Below, in pieces: positions 1-64,000 of a stretch of 64,000 nucleotides of DNA. Both the position numbers and the translations under genes were made by a program. The stretch comes from an uncultured Planctomycetaceae bacterium (lineage in GTDB: Bacteria; Planctomycetota; Planctomycetia; Planctomycetales; Planctomycetaceae). Location: contig CALFSX010000278.1 in the NCBI GenBank assembly GCA_937916515.1, positions 1 to 64,000 of the forward strand. The letters run 5' to 3'. Below the pieces are notes generated by a model that saw only the letters and a list, made by a program, of their open reading frames with translations, searched no databases and had not been told where the DNA came from. The stretch's first letter is position 1, and each line of letters opens with the position of its first letter.

Positions 1-44
1 TACGTAGCGACGGGGGCAGTCATAGGTGGTGGCGGATCTGAGAA

Positions 45-121
45 GGGTGGCCGGAGTTGGAGCGAGGGAAGAGCGAATCCCCGGGGTTTCCTTCGCAAGC
101 TCCGTCCAACCCCGGCCACCC
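45..121. repeat. Imperfect inverted repeat, about 77 bp
   Basis: Left arm GGGTGGCCGGAGTTGGA pairs with a right arm ending TCCAACCCCGGCCACCC, one mismatch in 17 bp. It lies in the otherwise gene-free left end of the window, just upstream of a family A repeat. It is probably a REP-like palindrome; no transcriptional role can be shown. Nothing else is visible in bases 1-150. Confidence 0.6.
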
Positions 122-154
122 ATCGTCGAACATTGGCCGATCGGCCACAATCCG

Positions 155-254
155 TGACTGCACCCGGTAGCGACAACGGAGCGGCTCGGCGCATAGAACG
201 TTCCATGTCTTTCCGCATGCCACGCCAGCGGGTCAAGGGCGAAGCCCTTGCTAG
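155..254 (+). repeat. Family A dispersed repeat, copy 1 (right half only)
   Basis: Contains the family signature GTAGCGACAACGGAGCGGCT and ends in the hairpin CAAGGGC-GAA-GCCCTTG followed by CTAG. The end of the element overlaps the 3' end of the neighbouring minus-strand gene and supplies its TAG stop codon. Confidence 0.8.
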
Positions 255-2068
255 AACTTTCGCAGTTCGGTTTTTGAGGCTTTGCTTTCCTGTTCTTCGA
301 TTTGCATGTTTGTGATTTTCCAGAACCCGTCGCGTGGTTCAATGGAGAACAAGGCGCAGAACTGGTTCTGGCGTTCGTGAACATGTCCCCAGTGTTCCAC
401 CGTCCCGCTTACCGTCCAGCGACTTCGAAACTGGAACCCGGGCCATGCAATTTGTGGGTCGGCTGGTAATGCTTCTGCTTCGTCGATGTATTCGACGGCT
501 CGCACGCGAGCAACCGCGCCGCCCTGCTCTCGCATGGCCAGACTTTCTCGCAGTTGCAGATAGATGGTTTCCAGTAAGTCTCCGTCGACGGCAGTTTCCA
601 GCACTTCGTAAATGCGTGCTTCCGTTCCGAAGTCTAACGCTCGATAGGCTCCTTTGTGCAGCGTCTCGAAGACTTCGCGAGCTTCCTGTTCTGCGACGAT
701 TGGGCGTTCTTTGAAGGGATGTTCGATTTGCGGTCCGCCCATCGACAACAGAGCGCCAGCCACCAGAAATGCGGTTAACGCGCACTTGCCGAACGACCTG
801 CGACGAAACAGCAGCAAGGCAAACACCGCAAGCCCGCCCACGATACTGTAAGCGGGCACGGTCAGCATCGGAATGGGCGGCACTTTAGCGGCAACGGGTT
901 CGGCTGGTTGAGGCAGTGCGGATTCGTCAACTGTCCAGGTGAAGATGTTTTCTTCCGGCTTATTGAACACTGAAAATTCAAATCGACTCAGCTGATTTGG
1001 ATAGCTGAAAATGACAGAATTGATTTTGCGGACAACTGTTGGGTGGAACTTGTCCCAGATGATGTTGACATCGGTGACAGAATCGTCGGTGGTACGATAG
1101 GTCATAATGATGCCGACTCGACCATTGGCCAGGCTAACCTTTTGAGCGTCGGCTTGTTGAGCAAAGTCTTTCAGGTCCAGTCCATAGAAGTCGATGCGAG
1201 TGAATTCCGGCAACACGGCAACGCCGTTAATTTTGGTGGGATTAACGCCGGTCAGCCAGTTCTTGATCAGCTCACGCACTCCATCCTGTTCGTCAATCTC
1301 CACAAACGCAGGATCTTTGTGTTCCAGAGGAAGAATGGTTTTCAGGTTGGCCAAAGGAATCAAAACTTCGTGGCGAACTTCTGCTGGTTCAATGTAGATA
1401 AAGGAATACACGCTGCTGTAACTGGTGATTCCCAAAGTGGCTTCGCGCTGTTTTTCGAACCACGCATCCCAGTCGGCGTCGGTGGCTTCGTCGCTTAACT
1501 GTTCGCCGCTCCAGTCGAATCGCAGAGTTTCTGAGGCTCCTGGTTTCAGGTTTTCGGTGTACGTCAGGTCGGTTCCGGATTGATGCAGAGTAAGCTTCAT
1601 TTCTGACGGGATGATGAAGTTCTCGTCGCTGATATCCTGTTGAATCGTCAGGAACTCGGGCGGCGCGTCGAAGGCAAATTCCAGCTCGTAGGTCGCCGTA
1701 TGCAGCATGAGTTCGGTAACGGGAATGCCTTCGTCCGGAATTTCAAACGGTTGCAGATCGGTCACTTTTCCCTTGTAAGCTTCTCCATTGGAATCTCGCA
1801 AAGTGATTTTTCGCAACAGAAAGTCGCGATGCAGTTCCAGACCTCGACGAAGCTCTTCCGGCGGAAGCATATCCATGTCGTCGGCTTCCAGGCCTTCAAA
1901 CAGAAACAGGTCTTCGGCAAACAGCTTCACTCGCATGCGAGCGTTGTTGCGAGTTACAAATATCTGAGCTTCTGTGACGGAAATCGGATGTCTGTTTACT
2001 GAAGCAGCTGTCGCGGTTGCCGGTTGACATACTTGCCATGCGACAGCCACGGCCAAAGTGATTGTCAA
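251..2068 (-). CDS. Secreted/membrane protein of unknown function
   Basis: The open frame reaches 2377, but its first 100 or so codons are a translation of a family A repeat, so I prefer a TTG start at 2068. That start directly precedes a signal-peptide-like segment (TITLAVAVAW... ending ATATAAS). No clear ribosome binding site supports it, so the start is uncertain. The product is about 605 aa. A large extracytoplasmic region is followed near the C-terminus by a hydrophobic segment (VPAYSIVGGLAVFALLLF), a short basic stretch (RRRSFGK), a second hydrophobic segment (ALTAFLVAGALLSMGG), and a soluble tail of about 140 aa. I do not recognise the family. The stop codon lies inside repeat copy 1, so the gene is bracketed by two repeats. 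Confidence 0.7.
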   Translation of the reverse strand: MTITLAVAVAWQVCQPATATAASVNRHPISVTEAQIFVTRNNARMRVKLFAEDLFLFEGLEADDMDMLPPEELRRGLELHRDFLLRKITLRDSNGEAYKGKVTDLQPFEIPDEGIPVTELMLHTATYELEFAFDAPPEFLTIQQDISDENFIIPSEMKLTLHQSGTDLTYTENLKPGASETLRFDWSGEQLSDEATDADWDAWFEKQREATLGITSYSSVYSFIYIEPAEVRHEVLIPLANLKTILPLEHKDPAFVEIDEQDGVRELIKNWLTGVNPTKINGVAVLPEFTRIDFYGLDLKDFAQQADAQKVSLANGRVGIIMTYRTTDDSVTDVNIIWDKFHPTVVRKINSVIFSYPNQLSRFEFSVFNKPEENIFTWTVDESALPQPAEPVAAKVPPIPMLTVPAYSIVGGLAVFALLLFRRRSFGKCALTAFLVAGALLSMGGPQIEHPFKERPIVAEQEAREVFETLHKGAYRALDFGTEARIYEVLETAVDGDLLETIYLQLRESLAMREQGGAVARVRAVEYIDEAEALPADPQIAWPGFQFRSRWTVSGTVEHWGHVHERQNQFCALFSIEPRDGFWKITNMQIEEQESKASKTELRKF

Positions 2069-2100
2069 CTGCTCAAACAGGCGACGCCATTGTCTAGACT

Positions 2101-2334
2101 TCTTAAAGCAGCGAACTTGTTCATGTTGCGGCAAATTTTTCTGAGCGACGTCGTCGCATTTTCGAGCGGTCGCTTTAATGGTCGGTAGCACGGCCTCGCT
2201 AGAGTCTTCCTCCCAATGATGCGCACACGGTGCGGGCGTATTGGCCGTAGCGACTACGGAGCGGCTTGGCGATTCGAAGGTCCGATGTCTTGCCGCCAGC
2301 CACGCCACTGGGTCAAGGACGCAGCCCTTGTTAG
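2101..2334 (+). repeat. Family A dispersed repeat, copy 2 (full length)
   Basis: Both halves are present. The left half carries CTGAGCGACG and ends GGCCTCGCTAGA. The right half carries GTAGCGACTACGGAGCGGCT and ends GCAGCCCTTGTTAG. It is more diverged than the copies at 5570 and 48571. Its complement stays open for about 75 codons in frame with the gene ending at 251, which artificially lengthens that ORF. Confidence 0.85.
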
Positions 2335-2413
2335 GTTTGAGGCAACCAAAGCACGTGGATTGACAAGAAATGGTCATGTTGGCAGATCGACAGTGGCAGG
2401 ATTGAAATTTTGA

Positions 2414-2993
2414 TTGTGCTGTACAGCATAGCCAAACAGCTGAGTCGCACCACCAATTCTGCGGTTTTGCCTGCGAATTGCCGGTTCAGTCAGCTTGCAG
2501 CCACAACTGCCAAAAATTAGTGCACGCTTCGATGGCACTTGTTCCTCCCGGCTTAACCAAACCGGCCAACGGTGTTACGTGTTGGCATGGATGCTTAGGA
2601 AATGAGCAAATGTGGGCGAAGGTGCTTACCACAGCAGACATCACGAACCTTGATGCCGATTTTGTGCACATGATGTAAACCACAGTGACACTGTGAAATC
2701 TACGGTTTTTCAAAGATCAACGCGGGCAGATCCTGTGAATTGTGCAGTGCCTTTGATGATTGGGCATGTGGTTTGCTTCCCGTACTTTCCGGGCAAGTTG
2801 CCTCACAAAGTCGCAAATCGCTGACTACAGCGTGCAGTCGAACCGCTTAGTGAGACCATCGTGCGGGCTGTTTTGCTTATTCGCTTGTGCGCCGAATTCG
2901 AATCGCCGTGCTTAAAGCGATCAGGGCTTTAATTCAGAATACAACTTCCAGTGTCGAACACGTTGGCTGTCACAGAAGTCAAGTCAAATCATC
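2414..2993. other. Spacer upstream of glgC, no confident gene
   Basis: About 580 bases. The track lists opposite-strand frames (2478-2678 plus, 2486-2713 minus) that overlap and have Cys/His-rich, unconvincing compositions. No promoter or riboswitch could be assigned. The glgC promoter must lie here. Confidence 0.4.
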
Positions 2994-4262
2994 ATGATGA
3001 ACGAAGCAATTACTTTCATTCTGGCTGGCGGGGCTGGCACTCGATTGTTCCCTTTGACGGAAGATCGAGCGAAACCGGCGGTTCCTTTTGGTGGGCAGTA
3101 CCGCATCATCGATTTTACGTTAAGTAATTGTCTGCACTCCGGGCTTCGCAGAATTCTGGTGCTGCCGCAGTACAAATCTCATTCGATGATGAAGCATTTG
3201 CGAGACGGCTGGACAATCTTCAACCCATCGCTTGGTGAATACATCACTCCCGTTCCCCCGCAAATGCGGACCGATGGTTCGTGGTATCAGGGAACCGCAG
3301 ATGCGATCTTTCAGAACCTTTATCTGCTGGAACGCAGCGGAGCAGATAACGTGGTGATTCTTTCCGGCGACCACATTTATCGCATGGACTATGCGGAAAT
3401 GGTGCGGTTTCATAACGAATCCAGCGCCGGGTTGACGGTTGCGTGTATGGAAGTTTCTGAAGACGAAGCCAAAGGCTTTGGAGTGATATCCATAGACGAA
3501 CAACGTCGGATTGGCGCGTTCGATGAAAAGCCCGAACATCCTCAATCAATTCCCGGCAAACCAGGGCGATCGATGGCGTCGATGGGGATCTATGTTTTTC
3601 GCCGAGAAGTGTTGGTGGCGGCACTGCGGAAGGATCATGCCAACAAATTGTCTTCTCACGACTTCGGCAAAGATATTCTTCCAGAATTGATTCAGTCGGA
3701 AGCGGTCTATGCGTATCAATTCGGTGGAACTCAGGGGCGTGTCACCGCAGACGGATATTGGCGCGACGTCGGTACGGTGGATTCTTACTTCGAAGCGAAC
3801 ATGGATCTGCTGCGACCGGTTCCTCCATTGGACCTTTACCAACCCGATTGGCATATCAGAACCGCCAGCACGCGCAGTCCTCCTGCCAGGACCTGCAACG
3901 GTGCTGATGGAACAGAACCACGGTTGATCAATTCCATCATTTCTCCCGGCGCAATTGTCAGCGGTGCGAATGTGACGAATTCGATTTTGTCGCCGGATGT
4001 TCGAGTCGACAGTGGTGCTCAGGTTGTTGACAGCGTGCTGTTTGCTGGAGTTAGCGTGGGAGCCGGTTCACAGTTGTCACGCTGTATCGTTGATAAGGGT
4101 GTCACAATTCCCGCAGGAACAATGATAAACTTCGAATCGGCCGCTAACCTGCCGGGATGCGTGGTTTCTGAAAAGGGAATTGTTGTGATTCCGAAAGGTT
4201 TTTGCGACTGGAAACAACACGTCCGTCCGCCGCACATGGCTGTTACGGAAGTTGCGAAGTAA
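2994..4262 (+). CDS. glgC: Glucose-1-phosphate adenylyltransferase (ADP-glucose pyrophosphorylase)
   Basis: This enzyme makes ADP-glucose from glucose-1-phosphate and ATP, the committed step of bacterial glycogen synthesis in the cytosol. The nucleotidyltransferase signature GGAGTRLFPLTEDRAKPAVP is near residues 12-31, followed by GGQYRIIDFTLSNCLHSG. The substrate region GSWYQGTADAIFQN and the metal/sugar region ILSGDHIYRMDY are intact. The C-terminal part has the left-handed beta-helix pattern (NSIISPGAIVSGANVTNSIL). Length 422 aa is normal for the family. Two adjacent ATG codons (2994, 2997) could both start it. It has no glycogen gene neighbours here, so it appears monocistronic. Confidence 0.95.
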   Translation: MMNEAITFILAGGAGTRLFPLTEDRAKPAVPFGGQYRIIDFTLSNCLHSGLRRILVLPQYKSHSMMKHLRDGWTIFNPSLGEYITPVPPQMRTDGSWYQGTADAIFQNLYLLERSGADNVVILSGDHIYRMDYAEMVRFHNESSAGLTVACMEVSEDEAKGFGVISIDEQRRIGAFDEKPEHPQSIPGKPGRSMASMGIYVFRREVLVAALRKDHANKLSSHDFGKDILPELIQSEAVYAYQFGGTQGRVTADGYWRDVGTVDSYFEANMDLLRPVPPLDLYQPDWHIRTASTRSPPARTCNGADGTEPRLINSIISPGAIVSGANVTNSILSPDVRVDSGAQVVDSVLFAGVSVGAGSQLSRCIVDKGVTIPAGTMINFESAANLPGCVVSEKGIVVIPKGFCDWKQHVRPPHMAVTEVAK

Positions 4263-4275
4263 GTCAGTTGAAGCC

Positions 4276-4291
4276 AGCAGAGAACTCTGCT
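4276..4291 (+). terminator. Short hairpin after glgC
   Basis: AGCAGAG-AA-CTCTGCT is a perfect 7-bp stem 13 bases after the glgC stop. There is no T tract, so it may be a weak terminator or an mRNA 3' stabiliser. Confidence 0.35.
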
Positions 4292-4438
4292 TAGCGCAGG
4301 CAGGTTCTTGCGGGGAGAGCAGCCGATTCGCTGTTCGAAGGCCCATCAGGATTCTGCAATCCAGCATCAGGAATAGAATTCGATAGCTAACATTGGTAGC
4401 ATCAGGCGTGGGGTTACAGACGCCTTAAGGATGCAACA

Positions 4439-5521
4439 ATGGCTGACACGATTTACGACTTTCCGCCGACGATTTGGCAGGTGCAGGATTGGTCCTTTTC
4501 GCTTGTTCAGTTACTTGTGCTGTGTTTGTTGGTGGGTGCCGTAGGTTACCTGCTTTACGTGCACAGGGACATGACTCCCACACAGTCGAGAGTCACTGGG
4601 CTTGTCACGGGCTTCGTCCTGGCGATCGTCTTCGCCAATTGGCTTGTTGTCAATCGAGATGCTTCGGAAACATATCGCCCAATCTCCTTGGGTGACTACG
4701 TCGTTGCGACCGGTGTTCTGGTAGCGGCGTTATTGGCAGCGGCTGTGCTCTCCGTCAGTCTCTACAGAAACGGCGGCCTGGGTGAATTCACAGTGGGAAC
4801 AGCATTCACGATGATGATTGTGTTTGTTTTTATTGCGATCCTTTTACCAAGCGTGCAGTCATCCAGAGGTGCCGCTCGGCGTACTCAATGCAAAAACAAC
4901 CTGAAACAGCTTGGGTTGGCGATGCACAATTATCACGATGTTCACAACAGCTTTCCGCTGGCTGAATCGGGTGGCCCGCAGGATTCCTGGAGAGTCACGT
5001 TGCTGCCGTATGTTGAGCAGCGGGCATTGTTTGAACGCTATAATCAGGACCATGCGTGGGATTCACCGGAAAATATCGCATTGGCTTCAGAACACGTCTT
5101 TGCGTTCAGTTGCCCACAAATTCCAAAGGGGCGAGACCGAAATTCTGCGGGGCAGTTTCTTACGGCTTATGTTGCTCCCACAGGAAAAGGCACTGTGTTT
5201 GACGGCGCTACAACCACACAACTAAAGTCGATCACCGACGGCACCAGCAATACCTTGTTGATTATGGAAGCTCGCGGAACCAGCATCGTGTGGTCGGAAC
5301 CGCGCGATGTGGGAATTGCAACGAATCCTGTTTCTGTGAATGAGGGCACGAATCAGCTGGACGTGTCTGACAGCGTGCTGTCGTCGTACCATAGAGGAGG
5401 CGCTCAGGCGTTGCTGGCGGACGGTTCCGTCAGGTTCGTTAGTCAGAATATTGACCCGCAGGTGCTGCAGGCGCTGGTGACAAAAGCCGGTGGCGAAGAA
5501 TTGCCGGAAGATAGCTGGTAA
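4439..5521 (+). CDS. Membrane-anchored DUF1559 protein, non-pilin variant
   Basis: DUF1559 proteins are greatly expanded in planctomycetes and usually begin with a type IV prepilin leader. Here the DUF1559 core (RTQCKNNLKQLGLAMHNYHD, about residue 147 on) is intact, and the C-terminal signature of the family (GGAQALLADGSVRFVSQNID) is present. The prepilin N-terminus is missing. Instead there are four predicted membrane segments in the first 140 residues (around 20-42, 53-73, 87-107 and 118-138), the last running into LPSVQSSRGAARRTQC. It would therefore sit in the membrane without prepilin peptidase processing. Length 360 aa. It follows glgC by 176 bp and may have its own promoter. Function unknown. 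Confidence 0.9.
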   Translation: MADTIYDFPPTIWQVQDWSFSLVQLLVLCLLVGAVGYLLYVHRDMTPTQSRVTGLVTGFVLAIVFANWLVVNRDASETYRPISLGDYVVATGVLVAALLAAAVLSVSLYRNGGLGEFTVGTAFTMMIVFVFIAILLPSVQSSRGAARRTQCKNNLKQLGLAMHNYHDVHNSFPLAESGGPQDSWRVTLLPYVEQRALFERYNQDHAWDSPENIALASEHVFAFSCPQIPKGRDRNSAGQFLTAYVAPTGKGTVFDGATTTQLKSITDGTSNTLLIMEARGTSIVWSEPRDVGIATNPVSVNEGTNQLDVSDSVLSSYHRGGAQALLADGSVRFVSQNIDPQVLQALVTKAGGEELPEDSW

Positions 5522-5569
5522 ATCTGTGACGCCAAACAGAGGTGTTTACAGACAGAGTTAGACTGCTTA

Positions 5570-5780
5570 TTGCGGGGGACTTGTTCACATTGAGTCAAGT
5601 TTTCTGAGCGACGTAGTGGCGTTTCTGAGCGTCAGCTCAAATGGTCAAAGGCACCGCCTCATTAGAGTGTGCACGGTGTGCAATCTTTTTTCGTAGCGAC
5701 AACGGAGCGGCTCGGCGATTCGAGCGTTCCACGTCTGTCTGCGTGCCACGCCACTGGGTCAAGGGCGAAGCCCTTGTTAG
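5570..5780 (+). repeat. Family A dispersed repeat, copy 3 (full length)
   Basis: The left half contains TTTTCTGAGCGACGTAGTGG and ends CGCCTCATTAGA. The right half contains CGTAGCGACAACGGAGCGGC and ends in CAAGGGC-GAA-GCCCTTG-TTAG. It fills almost the whole spacer between the DUF1559 gene and the small membrane protein at 5811, ending 30 bp before its ATG. Confidence 0.9.
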
Positions 5781-5810
5781 GCCGATTGCTTACGTTGGAA
5801 ATTTAATTTC

Positions 5811-6257
5811 ATGAAGAAGACGTTGGGATTTTTGCTGGGACTGATTTTGCGAGTTGCCTTGTCGGTGGTGATCGCTTTGTGGGCGACTTCGCAGCTGTTT
5901 GTCATCTTTGGTGATATGGGCGTTCAGGGAAGGCGCGGTGTGGCCACGCTGGGCATTGGAGTGATGTCCAGCCGCGAAGGCATTTTGGTTTCCGTTTTAG
6001 ACAACGCAAAGCTAACCGGTACGCTGCGGTTGCTGAATGCTGATGACCCGAATGGTCCTGGAAACTGGGCCACGTTTACCGGGTCTTCCCGCAGCCATTG
6101 GTCGTTGTTTGGGCTGCATGTCTGGTTCAGAACTCGCCTGGCCGCGTTTCAAATGGCGATCAGTTTTCCAACCGCCGTTGTTTTATTGATTGCGTTGTAT
6201 TGGTTCAGCCGCCGTCTGGGCCGCACCCAGGCTCTTAACCGAAAATCGTTGAAGTAG
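5811..6257 (+). CDS. Small membrane protein of unknown function
   Basis: 148 aa with an N-terminal hydrophobic segment (FLLGLILRVALSVVIALWAT, residues 6-25) and a second near residues 112-128 (FPTAVVLLIALYWF) before a basic tail (SRRLGRTQ). The intervening loop of about 85 residues is probably extracytoplasmic. I recognise no family. The start is the first ATG after the family A repeat. It is followed by a spacer and then by the large membrane protein at 6528. Codon usage looks like that of the neighbours. Confidence 0.7.
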   Translation: MKKTLGFLLGLILRVALSVVIALWATSQLFVIFGDMGVQGRRGVATLGIGVMSSREGILVSVLDNAKLTGTLRLLNADDPNGPGNWATFTGSSRSHWSLFGLHVWFRTRLAAFQMAISFPTAVVLLIALYWFSRRLGRTQALNRKSLK

Positions 6258-6331
6258 GGTGTGCATCGCCCCCGAATTCGTTTGTGTTGTTGTGTCTGGT
6301 GGGCGGTGCCTACCCTACGGCTCGTAGCTTA

Positions 6332-6493
6332 TTACAGGCCGAAATCGTTGATCGCCACGATGGTAAAGTCGAAGTCATCTACGTTTCGTATTCCGAGCGG
6401 CTTCATGTAGACTGCCTGCGCAGCAAATTGCTTCTCTGCGCCGTTGGTGTCGGCCAGCGTAAAGCGATGATCAACCGGGCTGCTTCCACTCAT
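6332..6493 (-). CDS. Candidate small protein, 53 aa, divergent from the 1255-aa gene
   Basis: This frame is too short for the ORF track. It runs ATG at 6493 to TAA at 6332, beginning MSGSSPVDHRFTLADT and ending VDDFDFTIVAINDFGL. The composition (acidic, alternating hydrophobics, no low complexity) is protein-like and it has no competing ORF on this strand. Its ATG lies 34 bp from the GTG of the divergent plus-strand gene. No Shine-Dalgarno is visible. I do not recognise it. It may also be the 3' remnant of a larger gene, because the frame is closed not far upstream. Confidence 0.4.
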   Translation of the reverse strand: MSGSSPVDHRFTLADTNGAEKQFAAQAVYMKPLGIRNVDDFDFTIVAINDFGL

Positions 6494-6527
6494 TTGCCAC
6501 AACCGCTGTCAAGCATATTTCCAACTC

Positions 6528-9500
6528 GTGTCCACCGGAACTTTATCAACAAAAATTCCCGAACTACGCCGAGCCGTTCGCCAGGCGGAAGACCGTGCGT
6601 TTTTGGTCGAACCGCGAGTTGTTCGCCGTATTATTCGCGAACAATACGGGTTCGCGCGCCTGTCAACTCGCATTCCTCACACAGACGTGCTGGTGGCAAA
6701 GGCGTTGGATATTCGTTCGCTTGCTCATCCGGACGAACTGGGGCTGGAAGACTTTTCGCAGCTGCCGACGTTGTCGATTCTGGTGGCTCAACCGGAAGAG
6801 CATGAACTGGAGCAACTGCCGCTGCAGGACCTGATGCAGCTGACATGGAGCCGCCTGTTTCATGGAGTCATTGATCTGCAACTGACTTTGGCCGCCAGCG
6901 ATGGGCGACTAAGTCGAGCTCGCGTGCAGGAAACGATTGATCAAATCGGGCAGGTGGAATTTGATGAAGCTCATTCCGTGCTGAAGTCGGAACTGAGATT
7001 GTTTCATCCGGATTCTCACGTTGAAGCTTATCGCGAATTCGTCGCCATCTATTTGCAGTTACTGCGATTTACGCCAGACCTGCTGCCCGTTTGGTTTCCT
7101 TCACTCAGCGACTCCAAACGCATTGTTTCAATTGTCGGTAGCCATTTCGACATTGAAGCGATGTTTAATAAGACTCGGCTGTATGGTGCAACCAGCCCGG
7201 ATCTGACGTCGGGAACCATCAAAGACGAAGACAAAGTTTCCAGCGAACGCCGCAGTTGGAGCGAAGGCGTTTCGTTCAAACCTTCCGCTCGACGTTACGC
7301 TGGATTGCTGAAAAAACGAGACCGCTGGAACGAACGCGGCAACACAGTGGCGGCCGGCGTTGCGGCCATGCAGGCGATTGAATCGGCAACCACGGAAGAC
7401 GAACGAGCCACAGCCCTGGCGGCGGCTCACGTAGACATGCAGTCTCTCTCGCAGCGTCTGCACGCCGCACTGAATTTTGACGAAACCGATCTGGACGACT
7501 GGCAGAAGTCGTTGTGGGAATTGCTGCAGAACTCGCCCCACGGTTTCTGGAACGCCGATAAAAAACTGCTGTACGACCTGCAGAAAGTTTGTCTGGATCA
7601 CGAACGCACCATTTATCAGGTGGACCTGGTGAAATGGGTTGTTTCTCGCGGCAAACGGCCTTTGCGGCGGCCGCTGACCAACGTGCGCGAAGTGATGATG
7701 GCCAAGCATCTGGCCAGTAGCGCGTCGCGACTGGTGTCTGTCAGATTATCAGGCGCCGAACGAGAACGCTTGTCACGGCTGATTCATGCGGCAGCGGACC
7801 TTGCCGAAGAACAAATGCGAGAACGCATGCGATCGGTCGTTCGTGAGACCATTTTGCAGGTCGGACTGGCTCCGAAAAGCATTCCAGAATCGGTTGCTTT
7901 GGATAAGATGGTTGAAGAATCGCTGGACTGCATTACCGAACGCGGCTATCTGACGATGGGATATCTGCGAGACGCCATCAGCCGCAACGACCTGAAGCTG
8001 CCCGATCTTAGCGACCCGAAAGACCTGATTCGAGGCGACCATTTACTGCGTTCTGACGACCGATTGGACGTGAGTCTGGACGGCGTTTATCGACGCGGCG
8101 AATTTTATCTTCGCTGGCTGCAGGTGGTCAGTTCCATGGCCTTTGGAACTCGCACCGGCCGCTTTCTGACAAAGTTTCTGGTGATCCCTTTCGGCGGCGC
8201 GATTGTGATTGTGGAAGGAGTGCAGCATTTTGTGAAAGTGCTGGTTGGATCTGAAGATACGGCAGCAACTTCCACCACTGAATCAGCAGAAGCCGCGGCA
8301 GAAACAAATGCGGGCAACCACCTGACGGCGACGGATTCAGAAGCCGGTGCAGCAACTGTTACCGAAGCGGGCGCAGAAGCGGGGGCCAGTGATTCGCTGG
8401 AAGTTGCCGCAATCGCAAACGATGACTCGCCCGTCGATGTTGACTTGGATGGCACGTTATTGGCTGCCGGTGATTTACTTGTTGAAGGCGATGCAGATCA
8501 GGCATCGCCCATCAATGGGTTGGCTGCTCTAACAGACGACGGCCAGCCGGTGGATTCCAGTGCCGACGCGGGCAACGTTGAACTAACCGGCACGCCCAGC
8601 GAATACCAGATACCCGTTGACGAAGTAATGGGGCAGCTGGAATTGCCGTTGATTCTGCTGGTCGGTTTTATACTGATGGCCGTGATTCATGTGGACTCGA
8701 TTCGAGCCGCATTTTTTGCGCTGCTGCGGTACGGTTTACGAGTTTTGCGAACCGTTTTGTACGATGTTCCGGCGGCCATCATCCGTATGCCGGCGATTCA
8801 GAAATTCTGGCGATCGCGTTTGTTTGTGAAAGTGCGGCGACACGTCACAAATCCGTTACTGATTGCGTGGGTCGGCTGTCAGGTTATTCCCGTTTTGCTG
8901 CGACTTCAGCCGCAGGACTGGCGACTGGTGCTGGTGGTCGCTCTGCTGCTTAGCCTGGCCCTGAATTCTCGGCTGGGCAGAGACACGGAAGAACTGACGG
9001 CAGAATGGCTGGCGAACGCCTGGCACGATCTGCGTTCGCGGTTCTTGATGGCGCTGCTTGATTGGGTGATGGACTTTTTTAAGTGGATTCTAAACACCGT
9101 TGAACGATTCATTTATGCCGTCGACGAATGGCTGCGATTTCATAGTGGAGAAACCTGGATCACGGTCGTTGTGAAGGCCATTTTAGGCGTGGCGTGGTCG
9201 TTTGTTTCGTTTCTGATCAGAATTTACGTCAACCTGCTGATCGAACCAACTCTGCATCCCGTGAAGCATTTTCCCGTTGTCACGGTGGCTCACAAATTGT
9301 TCCTGCCAGTGATTTTGATTCTGGAACATTACATGCGCAGCAACTTGACGCCCTATATTGGGCTGCCGCTGGCAGGTTTGGTGACTTGGTTTAATATCGC
9401 ATTTTTGCCGGGGATCTTTGGATTTCTTGTTTGGGAGCTGAAGGAAAACTGGCGACTGTACGCGTCTAATCGAGTTCCCACGTTGCGGCCCGTGGCCATC

Positions 9501-10295
9501 GGTTCTCATGGTGAAAACGGTGGCCGGATGTTGAAGCCCGGCTTCCATTCAGGGACTCTGCCCAAGCTGTTTCGAAAAATGCGAGCGTTGGAACGTAAGG
9601 AAGTTTCGTATCAGCGATTCAGTAATCGCCGTGCGTTGCGAGAAGCTTTGGAGCATAGCGAACGCGACATTCGCCGATTTGTTACGCGAGATCTTGTGCG
9701 ACTGCTGAAGTATTGCAGCGTTTGGGAAGGCGTAGATCTGGCATGTTCAACGGTTCGAGCAGCTTCCAACAGCATCTTGATCGAACTGGAAGCAAAGTCG
9801 CTTGGCGATTCCCCTGTGCAGATTCTGTTTCAGGAACAAAGCGGCTGGTTGGTCGCCAGCGTGGCCGAACACGGATGGCTGAATTCAGTGACTCCTGAAA
9901 TGACTCACAGCTTCGAAACCGCTTTGCGTGGTTTCTATGTGAAGACCGGCATTGAACTGGTGCGAGAACAGATGGAACGCAATCTGATTGGACCTCATCC
10001 GTACGATGTTTGTAGCCTGGGCCTGGTGATCTGGCCCGACCGTCAGTTTGACCGCGAAATCACGATCGACCTACACCGCCGCCATCAGATCAAGCCGATG
10101 CCTCCCAGCATGGCAGCCAGTTACGGTGTGCAGCCGGTTTCTCGTGAAGCCGTGGTGTTTTCCGAAGTCGGCCTGCGTTGGGCCGATTGGAAACGAGTGT
10201 GGGCGGTTCCCGAAGACAGCGAATCCGCCACCCCGCTACCTTTGGCCTGTATGCAGTCCGCCAGAAGTTCTCTGCTGTCGTCCGGACGCGGGTAA
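6528..10295 (+). CDS. Large multi-segment membrane protein, planctomycete hypothetical
   Basis: 1255 aa with a GTG start (VSTGTLSTKIPEL). The first 550 residues are soluble, Arg/Leu-rich and mainly helical, with no signal peptide, so probably cytosolic. A hydrophobic segment around 555-575 is followed by a spacer of about 120 residues rich in Ala, Glu, Asp and Thr (roughly 575-695). Several further hydrophobic segments follow: PLILLVGFILMAVIHV, PLLIAWVGCQVIPVLL, LVLVVALLLSLAL, and a pair near 880-985 with LPGIFGFLVWEL. The C-terminal 260 residues are soluble again. I recognise no catalytic motif. The acidic spacer between the first two membrane segments would be extracytoplasmic. A structural or scaffold role is possible but not shown. 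Confidence 0.85.
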   Translation: MSTGTLSTKIPELRRAVRQAEDRAFLVEPRVVRRIIREQYGFARLSTRIPHTDVLVAKALDIRSLAHPDELGLEDFSQLPTLSILVAQPEEHELEQLPLQDLMQLTWSRLFHGVIDLQLTLAASDGRLSRARVQETIDQIGQVEFDEAHSVLKSELRLFHPDSHVEAYREFVAIYLQLLRFTPDLLPVWFPSLSDSKRIVSIVGSHFDIEAMFNKTRLYGATSPDLTSGTIKDEDKVSSERRSWSEGVSFKPSARRYAGLLKKRDRWNERGNTVAAGVAAMQAIESATTEDERATALAAAHVDMQSLSQRLHAALNFDETDLDDWQKSLWELLQNSPHGFWNADKKLLYDLQKVCLDHERTIYQVDLVKWVVSRGKRPLRRPLTNVREVMMAKHLASSASRLVSVRLSGAERERLSRLIHAAADLAEEQMRERMRSVVRETILQVGLAPKSIPESVALDKMVEESLDCITERGYLTMGYLRDAISRNDLKLPDLSDPKDLIRGDHLLRSDDRLDVSLDGVYRRGEFYLRWLQVVSSMAFGTRTGRFLTKFLVIPFGGAIVIVEGVQHFVKVLVGSEDTAATSTTESAEAAAETNAGNHLTATDSEAGAATVTEAGAEAGASDSLEVAAIANDDSPVDVDLDGTLLAAGDLLVEGDADQASPINGLAALTDDGQPVDSSADAGNVELTGTPSEYQIPVDEVMGQLELPLILLVGFILMAVIHVDSIRAAFFALLRYGLRVLRTVLYDVPAAIIRMPAIQKFWRSRLFVKVRRHVTNPLLIAWVGCQVIPVLLRLQPQDWRLVLVVALLLSLALNSRLGRDTEELTAEWLANAWHDLRSRFLMALLDWVMDFFKWILNTVERFIYAVDEWLRFHSGETWITVVVKAILGVAWSFVSFLIRIYVNLLIEPTLHPVKHFPVVTVAHKLFLPVILILEHYMRSNLTPYIGLPLAGLVTWFNIAFLPGIFGFLVWELKENWRLYASNRVPTLRPVAIGSHGENGGRMLKPGFHSGTLPKLFRKMRALERKEVSYQRFSNRRALREALEHSERDIRRFVTRDLVRLLKYCSVWEGVDLACSTVRAASNSILIELEAKSLGDSPVQILFQEQSGWLVASVAEHGWLNSVTPEMTHSFETALRGFYVKTGIELVREQMERNLIGPHPYDVCSLGLVIWPDRQFDREITIDLHRRHQIKPMPPSMAASYGVQPVSREAVVFSEVGLRWADWKRVWAVPEDSESATPLPLACMQSARSSLLSSGRG

Positions 10296-10448
10296 GAAAT
10301 AAACTTGTCAGCCACCGATGCACGAGGCAGTCGTTCGTGCACGAGGTGGAATCTGGGATCGTCTGATATTTACCGAATGTCGATTCCCATCACCTTCGCT
10401 ACCGAATTTACTTCGGTGGGAATAGGATTCCGCACGACTTTAATCAAC

Positions 10449-11786
10449 TCAGCCCAGTTTCAAGCTGCCTTTGCTGTCGCCGAGTTCCTTGAGTGGTGCG
10501 CCCATGCGTTCTGACATGGATAGGAACAGGTTGTTCAGCGGCGTTTCTTTTTCGAAGTTGATGACTCGGCCTGTGTCCAACGTGCCTGCACCTTTGCCGG
10601 CCAGGATGATGGGCAGGTCGTCGTGAGCGTGTCGATTGCCGTCCGAAATTGCGCTGCCGTACAGAATCATGCTGTTGTCCAGCAGGTTGCCCTGGCCTTC
10701 TTTGACCTGCTTCATGCGAGTCAGAAAACCGGAGAACTGATCGACCAGATATTTGTCGATGCGAGCAATCTGCTCTTTCTTTTCCTTGTCGTCGCGATGA
10801 TGTGACAATTCGTGATGGCCGCTTTTAACTTCAACTTCGCGATAGGTGCGGTTGCATCCGGCGTCACCCACCATAAAGGTTATGATTCTTGTTGAATCCG
10901 TTTGGAAGGCCAGAATCATGATGTCGTACATCAAACGCAGATGTTCTGTCAGTTCTGCAGGCACGCCGTCCGGAAGGTTCATTTCCGGAATTTCGGTTGG
11001 TCGCAAATGGTTGGCTCGATCGATTCGTTGTTCGATTTCACGAACGCTGGTGAAATATTCGTCCAGCTTCTGGCGATCAGTGCCGCCCAGTTGTCCGTTA
11101 AGTCGCTTGGCGTCATCGGAAACGAAGTCCAGAATGCTCTTGCGGAACTTGTTGCGTCTTTCTGCTGAAGCGGCGGCTTCAGGATTTCCAAACAGGCGTT
11201 CGAAGGCCAGTCGAGGATTGATTTCCTTGGCGGTGGGTGTGTTGGGAGCCTTCCAGCTGACGTTGGTGGAATACGCACAGCTGTATCCTGAATCGCAGCT
11301 GCCAGCGTTGCGACGGCGTTCAATACCGATTTCCAGGGAAGGCAGTCGAGTTTGATCGCCAATGCGTTTGGCAATCGCCTGGTCGATGGACACGCCTACT
11401 TCGATGTCGGCACCGGACGTTTTTCTTGGCTGAGCGCCCGTCAAAAACGCGCTGGCGTTTCGGGCGTGGTCTCCACCGCCATCACCGTTGGCTCGCGCGT
11501 GGTGCTGAGTGAGCCCACCCAGCAGCAACAGGTCGTTGCGGTGTTCTTCCAGCGACTGCATCGACGAGTTGAATTTGAAGTCGCGGCCTTCACCTTCCGG
11601 CTTCCACTGGTCCATAATGGCACCGTTGGGGAAGAAGATGCAGGCCATGCGGTTGGGGGCAGTTGCATCTGCAGCCAACGGAGCCGCTGAAGCGGCTGGC
11701 ACCATGGCGTCCAACAACGGAAGTGCAATGGCCGTGTGAACTCCGCCGCGTAGAACTGTGCGACGATTTAGTTGAAGAGAGCTCAT
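10449..11786 (-). CDS. DUF1552 family secreted protein
   Basis: Recognised by the N-terminus (LNRRTVLRGGVHTAIALPLL, a Tat-like RR motif plus hydrophobic core) and the family stretch RMACIFFPNGAIMDQWKPEG, then LLLLGGLTQHHA and GGGDHARNASAFLTG. DUF1552 proteins are usually encoded beside DUF1592/1588/1585 cytochrome-type proteins in planctomycetes, as here: the partner ends at 11935, 149 bp upstream on the same strand. The biochemical role is unknown; the conserved His and Asp clusters (QHHARANGDGGGDHA, SGHHELSHHRDDK) suggest metal binding, which is my inference. Length 445 aa is typical. Export by Tat is likely but the motif is not perfect. Confidence 0.9.
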   Translation of the reverse strand: MSSLQLNRRTVLRGGVHTAIALPLLDAMVPAASAAPLAADATAPNRMACIFFPNGAIMDQWKPEGEGRDFKFNSSMQSLEEHRNDLLLLGGLTQHHARANGDGGGDHARNASAFLTGAQPRKTSGADIEVGVSIDQAIAKRIGDQTRLPSLEIGIERRRNAGSCDSGYSCAYSTNVSWKAPNTPTAKEINPRLAFERLFGNPEAAASAERRNKFRKSILDFVSDDAKRLNGQLGGTDRQKLDEYFTSVREIEQRIDRANHLRPTEIPEMNLPDGVPAELTEHLRLMYDIMILAFQTDSTRIITFMVGDAGCNRTYREVEVKSGHHELSHHRDDKEKKEQIARIDKYLVDQFSGFLTRMKQVKEGQGNLLDNSMILYGSAISDGNRHAHDDLPIILAGKGAGTLDTGRVINFEKETPLNNLFLSMSERMGAPLKELGDSKGSLKLG

Positions 11787-11934
11787 TGTGAAGCTTTCTG
11801 AATTTCTTTTGTAGTTGCGAACCGAAGAGGATTCGGCCAGCCGAAAATTGGCTGCGGGTAGGTCAACGTCTTTAATTATAGCGGTTTTTTGCTCAGAACA
11901 AGATAGTCGAACATTCAGAATCCGGTTCTGATCG

Positions 11935-14823
11935 TCAATTCTGTGCTGCCTGCTTCTTTAGGAACGGATCTGACAGCACAATCCCTTCAATCAGTGCAGA
12001 AAAACGCTGGTTTCTTTCCTTCATCAGTGTGAGGCATTTGTCGATCGTACACTTGTCGTAGTACTCCGCACCTCGCCCGATGGAGTAAACAAGCATCTTT
12101 TCGGCGACCGTTCGGAAGAACTGCTCGCGACGATTTTGCACGATTTTGACAAGTTCCAGCGGACTGTTGAAGATTTCACCGGAAGGCAGGCTGCCGGAAG
12201 CATCAATGTTTCGCCCCTCTTCTTTGTCTCGCCACTTGCCGATTGCGTCGAAGTTTTCGAGCCCCAGACCCAGCGGGTCCATTAATTTATGGCACGCCGC
12301 GCATCCGGGGTCTTCGCGATGTTTGGCCAGTTGTTCGCGCAAAGTTGCGTCGGGAGACAGCTTTTCGGTTTCTTCCAGAGTGGGAACTCCCGGCGGCGGC
12401 GGCGGTGGAGCGTCTCCAAAAATGTTTTCCATAATCCACTTGCCGCGTTTAACGGGACTGGTGCGGCCAGGGTTTGACGTGAGCGTAAGAATGCTGGCAT
12501 GAGTCAGCACGCCGGATCGATTGGTGCCAGCCAATGACACTCGTTCAAACTTGTCTTCGTTGACTCCGGAAATGCCATAGTGTTCCGCCAGGCGTTTGTT
12601 CACAAAAGTGAAATCGGCAGACAGCAGTTCTTCAATGCTGCGGTCTTCACGCATTACGGTTTGAAAGAGCATTTCCGTTTCTTTCCGCATGTCAGCACGC
12701 AGATTGTCGTTGAATGACTTGAAGATATCTGTGTCGGGAGTCACGTCGTCCAGGTTGCGAAGATTCAACCATTGCGAGGCGAAGTTGCTGACAAGTGCGT
12801 TTGATTTGTCATTTGCCAGCATACGCTTAATCTGCTGTCGCAGCGTGTCTGGTTGAGTGAGCTTGTTCTGCTTCGCAAGAGCGAACAGTTCGTCGTCCGG
12901 CATACTGCTCCACAGAAAGTACGACAGGCGAGAAGCGATTTCGTAATCGTCCAGCGAGCGTTCTGCTTCACCGTCTGATGGTTCTTTTTCCAGACGAAAC
13001 AGGAATTCAGGGGCCACCAAAATGGCCTGCAGAGCCAGCGAAATTCCGGCTTCGTAAGTTTCGCCCATATCGTTAACGGCAGACTGAACAAGATTTCCAT
13101 AGCGGAAAACTTCAGCGGTTGTCACTGGTCTGCGAAATGCTTTTTCCATAATTGGCTGCAGCACTTTTTGAGCTGCATCCAGAACGCTTAATTCGTTGCC
13201 TGGCGTAGCCGTGACAAATCGTAGATGGATTTCAGAACGCTTCGGAACGCCTCCGTGAAGTGGCCCAAACAAAGCGATCGACTTCACCAGAATATTGCGG
13301 TCGCGGTGGCCTTCCGGGCCTTCCGGGAAGGTTTTGTCGTTCAGAAACGCAACCGCGATTGACTTTGTTCCGGCTTCCAGAGTGACCGGAATTGTAAAGT
13401 CTTCGTACTTGTGATGCTGCTGAACTTCTCGTTCGCCGTTGGCCACGCTATCCACTTTTATAGCGAACTTCGCCTTTTCGTCACCCGCCTGGTCGGCTCG
13501 GACGACGGTTCTTATTTCGTAGTCCCCGGTGGCCGGAACATCAAATTGGGCGATCGCTTCGCCGCTGGTGTAAAGTGAAACCGGATCATCCGACTTGCGT
13601 TTTTGTTGCAGAGTCGATGTCAGTTCGCCGCGGTTTGCCGGTATGAGAATCGGCTTGGAAAAATCGCGGCTGTCCACGACGGCGTTAGCGACTTCTTCTG
13701 CAGCGTTCAGGTACTTTTCCAGCAGCAGGGGCGGCAACGACAGCACGTCGCCGATGTTGTCGAAGCCTTCTCCGACGTCGTCAGCGGGAAAGTCGTCGGC
13801 GGGAGTGATTTTGATGCCAAACAGATCCTGAATCGTGTTGTTGTATTCGGCTTTGTTCAGTCGCTGAACGGTGGATCGGCCCGGGTTGTAAACGATTTCG
13901 CAGTCGAAGCTGAACAGTTCGTCGTGCAGAAGTTCGGCGATCGATTCCTGTTCTTCAAGCTTGGGTTGAGGATCGTAGTCGGACGGCGGCATGGCTCCGG
14001 AATTGATCATCCGAAAAATGCGTTCCCACTTTTTGCGTTCGGTTAAAAGCTGTTCGCCCGAAGTCAGCCTGGCAATGTTGATGCCCGCTTCTTCGGAATC
14101 CGGACCGTGGCAATCGGCACAGTATTGGTTCAGATAGGGCAGGATTTTTTCGTCCAGATGCTTCTGGCTGGCAATCGCCTGTTGCTGTTTGCGTTTTTCG
14201 CGTTCCTGAGCGGCAATCTGTTCCGGCGATAATGCGGGGGAGCGGTTTGGCAGGCTGGCCAAAGTGTGCTGCGGACGATCTGGCCTGTTGTCATCAGCGC
14301 CGCTGTTATCATTCGCGGCGACCACATTGGAAATGTCAGGTTGCGATGACTGGGAATCACTGGCCGTGGCAGAATCGAAGCCGCCGCTGAAAAACGACCA
14401 GCCGATTCCTCCAACAATCGCGACGGCAACTGCAGTGCCGACGCCAATCCACATCGGGTTGATGGCAGCACTTTTGGTCGCAGGCTTCGCGGATGAACTG
14501 TTAAGTCTTCGGCGAGCCGTTCGCTGAATGCGGCGAAGTTCTGAAGGCGATGGTGCTGCAGCCGCTTTGCTGGCGGAAGCTGTTTGCGCGGTGGAGGCTG
14601 CAGACCTTGCGGGGCTGGCTTTTGCTGTTGGCTGAGTTCGCTTTGGCGTTGAATCGGCTGGATTAGTGCTGGTGGCAGGCGCAACGGCGTTCAGACGGAT
14701 TTTCTGATCGCAGCCAGCGTTTGGGCAGGTGGCGATCTTTCCGAGAAATTTGTTGTTCACCCGAAAACGAAAGCCGCATGCCGGGCAGGTAAAGGCGGAT
14801 GTGGGGCTCATGGGGAGGGGCAC
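11935..14823 (-). CDS. DUF1592/DUF1588/DUF1585 protein with heme-type CxxCH motifs and N-terminal zinc ribbon
   Basis: 962 aa. Order: zinc ribbon (TCPACGF...TCPNAGC, residues 12-38); Ala/Pro/Thr-rich linker; one membrane segment (WIGVGTAVAVAIVGGIGWSFF, about 124-145); a planctomycete cytochrome-like motif YCADCHG (about 230); DUF1587 (GRSTVQRLNKAEYNNTIQDL); a carbohydrate-binding-like insertion; DUF1595; DUF1592 (YEIASRLSYFLWSSMPDDEL); DUF1588 (GVLTHASILTLTSNPGRTSP); and DUF1585 (CAACHKLMDPLGLGLENFD). The ribbon would be cytosolic and the rest outside the inner membrane. Two CxxCH motifs imply covalent heme, so an electron-transfer role is likely. It is followed by its usual partner DUF1552, probably in one transcript. 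The ribbon-TM fusion to this family is the odd feature. Confidence 0.93.
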   Translation of the reverse strand: MPLPMSPTSAFTCPACGFRFRVNNKFLGKIATCPNAGCDQKIRLNAVAPATSTNPADSTPKRTQPTAKASPARSAASTAQTASASKAAAAPSPSELRRIQRTARRRLNSSSAKPATKSAAINPMWIGVGTAVAVAIVGGIGWSFFSGGFDSATASDSQSSQPDISNVVAANDNSGADDNRPDRPQHTLASLPNRSPALSPEQIAAQEREKRKQQQAIASQKHLDEKILPYLNQYCADCHGPDSEEAGINIARLTSGEQLLTERKKWERIFRMINSGAMPPSDYDPQPKLEEQESIAELLHDELFSFDCEIVYNPGRSTVQRLNKAEYNNTIQDLFGIKITPADDFPADDVGEGFDNIGDVLSLPPLLLEKYLNAAEEVANAVVDSRDFSKPILIPANRGELTSTLQQKRKSDDPVSLYTSGEAIAQFDVPATGDYEIRTVVRADQAGDEKAKFAIKVDSVANGEREVQQHHKYEDFTIPVTLEAGTKSIAVAFLNDKTFPEGPEGHRDRNILVKSIALFGPLHGGVPKRSEIHLRFVTATPGNELSVLDAAQKVLQPIMEKAFRRPVTTAEVFRYGNLVQSAVNDMGETYEAGISLALQAILVAPEFLFRLEKEPSDGEAERSLDDYEIASRLSYFLWSSMPDDELFALAKQNKLTQPDTLRQQIKRMLANDKSNALVSNFASQWLNLRNLDDVTPDTDIFKSFNDNLRADMRKETEMLFQTVMREDRSIEELLSADFTFVNKRLAEHYGISGVNEDKFERVSLAGTNRSGVLTHASILTLTSNPGRTSPVKRGKWIMENIFGDAPPPPPPGVPTLEETEKLSPDATLREQLAKHREDPGCAACHKLMDPLGLGLENFDAIGKWRDKEEGRNIDASGSLPSGEIFNSPLELVKIVQNRREQFFRTVAEKMLVYSIGRGAEYYDKCTIDKCLTLMKERNQRFSALIEGIVLSDPFLKKQAAQN

Positions 14824-15375
14824 TTGAGATGGCGGGAAGATATGCAGCAGTCGGTACTCATTAAACAGTGTAGCTCCGATTTGGCGCCGGGGAAGGTACC
14901 AGTGTTTGCGAAGAGTCCGACTTTTGCCCTGTTTTTTCGCCTTAGGTACAGATATTCAGTCATTGCCGGAGCTCAGCCCAATTCGCACGTCAGAGACGTC
15001 AGGAGTTCTGCGTCGCACACGTTTTTTGCTCCAAACTTCAACATTTCAGATTCTTACTCAAAAAAGGTACGTGCCCGGTGCGAGCACCTTTTTCGTAGCG
15101 ACAACGGAGCGGTTCGACGATTGAAACATCCCGCGTCATGCCCCGTCCCGCGCCACGGGGTCAGGTACGAAGCCATTCTTAGGCGTACAGGCGAACGACT
15201 GTACCGTAATTTGTGGCGATTGATTTTTTTGAGTTTTGCTGCAAAGACGCCGCTGTTCACTCGATCTGCGTGAATTCTAAAGATCGCGACTGTATGGTTT
15301 TGAAGTAGCGATCCCACATCTGAATTGGGCGAACTGTGTTTGTTCGTGTTTATCCTGTTGTTGAAAGGAAAGTCC
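14824..15375. other. Spacer between divergent genes
   Basis: About 550 bases between the DUF1592 gene (minus) and the DUF1579 gene (plus). It holds family A copy 4 (15051-15182) and presumably both promoters. No further gene is supported; the 149-aa plus frame starting at 14824 is partly repeat translation. Confidence 0.4.
15051..15182 (+). repeat. Family A dispersed repeat, copy 4 (diverged right half)
   Basis: Contains TTCTTACTCAAAAAAGG, the GTGCGAGCACC block and CGTAGCGACAACGGAGCGG. Its 3' end has decayed from the canonical hairpin to GAAGCCATTCTTAG, so it looks like an old copy. Confidence 0.75.
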
Positions 15376-15957
15376 ATGCTTCGTCTTTTGTTATCGGTTG
15401 TTGTGTGTGGTCTGGCATGCTGTGGTAACTTTGCAGCGGCTCAACCGCCCGAAAATTCGGCTGGAACTAAAGAACACGAATGGCTGCAGCAATTTGTTGG
15501 CGAATGGAAAACAGCTTCAGAAGCGTCCATGGGGCCTGATCAACCGGAAATGAAATGCACGGGCAGCATGAACTGTCGCATGTTGGGCAAATTCTGGATC
15601 GTTAATGAAATGAAAGCCGACATCATGGGAAGCACCATGAACGGCGTGCAGACGATTGGCTACGATTCTAGTAGCAAGAAGTATGTTGGAACCTGGGTCG
15701 ACAACATGATGGATCATATGTGGCGTTACGAAGGCTCTGTTGACGAATCCGGCAAGACACTGACTCTGGAAGCCGAAGGCCCCAACTTCATGGCGGCTGG
15801 CAAGATGACGAAGTTCCGCGATGCGTATGAATTCAAGTCTGCCGACCACATTGTCGCCACTTCTTCGATGCTGACTGAAGATGGCAAATGGGTTGTCTTT
15901 ATGACAGGCCAGGTAATTCGCAACCCAAATGCCGAAGCAGCGGCAAAGGCAAACTAA
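15376..15957 (+). CDS. Secreted DUF1579 family protein
   Basis: The track starts at 15325, but the ATG at 15376 is better: it is preceded by a purine-rich GAAAGGAAAG and begins a clean signal peptide (MLRLLLSVVVCGLACCGNFAAA). The mature part has DUF1579 features: EHEWLQQFVGEWKTASEASM, then a beta-rich barrel pattern with GSMNCRMLGKFWIVNEM and MNGVQTIGYDSSSKKYVGTW. Members are small lipocalin-like beta-barrels of unknown ligand. 193 aa. It stands alone between divergent genes and repeats. Confidence 0.85.
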   Translation: MLRLLLSVVVCGLACCGNFAAAQPPENSAGTKEHEWLQQFVGEWKTASEASMGPDQPEMKCTGSMNCRMLGKFWIVNEMKADIMGSTMNGVQTIGYDSSSKKYVGTWVDNMMDHMWRYEGSVDESGKTLTLEAEGPNFMAAGKMTKFRDAYEFKSADHIVATSSMLTEDGKWVVFMTGQVIRNPNAEAAAKAN

Positions 15958-15963
15958 GGAATT

Positions 15964-16367
15964 GTCCAGAATTAGTATCCCTGATTGACAGTAATGCGCA
16001 ACTTCACGAAGGCCATTCCATGGTGTTTAGAAGGAATCGGGATTGGGCAAGTTCTGTTGTTACAGTCGCGGAGCGACGGCATGCGATAGCCTCGGACTTC
16101 AGTCCGAGGTTGCCAGATGGTTTCCAGGAAAGTCGCGGAGCGACGGCATGCGGAAAAGCCACATGTCGCCGCTCTGCGGCTTATCATTCGTCTCACGGCA
16201 GCCAACCTCGGGTTAAAACCCGAGGCTATCATATGCCGTCGCTCCGAGACTCACCTGTCGCAACGTGCAACGACGCTGGAAGAAAACAAGTAGTGTTTTG
16301 AGCCTCGACGTCACGCCCAATTCCAGCGAATTTCATGACTCAGGACTCGCGATCTAATTTCGGGACT
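15964..16367. mobile_element. Family B MITE-like element, copy 1, with nested family C
   Basis: Left end GTCCAGAATTAGTATCCC matches the complement of the right end GATCTAATTTCGGGAC as imperfect terminal inverted repeats. The outer parts align well with the element at 31925, including AAGGCCATTCCAT, CTCACCTGTCGCAA-GTGCAACGACGCTGGA and the ATCTAATTTCGGG end. This copy is about 175 bp longer because family C sits where copy 2 has only a short hairpin. It encodes nothing convincing. Confidence 0.8.
16065..16250. repeat. Family C inverted-repeat element nested in family B
   Basis: Arms of about 31 bp: GTCGCGGAGCGACGGCATGC (continuing GATAGCCTCGG) pairs with the complement of CCGAGGCTATCATATGCCGT (continuing CGCTCCGAGAC), with only a few mismatches. 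A third partial copy of the arm lies at about 16132-16153. Internal hairpins CCTCGGACTTCAGTCCGAGG and CCTCGGGTTAAAACCCGAGG are perfect. Confidence 0.8.
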
Positions 16368-16616
16368 GCTTTTAAGCGCCGTCGGAATCGTCCGTATGAT
16401 GGGCGGGAAGATGCTGCCACAAAAACAATTCTTCGTTCCGAGACTGCTGTGTTCTATCACGCGGCGAACCGGCAGGTTTTCGGTGGGTCTTTCAAGCCTG
16501 AACGCTTACGTGTTGACCGCAGGCGTTTTGTCAGGTCCAATTCCTGCCCCCCAGCTTCATTTATCTGAGGTTTGGCCGTTTTTTCGTTCGCTGACGCCTG
16601 CCAGGCTATTAATTTC

Positions 16617-18683
16617 ATGACCAGTCGAAAAATTCTTGTCACTTCGGCTCTGCCGTACGCTAATGGCCATATTCATATTGGGCATTTGGTTGAGTACATT
16701 CAGACCGATATCTGGGTTCGCTTTCAAAAGCTGCGAGGTCACCGGTGTATCTACGTGTGCGCCGACGACACTCATGGCACGGCCATTATGATTCGAGCTC
16801 GCAAAGAAGGCCGCAGCGAAGAAGAAGTCATTGCCGATATGCGCGAAGCTCACATTCGAGACTTCGCCGCCTTTGATGTGGAATTCGACAATTACGGCAG
16901 CACCAACAGCGAAGAAAATCGTCAGTACTGCCACCGTATGTGGTCAGAAATCCGCAAAGCGGGACTGGTCAAAGAGAAAGACGTTGAGCAACTTTACGAC
17001 CCAGTGGCTGGCACCTTTCTGGCCGACCGCTTTGTTCGTGGAACGTGCCCGAAATGTAAATCGCCCGATCAACCTGGCGACAACTGCAGCAAGTGCGGCA
17101 CCACGTACACTCCGGCGGAACTGATCGATCCGAAAAGCGAGCATTCCGGAGCAACGCCGGAAATTCGAGTCGCGAAGCATCTGTTTATTGAGCTGGAAAA
17201 AATTCACTCGTTCCTGAACGAATGGACTCAATCGGGCGAACACCTGCAGCCGGAAGTGGCCAACTACTTGAAGGGGCATTTTCTGGGCGACGATTTGCGG
17301 GACTGGGATATTTCACGCCCGGCCCCGTACTTCGGCTTTGAAATTCCCGATAGTCCCGGCAATTACTGGTACGTTTGGTTCGACGCGCCGATCGGCTATA
17401 TCGCTTCCACAACTCAATGGTGCAACAACAATGGCGAAAACGTTGACGATTGGTGGAACGCAGATTCGGATGCCGAAATTCACCACTTCATCGGCAAAGA
17501 CATCACATATTTTCATACACTGTTCTGGCCGGGAATGTTGAAGACGGCTGGCTGCAAGCTTCCTGAAAAAGTACACATCCACGGCTTCTTAACTGTCGCC
17601 GGTGAAAAGATGAGCAAGTCGAAGGGCACCTTCGTCATGGCTTCTACGTATGCAAAGCATCTGCCTTCCGGCGTGCTGCGATATTATTACGCCAGCAAAC
17701 TGGGATCCGGTTTGGACGACATCGATCTGAATCTGGAAGAGTTCGTTGCCAAGATCAATTCAGACCTTGTCGGCAAGGTTGTGAACCTCGCTTCTCGGTC
17801 TGCGAAGTTTGTTTCCGGAGCGACACTAAGCGAAGCCTACCCAGACGACGGCGGCCTGTTTGCAGCAGCAGCAGCCAAAGGCGAAGAACTGGCGGCCCTG
17901 TACGAAGCCTGCAATTACAACGCGGCAATGCGAGAAATTATGGCGTTGGCCGACAAAGCCAATAAGTACGTGGAAGATACGGAGCCGTGGGTTCTGCGAA
18001 AGGACCCAACCAAGGCCGACGAATTGCGAGATGCCTGCACGGTCGCCTTAAATCTGTTTCGGCAGATCGTGGTGTATCTTGCTCCCGTGCTTCCCGAACT
18101 GGCAAAGCAAACAGAAGCTTTGCTGAACAAGCCCATTTCCAGTTGGGACGAAAGTCAATCACCGTTGACCGGAACTTCGGTCAGCGAATTTCATCACCTT
18201 ATGAAGCGAATAGACGACAAACAGGTTCAACAAATGATCGAAGAAAGCAAAGAAGATAACGCCGCCGATGCTGGCGAAACAGCGGCTGTTGAGTTTCACG
18301 CAGCGGATACCTGGAAGGATGCCGGCGATGCTCTTGGTAACGAACCACTTGCCGAAGAATGCACGATCGACGACTTTGTGAAGGTCGATCTGCGAGTGGC
18401 CAGAATTATCGAAGCCAACCATGTGGAAGGTGCTAACAAGTTGCTGCAACTGACCCTGTCTCTGGGCGGCGGAGAAACTCGAAACGTATTTGCCGGTATC
18501 AAAGCCGCTTACGATCCGGAAACTCTGGTCGGTCGTCTGGTGATTTGTGTTGCCAACCTAAAGCCACGTCAGATGAAGTTTGGTCTGAGCCAGGGAATGG
18601 TCTGTGCCAGCGGCGGTGGCGGCAAAGAAGTGTTCCTGCTAAGCCCCGACGATGGAGCCGTGCCCGGCCAGCGAGTTCACTAA
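16617..18683 (+). CDS. metG: Methionyl-tRNA synthetase
   Basis: This cytosolic enzyme charges tRNA-Met. The class I HIGH motif is HIHIGH in [25 protein letters not shown] is present as [12 protein letters not shown] zinc knuckle CPKC...CSKC lies near residues 144-160, as in MetG1-type enzymes. The C-terminal 100 residues form the EMAPII/Trbp111-like tRNA-binding domain ([20 protein letters not shown], ending [11 protein letters not shown]), used for dimerisation and tRNA binding. The track begins at 16572; I choose 16617 ([17 protein letters not shown]), giving 688 aa, because family members begin a few residues before the first beta-strand. It appears monocistronic. Confidence 0.96.
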
Positions 18684-18742
18684 AACAGCTGGGTGGCATA
18701 CATGCTTGCAGCAAAAGCCTTGGAGATTCTTGAAGCTGGTGT

Positions 18743-18761
18743 CCGGGGACTCCGTCCCCGG
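18743..18761 (+). terminator. Hairpin downstream of metG
   Basis: CCGGGGAC-TCC-GTCCCCGG forms a perfect 8-bp GC stem 60 bases after the metG stop. There is no T tract; it may be part of the repeat-rich spacer rather than a terminator. Confidence 0.35.
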
Positions 18762-18814
18762 CAGTGAGCCGTCGTCCCCTCGGGACTATGCACAGCGTGG
18801 ATCAAGCACAGGAA

Positions 18815-18961
18815 GTAGGCCGGACCAAGCCAACCTTTGATCTGCCGGAGCAGCGTGTGCGGGCATAATTGTATCGAAGCATTCGACGACTCAGTCGTTT
18901 CACCGCAGGTTGGCGCCGTTCCGGCACGCGTCGCACGCGTCGCACGCTTGATCCGGCCTAC
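18815..18961. repeat. Family D palindromic element, 147 bp
   Basis: GTAGGCCGGACCAAGC at the left pairs with GCTTGATCCGGCCTAC at the right, one mismatch. An inner pair GCCAACCT / AGGTTGGC is perfect. The right arm also contains a 9-bp direct repeat (CACGCGTCG twice). It lies between the convergent genes metG and the vWA gene. The rest of 18684-19122 shows nothing else. Confidence 0.7.
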
Positions 18962-19122
18962 GTGCCTCGGGTTGAAAATCGACGCAGACACATGTCGCCA
19001 CTCCGTGGTTTAGTCGCATTTCCACATCTCGTTTTGTCAGCAGACTTTAACCCGCTAACAATACTTCACCGGCACCGACCACCAACGAAAGTCCCGGAAC
19101 TGGTTCTACAGAAACAGCCGCC

Positions 19123-21066
19123 TTACAGCTTTGGCAGTTTGATTGTGCTGCGGACGCCTTTCGGGTCCCACAGACGATCGCTGACCACAAAGCCGAAGCC
19201 TCGTGATTTTTCGTCACCTGCTCGGCGAGCCCATGGTGTGCCGGGGTGTTCTTTGATCACAACGTCCAGCAGGTCGAAGCATTTCTTTTCTTCGGCGGCA
19301 ACCATTGTGATGTATTCGTCGCGTTCAACGGTCAGCTGAAAGGCTTGTTTCAGGCGAGAAAACTGAGCTTCATCGGGCACGATGTTCGCATTTTTGTTGC
19401 GCCAGAAGTTCCATTCGTTGGCCATTGGGTTTTCCGGCTTGGGCATGTTGTTGGCATGAGCGTCCATTGTCAGCAGAAACTGGTACAGCCGCAGTCGGAA
19501 AATGTGCAATTGAGCATAGGCAAGGTCATAGCCAGCTCGCCAGCGTTGAGATGATTCCTGAGCTCGCAGTGGTTCAACACTGTCCAGCAGTGCGATGCCT
19601 TCGTTGACCAACAACATGGCCTTGGCTGCTTTTTGGACCTGCTTTAACGCTTCCTGCTGAAATGGTCCTGGTAACAGAGGGTAGTGTTCGTCACGAATGT
19701 TGAGTTCCGGGTCGTGAGTTTGAAACAACACTTTGTTGGACGATGGATTCAGTCGAGCAATCACGTTCCATAAAGCTGTGCGGAAGGGGCTCATTGCACG
19801 TTGTTCGGCGTATTCTCGGCGAGCCAACAGCAGCGGCGTGTATTCTCGCAAAGCCAGAAAATCGTATTTGCGTTTATCGTTGGCACCTTCACCGACCAGA
19901 GTTTGTTCTTCGCCCGGCAATACAAAAAAGATGCCTCCCGTTTCTTTGGCCATTCGCACCTGTTCGTACGGACCGAAGCCGGCAGATTGAGCGTCGTAGC
20001 GAGCTTCCAGGCCGTCCCATTGCAGGCATTCAGGAAACGCTGTTTCCGGACCACGGCGAATCTGCAACCAGAAGTCTTCTTTGATGTCCTTGGCTTTGTC
20101 TTCGTACGTCCAACGTTGGCGAGCATACGGATAGCCGAACATGCTTTCGCGGCCCATCACATAAATGGGAGCCTTCGCGGTCTTTGCGGCCAGGATGGCT
20201 TCTTCCACAGAATCGCCGTCGTCGCCGGATTCGTCAGACACGACAATCACGGCCAGCTTGCGTTTGCCTTGAATGGCCATTCGAGTGTATTTGCGAATGA
20301 TTGCGGCAACCGAACCGCTCATGTTTTCTTCGCCTGACGGATCTTCCTGAACCTTGTCGATGGCAGCCATCACAAGTTCCGGATCAGACGTGGGGCGTGG
20401 CGTGTGTTCGTGAATATCTTTGCCGTAGCTGGCTACCACGGTCAGCAGCAATTCACTGCCACCTCGGCGAAGGTCTTTGTCCTGAGACGCGGCGATGCCC
20501 AGTTCTTCGTAGACTCGCAAATAGTTTTGACGAATCTCTTTGCGGTCGTCGACCAGACTTCCGGATTCGTCAAACAGCCAGACGACAGTCACTTTTTGCT
20601 GACGCATCATGCGGATAATTTCCTGAGAAATAATCCCCATGGCAGCTCCATAGCCTTCGACCATGGCACCCACTTCGCCGGTGATTTCGCCTTCGCCCAG
20701 TTCGGCGGCCATCACCTCGTCGCTCATCTGCATGGCTTCCACGCGAGGAGCGTCGACCGTGGCTTCGTTCATCACCTTGGCTTTTTGAACGTCAACAGGA
20801 GTTGATGCGGCCTGACTGGCGGCTCCCACCGCTGTTGACGGAGTTCCGCCGGCGATGACGTTCAGCGTTTCTGCGGGTTTGGTATCGAGCTCCAGCTTCT
20901 GCTCAATTTCTTCTTTAGGAAGGTCTTCGCTGAAGATGGATTCCAGAAGAATGTCCGGGCTGCCAGCATCGATGACCAAAGGAATCATCATCAGCACCAG
21001 CAACACAACGACGTGTACCAGCAATGAAACGACGATCGACGGAGCGTTCTTAAGGAAATCCTGCAT
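19123..21066 (-). CDS. Membrane-anchored von Willebrand factor A domain protein
   Basis: 647 aa. An N-terminal membrane segment (SIVVSLLVHVVVLLVLMMIPL, residues 10-30) is of the TonB/TolA-like anchor type seen in planctomycete vWA proteins. An acidic linker follows, with EEIEQKLELDTKP. The vWA domain starts near residue 155 with an intact MIDAS motif (VTVVWLFDESGSLVDDR) and AVIVVSDESGDDGDS. The rest, to the C-terminus, has no recognised domain and is helical. The MIDAS suggests metal-dependent protein binding outside the membrane. The gene is isolated; the 670-bp upstream region probably holds its promoter. Confidence 0.9.
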   Translation of the reverse strand: MQDFLKNAPSIVVSLLVHVVVLLVLMMIPLVIDAGSPDILLESIFSEDLPKEEIEQKLELDTKPAETLNVIAGGTPSTAVGAASQAASTPVDVQKAKVMNEATVDAPRVEAMQMSDEVMAAELGEGEITGEVGAMVEGYGAAMGIISQEIIRMMRQQKVTVVWLFDESGSLVDDRKEIRQNYLRVYEELGIAASQDKDLRRGGSELLLTVVASYGKDIHEHTPRPTSDPELVMAAIDKVQEDPSGEENMSGSVAAIIRKYTRMAIQGKRKLAVIVVSDESGDDGDSVEEAILAAKTAKAPIYVMGRESMFGYPYARQRWTYEDKAKDIKEDFWLQIRRGPETAFPECLQWDGLEARYDAQSAGFGPYEQVRMAKETGGIFFVLPGEEQTLVGEGANDKRKYDFLALREYTPLLLARREYAEQRAMSPFRTALWNVIARLNPSSNKVLFQTHDPELNIRDEHYPLLPGPFQQEALKQVQKAAKAMLLVNEGIALLDSVEPLRAQESSQRWRAGYDLAYAQLHIFRLRLYQFLLTMDAHANNMPKPENPMANEWNFWRNKNANIVPDEAQFSRLKQAFQLTVERDEYITMVAAEEKKCFDLLDVVIKEHPGTPWARRAGDEKSRGFGFVVSDRLWDPKGVRSTIKLPKL

Positions 21067-21736
21067 CGTGTTGCCTCAAGCAAAACAGATGTACACCAAT
21101 GCGCGAATTGGGAGATTCCCGTTCGCCTAATAATAATATGACGTGGAATAGTGCAAAAAGCTACGATTCATCGCAAATCCACCATCAAACGATGATTGTG
21201 CATTCCACGTGCCTTTGCGACGCTTCCGCACGAAAAACGGAAACAATTTCGCTTTGATTCAGCATACTTCCTGAATCAACAGCAGCGCAGATTCGTTGCC
21301 GAATTGAAACACGGGCGCTCGCCAACGCAGTGAAATTGCCAATTATTGCTACTTTTTACGCGCTGGCAGCGAAATTATGTTCGTCTGCATTTGCCGAATT
21401 CAACTGCACCTCTGGCATTTAACGGTCTCAGCGGGCGAAGCCGACATGTGGCGAGGATTGATGAAATGCTTAATCTGGGAGCTTGGCGTGATTTTCCTTT
21501 TGATGTAAGCGGTTCTGGCTTTTGAGGGCCGGCCAACACGGTTCTGTTTGCGTCTTTTTCCGGTCACAAGTCGTTGAAATTCACTGTGAACAGGTTGCCG
21601 TGATTTCACGATGCCCAGCTGCACTACCGCCGAAACTGCACGATTACGGGCGTTGCCATTGCGATAACTGGTGCGGTGAAATAACTTTCGGGCATTCGCA
21701 ACCCTTCAAAACGCCAGCTATTGGTTAGTTTCAGGC
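21067..21736. other. Spacer between divergent vWA gene and murC
   Basis: 670 bases with no convincing gene. The 74-aa minus frame at 21400-21624 is basic and lacks family features. No repeat of families A-D was seen. Both promoters must be here. Confidence 0.4.
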
Positions 21737-23257
21737 ATGATGCCCCCAGCAAGCTCATCACGGATGACTCACGCAGACCTGCTTTCGAAGCGGTCGCGGT
21801 GTCTGCTGCTGGGAGCGAAAGGGGCTGGCATGACGGCTCTGGCAGACATTCTGATCGATGCTGGCCACAGCGTTGTCGGCATGGATAACAGCGTAACGCC
21901 GGAACAAGCCGCTTCGTTTTCGTCTGCTGCTTTTCGTTGCAACACGCCCGACGAACCTCAGCAGAAGTTGCAAGTCTTGCCTTGGAATTCCGGCTTAATT
22001 GATGCAACTCGCTTCGATCTGTGTGTTGCCAGCCCAGCGATTCCTCGCAGCGATGCGGTTCCTGCAAAGCTGCTTGCAGCCGGCGTTTCTGTAATTTCTC
22101 TGCACGAATGTCTGGCCGCCGTGTTTGCTGACACGCAGCAGATTTGTGTCGCGGGAACTCACGGAAAAAGCACGACGACCGCGATGCTGTCGTGGATTCT
22201 GGATCACAATCTGTATCGACCGGGTTTCTTTGTGGGAGCCGAACAGCCGAACTTCGGCTGTTCGGGACGCTTCACCGAAAGCCGTTGGGCGGTGATTGAA
22301 AGCTGCGAATTTCTGCAGTCGTTTCGCCATCTGCAGCCGCAGATTGTTGTGCTGACGGGTATTGAACGTGACCACTTCGACTGCTTTCCCGAACAACAAT
22401 CGGAAGACGCCGCCTTCCAGCAATTCGTTCAACAATTGCCGTCAAACGGTAAGCTGGTTTTGCGAAACGATTGCGTTCGCAGTCGGCAGGCCGCCGCCAG
22501 CGTAAACGCGGCGACGATGACGTTTGGCGTGGCTGATGCAGAACGACAAGCGTCTGGCGTTAGCCAGAAAGCCGACGTGCTGGCAACTCAGGTCAAAACT
22601 TCGGGCACAACGTCAACGTTTCGCTGTACTTTTGCGGAAGAAGCTGCCACCGTTCGATTGAACGTGCCGGGCCGTCACAACGTTCAAAATGCGGTCGCTG
22701 CAATTGCGGCGGCCATAAGTGCGGGCGTTTCACTGCGTGACAGCTGTTTTGCGCTCGCTTCGTTTTCAGGAATTCGGCGCCGTTTTGAAAATCGAGGCCA
22801 ATACAACGGCATCACGTTGATTGACGACTATGCTCACCACCCAACCGCTATTCAAGAAACCATCACAACGGCTCGCCAGGCCTTTCCCGGGCGGCGAATT
22901 CTGGTGGCGTTTGAACCTCATCAACTGATTCGCACACAATCTTTGTTTCCGCAGTTTGTACAATCCTTAAGTGCCGCCGATGAAGTTTTGCTGCTTCCCG
23001 TGTTTCCCGCGCGAGAAACGGCAACTCACCTGGAGTGCTGTCGAGCCAGCGGACGGCTTGTAAAAGCACTAAACCAGGCGAATGCACAAAACCAAGGCGG
23101 AGTTAAAGCTTTCCTGTTTGCCAATCTTGACCAGATTGTTTCCAGAGTAGACCATTCCGGCAGACCATCAGACATTTTTCTTACGATGGGAGCCGGCAGG
23201 ACCAATATCATCCATGACCAATTCAATAGACGACTTCAACGAAATTTTGTCGCGTGA
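21737..23257 (+). CDS. murC: UDP-N-acetylmuramate--L-alanine ligase
   Basis: MurC adds L-Ala to UDP-MurNAc in peptidoglycan precursor synthesis. The N-terminal Rossmann part has LLLGAKGAGMTALADILIDAG; the ATP P-loop is GTHGKSTTTAML (Ser where many have Thr); a Mur ligase central region follows, with VLTGIERDHFDCF; the C-terminal domain has GIRRRFENRG and LIDDYAHHPTAIQETI. 506 aa is within the usual range. The region that in most MurC reads EADESD is here IESCEFLQSF, a notable divergence. The 3' end overlaps murB by 44 bp, so the two are translated from one mRNA. The start could instead be the ATG of MTHADLL. Confidence 0.92.
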   Translation: MMPPASSSRMTHADLLSKRSRCLLLGAKGAGMTALADILIDAGHSVVGMDNSVTPEQAASFSSAAFRCNTPDEPQQKLQVLPWNSGLIDATRFDLCVASPAIPRSDAVPAKLLAAGVSVISLHECLAAVFADTQQICVAGTHGKSTTTAMLSWILDHNLYRPGFFVGAEQPNFGCSGRFTESRWAVIESCEFLQSFRHLQPQIVVLTGIERDHFDCFPEQQSEDAAFQQFVQQLPSNGKLVLRNDCVRSRQAAASVNAATMTFGVADAERQASGVSQKADVLATQVKTSGTTSTFRCTFAEEAATVRLNVPGRHNVQNAVAAIAAAISAGVSLRDSCFALASFSGIRRRFENRGQYNGITLIDDYAHHPTAIQETITTARQAFPGRRILVAFEPHQLIRTQSLFPQFVQSLSAADEVLLLPVFPARETATHLECCRASGRLVKALNQANAQNQGGVKAFLFANLDQIVSRVDHSGRPSDIFLTMGAGRTNIIHDQFNRRLQRNFVA

Positions 23258-24095
23258 CGAATCGCTGGCATCTCATACCTGGCTGAAAATCGGCGGCGGC
23301 GCAGAGCGTTTTTATACTCCGACTTCACGCGAACAGCTTATCTCACTGATTCAATGCTGCATTTCCAGCAGCATTCCGGTACGAATTCTGGGTGGCGGTT
23401 CCAACCTTTTGGTTGACGATAGCGGAGTTTCCGGTGCCGTCATTCGGGTGCGTGAACCTTTGCTTGGAAGTATCAACATCACCGACAACATGGTTACCGC
23501 AGAGGGCGGTGCGCTGTTGTCTCACGTGGTGGCCGAATCTGTGCGAGCTGACCTGTCAGGGCTGGAAAACCTGGTCGGCATTCCCGGAACCATTGGTGGT
23601 GCCGTTATCGGCAATGCTGGTGGAAGACACGGCGATATTGGCGAATTTGTTCGCAAAGTTGAAGTGGTCACTCACACAGGCGAAGTTGTCGAACGCAGCG
23701 GCGATGAGCTGACGTTTGCCTATCGTTCCAGCAGTATTACGGACCTGCTGATTCTGTCGGTGACCTTTGAACTTCGATCTGGAGAATCCGAAGGCCTGCC
23801 AGAACGCATGAAGAAGATCTGGATCATGAAACGTGCCACCCAACCATTGGCCGATCAGTCTGCCGGATGCATCTTCCGCAACCCGCGAGGCTTAAGCGCA
23901 GGAGCACTCATCGAACAATGCGGCTTGAAAGACCTTGCAGTCGGAAAAGCTCGCATCAGCGATCGACACGCCAACTTTGTCGTCACCGAAGCGGGAGCCA
24001 GCAGCAGCGAAGTTGATTCGCTGGTGGAAAAAGTACAGGCCGCTGTTTCAGAAAAATTCGGCGTCGATCTGGAACTGGAAATCTGCAAATGGTAG
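23214..24095 (+). CDS. murB: UDP-N-acetylenolpyruvoylglucosamine reductase
   Basis: This FAD/NADPH enzyme produces UDP-MurNAc, the substrate of MurC. The FAD-binding part shows HTWLKIGGGAERFYTP, then ILGGGSNLLVDDSG and LENLVGIPGTIGGAVIGNAG. The C-terminal part has RATQPLADQSAGCIFRNPRG (catalytic Ser/Cys region) and ISDRHANFVV. 293 aa fits a type II MurB. The ATG overlaps the end of murC by 44 bp. The murC-murB order matches dcw-type gene order, but no other dcw gene is present in the window. Confidence 0.95.
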   Translation: MTNSIDDFNEILSRDESLASHTWLKIGGGAERFYTPTSREQLISLIQCCISSSIPVRILGGGSNLLVDDSGVSGAVIRVREPLLGSINITDNMVTAEGGALLSHVVAESVRADLSGLENLVGIPGTIGGAVIGNAGGRHGDIGEFVRKVEVVTHTGEVVERSGDELTFAYRSSSITDLLILSVTFELRSGESEGLPERMKKIWIMKRATQPLADQSAGCIFRNPRGLSAGALIEQCGLKDLAVGKARISDRHANFVVTEAGASSSEVDSLVEKVQAAVSEKFGVDLELEICKW

Positions 24096-24190
24096 TTCCC
24101 AGGTCCAGATCATCCGTCAGTGGACGCTGAAATTGCGGGCACAGGCAACAAGATGGCTGGATAGCCCAGGTTTCCAGCCCACCCCTGTCA

Positions 24191-24249
24191 TTCCCGCGCT
24201 GGCGGGAACCCAGCTCATCCTCGTCATTCCCGCATTCGCGGGAATGACG
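24191..24249. repeat. Tandem ATTCCCGC...GCGGGAAT palindromes
   Basis: TTCCCGC-GCTG-GCGGGAA (24191-24208) is followed by a perfect 12-bp stem CGTCATTCCCGC-ATTC-GCGGGAATGACG (24222-24249). The sequence resembles the ATTCCC...GGGAAT repeats widespread in proteobacteria (for example neisserial dRS3). It sits between convergent genes murB and the oxidoreductase, so it could act as a bidirectional terminator. A run of nine C follows at about 24278-24286. Confidence 0.75.
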
Positions 24250-24342
24250 CGTTGGTGGTTGATACGATGGAGGGCCGCCCCCCCCCGTCGGTGCGGCAGT
24301 TTTCACGGGTGGATGGCCCGCGCGTTTGGGGTCGAATCTGTG

Positions 24343-25899
24343 CTACGAGCCTACGTTCAGTTGACGTAATGCATTAAGCAACTTCCTGGTGAACGGTGTG
24401 AGCTTGGTTCTGCTGTATTGGTCGCCCAGTTTGCGGATGGCTTCGGCTTGAGTTGGGTACGGGTGAATCGTCTGTCCGATGGCGGCGAGTCCGATGTTGT
24501 TTTTCATGGCGACGGTCAGTTCGGAAATCAGGTCGCCTGCGTTCTCCGCAACGATGGTGGCACCGATGATTTTGTCTGTGCCTTTCTTCGTGATGACCTT
24601 CACAAAGCCATCTGTCTGACCTTCCAGAATTGCTCGATCAACGTCGGCAAAGTGTTGAATGTAAGTGTCATATTCCGTGCCGGCAGCCTGTGCTTCGTGG
24701 TCGTACAGTCCAACATGAGCAACTTCCGGCGATGTGTAAGTGGCCCATGGAATGATCAAGTCGCTCGTTCTTTTCTTCCCAAACGGACCCAACGCAAACA
24801 GCGAGTTTTGAATAACGATGCGGGCCTGAAAATCAGCAGCATGAGTAAACTTATACTTTGAACAGATGTCTCCAGCAGCGTAGATTCCGGGGTTGGTCGT
24901 CTGCAGATAATCGTTCACTTCAACACCATCACAGTTGAACGCGACGTTGACAGCTTCCAGGTTCAAACCGTCCACGTTGGGAGCTCGACCGACCGCGACC
25001 AGCAACTGATCGACCACTGTTTCGGTGTATTCGCCGTTCTGTTTTACTCGGACAGCAATGCGTCCATCGTTGTGAGCTGCAACGCTCATGTCCTGGCTGT
25101 TCAGCATCAACCGTACGCCGTCGCGTTCGAACTGTCGCTGAACGATTGCGGCGGCTTCTTTGTCTTCTTTCGAAAGTATGCGATCCGAGCGTTCGAACAG
25201 AAACACTTCGCTGCCCAGGCGAGCAAAAGTTTGAGCCATCTCACAACCGATCGGCCCGCTGCCGACGATTCCGAATCGCTGCGGCAGTTCGGTAAGTGAA
25301 AACAGATTTTCGTTGGTCAAATAATGAATGCCTTCCAACCCCGGAATTGGCGGAGCAGATGCTCGTGCACCTGCTGCAATAACCGCCTTTCTGAAGTTCA
25401 AGGTGCTTAGCGAACCATCTTTTCGAGTAACGTGAATTGTGTTGCCGTCAACGAACGATCCCTGACCAAAGTAGACGTCAATTCCCATGTCGGCAAATCG
25501 CTGGGCTGAATCGTTGGGGCTGATTTCCGCACGCAGCCGTCGCATCCGTTCCATCACTTTCGGAAAGTCCGCCGTAACGTTGCCGTCGACGCCAATATCA
25601 AAGTTGCCCGCATCACGGACAGTGGCGGCAACACGAGCGGCCTGGATGATCGCCTTGGATGGCACGCAGCCAATATTCAGGCAATCGCCTCCCATTAGTT
25701 CGCGTTCAATCAACGCCACTCGAGCACCCAAACCCGCGGCTCCTGCAGCAGTCACCAACCCCGCAGTGCCCGCTCCAATCACGACAAGGTGATACGGCTT
25801 TGAAGCAGTGGGGTTTTGCCAGCGAGGTGGATGCACGTTCTCCGCCAACGTCTGATTGTGAGCGTCCAACGGAGATAATTGAATGAGTTCTGGTTCCAT
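24343..25899 (-). CDS. FAD-dependent pyridine nucleotide-disulfide oxidoreductase, mercuric reductase-like
   Basis: The FAD site (LVVIGAGTAGLVTAAGAAGL) and redox-active disulfide GGDCLNIGCVPSKA are intact, with an NAD(P) site (FGIVGSGPIGCEMAQTFARL) and the C-terminal dimerisation domain (TIHPYPTQAEAIRKLGDQY, His catalytic). It lacks the N-terminal HMA domain and the C-terminal vicinal cysteines of true MerA, so mercury reduction is unlikely. It resembles the generic mercuric reductase-like group often found in planctomycetes. The track start is 25911; the ATG at 25899 (MEPELIQLSPLDAH) is as likely. About 518 aa. A family A repeat abuts the 5' end, so the promoter must be in or beyond that repeat. 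Confidence 0.9.
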   Translation of the reverse strand: MEPELIQLSPLDAHNQTLAENVHPPRWQNPTASKPYHLVVIGAGTAGLVTAAGAAGLGARVALIERELMGGDCLNIGCVPSKAIIQAARVAATVRDAGNFDIGVDGNVTADFPKVMERMRRLRAEISPNDSAQRFADMGIDVYFGQGSFVDGNTIHVTRKDGSLSTLNFRKAVIAAGARASAPPIPGLEGIHYLTNENLFSLTELPQRFGIVGSGPIGCEMAQTFARLGSEVFLFERSDRILSKEDKEAAAIVQRQFERDGVRLMLNSQDMSVAAHNDGRIAVRVKQNGEYTETVVDQLLVAVGRAPNVDGLNLEAVNVAFNCDGVEVNDYLQTTNPGIYAAGDICSKYKFTHAADFQARIVIQNSLFALGPFGKKRTSDLIIPWATYTSPEVAHVGLYDHEAQAAGTEYDTYIQHFADVDRAILEGQTDGFVKVITKKGTDKIIGATIVAENAGDLISELTVAMKNNIGLAAIGQTIHPYPTQAEAIRKLGDQYSRTKLTPFTRKLLNALRQLNVGS

Positions 25900-25918
25900 G
25901 AATAAGATCAATCACGTT

Positions 25919-26150
25919 CTAACAAGGGCTTCGCCCTTGCCCCACCGGCGTGGCGGGCGGGAAGACGTGGAACGTCCGAATCGCCGAGCCGCTCCGTTGT
26001 CGCTACGAAACAAGATGCGGGCACCGGGCTCGCATCATTTTGAGTAAGTCTCCAGCGTGGCTTCGCCTCAGACCATTCGAGCTAACGCTCGGAAACGCCA
26101 CTACGTCGTTCAGAAAAATTGACTCGAACCGAACAAGTTCAGTTCGACAA
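25919..26150 (-). repeat. Family A dispersed repeat, copy 5 (full length)
   Basis: Minus-oriented: starts CTAACAAGGGCTTCGCCCTT and contains GCCGCTCCGTTGTCGCTACG, the block TCATTTTGAGTAAG and CAGACCATTCGAGC. It ends in AACAAGTTCAGTTCG. It begins within 8-20 bp of the oxidoreductase start codon. Confidence 0.9.
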
Positions 26151-26190
26151 GAAGTCTCTGACTTTACCGAAATTCATGTGCTGCTGTCTT

Positions 26191-26262
26191 AAACCACGAA
26201 TTGGACGAATGGCACGAATTTTCCAAAGCTGTCATTCGTCAAATTCGTGCCATTCGTGGTTG
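26191..26262. repeat. Palindrome of AACCACGAATGGCACGAATTT type
   Basis: The right arm AAATTCGTGCCATTCGTGGT is the complement of the left arm, except that the left arm carries a 9-bp insertion (TGGACGAAT) that partly duplicates its own sequence. It lies between family A copy 5 and the 3' end of trkA. Confidence 0.75.
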
Positions 26263-26328
26263 TTGCTCTGCACGGTCCCGTCCAGCACATAGAATTGGAT
26301 ACACTCAGAGAAGTCTAAAACGTCGGAC

Positions 26329-27663
26329 TCACGCGGTGAACAGTGTTTCAACGTGTTTTTGAGCATCCTTGTGGACAAGCAGCACTGCGGTGTCACCCGC
26401 TTGAAGGCAGTCGTCCGCATTGGGAACTCGAACATATCCGGAACGTTCAATCGCGGCGACCAGCGATTTTGGCAATGATAGTTCTCGCAAAGAACACTTC
26501 GTTGCGGGTGCGTCCTTCATGACTTCGATTTCCCAGACTTCCGCAGTGTTGCCACCGATTGGCGACCGTTCGCGAATCGGTCCTTTAGCGACCAGGCCGA
26601 CAATTTGCCGTGCCATCGCTTCTCGCGGGCTTACCGCAACGTCAATTCCCAGACGTTCTAAAACGTTGGCGTAGTCAGGGCTGCGAACAATCGTGAGCAG
26701 GCGTTTGCAGCCGAGTTCCTTGGCTTCGACTCCACACACGATATTTTCTTCATCGCGGCCTGTGCAGGCGACAAACACGTCTGCTTTTCCAACTCGAGCT
26801 TCTTCCAGATCCGCCTTGCTTTTCACGTCGGCGTGCAGAACCGTGCTGCGAGGTAAACGTTCTGCGATATAGTTGCAGCGTTCCAGATCGCTTTCCAGCA
26901 CGGTTACTCGACAGCGAGTGCATTCCAGCAGGCGAGCAAGGTTTAGCCCGATCTCGCCGCCACCGGCAATGACAACTCGCGTGCGTTCACTGGAACGATC
27001 TTCAAACTGCGACGCAATTTTTTCCAGTTCGCTGTGTGAGCCAATCAAAGTGACATAGTCGCCTCGTTCCACGTTATCGTCGCCGCCGGGGATGATGGAG
27101 CGACTGTCGCTGGAAATCAAACCAATGCGAACCGTGTTTGGCAGCTTTAGTTGCTTTAAGGGCACGCCGATCGCTTTTGCCTTACGTCCAACGTGAATTC
27201 CGTGAACTTCCACTCCTCCACGGACAAAGCTTTCCACGGCGATCGCGGATGTGCTGCGAATATGCTTGGCAAGTTCCAGAGCCGTCAGGTGTTCCAGGCT
27301 GATCAGACGATCGACGTTGAAGTGACGCTTGTAATCGAATGTACTGTTGTCTCGAAAAATCGGGCTGAACACGCGAGCAACGGCGCGAGCGGCCCCCATT
27401 TCGCGAGCAATGCTGGCGCTGATCATGTTCACTTCGTCGCGGCTGGTCACTGCCAGGCACAGGTCGGCCATTTGAATGCCTGCCTGAAACAGCTTGGCCA
27501 CGTCAAACGCAGAACCGCAAACCGTTTGCACGTCAAGCTGTTCTTCAACGCGTTTCAGCAGGTCTGCCTTTTCGTCGATGATGCAAACGTTCACTCCCTG
27601 GTTGCAAAGTAGTTCAGCAACAGTTCGGCCAACAGTTCCGGCACCCAACACAACAACGTTCAT
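26329..27663 (-). CDS. trkA: Trk potassium uptake system NAD-binding protein
   Basis: TrkA is the cytosolic regulatory subunit that gates the TrkH/TrkG potassium channel. Two tandem RCK modules are visible: a first Rossmann GAGTVGRTVAELLCNQG at the N-terminus with its TrkA-C domain near 140-225, and a second VIAGGGEIGLNLARLLECT near residue 232, followed by its TrkA-C domain. I start at the ATG at 27663 (MNVVVLGAG), preceded by AAGGG, rather than the track start at 27693. 444 aa is typical. No trkH lies in this window, so the partner is elsewhere. Confidence 0.93.
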   Translation of the reverse strand: MNVVVLGAGTVGRTVAELLCNQGVNVCIIDEKADLLKRVEEQLDVQTVCGSAFDVAKLFQAGIQMADLCLAVTSRDEVNMISASIAREMGAARAVARVFSPIFRDNSTFDYKRHFNVDRLISLEHLTALELAKHIRSTSAIAVESFVRGGVEVHGIHVGRKAKAIGVPLKQLKLPNTVRIGLISSDSRSIIPGGDDNVERGDYVTLIGSHSELEKIASQFEDRSSERTRVVIAGGGEIGLNLARLLECTRCRVTVLESDLERCNYIAERLPRSTVLHADVKSKADLEEARVGKADVFVACTGRDEENIVCGVEAKELGCKRLLTIVRSPDYANVLERLGIDVAVSPREAMARQIVGLVAKGPIRERSPIGGNTAEVWEIEVMKDAPATKCSLRELSLPKSLVAAIERSGYVRVPNADDCLQAGDTAVLLVHKDAQKHVETLFTA

Positions 27664-27798
27664 TTGATCGCCCTTGAACCAATTTTGAGCCAACGCTTCG
27701 AAACGCCGTGTTGTTGTTTGAAGAAAAACACGTTTGCAAAACCACCCCTGAATGCCGCCGACTGCTGTGAATCTGGATTGCGTGTCAGCACACAGGCA

Positions 27799-28878
<1,080 letters not shown>

Positions 28879-29015
28879 TTAAACGCAGCGACGTGGGTTG
28901 AGAAGCACGCAGGATTCAGAAGCAGGCGGTAGCATCCAGTTCCCAGCTTCAGCGTTCAATGATGAAAAAACGCGAGTGAGTGTCTGATCGAATTCTCTGG
29001 GGCCAAAAGCAGAAA

Positions 29016-29037
29016 GGGCCAGCTAAAAAGCTGGCCC
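29016..29037 (-). terminator. Rho-independent terminator of csrA
   Basis: GGGCCAGCT-TTTT-AGCTGGCCC (read on the minus strand) is a perfect 9-bp stem, followed by TTTCTGCTTTT. It starts 33 bases after the csrA stop. Confidence 0.85.
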
Positions 29038-29069
29038 GTCTGGCTATCGTATCGGGTGACTGAAACAGA

Positions 29070-29258
29070 CTATTCTTTCACGTCTGTTCCGCCAATTTCC
29101 CGTTTAATGGCATCGTAGATTTCCTGACGATGTACCGTGACGTCCTTAGGCGCGTCGATGCCGATTCGCACCTTATCGCCGCGAACCTCAACAATGGTGA
29201 TCCGGATGGAATCACCGATAATTATCGTTTGATCGCGTTGTCGCGAAAGTACAAGCAT
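29070..29258 (-). CDS. csrA: Carbon storage regulator, translational regulator CsrA
   Basis: CsrA is a small RNA-binding dimer that binds GGA motifs in mRNA leaders, usually blocking translation. The protein is canonical: MLVLSRQRDQTIIIGDSIRI, then VEVRGDKVRIGIDAPKDVTV and HRQEIYDAIKRE. 62 aa is the usual length. A strong Shine-Dalgarno (GGAGGAG, 29266-29272) lies 7 bases before ATG. It contains the GGA motif twice, so autoregulation is plausible. A perfect terminator follows. csrA is divergent from cstA, whose E. coli homologue is a known CsrA target. Confidence 0.97.
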   Translation of the reverse strand: MLVLSRQRDQTIIIGDSIRITIVEVRGDKVRIGIDAPKDVTVHRQEIYDAIKREIGGTDVKE

Positions 29259-29265
29259 TGAATGT

Positions 29266-29272
29266 CTCCTCC
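29266..29272 (-). promoter_or_regulatory. Shine-Dalgarno of csrA with overlapping GGA motifs
   Basis: GGAGGAG seven bases upstream of the csrA ATG. CsrA recognises GGA in loops, so this site could allow autoregulation; that is inference. Most genes in the window have weaker or no visible SD. Confidence 0.6.
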
Positions 29273-29940
29273 ATGTTATCCTTCGGCGTCACACCGACAG
29301 TTCTGGATCAGTTTGTCACGTGCCATAACAACAGGCGCGACCGTTCAGGATCGGTAGGTCGCTACAACTGGTAGACGATCACCGCAGGAACTTGGTAAAG
29401 GATTACTTCGGCGATCTGACTGGCAAATTATGCTGAACAGAATCTATTTCTGCGGAAGTTCGGTAAGCCGTGGTGAGGTTTTCTGATGTGCAGATTATCC
29501 GAGTTTTGGCATCATTGCCGTGAAGATGTGTTATTAACGATCTGACGGCTCATCATGGCTTTTCGCACCCTGAAAACCCTGAAAAGCTACATTTGCCACT
29601 GGGAAACCCACAATGGGATTACCTGAAGAAACAAACAGGCCTGAACAGTTGTACCAGATGGATTGATCACCTCAGGCGGATTGCCCGCCCATCGCTGTCG
29701 CCATCACGCCGCCTTAGGATTACGCCGCCTCTCGACAAAGATTATTGGTTCAGGCAGTGACGCAGGAAAGCCATAATTTTTAATATGGACGGCAATAATC
29801 GCCATAAACCTGGATTTTGATTAAACTTAGATCCGGTTTCGCTATAACGTTCAGCATCTGCGATCGAGTTTTCTGCCTGCCTGGTGCCGGCAGTCTTCCA
29901 ATTACTCAGCCCTCCCTCAACAGACTTCAGACACACAAGC
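29273..29940. other. Long divergent spacer csrA-cstA
   Basis: About 670 bases with no gene. The cstA-proximal part has several ANGGA-like sites (for example CAGGA near 29762, TATGGACGG near 29785, CTGGATT near 29811) but none overlaps the cstA start. No riboswitch was recognised. Confidence 0.4.
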
Positions 29941-31806
29941 ATGTTAACGCTCTTCGTTGCAGTCTTTTCGTTCTTCGCGTTCATTGTTGCCTACAACACC
30001 TACGGCAGCTGGTTGTCGAAGAGGATCTTCCAGATCGATCCTAAGGCCATCGTTCCGTCTCACGAGTTACGAGACGACGTCGACTTTGTGCCCACCAGTC
30101 GGCAGGTGCTGTTTGGTCATCACTTTACCAGCATCGCCGGAACCGGCCCGATTGTGGGACCAGCCATTGCGGTGTTCTGGGGCTGGCTGCCTGCCTTGCT
30201 GTGGGTGGTTCTGGGTTCGATTTTTGTGGGAGCCGTTCACGACTTTGGCGCTTTGTTTGTTTCACTGCGAAATCGTGGGCAGACAATCGGTGAAGTCGCC
30301 GGGCGGCTGATCAATCCTCGAGTGCGTATTCTGTTTCTATTTGTGCTGTTTTTTGCACTCACAATTGTGCTGGCGATTTTTGGGCTGGTAATCGCGATCA
30401 TCTTTTCGCTGTACCCGGAATCTGTTCTGTCCGTGTGGATTGCCATGCCGATCGCCATTGCCATCGGAATCTACGTACATCGCAATCCGCAGGTTTCGCT
30501 ATTGGTGCCGTCACTCATTGCTGTTGCGATTTTGTACGTGTCGGTTTATCTGGGCGTCTATTACATGCCATTGGTGCTGCCGAAATCGGTTTTGATTTTT
30601 GATTCTGCCGTTGTTACCTGGACGGCTCTGCTGATGGTTTACTGCTTCTTTGCGTCGGTGTTGCCGGTGTGGTTGTTGCTGCAGCCTCGCGACTATGTCA
30701 ACAGCCATCAGTTGGTGGTGGCGTTGGTGCTTTTGGTTGCTGGCCTGGCGGTGGCCGGTTGGACGGGCAAAGCAGACCTGGCAGCGTCGACACCCGCCAT
30801 TGTGGATTCCGCCAATATTCCGGCTGACGCTCCACCAATCATGCCGTTCTTGTTCATCACCATTGCTTGTGGAGCTTGCAGCGGCTTTCACTGTCTTGTC
30901 AGCAGCGGCACCAGCAGCAAGCAGATTAACAACGAAGAAGACGCTCAGTTTGTCAGCTACGGTTCTATGCTGATGGAAGGCGCGCTGGCAGTGCTGGTGA
31001 TTTTGGCGTGCTGTGCGGGAGTCGGCATGGGGCGCTTTGCCAAAGACGCAGAAACCGGCATGCTGGTTCCAATTATCGACACAGCCACAGGCTTGCCCAT
31101 CGTCGGCGAAGCTGCCTGGAGATCTCGCTATTCCGTCGCGGATGGCTGGGCCAGCTTTAAATTGCCTCAAACAGTTGGTGCCTTCGTTGAAGGGGGAGCC
31201 AACTTTGTTTCTGCGTTAGGAATGCCATTGCCGTTATCGATTGGCATCATCTCTGTTCTGGTCGCCTGCTTTGCCGCCACAACACTGGACAGTGCCACTC
31301 GACTGCAACGCTACGTCATTCAGGAACTGGCGGGGTCGCTTAAGGTTAAGCCGCTGGAGAATAAATACGGAGCAACCTTGTTGGCAGTATCTCTGGGTTC
31401 GCTGGTTGCGATGATTCCGAACGCAGCGGGTGAATACGGCAAGGGCGGATTGATTTTGTGGCCACTGTTTGGGGCCACCAATCAGCTGCTGGCGGGGCTG
31501 GCGTTTATGGTGCTGGTCTTCTTTTTGGCTCGCCGAGGAAAGCCGTTTCTGTTTGCTTTGATCCCAGCCGTCATGATGTCCATCGTGCCAGCGTACGCGT
31601 TGTGCTGGAACATGTTTCACACGGGCGGCTGGCTCAACAGAGATCAGCCCGACTATCTGTTGAGTGGCTTTGGAGTCGTCATTTTGGCGTTGCAGGCGTG
31701 GATGATTATCGAATGCCTGATACTGTTTCCCAGAGTGAAAGGCATTCTGGAAGAAGCGTTGCCGCCATTGCAAAGGTCGGCCAAAGTCGAAGTGGCGTCG
31801 AAATAG
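29941..31806 (+). CDS. cstA: Carbon starvation protein CstA, peptide/pyruvate transporter family
   Basis: CstA proteins are inner-membrane transporters for peptides or pyruvate, induced on carbon starvation. The family signature HHFTSIAGTGPIVGPAIAV is followed by GWLPALLWVVLGSIFVGAVH and DFGALFVSLRNRGQTIGEVA. There are many membrane segments to the C-terminus, and LFGATNQLLAGLAF is typical. I start at the ATG at 29941 (MLTLFVAVFSFFAFIVAYNT) because the track's upstream GTG adds a non-membrane extension. About 621 aa, full-length. It lies opposite csrA. Confidence 0.95.
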   Translation: MLTLFVAVFSFFAFIVAYNTYGSWLSKRIFQIDPKAIVPSHELRDDVDFVPTSRQVLFGHHFTSIAGTGPIVGPAIAVFWGWLPALLWVVLGSIFVGAVHDFGALFVSLRNRGQTIGEVAGRLINPRVRILFLFVLFFALTIVLAIFGLVIAIIFSLYPESVLSVWIAMPIAIAIGIYVHRNPQVSLLVPSLIAVAILYVSVYLGVYYMPLVLPKSVLIFDSAVVTWTALLMVYCFFASVLPVWLLLQPRDYVNSHQLVVALVLLVAGLAVAGWTGKADLAASTPAIVDSANIPADAPPIMPFLFITIACGACSGFHCLVSSGTSSKQINNEEDAQFVSYGSMLMEGALAVLVILACCAGVGMGRFAKDAETGMLVPIIDTATGLPIVGEAAWRSRYSVADGWASFKLPQTVGAFVEGGANFVSALGMPLPLSIGIISVLVACFAATTLDSATRLQRYVIQELAGSLKVKPLENKYGATLLAVSLGSLVAMIPNAAGEYGKGGLILWPLFGATNQLLAGLAFMVLVFFLARRGKPFLFALIPAVMMSIVPAYALCWNMFHTGGWLNRDQPDYLLSGFGVVILALQAWMIIECLILFPRVKGILEEALPPLQRSAKVEVASK

Positions 31807-31820
31807 AGGCGTTGATTTAG

Positions 31821-31908
31821 TCGCGGGGAACAGTCCGGAAATAAGATTCCTGTTTAACTCGTGGTCGCAGACCAGGCCGTGAAACCTGGTGTGCGGCCAT
31901 CCCCGCGA
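31821..31908. repeat. Inverted repeat downstream of cstA
   Basis: Perfect 9-bp outer arms TCGCGGGGA / TCCCCGCGA enclose a hairpin ACCAGG-CCGTGAAA-CCTGGT (31871-31890). It starts 15 bp after the cstA stop. It may be a terminator or a REP-like element. Confidence 0.55.
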
Positions 31909-31924
31909 TATCTGCCAACGAATT

Positions 31925-32153
31925 GTCCCGAATTAAAATCCCTGATAGACGGCAATGCGCGACTTCACGATGGCCATTCCATAGCGTATAGAAGCAATCG
32001 CAATTTGGCACTTTGTGTTTTCTACAGTTGCTCCGCAACTCACCTGTCGCAAAGTGCAACGACGCTGGAAAATCAAAAAGAGTTTTGAGCGTCGACGGCA
32101 TGTCCAATGCCAGTTTACTTCATTACTCACAACTCGGGATCTAATTTCGGGTC
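31925..32153. mobile_element. Family B MITE-like element, copy 2 (compact)
   Basis: Terminal inverted repeats: left GTCCCGAATTAAAATCCC and right GGGATCTAATTTCGGG (complement CCCGAAATTAGATCCC). 229 bp with no coding potential. Where copy 1 carries family C, this copy has only the short hairpin GTTGC-TCC-GCAAC. A family A copy begins six bases to its right. Confidence 0.8.
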
Positions 32154-32158
32154 AGTTC

Positions 32159-32381
32159 CTAACAAGGGCTTCGCCCTTGCCCCAGTGGCGTGGCACGCAG
32201 GAAGACGTGGAACGCTCGAATCGCAGAGACGCTCCGTTGTTGCTACGACCAATATGCGGGCATCATTTTGAGTAAGACTCTAACGAGGCCGTGCCTCAGA
32301 CCATTCGAGCTGCCGCTCGGAAACGCGACTACGTCGCTCAGAAAAATTCACTCAACGTGAACAAGCTCGATGCTTTAAGAA
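32159..32381 (-). repeat. Family A dispersed repeat, copy 6 (full length)
   Basis: Starts CTAACAAGGGCTTCGCCCTT, contains CGCTCCGTTGTTGCTACGA, then CTCTAACGAGGC-CGT-GCCTC and CATTCGAGCTGCCGCTCGGA. It ends AACAAGCTCGATGCTTTAAGA. Both hairpin-plus-CTAAC modules are clear here. Confidence 0.9.
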
Positions 32382-32490
32382 GGGTAACGAGCTTATGCTG
32401 TCGCTCGGCCTTCGCGACTGATCCGGCACGCCATTTGAATTCCTCCAATGACAGAAAGCTTTAGCAGGAGTTCCGTTGCACTCGGCGCAC

Positions 32491-32528
32491 AAAAAAAGGC
32501 GACTCTCCGTTTATGAAGAAGTCGCCCT
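32491..32528 (-). terminator. Rho-independent terminator
   Basis: Read on the minus strand: GGCGACT, a loop of about 17 bases, AGTCGCC, then TTTTTTT. It lies 90 bases after the stop of the gene at 32618. Confidence 0.85.
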
Positions 32529-32617
32529 CGTTTGGTCGCTCAAGTCTGATTCAGTAATTCACAGGCTGTTTAATTGCCGGCGATTTTTCAGCTGGATCAG
32601 TCGTTGCCGAACGTCGA

Positions 32618-33163
32618 TTAGTTCAGGATCTTTGAAGTGTCGCCGATGATTTTGGCGATTGATTCAGCGTTCAGGTCAGCCGCTTTCATAGCGTGATTAA
32701 CCTTGACGTCTGATTCAACCCACATCATGACGGTAACGTCAGCTTCTTCGCTGATTTTGTACTTGCCAGGTCCAACTTTGTTTTCGAACACAGTCAGTGG
32801 AGTGTGCTTGATTCCCAGATCAGCAGCAGCCTTCTTCAAAGAAGCTTCCTGAGCATCTGGATCGTCTGTCAAAACAACAACAAACGCAGACATCTTGTGA
32901 TCCTGGTTCTTGCCGACAACAGCGTCCAGTTCTTTGACAAGCTTGGCGACGTTGGCGTCCATCTTGCGAGTGAAGATGTTGACAACAGGGCTTGCACCAT
33001 AACGGCAACGGTAGCAAAGTTTTTCACCGGCAGAAGGTCCGGTAACGTCCAGCACGTTGTAAGCGCCAGGGTAAGCTCCGACTTGCAGACCTGACTCAAT
33101 GTCAGCTGCGTTGGCGGTCATTGTTGAAGCTGCAAGAACAGTAAGTGCCAGAATTGTACGCAT
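32618..33163 (-). CDS. Secreted thioredoxin-fold-like protein of unknown function
   Basis: 181 aa from the ATG at 33163, which begins a signal peptide (MRTILALTVLAASTMTANA). The mature part has CYRCRYGASPVVNIFTRKMD near residues 40-60, i.e. a CxxC followed by a hydrophobic strand. KMSAFVVVLTDDPDAQEA and DVTVMMWVESDVKVNHA follow. The pattern (strand, alternating helices, TPLTVFEN) suggests a thioredoxin-like fold, but the assignment is mine and low in detail. Similar secreted proteins are common in planctomycetes. It is followed by a strong terminator and preceded by a secreted peroxiredoxin 118 bp upstream on the same strand, which hints at periplasmic redox work. Confidence 0.8.
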   Translation of the reverse strand: MRTILALTVLAASTMTANAADIESGLQVGAYPGAYNVLDVTGPSAGEKLCYRCRYGASPVVNIFTRKMDANVAKLVKELDAVVGKNQDHKMSAFVVVLTDDPDAQEASLKKAAADLGIKHTPLTVFENKVGPGKYKISEEADVTVMMWVESDVKVNHAMKAADLNAESIAKIIGDTSKILN

Positions 33164-33280
33164 TGTGCGATACTCCATTGGACATGAAATTGATTGCCTT
33201 CAGACTCCGATGTCTTCAAGGCAGAAACGTTAATTGGTTATAGCTGGTTGCAGAAAAGCAACCAGATCAAGTTGTGGTAA

Positions 33281-33868
33281 TTATGGAGTCGAAGCGGTCA
33301 GCTGTCTAACAACATTTAACACCGCATCGCAGTCTCCGGCGGCGTCAACTTTTGTGTTTTTGTGGATAATCGTCCCATCCAGCCCAATCACAAAGGTCCA
33401 CCGTTGAGCCGTTACGCCTCGAATTAGCGTTTTTTGCTCGCCTTTTACCACTGTGGTGATCGCTCCGCCATCTCGTACCGGGACGCCAAAAGCGTTGGCG
33501 ACCTTACCGTCTTCATCCGCTAAAAGCGGAAATTTTAAGGAATGAGCCTTCTTGAACAGTTGGTGGTTGATGGCAGAATCGCCGCTGACACCAACAACGG
33601 TCACTCCGGCGCTCTTCATTTCGCTCAGCCGCTTTTGAAATCCGCAGGCCTGATCGGTGCATCCAGCGGTCATGTCGGCCGGATAAAAGTAAACCACGAC
33701 GACTTCTTTGCCCACGTGATCTATGGAATTCCACGTTTCGCCGTGATCGTCGATGGCGGAAAATTCCGGTGCAAAATCTCCCTGAGCCAGAGAAACCAAC
33801 TGATTCTCGCTGGCGCAGCAAAACGCGTGCGGCGCAATAATTAACGCTATAAGGGCAAGCCTGTTCAT
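33281..33868 (-). CDS. Secreted peroxiredoxin, Bcp/AhpC-TSA family
   Basis: 195 aa with a signal peptide (MNRLALIALIIAPHAFC). The peroxidatic Cys lies in YFYPADMTAGCTDQACGFQK, with the second Cys five residues later, as in atypical 2-Cys Bcp enzymes. VVGVSGDSAINHQLFKKAHS and FPLLADEDGKVANAFGVP are the usual Bcp segments. Peroxiredoxins reduce peroxides using thiols. The signal peptide is unusual, as Bcp is usually cytosolic, so this copy probably protects the envelope. Its neighbour is the thioredoxin-fold-like protein, a possible reductant. Confidence 0.92.
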   Translation of the reverse strand: MNRLALIALIIAPHAFCCASENQLVSLAQGDFAPEFSAIDDHGETWNSIDHVGKEVVVVYFYPADMTAGCTDQACGFQKRLSEMKSAGVTVVGVSGDSAINHQLFKKAHSLKFPLLADEDGKVANAFGVPVRDGGAITTVVKGEQKTLIRGVTAQRWTFVIGLDGTIIHKNTKVDAAGDCDAVLNVVRQLTASTP

Positions 33869-34394
33869 TCGTTTTTGGGTAGTCGCGTCTGTGAAAAGAC
33901 GTCAACCTGTCTGGGATGGCAACCGCTGCGACCAGTGGAAAGACGTGGCAACAGCTGTTGAAGGTAGGTGGGATTTGAGGCGGTAATTCTCTCGCTTTAT
34001 TATTTAAACGATACGTTCGCTCAATACTGCCGTCAAATGCAGAAGGTTTTCATAATGCCATTTTTCCTGACTATCCGGAAATCGATTGCACCGGCGGTCT
34101 CAGACGATTCTGGCGAAACCGCTTGAATTTGCCACCTCACCGGCGAATAGCGAAAAATTCCAACGTGCGGAAGAAGGCGGTGGAGTGGTGTTTTCATCCG
34201 AAATTCATGCGAATTCGCCTTGAGTGCGTAAAATGCAGCACGACAAACGTTTCAGGCAATTGAGGCAGCATGCTTTTCCGTTGCCGTCGTTTTCGTGCAG
34301 GGTACAATTCCGACGCTGCAAGTTTCACTCAATCCATTAATTCCGTCGGTGTCGCAAAGCGTTGCTGGCGAACAAGTTCCAAGGAAAGACCAAC
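33869..34394. other. Spacer, no gene seen
   Basis: About 525 bases between divergent genes. No family A-D repeat or hairpin of note. It should contain both promoters; no box could be assigned. Confidence 0.4.
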
Positions 34395-34763
34395 ATGAAA
34401 TCCGCCATCGCACTTTTGCCACTCGTTTTGTTGCTTGGCTGTTCTGAAGAACGCATCGTTACTGCAGATGGCGATGCGTCCGCACCAGTCGCCAGCAACG
34501 ACGCGATTCCCGTTTCGTTTGCCGCTGGCGATACAGCAACATTGGCGGTTCCGGAAATGAGCTGTGCGATGATGTGCTTCCCCAAAGTTAAGGAAACACT
34601 GGAAGGCATCGAAGGCGTAACGGTTGTGGAACTGGTGCCTCAAAAGGAAGACGGAATCATCGATGACCGACGCGTAACGGTAAAGTTTGACGCCGAAGCC
34701 AGTTCAGACAAAGCCATCGCCGCCTTGGAATCTGCTGGATTTCCGGATTCAAAGTTTGAATAA
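34395..34763 (+). CDS. Lipoprotein with heavy-metal-associated (HMA)-like domain
   Basis: 122 aa from the ATG at 34395, with lipoprotein signal MKSAIALLPLVLLLGC (lipobox LLGC). The domain has LAVPEMSCAMMCFPKVKETL, then GVTVVELVPQKEDG and RVTVKFDAEASSDKAIAALE. This is the beta-alpha-beta-beta-alpha-beta pattern of HMA domains. Instead of the usual MxCxxC loop it reads MSCAMMC, that is CxxxC with extra methionines, suited to a soft metal such as Cu(I). A terminator follows. The track start at 34362 adds an unlikely pre-signal stretch. Metal and function are inferred. Confidence 0.85.
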   Translation: MKSAIALLPLVLLLGCSEERIVTADGDASAPVASNDAIPVSFAAGDTATLAVPEMSCAMMCFPKVKETLEGIEGVTVVELVPQKEDGIIDDRRVTVKFDAEASSDKAIAALESAGFPDSKFE

Positions 34764-34804
34764 GAACCAGAAAACGTTTCGAGACGTTGCGTCGTATGTA
34801 TGAC

Positions 34805-34840
34805 GTCTGGTTGCCGCTTTTTTACGGCAGCCAGACTTTC
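34805..34840 (+). terminator. Terminator-like hairpin after the HMA lipoprotein gene
   Basis: GTCTGGTTGCCG, loop CTTTTTTA, CGGCAGCCAGAC, then TTTC. A 12-bp stem with one G-T pair. It lies 40 bases after the stop, before sdaA. Confidence 0.7.
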
Positions 34841-34895
34841 CGCTGCCTTCGCACAATGTTCTACTTCAAAATCGTTTTGAGTCTGAAAGCTTGCC

Positions 34896-36341
34896 GTGAT
34901 AAAGCCGCCCAGGCTTCAGCCACTCAGCGTTTTTGATATGTTTAAAATTGGAGTGGGACCATCCAGCTCTCACACGATGGGGCCGTGGCTGGCTGCTGGG
35001 AAATTCGTCGAACGTCTGTCTCGTAAAAACGATGTCAGCGTCGCTACAGTTGCGGTTGAGCTGTACGGGGCTTTAGCGAAAACCGGCAACGGGCACGGCA
35101 CGGGTATCGCGGTTCAGTTGGGCTTGTGCGGATATTCTCCCAGAACGATCGATGTGGAATCGATCACGCCCACAATCAAAAAGATCGCTCAGGAAAAGCG
35201 GCTAAGCCTGCATCATTGCAATGAGATCGCGTTTGATCCGAAAGCCGACATTCACTTCCACCATGATATTCAACTACCGTTTCATCCCAACGGAATGAAG
35301 TTGACGGCGACTTATTCTGACGGCACCGAATCCGCCGCAGTATTCTTTTCGATTGGCGGCGGCTTCATCGTAGAAGAAGGCGACGTGCAGAAAGCCGAAT
35401 CGCTGGAAGAGTGTCTGATGCACCTTCCATGGCCGATAGAACACGCGAACGATCTGCTGCGTTACTGTTCAGAAAACTCCGCAAAGATTGCTGACATCGT
35501 TCTGCAAAATGAACTGACCTGGCGCGCTGCAGATAAAGTGCGAGCCGGTCTGACAGACATCAAAGATGCCATGTTGGACTGCATTCACCGTGGCTGCCGA
35601 ACAGGCGGAACATTGCCCGGCGGGCTGAATGTTGAACGCCGAGCAGCAAGAATGGCCCACCGTCTGCTTGGCCACGACGTTCCCGAATGCCGTGAAACCT
35701 CGTTGGCGGAAGTTAAACAGCAGTCGCACGACTTTCAGCGAATTTTGAATTGGGTCAGCTGCTTTGCTTTGGCCGTGAATGAAGAAAACGCCGCTTTCGG
35801 TCGAGTCGTAACGGCTCCTACCAACGGATCGGCGGGCGTGATTCCATCGGTGCTGTTGTACTGTTTGTGCTTTTGCGATCTGCCTGAAGACTGCTACATC
35901 AACTTTCTGCTGACAGCGGGTGAGATCGGTTGCATCTTCAAAAAGGGTGCGACCATTTCTGCTGCGTTGGGCGGCTGTCAGGCTGAGATCGGTGTGTCAT
36001 CAGCGATGGCGGCCGCGGCTTTGGCGGAATGTCTTGGCGGAACACCCGGTCAGGCTGCCGAAGCCGCCGAAATTGCGATGGAGCATCATCTGGGAATGAC
36101 GTGCGATCCCATTGGCGGACTGGTTCAGATTCCGTGCATCGAACGAAACGCAATGGGGGCCATCAAGGCCATCACCGCTGCTCAGATGTCTTTACAACGC
36201 GATTGTGGCGAAGCGCGAGTTTCTCTGGATGCCGTCATTCGCACAATGTGGGAAACGGCTTTGGACATGAATGCCAAGTACAAAGAAACATCCGAAGGTG
36301 GCCTGGCGATGCAGATTGCCGTCAATGTCAGCGAATGCTGA
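34896..36341 (+). CDS. sdaA: L-serine ammonia-lyase, iron-sulfur type
   Basis: This enzyme deaminates L-serine to pyruvate with a [4Fe-4S] cluster. The N-terminal domain has [20 protein letters not shown]; the catalytic domain has [20 protein letters not shown]. Cluster cysteines lie in [32 protein letters not shown] and [16 protein letters not shown]. It is a single-chain enzyme (481 aa), alpha and beta domains fused. The start is GTG at 34896; the next ATG would cut the SVFDMFKIG motif. It is preceded by a terminator and so is its own unit. Confidence 0.95.
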
Positions 36342-36369
36342 AAGCGAGACAGCGAATCGCCCTGTTTTA

Positions 36370-36389
36370 CCACCAGTTAAAACTGGTGG
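36370..36389. terminator. Hairpin between convergent sdaA and the TPR gene
   Basis: CCACCAGTT-AA-AACTGGTGG, a perfect 9-bp stem 29 bases after sdaA. No T tract on either side; possibly a REP-like palindrome. Confidence 0.45.
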
Positions 36390-36427
36390 CTGAGTCAATG
36401 CAGCATAGTGCGGCACAACCAGGAGCG

Positions 36428-36470
36428 TTCTAACCGCCGAGCCGCTCCGTTGTTGCTACGAGAATGATGC
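36428..36470 (-). repeat. Family A dispersed repeat, copy 7 (fragment)
   Basis: A fragment containing CGAGCCGCTCCGTTGTTGCT followed by GAGAATGATGCG. The CTAAC hairpin end is missing. Confidence 0.65.
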
Positions 36471-36522
36471 GTGTTGAGGAAGACGTTGATTTATCGGTTG
36501 CAGGTCGTTGAACAAAGTGAAA

Positions 36523-38595
36523 CTACCAGTCGCGATCAACTTTGATTCCGCGTTGAAGTAGAGTTCGTATCTGCTTTTGCTTTTCAAGGTGCTCGCGTTC
36601 TCGTTCGCGAGCTTTCCTCAACGTCGACTCTGCCTGTTCCTGCTGAGTCTGCTGCTGTTGCTGGTCTTTCTGTTCCTGTTGCTCTTTTTGTTGTTGCTGC
36701 TGCTTGTCATCCGGCGACTTGTCCTGTTCCGGTTGCTTGTTCTGTTCGTCCTGCTTTTGTTGCTCTTTGTCGCCGTCTTTTTGATCATCCTGATTCTGGT
36801 CTTTGTTGTCCTGATCTTCGTTCTGCTGTTGCTCTTGATTGTCTTGCTGGTTGTCTTGATTGTCGCTGACCAGCGGTTCGGCAATTTCCTTCAGGATTCG
36901 GTCGGTTTCCTTTTGTTCTGGCATTGCGGAGTCGGAATCTTTTGCGGCCAGATTCCTGGAGGCGTTGTCAGAATGCGTGGCGGCCTGCGGGGCCAGGTCG
37001 ATGGCCTTTTTCATCGATTCAACCAGACCGGTCAGTTGTGCAACCTGTTTTTGCATTTGTTCCTGTTGAGCCTTCGCAGCTTTCTGTTCGTCCGTCAGTT
37101 CCGGCTGTTCCTGTGACGATTCTTCAATGGCATCCGTTTCCGATTTTTCCGGCAGCGATTGATCAGCGTTGGGGGCGATCTTTGAATCTGATGCTGCGTC
37201 CGTTTCGCCTTTAGCTTCAGCAGTTTCTTTCGCAGGCACTTCCTCACTCGGCGGCAAAGACTGCTTCAGGGCTTCCAGTTGCTGCTCAGCTGCCGGCAGT
37301 TCAGACTCCGCCTTTAGCGACAATACGTCGCTCCAATCAGTAATTCTTGATTGAGTCTCCGCCAACTGAACAAAGTCCTTCGCGGCCGCAAGTGTTTCAG
37401 TGTCGGCGCCTGTAGTGTCCACAACAGCAGCTTCGGTAGTGTCCGCTTCAGCGGGTGACTCTTTCGCGGAATCACTTTCAGAGTCATCGGTTTCATCAAC
37501 CGCTGCCTGTTCGTTTGGCAGCAGCTTCGATTGCTCGTCGATGGCTCGCTGCAGCACTTCCTGATAAGGCGCAATCGCCATGTACAATTGATTGGTTTGA
37601 TCAAGCCCTTCGGTTTCAACGTTCACCGCAGCGGCCATATTTCTGGAATCAAGTTCCGTTGCCGCCTGCAGCATTCGTTCGCCAATTTGATCGGCCATTT
37701 GATACAGCAACTGTTCTGCCTGCTGCATTTGGTCTGCCTGAGCGTTCGGCTGGGTGCTTCCTGGCTGGTTACCGCCAGTTTGCGGCGGCCCACCAGCGGA
37801 AGCAGCGGCTGATTGTTGTATTTGCTGGCTGATCTTCTGCTTAAGCGGCTCAATTTCTTCATGCAGAGTTCTCAACGATTCAGACGTTTCCATCACGGCC
37901 TGCCGAAGATAGGCGGTGTCCTGAGCGTTGCTAAGTGCTTTCGTTGTCGTTCGCAGCTGCGTCTGGCGATCTTCAATCATCTTCAGAAATTGCAGCAGGT
38001 CTTTTTCGTTGCGAGCTTTCTGTTTGTCGCGTTCTGCCCATTGCGATTGCAGATGTTTGATATACAACCGAATCAATTCGATGTTGTGTCGAGCATCCTG
38101 ATGAGCTGGTTCAAGCCGCAGCACATCGCGATAGCTGCGAATAGACGTCAGCAGCATATTGATCGATTGTTCACGCGTTTCGCCTTCCGCCGCCGCCGGA
38201 TCGTCACCCAGCTTTGATCTTGCCTGATCAGCTTCCAGGCAGCCAAGGTTATAGTGAGCTTTAACCGCCAGAGCTGAATCTTTCGCCAGCGAAGCTTTAC
38301 GAAACAATCCTCGAGCCTGCTCCGCATCGTTGCCCGCCAACGCAGCGCACGCTTCATCGAACAGGATAATGGAGTTTTCCGGTGAGATTTCGCCCGCTTC
38401 AGCAAACGCGGTTTCCGCTTCAGAAAACTGATTATTGCGAAACAGCTGCAGACCTTCGTTGACCTTGTTCGACGCATCACCGGGCGAGTCGGCGGCAATC
38501 AGAAGGAACGAAAGCGACAACAGCACGACCATGCGAATTCGACCGGCTTTGCAATCAATGGCCGGTACCGTCACAGAAGAGCTTGTTGATTTCAT
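36523..38595 (-). CDS. TPR protein with Gln/Glu/Lys-rich tail, BatC/BatE-like
   Basis: 690 aa, last gene of the Bat-type operon. A signal-like hydrophobic N-terminus (IRMVVLLSLSFLLIAADSPG) is followed by TPR units from about residue 45 (GLQLFRNNQFSEAETAFAEA; ARGLFRKASLAKDSALAVKA). The middle is coiled-coil and Gln/Glu-rich. The C-terminal 130 residues are extreme low complexity, dominated by Q, D, E, K and N, ending in a basic-acidic helix and KVDRDW. BatC proteins of Bacteroides-type operons pair TPR with such tails, so this is the likely counterpart. Its start overlaps batB by 4 bp. It probably acts as a periplasmic scaffold; function unproven. Confidence 0.85.
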   Translation of the reverse strand: MKSTSSSVTVPAIDCKAGRIRMVVLLSLSFLLIAADSPGDASNKVNEGLQLFRNNQFSEAETAFAEAGEISPENSIILFDEACAALAGNDAEQARGLFRKASLAKDSALAVKAHYNLGCLEADQARSKLGDDPAAAEGETREQSINMLLTSIRSYRDVLRLEPAHQDARHNIELIRLYIKHLQSQWAERDKQKARNEKDLLQFLKMIEDRQTQLRTTTKALSNAQDTAYLRQAVMETSESLRTLHEEIEPLKQKISQQIQQSAAASAGGPPQTGGNQPGSTQPNAQADQMQQAEQLLYQMADQIGERMLQAATELDSRNMAAAVNVETEGLDQTNQLYMAIAPYQEVLQRAIDEQSKLLPNEQAAVDETDDSESDSAKESPAEADTTEAAVVDTTGADTETLAAAKDFVQLAETQSRITDWSDVLSLKAESELPAAEQQLEALKQSLPPSEEVPAKETAEAKGETDAASDSKIAPNADQSLPEKSETDAIEESSQEQPELTDEQKAAKAQQEQMQKQVAQLTGLVESMKKAIDLAPQAATHSDNASRNLAAKDSDSAMPEQKETDRILKEIAEPLVSDNQDNQQDNQEQQQNEDQDNKDQNQDDQKDGDKEQQKQDEQNKQPEQDKSPDDKQQQQQKEQQEQKDQQQQQTQQEQAESTLRKAREREREHLEKQKQIRTLLQRGIKVDRDW

Positions 38596-39629
38596 GTAAC
38601 CACCTCAGCAGTTTCCACAGGTGTGCGGCGATAGGCGGGAATTGACATTTCAATCAGCAGTAACAGAAGACCCAGCACGCCGAACAATTGATACTGTTCG
38701 TGAAAGCGTTTCCGCTTTTCGGTGTTGATTTCGCCCTGAGTCAGTTTGGCCAACTGATCATCGTAAATTTGACCCAGGTCGTAGCTTAACGTTTGAGCCG
38801 GAATGTAGGCTCCCAGAGTTTTTTCGGCGATATCCTTCAGCAGCCCGTCGTCCATTTTTGACCACACTTCCTGACCTTCGTGCTGCACAAAGCCAATGCC
38901 TCCATCACTGCCTCGCTTTGGAATTCGAGCTCCTTCGCCGATGTCGCCCAGTCCCACGGTGATAATGCGGATGCCTCGCTGAGCGGCCTGGTCGGCGGCT
39001 TCCTGCGGAAACGAATCCTGATCGCCTCCATCGGTAATCAGCACAATCGCCTGATCGCGATCCGCGCGAGTTTCCATGCTTTCCATCGCCTTGCGAATTG
39101 CGTCACCGATTAAAGTGCCACCCTTTGGTGCACTATTGACGTCAACTTCGTCCAGCATCAACTTAAAGAACCCCTGATCGGTTGTCAGCGGAACCTGCAC
39201 CACGGGAGCTCCCGCAAATGCAATCAAGCCAACTCGATCGCCATCCAGCTTCGGCAGCAGGTCCAGAATATCCGACTTCGCTCGTTCCAGCCGATTGGGC
39301 TTCACGTCCTCTGCCAGCATGGATCGAGAAACATCCAGCAACACGAAAACGTCAACTCCACGGCCCGACATTTCTTCGAAGTAGAATCCATAGCGAGGTC
39401 TGGCAACCGCAATAATCAGCAGCGTAAGAGCCGCCATTAACAGGATGGCCTTGACCCACGTTCGAGCTGTGTTGAAGGCGGGCATTAAGCGAGCGACCAT
39501 GGCCTGGTCGACAAACTGAGTGGCCGTGTGCCGCCGTTTGAAATGCGCACGCACAACCAGAAACCCGGCCAACGGCACAAGCCACAACGCAAACAAAACA
39601 GTTGGAAATCCCCAGTTCATATTGGGCAA
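38592..39629 (-). CDS. BatB-like membrane vWA protein
   Basis: 345 aa. An N-terminal membrane region (TVLFALWLVPLAGFLVVRAH, then VKAILLMAALTLLIIAVARP) leads into a vWA domain starting VDVFVLLDVSRSMLAEDVKP, with an intact MIDAS DxSxS. IVLITDGGDQDSFPQEAADQ is also present. A last membrane segment (FGVLGLLLLLIEMSI) lies near the C-terminus. The topology (TM - vWA outside - TM) matches BatA/BatB. It overlaps the downstream TPR gene by 4 bp and follows batA after a 156-bp gap. Bat proteins are linked to stress tolerance in Bacteroides; the role here is inferred. Confidence 0.92.
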   Translation of the reverse strand: MPNMNWGFPTVLFALWLVPLAGFLVVRAHFKRRHTATQFVDQAMVARLMPAFNTARTWVKAILLMAALTLLIIAVARPRYGFYFEEMSGRGVDVFVLLDVSRSMLAEDVKPNRLERAKSDILDLLPKLDGDRVGLIAFAGAPVVQVPLTTDQGFFKLMLDEVDVNSAPKGGTLIGDAIRKAMESMETRADRDQAIVLITDGGDQDSFPQEAADQAAQRGIRIITVGLGDIGEGARIPKRGSDGGIGFVQHEGQEVWSKMDDGLLKDIAEKTLGAYIPAQTLSYDLGQIYDDQLAKLTQGEINTEKRKRFHEQYQLFGVLGLLLLLIEMSIPAYRRTPVETAEVVT

Positions 39630-39785
39630 GCTAAGATTCTGTGTAAAAGGTTGTTCATCTAAAAACGGTGTTTGTTATATATTCCACGCGGCATAAATTG
39701 AGTCGGGTCAAACGGGAATCCGCCCACGGCTCAATGAATAAGTACAGTCTCGGTGATAGAGTTTACGCCACTTAGGTTCAGGCCG
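39630..39785. other. Gap inside the Bat operon
   Basis: 156 bases between batA and batB, while all other junctions of the operon overlap by 4 bp. It contains an AT-rich tract (GTTATATATTCC), so it may hold a second, internal promoter. Confidence 0.4.
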
Positions 39786-40853
39786 TTACGGCAGGCCGCG
39801 TAGGCGAGTGCTTCCCAATACCAAAGTTAACAGTACACAACTGAGCCCTGCCAGCATTGGGTAGACAAACGTTTCACGGTATTCCGTATACAGGCGGCCT
39901 TCGATTTCTGTTTTTTCCAGCTTGTCGATTTCGGCGTAAACCTGTTTCAGGGTTTCCGTATCCTTAGCGTTGAAGTACTGACCGCCCGTCTTTTCCGCGA
40001 TCGACTTCAAAGTGGCCTCGTCCAGTTTTACCTGTTGAGGTGCCAATACGGTTCGCCCAAAGCGGTCTTCCACGGGGAAAGGGGCCAACCCGGTTGAACC
40101 GACTCCAATGCTGTACACCTTAATGCCAAATTCCACAGCAGCGTCGATCGCTTCTTCTGGCGAAATAATGCCCGCCGTGTTTTCTCCATCGGACAACAGC
40201 ACAATCACTTTGCTTTTGGATTCCGCATCTTTCAGGCGAGCAACGCCCAGGGCCAGAGCATCGCCGATGGCAGTGGCCATTTCTTCCTCCAGCAACTGTT
40301 CGTTGATGATACGATGATTGCTGTCATAAATGGGTTCAGGAATCTTCACAGCCGATAGTACTTCCAACAGTGCTCCATGATCCAGCGTCAGCGGGCAAAC
40401 AGCGGTCGCGAAGCCTCCAAAAGAAATCAGGCCGATTAAGTCATCCGGCCGTCCAGAGAACTCGTCTCCCCCAGCCACGAATTCTCGAAAAACGCTTTTC
40501 ACGGTGTCCAGCCGATTCACCTGTTGGTTGTCCAGAGTGAAGTCCAGAGCCTGCATAGACCCTGATTTATCAACACACATTTCCACGGCAATACCTTCCG
40601 TGCGAATGCGAGTTTCTTCCTTCCCCAGTTGCGGGCGAGCCAACGCCACGGTAATCAGCACCAGTCCCAGCAGATTGATCCACGGCAACAGCCGCCGAAC
40701 TCGTTGAGCCATCGTGACGGGCAAATCCCGCAGCAGTTTCACACTGGAATACTGCACGGCGTGACGACGCTTTAATGCCAAATAAATCCCGATGGCCAGC
40801 ACGGGAATCAGCAGCAGCAACGCCATTGGAGTCGCAAATCGAAAGGTGCTCAC
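39786..40853 (-). CDS. BatA-like membrane vWA protein
   Basis: 355 aa. N-terminal segments (TPMALLLLIPVLAIGIYLAL; LPWINLLGLVLITVALARPQ) precede the vWA domain with MIDAS GIAVEMCVDKSGSMQALDF. Further landmarks are GLISFGGFATAVCPLTLD and VIVLLSDGENTAGIISPEEA. A C-terminal membrane segment (FVYPMLAGLSCVLLTLVLG) completes the topology. It shares the architecture of BatB, which is typical for BatA-BatB pairs. It overlaps the BatD-like gene by 4 bp. Confidence 0.92.
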   Translation of the reverse strand: MSTFRFATPMALLLLIPVLAIGIYLALKRRHAVQYSSVKLLRDLPVTMAQRVRRLLPWINLLGLVLITVALARPQLGKEETRIRTEGIAVEMCVDKSGSMQALDFTLDNQQVNRLDTVKSVFREFVAGGDEFSGRPDDLIGLISFGGFATAVCPLTLDHGALLEVLSAVKIPEPIYDSNHRIINEQLLEEEMATAIGDALALGVARLKDAESKSKVIVLLSDGENTAGIISPEEAIDAAVEFGIKVYSIGVGSTGLAPFPVEDRFGRTVLAPQQVKLDEATLKSIAEKTGGQYFNAKDTETLKQVYAEIDKLEKTEIEGRLYTEYRETFVYPMLAGLSCVLLTLVLGSTRLRGLP

Positions 40854-42103
40854 GCTGACACCTCATCGTCAACAGATGTCGAAACACCAGCAAGCTGCGA
40901 TGAAGTTTTGACGGATGCGGACTTAACAACCTGCGACATTTTATCGGTGGTGCCACCCAACAGCGATTCCGCCGTTTTCAGTTCGATAAACTGTTTTGCC
41001 TTGTGCGTGCTCTGTTTCACCATCTCTTCATCGGGCTGATATCCGGCAAATTTCACCAGGTCCGCAGATTCCAGAAAGGCGCCCAGGCGGCGATCTTCTT
41101 CCGCGGAAAATATCTTTCGCTGACTTACCTGTCTTAGAAATTCTTCGGTCGTTTGTTCGGGCGCTTTGACTCCCGTAGAACGTTCGATGTAACGGCGAAC
41201 GACACCGGTTAACTGCACAAAGTACTCTTTGACGTCGGTTTCACTAAGCTTACTGGAAATCAGATCGTTCAGCTCTTTCCAGGCGAGCTGTTGAGGCGTC
41301 AGTTGTGGTTCGCTGGATTGTTTCCGCCTGGTTAACAGCCACGCGATTGCCGCCAGCGTGGCGAGTGCGATCACGATTCCCAGCCCCCAGTGCCACCACG
41401 TAACAGTGATGTTTGGTGGAAGCGCCACAGGAGCGGCAACCGGACGCAAATCGTTCAGCGACGGAGCTTCTGCTTCGATCATGGTGGCAATCTGCACCTT
41501 AATCGCTTCGGTTTCGATTGTATGTTCCTGGCCGTCGCCCGTTGGACGGTGGTCGATAAATTTCACAACGATCGGCTGAATCATCGACAAGCCGGCCACC
41601 GTTGGTTCCAGAGTATAAACCTGCTGAATCAGCTTTCGGCCATCTGCAGTTTTGGGCAGAGGTTCATAGAAATCTCGAATGATGAAGTCACCCATTGACT
41701 GGCCAAAGGGCGGCGGCGTCACATCAACACCATCTTCCGCGATGACGGTCAGCGTTAAGGTCGGTTCGTCGGAAAGTCGGGGCTCTTTGGGCACGATATC
41801 AATCGATACTTTCACCGGGCCACGTTCCAGTTCGGAATGCAGAGCTTCGGGCGATCCGGTTTTGACTTCGGGAATCGAGGTTTCAGAACCGCATCCGCAC
41901 AGCAATGCTGCCGACGTTACCATTAAAGCGACCGGCCAGATGGATAGTCTCGTAGTGGACGAGGTGACGAGTCCTTGTGTTTCGGGACTCCTGGCGTCGT
42001 CCACTACAACAGAACGGTACATTCCATCTGGCCGCTCGCCTGACAGTAGCGAGTGACTGTTGCCACCATGTTTGCTTTTCATGCTTTCCGTGCAAACAAT
42101 CAT
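40850..42103 (-). CDS. BatD-like lipoprotein with altered N-terminus
   Basis: 417 aa. The lipoprotein signal is internal: SIWPVALMVTSAALLCGCGS, residues about 53-72. A beta-rich domain (VKVSIDIVPKEPRLSDEPTL) of the oxygen-tolerance/BatD type follows, then a membrane segment (WWHWGLGIVIALATLAAIAW, about 240-260) and a cytosolic helical tail (KEYFVQLTGVVRRYIERSTG). The ATG at 42103 overlaps the DUF58 stop (ATGA), which supports that start, yet the first 50 residues are mostly encoded by a palindromic element (41934-42033). The element appears inserted between start and signal peptide without breaking the frame. The true start may therefore be a later codon. Confidence 0.85.
   Translation of the reverse strand: MIVCTESMKSKHGGNSHSLLSGERPDGMYRSVVVDDARSPETQGLVTSSTTRLSIWPVALMVTSAALLCGCGSETSIPEVKTGSPEALHSELERGPVKVSIDIVPKEPRLSDEPTLTLTVIAEDGVDVTPPPFGQSMGDFIIRDFYEPLPKTADGRKLIQQVYTLEPTVAGLSMIQPIVVKFIDHRPTGDGQEHTIETEAIKVQIATMIEAEAPSLNDLRPVAAPVALPPNITVTWWHWGLGIVIALATLAAIAWLLTRRKQSSEPQLTPQQLAWKELNDLISSKLSETDVKEYFVQLTGVVRRYIERSTGVKAPEQTTEEFLRQVSQRKIFSAEEDRRLGAFLESADLVKFAGYQPDEEMVKQSTHKAKQFIELKTAESLLGGTTDKMSQVVKSASVKTSSQLAGVSTSVDDEVSA
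41934..42033. repeat. Family E nested palindrome inside the BatD-like coding start
   Basis: Three nested perfect arm pairs: GGCCAGATGGA (41934) / TCCATCTGGCC (42023); GTAGTGGACGA (41952) / TCGTCCACTAC (41997); GAGTCC (41969) / GGACTC (41985). About 100 bp. A further short stem CTCGC / GCGAG flanks it at the 5' side of the gene. Confidence 0.85.
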
Positions 42104-42984
42104 CGCAGCCGCCTTTCGCGTGATTCAAAAAATCGCCGCAAACTGGTGGCGTACGGTTCTGTTGTGCTGACCTGCAACTGATCGACTCCCGCTCGTCGCA
42201 AACCCGTGGTCAACGCTTCTCGACGGTCCGCGGCCTGGCTGGCAAACAGTTCTCGCACTTTGGGATGTCGAGTATCCACGTCGACCATTTCACCGCTTTC
42301 CGCATCCTGCAACGTGATGAAGCCCACCTGAGGCAACTGTTCTTCTCGCGGGTCTGACACGGTAATAGCAACAAGGTCATGGCGTCCGTTGGAAATGGCC
42401 AGTGCCTTTCGCGACGCTTCGTTTTGGAAGTCGCTGATCAAAAACACGACGGCTCGCCGCTTGTAGACTTTGTTTAGATATTGCAGAGCCGCTTCAAGGT
42501 CGGTTTCGTCGCGAACCGGTTCAGCGGCCAGCATTTCGCGAATCAGCCGCAGCACATTTCCTTTGCCTTTTCTTGGCGGATAGTAAGCTTCTACGTTGTT
42601 GGCGAATAACAGCAGGCCAACCTTGTCGTTATTTTTCAAGGCCGAAAACATCAACAACGCCGTCATTTCAATCATGACTTCCAGCTTCGATTGCGATCCC
42701 GAACCGAATGATCCCGAGGCTGAAACGTCCACCAGAAACAGCACGGTGAGTTCTCGTTCTTCGCTGAAACGCTTGATAAACGGCACACCGGCGCGAGCCG
42801 TCACGTTCCAGTCAATCGTGCGAATATCGTCGCCCGGCTGGTATTCGCGAACTTCGTCAAATTCCATGCCTCGACCACGAAACACGCTGCGATACTGCCC
42901 GGCCAGCAAGTCGTTGACGGAACGATTGGCAACGATCTGAATTCGCTGCACCTTCTTCAGAATTTCGGCAACAGTTTGCGTCAT
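42100..42984 (-). CDS. DUF58 domain protein (first gene of the Bat-type operon)
   Basis: 294 aa. The DUF58 signature FRGRGMEFDEVREYQPGDDI then RTIDWNVTARAGVPFIKRF is intact, followed by a vWA-like motif VLFLVDVSASGSFGSGSQSK. No membrane segment, so cytosolic. DUF58 proteins normally sit beside a MoxR AAA+ ATPase and BatA/B/D. Here moxR is not immediately upstream: the next 525 bp are gene-free. The ATGA overlap with the next gene indicates coupling. It probably works with the vWA proteins downstream. Confidence 0.93.
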   Translation of the reverse strand: MTQTVAEILKKVQRIQIVANRSVNDLLAGQYRSVFRGRGMEFDEVREYQPGDDIRTIDWNVTARAGVPFIKRFSEERELTVLFLVDVSASGSFGSGSQSKLEVMIEMTALLMFSALKNNDKVGLLLFANNVEAYYPPRKGKGNVLRLIREMLAAEPVRDETDLEAALQYLNKVYKRRAVVFLISDFQNEASRKALAISNGRHDLVAITVSDPREEQLPQVGFITLQDAESGEMVDVDTRHPKVRELFASQAADRREALTTGLRRAGVDQLQVSTTEPYATSLRRFFESRERRLR

Positions 42985-43510
42985 TGGAAAATTCGATCCG
43001 TGAAAGGATCACCTGCACTCAAAATATCTCGATACACAATCAAAATCGCAATATTCAACACCACAATTTCGCAACCGCTGTTTACGGTGCAGGTTGCTTG
43101 AAGTGATTTTCGCTGGTCGGTTGCCGGAAGGCTGCCTGTTCCGCTGATTTAGTTCAAAAATAACGAAAACTGCAGCAAAATCGAGCCGATCAACGGAGAC
43201 TCGAGTTTCGAAGTCGCGGCAGGCTTGCCATGCAGAAACAGCCACCATCACCGCCAGAATCCGGCTACGAATTTTTACCGCCACGCCATAACTCGTCAAG
43301 CGGCGCGGCGTGGCCGAATAAGGGATGAACGCCGGACGATAAATGCCGCGCCAGCCTGACCTGTTGATAGCGGACGATAAATGCCACGCTGCCAAATTGC
43401 TTCTTCCGGCAATCTACATTTTATTGCCGACGAAGACGAAGAAGTGAGTTGACTTGCGGGAAACTGCTGCAGCGGAAGAATCTGACGAATCACTTTCGCA
43501 GTAAGTACTG
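42985..43510. other. Spacer upstream of the Bat operon with a direct repeat
   Basis: About 525 bases. It contains a direct repeat, GGACGATAAATGCCGCGC at 43333 and GGACGATAAATGCCACGC at 43371, units of about 24 bp 39 bp apart, near a GC-rich tract GCGGCGCGGCGTGGC. The 128-aa minus frame at 43009 is not a credible gene. No moxR. The operon promoter should lie here. Confidence 0.5.
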
Positions 43511-44227
43511 TCAATCTTCGTTCAAGCCATGAGCAGTTGGGTTGCCACCTGCACGAAGAACTTCGTTGGCTTTGCGGACGATCTTTTCTTCGATCCCGCT
43601 GGCACGCATGTGTTCTATCGTTTGTTCGATGTCGTATTCGACTCGCCGAAATTCGACGACGCCATCTTCAATCACCGCATAAGCGGCCCGGCAATCTCCG
43701 TCTCGCGGTTGCCCGACGCTGCCAGGATTGATCACTCGACAATTCCCCACCGTTAAATCCATGGGCACGTGAGTATGTCCGACGCAGACGAAATCGACGT
43801 TCACGTGTTCCAGCCGAGCGGCCCATTGTGGTTCGACTTCGGCCACGTATTCGTCCATGGGATCTCGAGGAGTTGCATGAACCAGCAGAAAAGAATGATC
43901 GCCCAATGTAAACTGCTGAGTCACGGGCAATTGTGCCAGCCACGTTAGTTGCGAATCGCTAAGCACTTCAAAATGATGAGGTCTCATCGCGGCCGCCATG
44001 CGTCGAAAAGTTCCTCCCGGCCTCACGGTCACTCGTTGAGCAACCGAATGATCGTGATTACCTCGAACACAGTAGTCAGCATTCTTCTGCAGCCATTCAA
44101 TGCATTGAACGGGATTGGTGGCATAGTCGACCACATCGCCCAAAAACAGACACGCATCAAACTGTTCGTCAATCGCCGCCAACGCTGGCCAGTTGGAATG
44201 GATGTCGGCGAGAAGCAGAATTTTCAT
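43511..44227 (-). CDS. Calcineurin-like metallophosphoesterase, YfcE/MJ0936 type
   Basis: 238 aa from the ATG at 44227 (MKILLLADIHSNWPALAAID); the track start is 69 bp earlier. Dinuclear metal motifs are complete: LLADIHSN, LFLGDVVDYA, VRGNHDHSV, LLVHATPRD and VCVGHTHVPM. It is a cytosolic phosphodiesterase/phosphatase of unknown substrate, typical length. It stands alone between the Bat operon and the kinase; the region 44228-44463 shows nothing else. Confidence 0.92.
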   Translation of the reverse strand: MKILLLADIHSNWPALAAIDEQFDACLFLGDVVDYATNPVQCIEWLQKNADYCVRGNHDHSVAQRVTVRPGGTFRRMAAAMRPHHFEVLSDSQLTWLAQLPVTQQFTLGDHSFLLVHATPRDPMDEYVAEVEPQWAARLEHVNVDFVCVGHTHVPMDLTVGNCRVINPGSVGQPRDGDCRAAYAVIEDGVVEFRRVEYDIEQTIEHMRASGIEEKIVRKANEVLRAGGNPTAHGLNED

Positions 44228-44463
44228 AACAATAAGCGTACGACTCAGGAATACGGCGGTCATTTCAACAGGTGGCCACGCCCCATTCTGAATCAAAGTT
44301 GCACCGATTGCACGCCTTCAACGCCAACGCCGGAAAATATCAGCCGGATTCCGCTTAGAACGCAGCGCCAAAACATACGCCGCCCCTGAGGCAAGATCAG
44401 CGTGCAGCAAAACGCACGTCCAGGCATCCGGAGTGCATTGGCCAGCAATGCTTAGCTCGACTT

Positions 44464-46605
44464 CTACTTCGTTTGCTTTTCCGCCAGGCACAAACCCAGA
44501 GCCAGTGAATATCTACCTGGAACAAGGTCTATTCGAGTGGCGTAGAACGCGTGATCCTGATTGTCCACAAATTCGCCTTCCAGCTTCAACATGGGAACGA
44601 CCGAATCCCAGGACGCAGCAATGGAACTCATTGACTGTCCATCGTTGGCTTTTACGCGAGATCCCGAACTGTCCAGTTGCATCAAAACCTTGCAATCGTT
44701 GTCCAGAACGTAAAGCCGATTAATTGCGTGAAACCGTCCACGAATTTCGTTTTCGATCAGTCGTTCCAGACTGGCTTCGATTCTTACGAAACCGAACGGT
44801 TCTTCTGTTTCGTCATCAAACACAGGTACGGTTGCAGCCAGCAAAGGAGTTGGCGACTTTCCCCAGGACGCAGTTGTTGGATCCGGGCATTCGGACGACA
44901 GTGCCACAAAAACTTCGTCCGGCTTGCCTGCGAGTGCTTTTTTCATGCACGAAGTCAGGTTGCCGGATACAAGTCGACTTGCAGGAATCGACCGCACGTT
45001 GGAAACATCATCGATCGGGCGTTCAATTCGGACCAGTTCCTGAAACTTACTGCCATCAGCTTTGGCAAATGACACCGCACAGAAGTCGCAGTTGGTCTTC
45101 AACAATCCGGAGAAAATCACTGACAGATGACTTCGCAACACGGATTGTTCGTCATCTCGGCGTCCGGCAATGGAATTCACAATTCCCTGAATCGGCGGCA
45201 ACGAAGACATAAACCGGACGTTGCGTTCCAGATCTCTCACAGCTGACATCATCGCTGTGCGAAGTTCTCTGGCTTCGCTGCGACTGTTGGAATACTTCTG
45301 CCGACGCTCACTTCTGCCCGCCATCCACTGCTGAACGGCATCAGCCACTTCAGCCGCTGATTGATATCGAGAATGTGGCTTAAACTGCATTGCCTTAACG
45401 CAAATGGCTTCAAGGTCAGCCGGAATTCCCGACATGTAATCACGAGGGCGCGGCGTTGCTCCGCCGGAAATCTGCTTCAGTAATTGAGCAATAGGAACCG
45501 CATTGCCCTCCTGCACACTGCTGTTTTGATGGGGCGCAGAAGCTGTCAGCATCGCAAACAGGATGGCCCCAAGCCCGTACACATCAGTACGGCTGTCAAC
45601 TTTATCCAACTGTCCGGCAGCCTGTTCAGGAGCCATGTACAGGGGAGTCCCGATAACTTCGCCCGCCATTGTCTTGGTGAAGGAACTATCTGCAGAAAGC
45701 GGCACTCCCGACATGTGACCTTCTGTTTCGTTGCCGTCATTGACTTTTGCAAGCCCCCAGTCCAGAACAATAACCTGACCGAAGTTGTCCAGGGCAACGT
45801 TTTCCGGCTTCAGATCACGATGAATGACTCCACGAGAATGAGCATATGCGATGGCCTGACACACGCCGATGAAGGCTGTTAACAGACGATGCAGGTCCAT
45901 CGTGACATCTTCGCCGGCAATCTTTTTGTCGTGGTATTCTTCAATCGCATCGACAAGAGTTCGCTTGCCTACAAAACGCATCGCATAGAATGGTTGCCCC
46001 GTGGTTTCGTCAGTTCCGAACTGATACAGCGGGACGATATTCGGATGTTCCAGACGCCCGGTGATTTCCGCTTCTCGACGGAATCGTTCCCATGCTCGCG
46101 GATGCTCTGCCGCATCGGCGTTCATTTCTTTTAGAGCAACGGAACGCAGCAATCGTTCGTCGCGAGCCAGCCAAACGGTACCGAGCCCGCCTTTGCCCAG
46201 TTCGCGGGTCAGAGTAAACCGTGACTTTAGACTGCGTTCGTCTGCATGGCTGCTGATCGGCAACTGTTGAATCATCGCATGTGTCGATGAAATGGCAGAA
46301 TCGTGGAAGGCGGCGCCGGTCACCGTAATTCCGAACTGACTGGACCGAGCTGCCTCAAGCCGAATCGATTGCTTCATTCGCAATGCGGCATCGGCTGAAA
46401 GTCCAGGTGCAACGGATGTGTCTCCATCTCGCGAACGCTTGCCGACATCGGACAGCGAATCGTTAATCATCTTCGACAGCTTCGCATAATTTCTGGACTG
46501 CTGGCTGGCGGCGATCTTTTCGTCAATGGTTCGTTGTTGATCGTTGGTCAGAGTTGCTGACAGCGACTTACTGATCAATTCTGAAATTTTCTGGTCGTTA
46601 GGCAT
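44464..46605 (-). CDS. Serine/threonine protein kinase with C-terminal Cache-like sensor
   Basis: 713 aa from the ATG at 46605, chosen because AGGAGGT lies 8 bases upstream, inside the sigma gene's last codons. The kinase domain lies around residues 125-405: glycine loop ELGKGGLGTVWLARD, VALKEM lysine, HRDLKPENVALDN catalytic loop, and VLDWGLAK, where DWG replaces DFG, as common in planctomycetes. The activation region reads GTPLYMAPEQAAGQLDKVDS. After residue 420 a region (LERNVRFMSSLPPIQGIVNS...VFDDETEEPFGFVRIEASL) resembles dCache sensor domains, yet I see no membrane segment before it, so it may sense a cytosolic ligand. It overlaps the sigma gene by 8 bp and probably controls it. Confidence 0.92.
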   Translation of the reverse strand: MPNDQKISELISKSLSATLTNDQQRTIDEKIAASQQSRNYAKLSKMINDSLSDVGKRSRDGDTSVAPGLSADAALRMKQSIRLEAARSSQFGITVTGAAFHDSAISSTHAMIQQLPISSHADERSLKSRFTLTRELGKGGLGTVWLARDERLLRSVALKEMNADAAEHPRAWERFRREAEITGRLEHPNIVPLYQFGTDETTGQPFYAMRFVGKRTLVDAIEEYHDKKIAGEDVTMDLHRLLTAFIGVCQAIAYAHSRGVIHRDLKPENVALDNFGQVIVLDWGLAKVNDGNETEGHMSGVPLSADSSFTKTMAGEVIGTPLYMAPEQAAGQLDKVDSRTDVYGLGAILFAMLTASAPHQNSSVQEGNAVPIAQLLKQISGGATPRPRDYMSGIPADLEAICVKAMQFKPHSRYQSAAEVADAVQQWMAGRSERRQKYSNSRSEARELRTAMMSAVRDLERNVRFMSSLPPIQGIVNSIAGRRDDEQSVLRSHLSVIFSGLLKTNCDFCAVSFAKADGSKFQELVRIERPIDDVSNVRSIPASRLVSGNLTSCMKKALAGKPDEVFVALSSECPDPTTASWGKSPTPLLAATVPVFDDETEEPFGFVRIEASLERLIENEIRGRFHAINRLYVLDNDCKVLMQLDSSGSRVKANDGQSMSSIAASWDSVVPMLKLEGEFVDNQDHAFYATRIDLVPGRYSLALGLCLAEKQTK

Positions 46606-47224
46606 TCTGGCTAACCTCCTGCTCTGCAAACCATTTTGTTCCCACACATTTTGCCAGAGCCAGTCGAGCTCTATGCAAACGTACCCAAAGATTTGCTGGA
46701 GTGATGTTCAGCTCCTTACAGATTTGATCAGTGTCCATTTCTTCCATCACGCTCAGCACAAACACGTCAGCCTGACCAGCAGGAATGTGGCTTAAACAAC
46801 CTCGCACAACTTCCCAGACTTCCTGAGATTCCAGCTGGTCATCCGGCGTCACCGCAAACGCACCGTTCTTCCAGTTACCCTGCTGATTGAACAACTGAGA
46901 CGATGGATCGTTGCTGTCGTCAGACTTTCCGTCGCGATCGTACCGATTTCTCATCCGTACATGATCAACGATTTTGCGTTTCAGAATTCCCAGCAACCAG
47001 GCACGTTCAGCTCCCTCGCCCGTAAAACGTTCTCGATAACGAATGCCGGCAAGAAAGGTTTCCTGAACAACTTCTTCTGCCGCGTTTGTGTCGCGCAGCC
47101 GCGAAAAGGCGTACCGGTAAAGGTAGTCACCATATTCGTCCACCCAGACTTCCGGGTTGGCCGACGAGCCTGAATTTTTCAGGTCTGAGCTGCTCAGGCC
47201 TGCGTTTTCGTTGGAGTTATCCAA
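46598..47224 (-). CDS. ECF-type RNA polymerase sigma factor
   Basis: 208 aa. Region 2: YGDYLYRYAFSRLRDTNAAE then EVVQETFLAGIRYRERF, WLLGILKRKIVDHVR. Region 4: GQADVFVLSVMEEMDTDQIC then KELNITPANLWVRLHRARLAL (helix-turn-helix). It has no anti-sigma gene beside it; instead the overlapping downstream gene is a protein kinase. ECF-kinase pairing is a known planctomycete/actinobacterial arrangement in which phosphorylation may replace an anti-sigma factor. The insertion of about 35 residues between regions 2 and 4 (RDGKSDDSNDPSSQ) is Ser/Asp-rich and could be a phosphorylation target; that is inference. Confidence 0.93.
   Translation of the reverse strand: MDNSNENAGLSSSDLKNSGSSANPEVWVDEYGDYLYRYAFSRLRDTNAAEEVVQETFLAGIRYRERFTGEGAERAWLLGILKRKIVDHVRMRNRYDRDGKSDDSNDPSSQLFNQQGNWKNGAFAVTPDDQLESQEVWEVVRGCLSHIPAGQADVFVLSVMEEMDTDQICKELNITPANLWVRLHRARLALAKCVGTKWFAEQEVSQNA
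46614..46620 (-). promoter_or_regulatory. Shine-Dalgarno of the kinase gene within the sigma gene
   Basis: AGGAGGT, 8 bases before ATG 46605, overlapping the codons for the sigma factor's C-terminal Gln-Glu-Val. This indicates translational coupling and fixes the kinase start. Confidence 0.75.
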
Positions 47225-47302
47225 ACCATCACCTTAATTCATAATCGGCCAACGTTCTATTTCTTATGGTCGAAACACGTTGGGGATTCCTTACAGATTT
47301 TC

Positions 47303-47456
47303 CTGACAAGGGCTTCGTCCTTGACCCCGTGGCGTGGTATGCGGAAAGACGTGGTACGTTCGAATTGCCGAACCGATGCGCTGTCGCTGCGATAAACTTG
47401 CGGGCATTGTGCTCGCAACATTTTAAGCAAGAATTCAACGACGGCTTCGCCCGGCC
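47303..47456 (-). repeat. Family A dispersed repeat, copy 8
   Basis: Starts CTGACAAGGGCTTCGTCCTT, contains GGCGTGGTATGCGGAAAGACG and GATGCGCTGTCGCTGCGATA, then CATTTTAAGCAAGAATTC and a truncated left half ending GGCTTCGCCC. It fills most of the spacer 47225-47562 upstream of the sigma gene, so the sigma promoter must be in or near it. Confidence 0.8.
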
Positions 47457-47562
47457 GTGAAGAGTTTTCATGCGGAAAAACACGGGTTAAACAGTAAAAT
47501 TCAACGGTTGCGGTTGAAAGCTCTGCTGTCGCAAATTGCGATGCTGAATTATCAGGTAATGT

Positions 47563-48519
47563 TTATTCCGGAGCTGCTGAACCGTCTCCGCCAGACGCCC
47601 CGGGCTTACGCTTTCGACCTCGCCGACGACGTTTGCGTTTTTCCCCACTTGCGGGCCCCGCTTGTGGCCCCGTGGAATCGCCTGGTTTTGCGCTGTGATC
47701 AGCAGCAGACACCTGAACGACGGGCTTTGCGGAAGGCGTTTCGCCGGACTGATTTTCGGTTCTGGCAGTCGTTGCCGGGGTTTTGATATCAGCAGCTTCT
47801 CCGCTGCGATTGCCCCCTTTGCGAGAACGACGGCGGCGACGGCCCTTGCGATGTTCGGTTGATGGTTCACCGTCAGCGGAAGTTGACGAACCAACCTGGT
47901 TGCCGGAATCGCCAACGTCCTGTCCAATCGACGCAGCTTCATCTTTACCAGAAGTCTGATTCGACGGGCTTTTGTTGGTCCTGCGAGATCGATCGGGCTT
48001 CGAGCGGTCTGGCCTTGAACGGTCCGACTTTGATTCGCTGGATCGCTGCCGAGATCCCGGTGCTGGCTTTTCGCCGGATGATTGCAGTAACGGCGATGAT
48101 TCTATGCCGATACCAAACTCGGCCCACTCGTCTTCTTCGGCCCCTGTTTCCGGTCCAGTCGCTGGCGAAGTATCATCCTCAGGAGCCGCTTCGGCTCGCA
48201 AATAGCCAGTACCGCGAAACGGCTTCTTTTCTTTCGGTTCGACATATTCTGAAACCGGAGTAAACCCTTCCTTTGCAGGAAGCTCTTCCACCAACTCGGC
48301 TTCTGTGGGTGTCGTGTACTCGTCGGTTTGGTAGGTAATAAATCGTGAGATATCAACCGGCGGCGGCGGCTCTTCAACAATCGCCATAAAGCATGGAGGA
48401 TCGCTGCAGCGGCACGTGCGTGAAGCGACGGCTCCGCGAGTTCTCACGGTGCGAGAACACTTGGCGCACTTCCAAACGCGGAAGATCCCGAGTTCTAATT
48501 GAAGGATGGGGCCCTTAAT
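47563..48519 (-). CDS. Zinc-ribbon protein with disordered basic tail
   Basis: The track starts at a GTG at 48447, but the frame is open further upstream and encodes IFRVWKCAKCSRTVRTRG then CRCSDPPCF, a likely zinc ribbon (CxxC...CxC...C). Since the track start would cut the ribbon, translation probably begins upstream; no ATG/GTG/TTG is available in frame, but an ATT at 48519 lies 7 bases after GGAGA. The remainder is Pro/Glu-rich (VEEPPPPVDISRFITYQTDE) and then disordered, Ser/Lys/Arg-rich with KGRRRRRSRKGGNRS and KRKRRRRGRKRKPG. Such tails bind RNA or DNA. 318 aa with the ATT start, 294 with the GTG. Function unknown. Confidence 0.6.
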   Translation of the reverse strand: MKGPILQLELGIFRVWKCAKCSRTVRTRGAVASRTCRCSDPPCFMAIVEEPPPPVDISRFITYQTDEYTTPTEAELVEELPAKEGFTPVSEYVEPKEKKPFRGTGYLRAEAAPEDDTSPATGPETGAEEDEWAEFGIGIESSPLLQSSGEKPAPGSRQRSSESKSDRSRPDRSKPDRSRRTNKSPSNQTSGKDEAASIGQDVGDSGNQVGSSTSADGEPSTEHRKGRRRRRSRKGGNRSGEAADIKTPATTARTENQSGETPSAKPVVQVSAADHSAKPGDSTGPQAGPASGEKRKRRRRGRKRKPGASGGDGSAAPE

Positions 48520-48570
48520 GGCAAATTCTCCGGCTTTCAGGCGTTTCGCAGCTGCTTGGTTTCACTGTTG

Positions 48571-48808
48571 TTAGATTCTTACTGCAGGGAACATGTTCAC
48601 GTTGAGTCAAGTTTTCTGAGCGACAGCGGAGCGTTTCCGAGCGGCAGCTCGAATGGTCTGAGGCACAGCCTCGTTAGATTCTTACTGAAAAGATTGCGTG
48701 CACGATGCGAGGATATTTATCGTAGCGACAACGGAGCGGCTCGGCGATTCAAACGTACCACGTCTTTCCGCATACCACTCCACTGGGTTAAGGGCGAAGC
48801 CCTTGTTA
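48571..48808 (+). repeat. Family A dispersed repeat, copy 9 (full length, best preserved)
   Basis: Left half CTGAGCGACAGCGGAGCGTT TCCGAGC-GGCA-GCTCG ending GAGGC-ACA-GCCTC-GTTAGA; right half CGTAGCGACAACGGAGCGGC ending CAAGGGC-GAA-GCCCTTG-TTAC. The halves share the core GCGAC-A/G-CGGAGCG. Confidence 0.92.
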
Positions 48809-49003
48809 CGGCAAATTGTCGCAACCAGAATCAGCGTTTCCAGGCAAAACCGATCCAAACACGAAACGAGCGGCACTTCGCACTGAATTCAGATTGTCGC
48901 CCTGAAACCGCTATCCTGCAACCGAGCTTGCAATTTCGCACTCAGAGAACCTTGGTTTTGCCTGCCTATTGCGAAAAATCAAAGGCAATTCCGCAGAGGA
49001 CCG
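48809..49003. other. Gene-free stretch
   Basis: 195 bases after repeat copy 9, between it and the 3' end of the CRTAC1-like gene. Nothing recognised; no clear terminator for that gene. Confidence 0.35.
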
Positions 49004-52000
49004 CTATTGATCTTTAAGCGAAACCTGCGGCACATCATTCTCAACCGGAACGGAAGTTATTGTCGCAGACGTCTGATACGTCGCAGATATGCTGCCTTCA
49101 ACGGCAATCAGCACTCCATCTGCAGCGATATTGGTCAGGATTGACGTCGCCCCGGACGGCCAGCGAATGGTCAGCTTTTCCACGTTTGCTGTGTCGCCGA
49201 AACCAAAGTGTAACCGACGCTGATTGCTGGCCTGATATCCGTCACCTGCGGAGACCTGTTTCCAGACTACGTTGCCACTAATCTCAGCTTCCACCGTTGC
49301 TCCGCAGGCATCGCGAGCAGTTTGTCGGGCATGCAACTGAACGTCCAGCCAGTGGCCGTATTCTTTAGTGGTGTTCGAAACCAGCATTGTGGGAGAAGCG
49401 ATGTTGGACACCACAAAATCTGTTCGACCGTCCTGATTCCAGTCAACAGTCGCCAGCGAACGTCCCAATGCATTCCGTTGAAACGGTTCACCAAGCTGCT
49501 TTGGGTTTAGCTGCTGGAAGTGCGTTCGATGGCTGCCGTCAAAAAACTGCAAAGGCATTTTGTACTGCCCATTGTCGTCACGAAAGTCAGCCACATGACC
49601 GTTGGCCACCACGATATCCAGAACTCCACGATTGGCTGCGTCCAAAAACTGAGTTCCCCATCCAACATACTGCAGCCCGGAACTTCGAAGCCCTGCCGTT
49701 GCAACCGCATCCTGAAAGAAACCACCTTCCTGTTGCAGGTAGAGACAATTGGCTTCACCTTCAAAATTTGTAACAAACAAATCCAGGTGTCGATTGCCAT
49801 CCAGGTCGGCAGCCGCCACTCCCATGGCCGCCGTTGGATCACCCAGCATGTTCACCGCCAGGCCACGTTCAGCAGCGATGTCCTGATACACATCAGAATC
49901 AACAACCGGATGAAGCAGGAAATTGGGAACCTGGTCGTTGGCGATAAACAAAACCGGCCTGGGATCGCCGTTCGAAAACATCGCAACAATCCCAAGTCCT
50001 TTCGCCAGATCCTTTGGGGCAGCATCCACGACTCGCCGAAATGTGCCATCCGCCTGTGACAACCAGACATGATCTTCAGCGCCTGAAAAATCGCGAACCG
50101 AACAACGATTTCGGCCACATTCCACCTTAAAGACATTCTCCCCCGACAGATAGTTGACGTCGTAAATGTCTGGATTGCCGTCGCCATTCAGGTCCAGAAT
50201 CAGACAGCTGGATGTCCATGCCGCTTCTGTCAGTCCGCACTGCTGAGCCACATCATCAAACGTGCCGTCTCCATTGTTGATCAGCAATTGATTAGCTCCA
50301 ATGCAGGCGACGTAGATATCCGGAAAGCCATCGTCATTGAAGTCACCAACGGAACACCCCTGCCCATAGCCGTCGTCTTTGAGCATAGCAGCATCGGCGA
50401 CGGCGAACCCCTGTTGTGCTGAACGGTTTCGGTACAGCACGTCATAGTATTTTTCCACAGCAGCGGGGACGCTCTGCCCCTTGGCCCAGGGCTCACCCTG
50501 AGTCAGAAAAATGTCCGGCTGCAGATCGCCGTCAAAGTCGACAATCCCCACGCCGCCTCCGGTGGATTCAAAGATCCGGACGTCTCGAGCAAGTGGATCA
50601 GCACTTTGGTAATAGGTGAAGTCAATGCCCGCATCCACAGCGGAATCAGTAAAGCTGATCCCTGCAGCATCCAGTGCAAGTTTTGGCGTTGATGCAGAGC
50701 GTTCCAGTAGCGTGTCGATGCCAGGCCAATCTGCCAGGTCGAACAGTGCAGCGATATTAATCGAGGCGAGTTTGTGCGTGGAATCCCCAGTCCCAGCCTC
50801 GTTTGCCCCTTTTTCAGCTCTGTCAATCCATGCCGACGGCCCAAAACGATCTTTGGCCAGGTTCGACCACGCCTCCGCTTCCTGCTTTCTGCCAATGTCG
50901 TTTAGCAGCGAAATTAATTCCGCAAAGCTTTCGGCCTGTTGCCCCTGAGAGATCAATACACGTTCCATCACCTCAATACATCTTTTCAAATCATTACAAC
51001 GCTGCACGCACAAATCTGCGTTCATGTGATTCAGACTGGTCAACACCTGCCCCAGCTGAAACATTGAACGGCGATCATGGGGAGCATCCTGCACGGCTTT
51101 CCAAAAACAACGAGCGGCAACTTGCGGGGCTTCCATTTTTCGAGCCCACAAGCCCTGCACATATTGCACGCCAGCAGAATCCTTAACGCCTTCCGGCAAA
51201 TCACGACACCATTGTTGAAATGCGATGGAATCCGAGTTCAGCAGCAGTTCGCCAAGTAGCGCATGAGCGTCTGCCCAATCCGGGCACTTCGCGACTACTC
51301 GCTTCAAACCTGCCTGAGCAGCAGCAGGGTCGTTTCTGCTTAGGGCAGACTTTGCCTGAAACATCCAAACGTACGGATCGTCAGACAACGACGAAGAACA
51401 CTTCGGAAAGTTCGTAACGTTGCCATATGGCCGTTCTGGTTCCATCAGTGATACGAGATCTGGTATCTTGATTCTGTAGGAAGAAAGTATCTGCAGCAAA
51501 TACGGTCTGGCCTGCGATGTCAGCCCCGTTGCATTCAACAGGCCAACAAGCCGTTCGCTCACTTCAAATTGATTGCTGTTTAAGGAACTCAGGTACCGCA
51601 ACTCATCGATACCTTCTTCGTATTTGCAGTTAATCAGAAACAGCTCAGAGCGAGCCTTCGCAATTGAAATAGCAAGTTCGGTACCGTCGCGTGGAACTCG
51701 CTTCCAGATTTCCAGAGCCTCACGAGTATCGCCCATGCCAAAGGCTGCACGCCCCAGAATGAACTGACACTGCTGCCACCTGTCATCGGTTTCCGGAATG
51801 TCCTTAACCAGTTCAGTAGCTTCCGCGTACCGACCATATTCCAAAGCTTCCGTCGCCGCCGCCAGCGTGTCAACGGGCTTGCTGCGTCCGCACCCAGCCA
51901 TCGCCAGGCAGATCAGCAAAAGACATGGTTGCCGCCAGCCGGTTTGTAGACGCGAAGCCGCGTTACTCGGAAGACTTCTTCGAAGTTCCGGTAAGCTTTT

Positions 52001-52015
52001 CAAACATCTTTGCAT
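49004..52015 (-). CDS. TPR-FG-GAP/ASPIC-UnbV (CRTAC1-like) lipoprotein
   Basis: 1003 aa. Lipoprotein signal with lipobox CLAMAGC (Cys about 42); TPR repeats from about 55 to 420 (EALEYGRYAEATELVKDIPE; AQAGLKRVVAKCPDWADAHA); then VCBS/FG-GAP beta-propeller blades with calcium-type motifs DFDGDLQPDIFL, DFNDDGFPDIYVA, DLNGDGNPDIYDV and DLDGNRHLDLFVT; then ASPIC/UnbV near 900-980 (RRLHFGFGDTANVEKLTIRW PSG). It would be a surface or periplasmic binding protein. It is the last gene of a three-gene operon and overlaps the cytochrome gene by 53 bp. No obvious SD. Partner of the second CRTAC1-like gene at 53990. Confidence 0.92.
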   Translation of the reverse strand: MQRCLKSLPELRRSLPSNAASRLQTGWRQPCLLLICLAMAGCGRSKPVDTLAAATEALEYGRYAEATELVKDIPETDDRWQQCQFILGRAAFGMGDTREALEIWKRVPRDGTELAISIAKARSELFLINCKYEEGIDELRYLSSLNSNQFEVSERLVGLLNATGLTSQARPYLLQILSSYRIKIPDLVSLMEPERPYGNVTNFPKCSSSLSDDPYVWMFQAKSALSRNDPAAAQAGLKRVVAKCPDWADAHALLGELLLNSDSIAFQQWCRDLPEGVKDSAGVQYVQGLWARKMEAPQVAARCFWKAVQDAPHDRRSMFQLGQVLTSLNHMNADLCVQRCNDLKRCIEVMERVLISQGQQAESFAELISLLNDIGRKQEAEAWSNLAKDRFGPSAWIDRAEKGANEAGTGDSTHKLASINIAALFDLADWPGIDTLLERSASTPKLALDAAGISFTDSAVDAGIDFTYYQSADPLARDVRIFESTGGGVGIVDFDGDLQPDIFLTQGEPWAKGQSVPAAVEKYYDVLYRNRSAQQGFAVADAAMLKDDGYGQGCSVGDFNDDGFPDIYVACIGANQLLINNGDGTFDDVAQQCGLTEAAWTSSCLILDLNGDGNPDIYDVNYLSGENVFKVECGRNRCSVRDFSGAEDHVWLSQADGTFRRVVDAAPKDLAKGLGIVAMFSNGDPRPVLFIANDQVPNFLLHPVVDSDVYQDIAAERGLAVNMLGDPTAAMGVAAADLDGNRHLDLFVTNFEGEANCLYLQQEGGFFQDAVATAGLRSSGLQYVGWGTQFLDAANRGVLDIVVANGHVADFRDDNGQYKMPLQFFDGSHRTHFQQLNPKQLGEPFQRNALGRSLATVDWNQDGRTDFVVSNIASPTMLVSNTTKEYGHWLDVQLHARQTARDACGATVEAEISGNVVWKQVSAGDGYQASNQRRLHFGFGDTANVEKLTIRWPSGATSILTNIAADGVLIAVEGSISATYQTSATITSVPVENDVPQVSLKDQ

Positions 52016-53861
52016 GTTGCTGCGCCTTTTCTGTGTCGCCGGTTTCCAGATACGCTTCTGAAAGCCAGCCGTGTGCCAATGCCAGTGACGGATCGATTTT
52101 TAAAGCTGCCTCCGCTGCCTCAATTCCTTTCGGAAATTCACGAAGCTGCCCCATGACATGGGCCATGCGACCGAGATATCGAGAACGCGTTGGGTTAACG
52201 GAATGGAGTTGTTCGTAAGCCTTCCGAGCTTCTTCAAGTTGGCCCGTCTGATGCATCATCGAAGCCATCGCTTCCAGTGCATCTTCGTGCCGGGGCTGAA
52301 TCTGTAGAACAGTCGACCAGGCTCTTGCCGCCATTTGTGGCTGGCCCGCCTGCACCATTGCCTTTCCTAAGGCAAAGATGCAATCAACATCCTGCTGATT
52401 CTGTTCGACCAACGGAATCAGCACCTGAACGGCCTGTTGGGCAAGTTTTGAATCGCCGTTTAAGTAAGCCAATTCCGCTTGAAAAACCCCAAGTGCCCGA
52501 TTGACTTCGTCGTCGCTCAGGTTAACGCCGGGCTCATCAAACACAATAATTTCGGGTGCTGCATCCGGATTTTCGGAACGGCCCTGTTGAGGCACTTGCT
52601 TCAGAATTCTGTGATCTGTTTGCGACGCATGAACGTCGGCCGCCCCAAACGTCGGCATGTGACATGCGACACACGAATCCGCACTGCTGATTTTCAAGCG
52701 TTCCGTGAGTGGCTCAGAGCACTCCGTCTTTCCGGTTTCGTGACACTGCAAGCAACGTTGCCGATAAAAAACCGCTCGCTCCGTTTTGGGAGGTCGGCTG
52801 TGTGGGTCATGGCAGCTGATGCAGGTGAGCTCACCGGAACTCTGTTGATAACAAACGCTGGAATACATTTGCTCAACCTGGCTGACAGCCGCCGCCGTAC
52901 CACTTTTCACGCCTTCTGTTTTGACCAATGTCACCCAAATGTCACTTAGATTCATACCGGGACGAAAACCGTATTCCGACTGTCCGACCTGCAGGACTCG
53001 ACGACGCCCCTGCAAGTGACACTGCGTGCAGACGGCATCTCGGCGAGCCGACGAAAGGTGAATGGGGTTCACAATTGGATCTGTTGACGCAATGTCAGGC
53101 TTTGCCTGATGAAAGTCGATGTGCTCACCACCGGCTCCATGACAACGTTCACAACCAATCGCATGTTCGTGAAACGCCGGTTCTGCAAATCGGTCGTTGT
53201 CTGTGGGGTGAGGATTCGCGCGGCCGGAATGGCACGACAAACAGGCATGCGTGACACGCCGCTCAAAGCGTTCGTTGAACTCAGGCGCATAGCCCGGCGA
53301 CAACCCCCATTTGGGGCCATCCGCATACCAGCTGATCATGGACTGATTCAATCGACCATCGACGTTTGTCAGATACGAACGCCCTCGTTCCCCCGATCCC
53401 ACCGACAAGTCGATCGGAATGGCCTGATCGTAGACAAGTTCGCCGTCGCCGGACGTACGGCGTTCGTGGTGAAACACCTTTCCGTCGTGCGATTCAACTT
53501 GATACGAAAACTCCGGAAGTGTGGTGAATTCCGATGTGCTGAGATCTTCCAGCCCATCACCCTGGCTTGTCGCAAACATCGAATGCGACATTGGGTGAGT
53601 CTTATATTCGTCCGCAATTCCGGAATGGCACGCGTTGCACGCCTGACTGCCGACGAAGTGTTTCGCAAAAGTGGTTGGTGCGACATCGGCTGAAGGTTTG
53701 GCTGCATCGGCTACAGGATCCGGAACAGCGGCAATCTGCTGATCCGCCGACTTCTTTCTGGCGGACGGCCTTACCAGCTTGTTTTCATTTTCTTTGCCGC
53801 AACCGATCAGGAACAACAGCACAAGCACAGTCAAAGTATGCCCGTGAATGATGCAAGGCAT
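51963..53861 (-). CDS. Seven-heme cytochrome c lipoprotein with C-terminal TPRs
   Basis: 632 aa from ATG 53861, which opens a normal lipoprotein signal (MPCIIHGHTLTVLVLLFLIGC). The track start (53924) would give a 40-residue leader. Seven CxxCH motifs: CNACH, CLSCH, CERCH, CTQCH, CISCH, CLQCH and CVACH, covering roughly residues 75-415, in the cytochrome c554/c3-like manner. TPR repeats follow (AARAWSTVLQIQPRHEDALEA; GIEAAEAALKIDPSLALAHG). Covalent hemes require export, consistent with the signal. A short hairpin (53868-53884) precedes the ATG. The gene sits between two CRTAC1-like lipoproteins, overlapping the downstream one. An extracytoplasmic electron-transfer role is likely; donor and acceptor are unknown. 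Confidence 0.93.
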   Translation of the reverse strand: MPCIIHGHTLTVLVLLFLIGCGKENENKLVRPSARKKSADQQIAAVPDPVADAAKPSADVAPTTFAKHFVGSQACNACHSGIADEYKTHPMSHSMFATSQGDGLEDLSTSEFTTLPEFSYQVESHDGKVFHHERRTSGDGELVYDQAIPIDLSVGSGERGRSYLTNVDGRLNQSMISWYADGPKWGLSPGYAPEFNERFERRVTHACLSCHSGRANPHPTDNDRFAEPAFHEHAIGCERCHGAGGEHIDFHQAKPDIASTDPIVNPIHLSSARRDAVCTQCHLQGRRRVLQVGQSEYGFRPGMNLSDIWVTLVKTEGVKSGTAAAVSQVEQMYSSVCYQQSSGELTCISCHDPHSRPPKTERAVFYRQRCLQCHETGKTECSEPLTERLKISSADSCVACHMPTFGAADVHASQTDHRILKQVPQQGRSENPDAAPEIIVFDEPGVNLSDDEVNRALGVFQAELAYLNGDSKLAQQAVQVLIPLVEQNQQDVDCIFALGKAMVQAGQPQMAARAWSTVLQIQPRHEDALEAMASMMHQTGQLEEARKAYEQLHSVNPTRSRYLGRMAHVMGQLREFPKGIEAAEAALKIDPSLALAHGWLSEAYLETGDTEKAQQHAKMFEKLTGTSKKSSE

Positions 53862-53867
53862 AGTGCA

Positions 53868-53884
53868 TGCCTGCCCCGCAGGCA
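53868..53884 (-). promoter_or_regulatory. Hairpin just upstream of the cytochrome start
   Basis: TGCCTGC-GGG-GCAGGCA, perfect 7-bp stem, six bases before ATG 53861. It could affect translation initiation or be a palindromic repeat fragment. Confidence 0.45.
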
Positions 53885-53989
53885 GAGTGCTGAATCGGAC
53901 TACCTTTGAATGTTCGACGTTCATTCTTGTCTCTGTTCTGCTGCGTCACTTAAACAAACGACCTAAATCGCCAGTCAGCGGGCTGCTCA

Positions 53990-55759
53990 CTATTCCGCCA
54001 AAGGTTCGACAAGCTGGTTTAGTTGTCGGTGATCGTGAATCTGCAATTGCTGATGAATGCCGGACGGCCATTCAATTTTTACCTTCCATGGTCCGGTGTC
54101 TTCACCAACACCGAAAAACAGAGTACGGTTGTGAGAGGCACCGAAGCTGGTTCCGCCGGCAATTTCCTGCACAAACGGACGCTCGTCACTTCCGAAAACT
54201 CGCACCTTTGCTTGAAACGCCGAACGATTGCTGGATCGACCGATCAACTTAAAACGCAATCCAACACCAACTTTTGATCTGTTTTCCAGAAGTGCCACGG
54301 GTGAGTTGTGATGCACGACGCACAGGTCCAGGTCGCCGTCAGCATCAAAATCTGCCGCCCCTACTGCTCGCCCAACGGCTTTGCGAGTGAAAAAATCACC
54401 GGCAACACTGGGGCGTTCCTGCCAGTTGCGACCATCGAAGGAAAATACCTGCGGTGTCATTTCGTAACCTTCGCCATCGAAATAGCGAGGGTCAATGTGC
54501 CCGTTGGTAACAAACAAATCTTCATATCCATCCAGATTAAAATCGCTCATCACAGTACCAAACGCCAACTTCGGAAGACTCGGTTCCCGCAGCCCAACCA
54601 GACCGCTCACATCCTGCAGTCCTTGAGGCCCAAGATTGCGATACAACGTGTTGTGCTCTCCCGTGAAGTGAGTCAGAAACAGATCTGGAAAACCGTTGCG
54701 ATCGTAGTCTCCAAAACCAACGCCCATGCTGGCCTGAGCTTCACCCGTTGCACAATATCCTCCGCCAAGAAACAAAGACGATTCTTTGAACGACGTGCCT
54801 GTTCCATCGTTGATAAACATAAAGTTGGCGGTGGTGTCGTTGGCCACGTAAATATCCGGCCAGAAATCATCGTTCAGGTCCGCAATAACAACGCCCAACC
54901 CTTTGTTGCCTTCACCAAACAAACCTAGTTGTTGCGACGATTCCGTGAAGCTGCCATCGCCGTTGTTCACGAAGCATTCATCTGGTTCGGGTTCTACGTT
55001 TCGCGGATGGCAAATCGAAGGGATACCGTCTTTGTCGAGACATTCAACCGGGTTGTTGGGGTCGTAGATTGAGTAGTTACAGACATAAAGATCAAGATCA
55101 CCATCACGATCAATGTCGCCCCAGGCAACGGTTGAACTCCACGCGGTCTTCCCACCTTGCATGTCAGCAGTGGTTTCGATGAACGTTCCATCACCCATAT
55201 TCCTGAACAGGCGATTCTCGCGAGCATTTGCGACGTACATGTCATCAAAACCATCATTGTCAAAATCACCAACCGCAACTCCATGGCCAAAGCCACGATC
55301 CATCAGCCCACTTTCTGCAAACCGGTCTTGAAAGCTTCCGGATATGGACTGGCGAAACAGGGAATCAGAAATCGTGGCATCACCACACGGGTCGCCTCCC
55401 TGAGTCAGGTATAGATCCGTCATACCATCAGCGTCAAAGTCGATCCACCCACAACCTCCACCAGTGGATTCCACCATTAAGGCTTTGGGGCTGGCTCCGT
55501 TGTCGTACGTGAAATCAATTCCGTGGTCTGCGGCGACATCCACGAAGTCGGGAAATTCCGGCATTGGAAATTCGACCTGTTCAGCAGAGCGACGTTTGTG
55601 TGGCTCAAACCTGAACGCCGGCGCGGCGGCATCTGACGAACTGGATGCAGTTTCCGTGGTTTCAGATTCGACCGTCTCGCTCTTACCGCACCCGCTGCAG
55701 GAAATCAGCAGCATACTGAACAACACCAATCGCCAGTTTAAAGTTAGCCTGGCTTTCAT
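53990..55759 (-). CDS. FG-GAP/ASPIC-UnbV (CRTAC1-like) lipoprotein
   Basis: 589 aa from the ATG at 55759 (MKARLTLNWRLVLFSMLLISC, lipobox MLLISC); the track start 183 bp upstream has no signal. After a short linker come VCBS/FG-GAP blades: VDVAADHGIDFTYDNGASPK, DFDADGMTDLYLT, DFDNDGFDDMYVA, DIDRDGDLDLYVC and DFDADGDLDLCVV. The C-terminal ASPIC/UnbV domain reads FGASHNRTLFFGVGEDTGPW and KIEWPSGIHQQLQIHD. It lacks the TPR module of its paralogue at 49004. It is the first gene of the operon CRTAC1 > cytochrome > TPR-CRTAC1. Confidence 0.92.
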   Translation of the reverse strand: MKARLTLNWRLVLFSMLLISCSGCGKSETVESETTETASSSSDAAAPAFRFEPHKRRSAEQVEFPMPEFPDFVDVAADHGIDFTYDNGASPKALMVESTGGGCGWIDFDADGMTDLYLTQGGDPCGDATISDSLFRQSISGSFQDRFAESGLMDRGFGHGVAVGDFDNDGFDDMYVANARENRLFRNMGDGTFIETTADMQGGKTAWSSTVAWGDIDRDGDLDLYVCNYSIYDPNNPVECLDKDGIPSICHPRNVEPEPDECFVNNGDGSFTESSQQLGLFGEGNKGLGVVIADLNDDFWPDIYVANDTTANFMFINDGTGTSFKESSLFLGGGYCATGEAQASMGVGFGDYDRNGFPDLFLTHFTGEHNTLYRNLGPQGLQDVSGLVGLREPSLPKLAFGTVMSDFNLDGYEDLFVTNGHIDPRYFDGEGYEMTPQVFSFDGRNWQERPSVAGDFFTRKAVGRAVGAADFDADGDLDLCVVHHNSPVALLENRSKVGVGLRFKLIGRSSNRSAFQAKVRVFGSDERPFVQEIAGGTSFGASHNRTLFFGVGEDTGPWKVKIEWPSGIHQQLQIHDHRQLNQLVEPLAE

Positions 55760-55996
55760 GGCTTTGACAGCTTTCACTTCAGAACGTGTGGATAGTCTAA
55801 TGGGCAAAGGCGAATGAGGAGACACAATGCTTGACTTGCAACCAACAAAAGTAAGAGGACGTTTACTAAGGACCGTCAATCGGCTGACAGCACTCAAAAA
55901 CACGTCGCCGATACTGGCGCCCTCGACTGCGTGTTGTCGCATTGTCTAAACAACTTACGCAACAGTGTGCGAATTTGCTGGCCCGTAAATGCAAAA

Positions 55997-56026
55997 ACTC
56001 CGCGTCGTACTGCTACGACGCGGAGT
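55997..56026 (-). terminator. Strong rho-independent terminator after the DUF1559 gene
   Basis: ACTCCGCGTCGTA-GCAG-TACGACGCGGAGT on the minus strand, perfect 13-bp stem followed by TTTTGCATTT. It lies 36 bases after the DUF1559 stop and separates the pseudopilin unit from the cytochrome operon. Confidence 0.9.
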
Positions 56027-56061
56027 ATACTTCATACTTCCATCAACACTTAAGCTTAAGC

Positions 56062-57144
<1,083 letters not shown>

Positions 57145-57283
57145 GACAGTCATCCTCGAAAAAAAGGAACATAAATTCAGCCGAATGGCTGGATGAATTC
57201 CAAGCCTTAGCGGAAGCACAATCAATAGCAAAGTCTCTTGTTTCTTTGACAAATGCTAAAGCTCCGCAAGACCTGTGAAGGGC

Positions 57284-57754
57284 TTATGGAATTGCCAAAT
57301 CAAACTCGTTTGATTTCTCTTCAACAGTGAACTCGAACGGGGTCGATTGCGCGCTTCCATAGTCTGCCGGAAATTTTTCACTTTTGGTTGTTTTCATTTC
57401 ACCACGCTTACCAGTGCCACCTGAACGCTGCTGCATCATGGCTTCTCTGACGGAATCGTTGGACATATCAACCGGCCCACTTAACGCGGAAGCAGCACTA
57501 TCCACCAAAAACACTTTGTGCTTGCCAGCAACTGCTCCCGCCTTGCCGGATTGTGCATTCAGCACAAACTTTCCTTCTTCGTTGGTTCTACCTGCCGATG
57601 CCGGTCCCGATTCTGGGGTGAAATTCACGTTTACCCCAGCAAGTGGCTGATTACCTTTGGTTAGCCTTCCAGTCACCGGATACAACGTCGGGCCATCAGA
57701 ACCACCACATCCTGCAATCAGGACCAACGCCAGAGTTAGACAAAAACGATTCAT
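57284..57754 (-). CDS. Small lipoprotein with transthyretin/carboxypeptidase-regulatory-like domain
   Basis: 156 aa from the ATG at 57754 (MNRFCLTLALVLIAGCGGSD, lipobox LIAGC). The domain pattern YPVTGRLTKGNQPLAGVNVN then FTPESGPASAGRTNEEGKFV is that of bacterial carboxypeptidase regulatory-like (Ig-like) folds found next to DUF1559 genes in planctomycetes. The tail has KFPADYGSAQSTPFEFTVEE, also typical. It precedes the DUF1559 gene by 140 bp. Probably an outer-surface protein; function unknown. The track start at 57940 lacks a signal. Confidence 0.85.
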   Translation of the reverse strand: MNRFCLTLALVLIAGCGGSDGPTLYPVTGRLTKGNQPLAGVNVNFTPESGPASAGRTNEEGKFVLNAQSGKAGAVAGKHKVFLVDSAASALSGPVDMSNDSVREAMMQQRSGGTGKRGEMKTTKSEKFPADYGSAQSTPFEFTVEEKSNEFDLAIP

Positions 57755-58224
57755 GTAATTGCTCAAGAAAATAAGTGATTGAAGAAAACCTGAAGCTCTG
57801 CCTGATCGCAATAGCTCAACAACAGACCGGAATACCGGAGTCACTTCGCAATGCAACCAGGAAATTTTCTTTTCATTGTTAAGAAACAAATAACGCAGTT
57901 CAAGTCCAACCTGCCGGGTGTTCATGCAATAAAGCGACATTCCGACCAGAGCGAAACCCTGTGTGTTACCGTTGTGTACTACTTACTACATTTTATTGCA
58001 AGCAAATCATAAATTCGGAGCCTGAACCATCAAACAATTCGGCCCCGGCAAATACATCAGTATTCGTCATCGAACATATCCGTTTGCCACAAATTCATCA
58101 AAATGCCCCAAACTTCGATTGGATAATCAACCGCCAGCTGCGTGTTCAAGTGCCTCAACATTGTGGCTTTTACTCGCCATTTAAGGAATCTCAGCAAAAG
58201 CAATTTGTAGCGTGATGGACGGCG

Positions 58225-58446
58225 TTAAGAATTGAACCAAACAATCACACACCAGATCTGCTGGCCCGACCTCGGCTTAAGACCGTCCTGCCTGGCCCAG
58301 CCACGGTCATAAACACCGTAATGGCTGGCCCCCAGCCCAATGTCGGATTCGCCTTTATTCTGGTAGCGCTGCGGTGTTGATTGCCAACCGACTATCGAAA
58401 ACCCTTGAACCTCCCAAAACTCAAAGCCAGAAGGTCCTGGCCAGGT
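58225..58446 (-). pseudogene. Open remnant without start codon
   Basis: A 73-codon open frame too poor in start codons for the ORF track: it runs from just after a TAA to a TAA at 58225 and includes GESDIGLGASHYGVYDRGWA and a tail QQIWCVIVWFNS. The composition looks protein-like but contains no ATG, GTG or TTG. It may be the 3' remnant of a lost gene in the spacer between the TPR genes and the lipoprotein, or chance. No family recognised. Confidence 0.3.
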
Positions 58447-58534
58447 TTATTTTGGAGCATTGAGACATTCCGCATGACCTGTTCACGGTGTGATTAAGAA
58501 CGTTGCCGGACGCATTTGAAGGACGGGGGCCAAG

Positions 58535-59728
58535 TCACTTTCGTTCCGGAGGGTATCGCCGAAAAATTCCGTTGGCGATTTCCCAGTCACCGCATTGAAT
58601 GGCATATTCAGCGATCTGGTTCAACAACCCGCGAGAAACCTCACTCACGTGCGGCAGACGTCGAATTTCTTCTGCCAGCTTGACTCCCACGGCGGCGATT
58701 TTTTGCAGCTCAGCCGCTTCTGGTAATCGATCGGTGGCACGGCAAACCAAGGCCAATTCGTTGCGACTTTGCCAACCCAACGGATGTAACTTAATCGCCT
58801 GCCTTAGCGCCTGCTCCGCCGTTTCCATGTCTCCGGCCAGTCTGGAATATTTCCCAAGCCACAGCCACAGCACAGGATCAACGATGCTTTCCGCGTTGAC
58901 AGATGCCAGCAGGTCTTCAGCCGAATTCATATCGCCTTCTTCAATCGCAGCCTGCAGCAGCACATCCAGCAGCGGACTGGACTGCGGCAGTTCGTTGTGC
59001 AGTTGCTTAGCTGCAATCAAAGCACTTGCCTGTTTTGCCTTCAAAGATTCAGAAGGAGACGTCAGAAACAGGGCTCGCGTATTTCTGGCCACATGCACAG
59101 CATGAGCAACCTGCAGATCGACATTTTCTTCGGCACTGTCCAACCACCGAGCGGTAATCTGATCGCCGTCGCTAAAGCTCAACTCTTCCAGGCTAACCAG
59201 ATAAACGTAGTGGTCCGGCTGGTCGGATCGCAATTCAATCGCAGCGGAAATATCTTCCAGCAGCCGGCTTCTTTGAAATGTCATGGCGTAAAAGAAAATC
59301 CGCGTGCGTCTGGCATCCGCAAATCGCTCATCAATTTCCAGCAGCTGGTCGGCCAGGCTCATGGCCTCAAGCGGTTTGTTGAGATACTGAAAGTTCACTT
59401 TCATCAATGCCGCTGCTGCGTCGAACCCTCTAGGGCCATCCAACGGGATTTTCTCGTAGGCACTTGCCGCTTCAGAGTGCTCATTCAAATGAGACCTTCC
59501 TTCCCCCAGAAGGAACCACGGCAACGGATCGCCGGGATCAACGTTGGTCCACTGACTGGCTGTCTCAACGACCTTCGTCCAGTTGCCGGACTTTTCAGCC
59601 TTGCGGCAAATTTCACGAAACCGGTCAACCGTTTCTGACAATTGCAACTGTCGATAAACGACAGCTGCAGCAATCATTCCAACGACCACAATCGCTGACA
59701 GCCACTTTGCTTTTCCAGGCTTAATCAA
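58535..59728 (-). CDS. TPR-type membrane-anchored protein, paralogue A
   Basis: 397 aa from a TTG at 59728, chosen because AGGAGGT (59737-59743) lies 8 bases upstream and the protein then starts LIKPGKAKWLSAIVVVGMIA with an ideal anchor. The track ATG-like start 45 bp upstream would place the SD inside the gene. The anchor is followed by about 350 residues of helical repeats (ASQWTNVDPGDPLPWFLLGE; AEQALRQAIKLHPLGWQSRN) of TPR type. It is clearly paralogous to the next gene upstream: both have W-P-W/F-F motifs (DPLPWFLLGE and GAPWWFAAEA) and similar C-termini (LNQIAEYAIQCGDWEIANGI versus LNRIRQYAVDCNATRIAETL). Probably a protein-interaction scaffold outside the membrane. Confidence 0.85.
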   Translation of the reverse strand: MIKPGKAKWLSAIVVVGMIAAAVVYRQLQLSETVDRFREICRKAEKSGNWTKVVETASQWTNVDPGDPLPWFLLGEGRSHLNEHSEAASAYEKIPLDGPRGFDAAAALMKVNFQYLNKPLEAMSLADQLLEIDERFADARRTRIFFYAMTFQRSRLLEDISAAIELRSDQPDHYVYLVSLEELSFSDGDQITARWLDSAEENVDLQVAHAVHVARNTRALFLTSPSESLKAKQASALIAAKQLHNELPQSSPLLDVLLQAAIEEGDMNSAEDLLASVNAESIVDPVLWLWLGKYSRLAGDMETAEQALRQAIKLHPLGWQSRNELALVCRATDRLPEAAELQKIAAVGVKLAEEIRRLPHVSEVSRGLLNQIAEYAIQCGDWEIANGIFRRYPPERK

Positions 59729-59736
59729 TGGAAAAA

Positions 59737-59743
59737 ACCTCCT
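59737..59743 (-). promoter_or_regulatory. Shine-Dalgarno deciding a TTG start
   Basis: AGGAGGT followed after TTTTTTCCA-type spacing by TTG at 59728. It is one of the two best SD sequences in the window and argues against the ORF-track start at 59773. Confidence 0.75.
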
Positions 59744-59810
59744 GTAAGGCAGTGGTTGAAAATAGAACACCAAAGACGCGTAACGTTAGCCGAATTGCCG
59801 TTGCACCAGC

Positions 59811-61070
59811 TTACCGAAGTGCCGACGAACGGCGGGGCGTCAATCGCTTTTTCAGTGTTTCGGCAATCCTGGTCGCATTGCAATCTACGGCGTATTGCCG
59901 AATTCTGTTCAGCATTTCGACGTCCAGGTCCACGACCGTTGGCAGACGCAGTAATTGAGACCGAAGCTCGCGACCTTCGGCGGCAAGCCTTTGATGCAGT
60001 TCAACATCCGGAGACTGTTTTCGCCGCAGCAAATTGGCATATTCGTGGTGAGCCAGCGGACTAATCGGATGCAGACGCAGCGCTTCATTGATCGAAGCCT
60101 CCGCATCTTCAAGCTCATCATAAGTGGTGTGATACCAGGCTCGAAAAACCCAGACCATATGGTCGTTTGCAGCGGAGCCGTCTACCTGCTTCAGCAGTTC
60201 TCCCACTCGATCAACGTCAGCCGCCTGGTACGCTCGATACATTAAATATGTCAACAAAGTCGAATCGTGCGGCGCGGCTTCCAGGAAAAACTGAAGCTGT
60301 CTACTGGCTTCTTCATCCAATGCAATCGAATCGTCTGTTCTTGCACCATCCACGGACATCGCCAGCTTCATGGCTGTATGCACTCCAAGTCCGATTTTGA
60401 ACCGAACTTCATCCGGACTGGATGCCAGCCAGCGACTGTTCAGGTCTGAACCGTTCGTAAACGAAAGCATGTCGGCCAACAACAGATACGCGTAGGATTC
60501 CCGGGGTTCAGCTCCCGCATCGATGGCTCTGTCAATCGCTGCGATTAATTCCGGACGTTGCAGGTTCATTGCGAAGAACGAAATAATTCGCGAATGAATC
60601 TCCAGAACTCTCGGATCCATCGCAATAATTTTTTCGCTGGTCTTCAATCCATCCAACGGACGGTTAAGTGCCGTCCATTCAAGGTTGGCTTTTTCGATCA
60701 ATGCAAACAACACCTTGGGATCAGATTCGGGAACATGTCCCAGAAAGAACGCAAGGTCGTCCAGTTCGTCAAGTTCCTGAGAAGCTTCTGCGGCAAACCA
60801 CCACGGCGCTCCGTCTTCCGGATTCCACTCGGCCCATTCTTCCGCAGTCTGCCGCATAAATCGCCAGTCTTCCTGGTCGCGAGCCTGCAAACATTTCTGG
60901 CGAAAACCTGACGTCTTGTATGCTCGTGCCGCCTGATAAGCTGGCCAGATGGCAAGAATTAACGCCACTGCAAGAACCCAAACCCATCGTCGAGACCGGG
61001 AAACTTTGGGTAGACTGGATTCCTTGACATCATCTGCTGACACTATTGATCGCCCTTGCTCAGCCGCCAT
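59811..61070 (-). CDS. TPR-type membrane-anchored protein, paralogue B
   Basis: 419 aa from the ATG at 61070 (MAAEQGRSIVSADDVKESSL), preferred to the track start 78 bp earlier. A short cytosolic head is followed by RRWVWVLAVALILAIWPAYQ (about 27-46) as membrane anchor, then TPR-like helical repeats (AEEWAEWNPEDGAPWWFAAE; DAEASINEALRLHPISPLAH). It is a paralogue of the gene at 58535, which lies 82 bp downstream on the same strand; tandem duplication is likely. It heads the pseudopilin-side unit of the 49-61 kb locus. Confidence 0.85.
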   Translation of the reverse strand: MAAEQGRSIVSADDVKESSLPKVSRSRRWVWVLAVALILAIWPAYQAARAYKTSGFRQKCLQARDQEDWRFMRQTAEEWAEWNPEDGAPWWFAAEASQELDELDDLAFFLGHVPESDPKVLFALIEKANLEWTALNRPLDGLKTSEKIIAMDPRVLEIHSRIISFFAMNLQRPELIAAIDRAIDAGAEPRESYAYLLLADMLSFTNGSDLNSRWLASSPDEVRFKIGLGVHTAMKLAMSVDGARTDDSIALDEEASRQLQFFLEAAPHDSTLLTYLMYRAYQAADVDRVGELLKQVDGSAANDHMVWVFRAWYHTTYDELEDAEASINEALRLHPISPLAHHEYANLLRRKQSPDVELHQRLAAEGRELRSQLLRLPTVVDLDVEMLNRIRQYAVDCNATRIAETLKKRLTPRRSSALR

Positions 61071-61239
61071 AAAATGATCGTTCGCGGTCCGGTGGCCGTC
61101 AACGTTATTGAGCGTGTTTGTGAAATGAAAGCCCCGCGAAGTGCCCACGAGTTTACGGTACGTTCATAGCGGATTCAAGCTTCGAGTGACTGAGGCAACA
61201 TTGCAGAAACACGCCGTCGCTGGCTGATGAAGAACGAAA

Positions 61240-61284
61240 AAGCCTGAATTCATGCCGCGGGGTTGGGCGGTTGAATTCAGGCTT
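61240..61284 (-). terminator. Rho-independent terminator
   Basis: AAGCCTGAATTC, 21-base loop, GAATTCAGGCTT, perfect 12-bp stem followed on the minus strand by TTTCGTTC (GGCTTTTTCG). It lies about 75 bases after the stop of the gene at 61358 and so isolates it from the TPR genes. Confidence 0.85.
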
Positions 61285-61357
61285 TGAATTGGCAAGGACG
61301 TTTATTCTTGTCTGGCAACGTTAAGCGACGTGTGGTTCATCCGTCGCCAAAGTGCGA

Positions 61358-61849
61358 CTATTTGCTGGCGGCGATTCTAATCAGATACCAACGATTGCCA
61401 TCGTTGGCATCAACCGTATAGAAGTCCCGAGCGAAGCTGCCTGTGGCCGCAGATTCCAACACCGTGAGGCGAACCGTTTTACCCGATTGATTGACAGCCT
61501 GATAATCGCCAGCAGCGATGCCAGGTGGCAATGGCACGCTATCAACTTGAGTATCGCTTGCTGCATCAGCGACCCCGCCAGCATCAGCCTTCACACATTC
61601 AACCGGCGTAGACTGTGATTGAACGATTGTGTCGTGAGTTGACACGGTGGTCATCACGGTTCTGTTGTGAGTCAGCTGATCGGAAGCGGCAACTTCGCCA
61701 TCCGGCTGCTGAGCCAACGCCAGCATGGAAGCGGCTTGCCTTTCGTCACGACGCGCCAAAGCGGCCTGCATCGCAGTCTGGTCGCCGTCCCACGCAGCCA
61801 TAAACAGGCCCGTCACCAGAACCAAAAGTAGAACTCGAGCATTCATCAC
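61358..61849 (-). CDS. Small secreted protein of unknown function
   Basis: 163 aa with a signal peptide (MMNARVLLLVLVTGLFMAAW). The central part is Ala/Thr/Asp-rich; the C-terminal 60 residues look folded (IAAGDYQAVNQSGKTVRLTV; ARDFYTVDANDGNRWYLIRI). I recognise no family, though short SH3-like beta domains show this pattern. A strong terminator follows. Upstream is a family A fragment, so it is transcribed alone. Confidence 0.7.
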   Translation of the reverse strand: MMNARVLLLVLVTGLFMAAWDGDQTAMQAALARRDERQAASMLALAQQPDGEVAASDQLTHNRTVMTTVSTHDTIVQSQSTPVECVKADAGGVADAASDTQVDSVPLPPGIAAGDYQAVNQSGKTVRLTVLESAATGSFARDFYTVDANDGNRWYLIRIAASK

Positions 61850-61903
61850 TAAGTTTCCTGACCACTTTCAAAACTGTAACCCCGTTGGAGTCTTTCTCCA
61901 AAA

Positions 61904-61996
61904 ATAATGCGAGCACGGTGCAGGCATGTATTCTGAGCGACAACGGAGCGTTTCCGAGCGGTAGCTCGAATGGGCTGCGGGCCAGCCCGCGTTAAG
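61904..61996 (+). repeat. Family A dispersed repeat, copy 10 (rearranged)
   Basis: Contains ATGCGAGCACGGTGC, which normally precedes the right half, joined directly to TTCTGAGCGACAACGGAGCG and TTTCCGAGCGGTAGCTCGAA from the left half, and ends GGCCAGCCCGCGTTAAG. The block order differs from the other copies, implying recombination between halves. The rest of 61850-62218 shows nothing. Confidence 0.75.
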
Positions 61997-62218
61997 TCCT
62001 ATCGACTTTGTCGCCTTGGCAACTCTGGCAAATTCTGCTGAGCCTGACGAACACGTTTGTTACGCAAACCATTCTGCCAACATCGTCGATTGTGACGATT
62101 ATTCACCACCGCCAAATTATGTGATGAAAGCCAATTTTGTTTCCGCCGGAATCCTTCACTGACACCAGAACACCGCTTCAAAATGAAGCCTTCACGATTC
62201 AGCAGAAGCATCGACTCA

Positions 62219-63397
62219 TCACTGAACGCGTTTTCGCACAATGACCTTTTGCGGAATAACGACAGTTTCGGTTTCGACAGAAGCCTCGTGCACAGCCGGG
62301 GCGACTGTTCTTGCGGTTTGATGTTGTGAATGCATCTGCAGACTCATCAGGTCGATAATTGGCATCGGCTCACTATTGGGTGCGGCAGCTGGTGGTGCAG
62401 ACGGTTCGAACAGAGTTCCCTTTAGAGCGTCAACTTCTTGCAGAATGTCCGACATGGGCTCGACGGTTGGCAGAGTCGCTTCATTCATTTCCACGGCCGG
62501 CAACGGCACTGATTCTGGCTGTAAAACTTTTGTTGGTGGCGGTTCGACCAGCTTGCCCTGTGGTGGAACAACCGGGCGACCGTTTGCCGACGGCTGTGTT
62601 TGTCGTGGTTTTGGCATCGGTGCTGCCGCTTCATCGTCGAACGCTGGCGGCGCCGGAAGTGGAGCTGGTGGAGGCACAACGGCATTTTCCTGTGCATCCG
62701 AAAATTCAACAGAAGAACGAGCATTCATCGGCGACGAATCAACAGACATCCGTTCTCCGTGATTCTGACAGCTGCACTGCCCGGAAGAACTGTATGTCGC
62801 TGAGCTGTTGGAAAAATCAACGGCGGAATACACTGATTGCGGAGCCGCACAGGTGCTGCCTTCATACATCTCCAGCGGTGCGGCACAACTCGGTGCGGCA
62901 CATGAAGGTTCAGCAGCACAACTTTCGCACGAACCGCACTGATGGCAATCACCGCAGCTTCCGCACTGGCAACCGTAAGAACGAGAAGACGCTGTTGCCA
63001 AAGAATAGTCTGTCAGGCACTGCGAATATTTTTGAGTGATCGGCCAATCCAATTTAACAGTTGGCGGCGCAACTCCTGGAGACAAACGAGGTATCCGAAT
63101 CTTCTCTTTGAAGATCTGTCGGCGCGACGGCGTCGGCATTGTGGGCAGAGAAGCAGTTCGCTGAATTGACTGCCTGCCTGTGTAAGCGACAGGTTGATAG
63201 GCGACAGGCTTATAGGCAACCTGTTGATAAACCGCCGGAGCATAGGCATTAGGAACGCCAATATTCACTGGCGTGCAGTTCGTTGCAGGATAATTCACGG
63301 CGGCGCAAGGAGAATAACAGCGGGGCGGCGCGAAGCAGCAGCACCCGGATGCAGACAAAAAAGTGATCGCCAGCAGGATCTTGTATGAACCAGGCAT
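62219..63397 (-). CDS. Cys- and Pro-rich lipoprotein
   Basis: 392 aa from the ATG at 63397 (MPGSYKILLAITFLSASGCC), with lipobox SASGC; the track start adds 36 residues without signal. After the lipid Cys follow more Cys (CCCFAPPRCYSPC), a Tyr-rich repeat (QVAYKPVAYQPVAYTG), and near residue 150 a dense Cys cluster (CQCGSCGDCHQCGSCESC, then AAEPSCAAPSCAAP). The C-terminal half is Pro-rich and disordered (VVPPPAPLPAPPAFDDE). The composition suggests a disulfide-crosslinked cell-surface component, relevant to the Cys-rich walls described in planctomycetes, but that is inference. It ends with a basic VIPQKVIVRKRVQ. Confidence 0.75.
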   Translation of the reverse strand: MPGSYKILLAITFLSASGCCCFAPPRCYSPCAAVNYPATNCTPVNIGVPNAYAPAVYQQVAYKPVAYQPVAYTGRQSIQRTASLPTMPTPSRRQIFKEKIRIPRLSPGVAPPTVKLDWPITQKYSQCLTDYSLATASSRSYGCQCGSCGDCHQCGSCESCAAEPSCAAPSCAAPLEMYEGSTCAAPQSVYSAVDFSNSSATYSSSGQCSCQNHGERMSVDSSPMNARSSVEFSDAQENAVVPPPAPLPAPPAFDDEAAAPMPKPRQTQPSANGRPVVPPQGKLVEPPPTKVLQPESVPLPAVEMNEATLPTVEPMSDILQEVDALKGTLFEPSAPPAAAPNSEPMPIIDLMSLQMHSQHQTARTVAPAVHEASVETETVVIPQKVIVRKRVQ

Positions 63398-63562
63398 AAT
63401 CGTTCTTCCGAAGCGGCAGGGCCGCAATACTTCCCGAATTTCCAGCGGCATGGTTGTGAGAGCAGCAGATTGAAATTCGGCCGCTAAACCAGCACTAGCA
63501 TTCATGAATGTCGGTGACTTCTCGCCAGAAAATCTGCGCGTGAAGCTGGACCGTCATTGGAA

Positions 63563-63832
63563 ATGATCGGATGTGAAGATGCGCAAGCTTTAACGATTTT
63601 TCCAATTCTCCCGATTCTGGCGGTTGATTTCGGAACGACCGCCGTCAAACCTTTCAATTCGACTCAAGAATCTGCCGGTGACCGTCTTGAATTCAGCCCA
63701 CCTGAACCAAACAACCACCCGCAAATGCGGCAGGAGCCTGAAACCTGGGATTCACTGAACCAACTCGCCCTGCAGCGGTTTTCCTCAAAAGACACGGTGA
63801 TCTTTCGCTATACGAAAACTCGCACAGGTTGA
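63563..63832 (+). CDS. Uncertain small ORF, about 89 aa
   Basis: From the ATG at 63563 (MIGCEDAQALTIFPILPILA) to the stop before 63833. The composition is acceptable (ILAVDFGTTAVKPFNSTQES) but there is no recognised family and no SD. It is divergent from the Cys-rich lipoprotein. A competing minus-strand frame ends near 63817 (RRLQQPTILNAEEVRARSLY) and runs toward the window edge, so one of the two may be real. Confidence 0.3.
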   Translation: MIGCEDAQALTIFPILPILAVDFGTTAVKPFNSTQESAGDRLEFSPPEPNNHPQMRQEPETWDSLNQLALQRFSSKDTVIFRYTKTRTG

Positions 63833-64000
63833 CTTTCGTACAGCGAACGAGCACGAACTTCCTCCGCATTCAAAATCGTAGGCTGCTGCAAACGCCGCAA
63901 TCCTTGGCGTTGAATTTTAAGCGATAGCCAATTCACAATTGCGACGCCCGCAGAATACGGTCACGCCTTGTGTGATATGAAACACCAAACATGAATCCTC
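63833..64000. other. Right edge of the window
   Basis: 168 bases. A minus-strand frame with a possible GTG start near 63940 would encode about 42 aa ending YESQPVRVFV. Too little to call; nothing else is visible. Confidence 0.25.

Follow-up and report, generated by a model that had tools for sequence, protein, structure and literature searches.

The repeat at positions 48571-48808 lies in a window (the whole stretch of DNA analysed, 64,000 nucleotides, C278:1-64000) taken from a planctomycete assembly of 8.33 Mb in 343 contigs, and it is one of ten copies there of a family built from two modules, A and B. All ten sites named in the original prediction (10/10) were recovered with clean matches when the window was searched with a family profile built from 30 full genome copies (Table 1). 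Copy 5 is flanked by a dihydrolipoamide-dehydrogenase-like gene and a TrkA gene (Pfam), and copy 6 lies downstream of a cstA gene (CstA by Pfam). Copy 10, which had been thought to have its blocks rearranged, is not scrambled: its left end is of B type and its core of A type, its right end carries a third kind of hairpin (GCGGGCCAGCCCGC, then G-TTAA), and the same arrangement recurs in the related genome G005 (L143, L144).

Table 1. Copies of the A/B family in the window, with the parts of copy 9 (window positions).
Feature	Position	Strand	Evidence or remark
Copy 1, module B, 5' part absent	146..253	+	right end is hairpin + GCTAG; profile E=6e-24
Copy 2, A-B dimer	2095..2333	+	profile E=2e-63
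Copy 3, A-B dimer, both ends with TTAG	5558..5779	+	profile E=5e-63
Copy 4, lone module B	15047..15181	+	profile E=2e-23
Copy 5, A-B dimer	25920..26157	-	profile E=1e-64
Copy 6, A-B dimer	32160..32383	-	profile E=2e-71
Copy 7, B core fragment	36409..36472	-	profile E=9e-10
Copy 8, lone module B, diverged	47304..47445	-	profile E=2e-32
Copy 9, A-B dimer	48571..48808	+	profile E=7e-77 (match at 48575-48808), sequence
Copy 9, left TTAG bordering module A (target side)	48571..48574	+	sequence, left-end alignment
Copy 9, module A including right-end TTAG	48575..48677	+	sequence, alignment
Copy 9, module A right-end hairpin TGAGGC-ACA-GCCTCG	48659..48673	+	fold, stem census, pair counts
Copy 9, TTAG directly after module A hairpin	48674-48677	+	sequence
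Copy 9, module B	48678..48808	+	sequence, alignment
Copy 9, module B right-end hairpin (T)AAGGGC-GAA-GCCCTT(G)	48789..48805	+	fold, stem census
Copy 9, TTAC (variant of TTAG) directly after module B hairpin	48806-48809	+	sequence
Copy 10, mixed module	61880..62000	+	two profile matches

The window contains other repeats as well. The spacer of copy 5 also holds an inverted repeat of the type CCACGAATGGCACGAATT..AATTCGTGCCATTCGT (about 26175-26260), and a dispersed repeat present in two copies that are about 80% identical (families D8 and D9; 16238-16375 and 32027-32162) abuts, in one of them, the B end of copy 6. Two matches to the Acido-Lenti-1 RNA (Rfam RF01687) at 16064-16109 (-) and 16206-16251 (+) form a large inverted repeat, and a B module at C91 58411-58759 is interrupted by similar sequence.

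Two modules with a hairpin at the right end

The original prediction described a bipartite repeat whose halves each end in a hairpin followed by GTTAG, and the hairpin and GTTAG are indeed present at the end of both modules; the halves, however, are independent units, because full A and full B each occur alone. In a 2.38 Mb genome sample there were 102 lone full B, 19 lone full A and 43 full A-B clusters, with B-B, A-A, B-B-B and A-A-B being rarer. Module A is about 105 bp long and has the consensus TTAG-ACTTCTTAAAGCAGCGAACTTGTTCACGTTGAGTCAAGTTTTCTGAGCGACGTAGTCGCG..CGAGCGGCAGCTCGAATGGTC-TGAGGC-ACA-GCCTCG-TTAG, while module B is about 135 bp and reads TTAG-AGTCTTACTCAAAATGATGCGCGCACGGTGCGCGCAT..CGTAGCGACAACGGAGCGG..ACTGGGT-CAAGGGC-GAA-GCCCTTG-TTAG. 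The GTTAG predicted after the hairpin is found there but not there only, as it borders each module on both sides. In single copies with unrelated flanks, conservation ends at the TTAG border on the left and after TTAG on the right, where the next base is preferably G. Alignment of module copies revealed no terminal inverted repeats, the two ends being unrelated.

A stem of at least five pairs abuts the right end in 94% of A modules and in 84% of B modules, versus 4-6% of shuffled sequences, and the hairpin at the left end is weak and variable. Across species, right-end stems of at least five different sequences occur, namely TGAGGC/GCCTCG, CAAGGGC/GCCCTTG, TGCGGG/CCCGCG, TGTGGGC/GCCCACG-type and CGAGGGT/GCCCTCG, and every right-end stem closes on a G that is followed by TTAG or a variant of it. 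In 46 A modules, the internal and terminal stems consist of 99% standard pairs and show changes on both sides at three pairs (one of which, C-G to T-A, may stem from few events), with much lower pair counts for slid versions of the same stems. Judged from these counts, the hairpin structure seems to matter, since its letters change while pairing persists, and this suggests that a folded strand is what is recognized. The element matched no Rfam covariance model. Viewed on the minus strand, CTAAC sits 5' of the hairpin, in the position of the guide in REP elements.

Abundance, relatives and genomic context

Allowing up to 3 mismatches, the B core GTAGCGACNNCGGAGCGGCTCGGCG has 245 forward and 230 reverse matches (475 in all) in the 8.33 Mb genome, where the reversed pattern used as a control has none on either strand (0/0). 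A profile census of the 2.38 Mb sample (28.5% of the genome) yielded 360 modules, 248 B and 112 A, that form 280 clusters (146 plus, 134 minus), with 0 in reversed sequence. The census rests on this sample together with the whole-genome pattern count, and scaling by the latter, which corrects only roughly for a sample enriched for contigs with known matches, gives an extrapolated total of about 595 B and 269 A, or ~860 modules genome-wide. The family is therefore not confined to a few places, and its predicted high copy number holds across the genome; the predicted high density needs qualification, since several 20 kb pieces are without any module and the window is denser than average. Identity of the genome's own copies to the consensus reaches 97-98%, with a median of about 89%, a spread that fits repeated bursts of which the newest was fairly recent in this species. 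L173 and L175 (C314 and C302), two contigs of some 15.3 kb each, share their elements and flanks but are oppositely oriented, reflecting either a duplication or redundant assembly.

Seven congeners have 0-1 B core matches each. A freer search detected diverged copies in G001, G002, G004, G005, G007 and G012, including about 11 in G004, a complete congener genome, and many in G012, which belongs to another genus. Among Planctomycetaceae, 17 of 170 genomes have a match, the present genome included, so the family has a patchy distribution across Planctomycetaceae, with massive amplification in this Fuerstiella-type species. Occupying roughly 1% of the 8.3 Mb genome and nearly absent from congeners, it is a recent force that has shaped this genome on a large scale, in a phylum that has received little study.

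In the first sample, 75 of 118 clusters were clearly intergenic in a genome that is about 87% coding by crude ORF calls, and convergent spacers held 21 clusters versus 8 in divergent spacers, though the latter are equally numerous. Such gene-end hairpins, mostly intergenic and favouring convergent spacers, could be taken for transcription terminators or cis-regulatory elements that spread by gene conversion and not by transposition. This is highly improbable, however, as orientation relative to genes shows no preference in tandem contexts (20 vs 26), the hairpin is not followed by a T run, the element is absent or nearly so in several congeners, and insertions into unrelated repeats with known empty sites (see below) refute any non-mobile version, including an ordinary conserved leader or terminator that lacks empty sites. 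The context fits selection against promoter disruption better than a terminator role, although a secondary role of this kind is possible.

Insertion beside TTAG and one-way stacking

Because relatives have not kept synteny around the TrkA gene, empty sites were sought among repeats of the genome itself, by joining the flanks of each copy and looking for the product in the genome sample. Three clean empty sites were found, all within another repeat, Z, of which intact 'empty' copies reading GCAGGGCGTTAGCCCCGGTTAGTGCGG exist elsewhere in the genome. At L154 14233-14368 a lone B lies in Z and is read as CCCCGGTTAG/AGTCTTAC..CCCTTGTTAG/TGCGG, and Z is interrupted by B-B at L107 3692-3959 and by A-A-B at L177 10232-10563, each at an internal TTAG other than that of L154. 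Most intact Z copies (e.g. L003, L069, L094, L108) have one TTAG at the site whereas filled copies have TTAG on both sides; in 3/3 filled sites one TTAG has become two, with the module or modules between. The modules are real mobile elements that lack terminal inverted repeats, are non-autonomous and rebuild their own target, and the original prediction of a non-autonomous mobile element is borne out by species-specific abundance, patchiness in relatives and the existence of empty sites. The reverse nesting was also seen, the terminal hairpin of an A module enclosing a Z-type core at L184 17446-17565 and L177 2403-2524 (GGTC-[Z core]-GGCACAGCCTCG-TTAG), a composite found twice as if it had itself been copied.

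Because the right end finishes in GTTAG, it is itself a target, and, as this leads one to expect, modules no more than 10 bp apart have the same orientation and stand head-to-tail in 76/76 pairs. These comprise 60 A-B, 8 B-B, 5 A-A and 3 B-A pairs, and the excess of A-B over B-A indicates that the A-B dimer probably spread as one unit. Dispersal is genome-wide, insertion beside TTAG is precise, TTAG stands on both sides, stacking is one-way and the hairpin is kept as a structure.

The account to which the evidence modestly inclines is one of non-autonomous modules that insert beside TTAG, remake the target with their right-end hairpin and are moved in trans by a probable Y1 HUH transposase. 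In this scheme, a module A, a module B, a mixture of them or an A-B dimer as a unit would insert directly beside 5'-TTAG-3' in a single orientation, the right end would bring a hairpin that closes on a G directly before a new TTAG, and the target recreated in this way could accept more modules head-to-tail. A trans-acting enzyme would read the folded, presumably single-stranded hairpin and cleave at TTAG, and this enzyme would most likely be a Y1 HUH transposase of the IS200/REP/class-3 group, making HUH mobilization in trans the best guess.

Several observations count against an HUH enzyme. The left and right flanking 4-mers are identical in 48/126 cases versus 38.9 by chance (p=0.006), or in 45/113 versus 36.2 with realigned ends (p=0.005); where both differ from TTAG, 6 copies agree versus 2.6 expected (p=0.02), and TTAA is found on both sides in 4 cases (p=0.002). 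This match resembles a short target duplication, which HUH enzymes do not make, and hints at target duplication or core exchange; a guide that co-varies with its target could also produce it under HUH. With respect to GC skew, orientation shows only a weak bias (153/280, p=0.14; p=0.05 in the strong-skew subset), where lagging-strand targeting predicts a clear one. The weakness of the left-end hairpin is a further point against.

The same data bear on a different class of enzyme, either a DDE transposase that duplicates a 4-nt core (YTAR-type duplication) or a tyrosine recombinase that exchanges one, pairing the TTAG of a circle with that of the target. The two flanking TTAGs would then come from target and core. 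Such a mechanism would account for the pair of TTAGs seen at each clean empty site, for the correlated left and right 4-mers, including rare TTAA-TTAA and TTGG-TTGG combinations, and for head-to-tail stacking as in core-exchange systems. Terminal inverted repeats are nevertheless absent, hairpin structure is strong at one end only, and the correlation is modest (p 0.002-0.02) and explicable by a co-varying guide and target under HUH, so a mechanism of this kind is rather unlikely.

Candidate enzymes and comparison with known systems

The predicted link to a RAYT, or to a Y1 HUH gene flanked by the same hairpins, was not borne out, because 6/6 Y1 genes in the genome have other hairpins beside them (CCACCGGC.., GGTGGGC.., GGCCGG.. 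and units of class-3 type) and in no case the A/B hairpin with GTTAG. No A/B modules were found at the ends of these six genes (0/6) and no TnpB is present in the genome, both of which speak against an HUH enzyme. The one IS200-like tnpA in the genome is likewise flanked by other hairpins, and Y1 genes in relatives do not track the element, as G007 has traces of it and no Y1 match. A search covering 24% of the genome for an autonomous long copy (LE-gene-RE) with ends 170-4500 bp apart gave nothing convincing, its four candidates being two with low-scoring ends on near-identical contigs, one with a 184 bp gap and one with a 408 bp gap.

Two of the Y1 genes, on L036 and L033, have class-3-like motifs (NHVH, W[TA]) and share 46% identity. 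The class-3-type TnpA_Y1 gene of L036 (1345-1848, within 1210-1930; C184) has Z-type units directly at both sides (CAGCCGCACGGCGTTAGCC.. / ..GGGGCTAACGCCCTGCGGCT), suggesting that Z is the repeat (REP) family of this enzyme in the sense of PMC6006769, and the class-3-type gene of L033 (182-661 minus, within 1-860; C107) is flanked by a different unit (GGCCCGTGGCTAGCGCCATCGGC / CGAACGCGCTAGCGTCGGGC). The GTTAG/CTAAC tag common to Z and A/B, Z ends reading hairpin-CCAG-YTAR, and the insertion of A/B modules at TTAG inside Z make class 3 a specific candidate within the HUH explanation; other bacteria also have class-3 structures in high copy number (PMC6006769). That a TnpA_Y1 of class 3, an HUH class of planctomycetes, is encoded here and moves the A/B modules in trans in addition to Z-type units of its own is still unlikely, as A/B modules adjoin neither class-3-like gene and the published class-3 foot is CnGA and not CTAAC (PMC6006769).

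Other recombinases were considered and rejected as partners. IS110 is represented by a single gene on a stretch without modules, and a XerC-like gene that adjoins a fragment of module B (C91) encodes a housekeeping-type recombinase, the fragment being split by other repeats. Two integron integrases score above the curated cut-off, and one shares its contig with tandem B modules, which, together with the GTTRRRY-like borders (GTTAGAC/GTTAGAG) and tandem head-to-tail growth, would agree with the modules being attC-like sites or coding-free cassettes recombined by an integrase at G/TTRRRY. Such an origin is very unlikely: a complementary inverse core box and an attC-like fold are absent, the end hairpin is self-contained, copies are dispersed with both strands equally frequent, and different repeats, ending GTTGGG, lie downstream of both integrase genes. 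Nor does integrase presence track the element, since the element-rich G012 has no integrase above the cut-off. The downstream repeats, of type CGCAGAGACGCAGAGGGAAACGCAG and ending GTTGGG[C/T] (L107 about 10060-10162, L108 about 7032), are possibly the integrase's own sites. We tentatively entertain, with less than even confidence, a broader view in which the modules are a class of bacterial mobile element that remakes its target and chains like integron cassettes. The enzyme in question would read structure and belong neither with the RAYTs nor with the integron integrases; it might be a class-3 TnpA that works in trans, or an enzyme not yet described.

One-way growth with remaking of the target offers a simple account of how modular tandem repeats arise, and it poses a concrete question, which enzyme reads a hairpin plus GTTAG, that exact ends and a defined target make directly testable. 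No description of the A/B family was found in the open literature, though an earlier one in subscription papers or supplements is possible.

Integron cassettes form head-to-tail chains by insertion at GTTRRRY-like borders. The A/B modules differ from them in having no attC architecture and no array beside an integrase, and in occurring genome-wide in both orientations. The absence of terminal inverted repeats sets them apart from MITEs derived from DDE transposons. In Mycobacterium tuberculosis, MIRU units are short, intergenic, arranged in tandem head-to-tail and inserted at short sites that contain a stop codon; they probably differ from A/B in sequence and structure.

The PATEs of Haloquadratum lack terminal inverted repeats, have near-terminal palindromes, are of a length that excludes a transposase, reach high copy number and are mosaic and nested, and their ends match resident IS605-type transposons, with no target duplication (PMC3119063). 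A/B modules are similarly without terminal inverted repeats, too short for a transposase, high in copy number, mosaic and nested, but they differ in that no resident autonomous relative was found, TnpB is absent, TTAG stands on both sides and modules stack head-to-tail by remaking the target. REPs associated with RAYTs are 20-40 bp long, occur mostly as head-to-head dimers and have GTAG or CGTC as their tag (PMC3733652). The A/B family resembles them in being intergenic, in its hairpin with a short unpaired tag that precedes the hairpin on the minus strand, and in amplification in a single species, whereas its modules are 105-137 bp long with several hairpins, pair head-to-tail in 76/76 cases, have the tag CTAAC/GTTAG and adjoin no RAYT. 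With IS200/IS605 elements and class-3 TnpA_Y1 units (PMC6006769) they have in common insertion in one orientation beside a fixed tetranucleotide, end hairpins and the lack of inverted repeats, but their final tetranucleotide is the target, which is consequently remade, their left hairpin is weak, and their tag is CTAAC/GTTAG where the class-3 foot is CnGA. The A/B family is a variant, with an orphan mechanism, of an already known kind of element, the small hairpin-ended mobile repeats.
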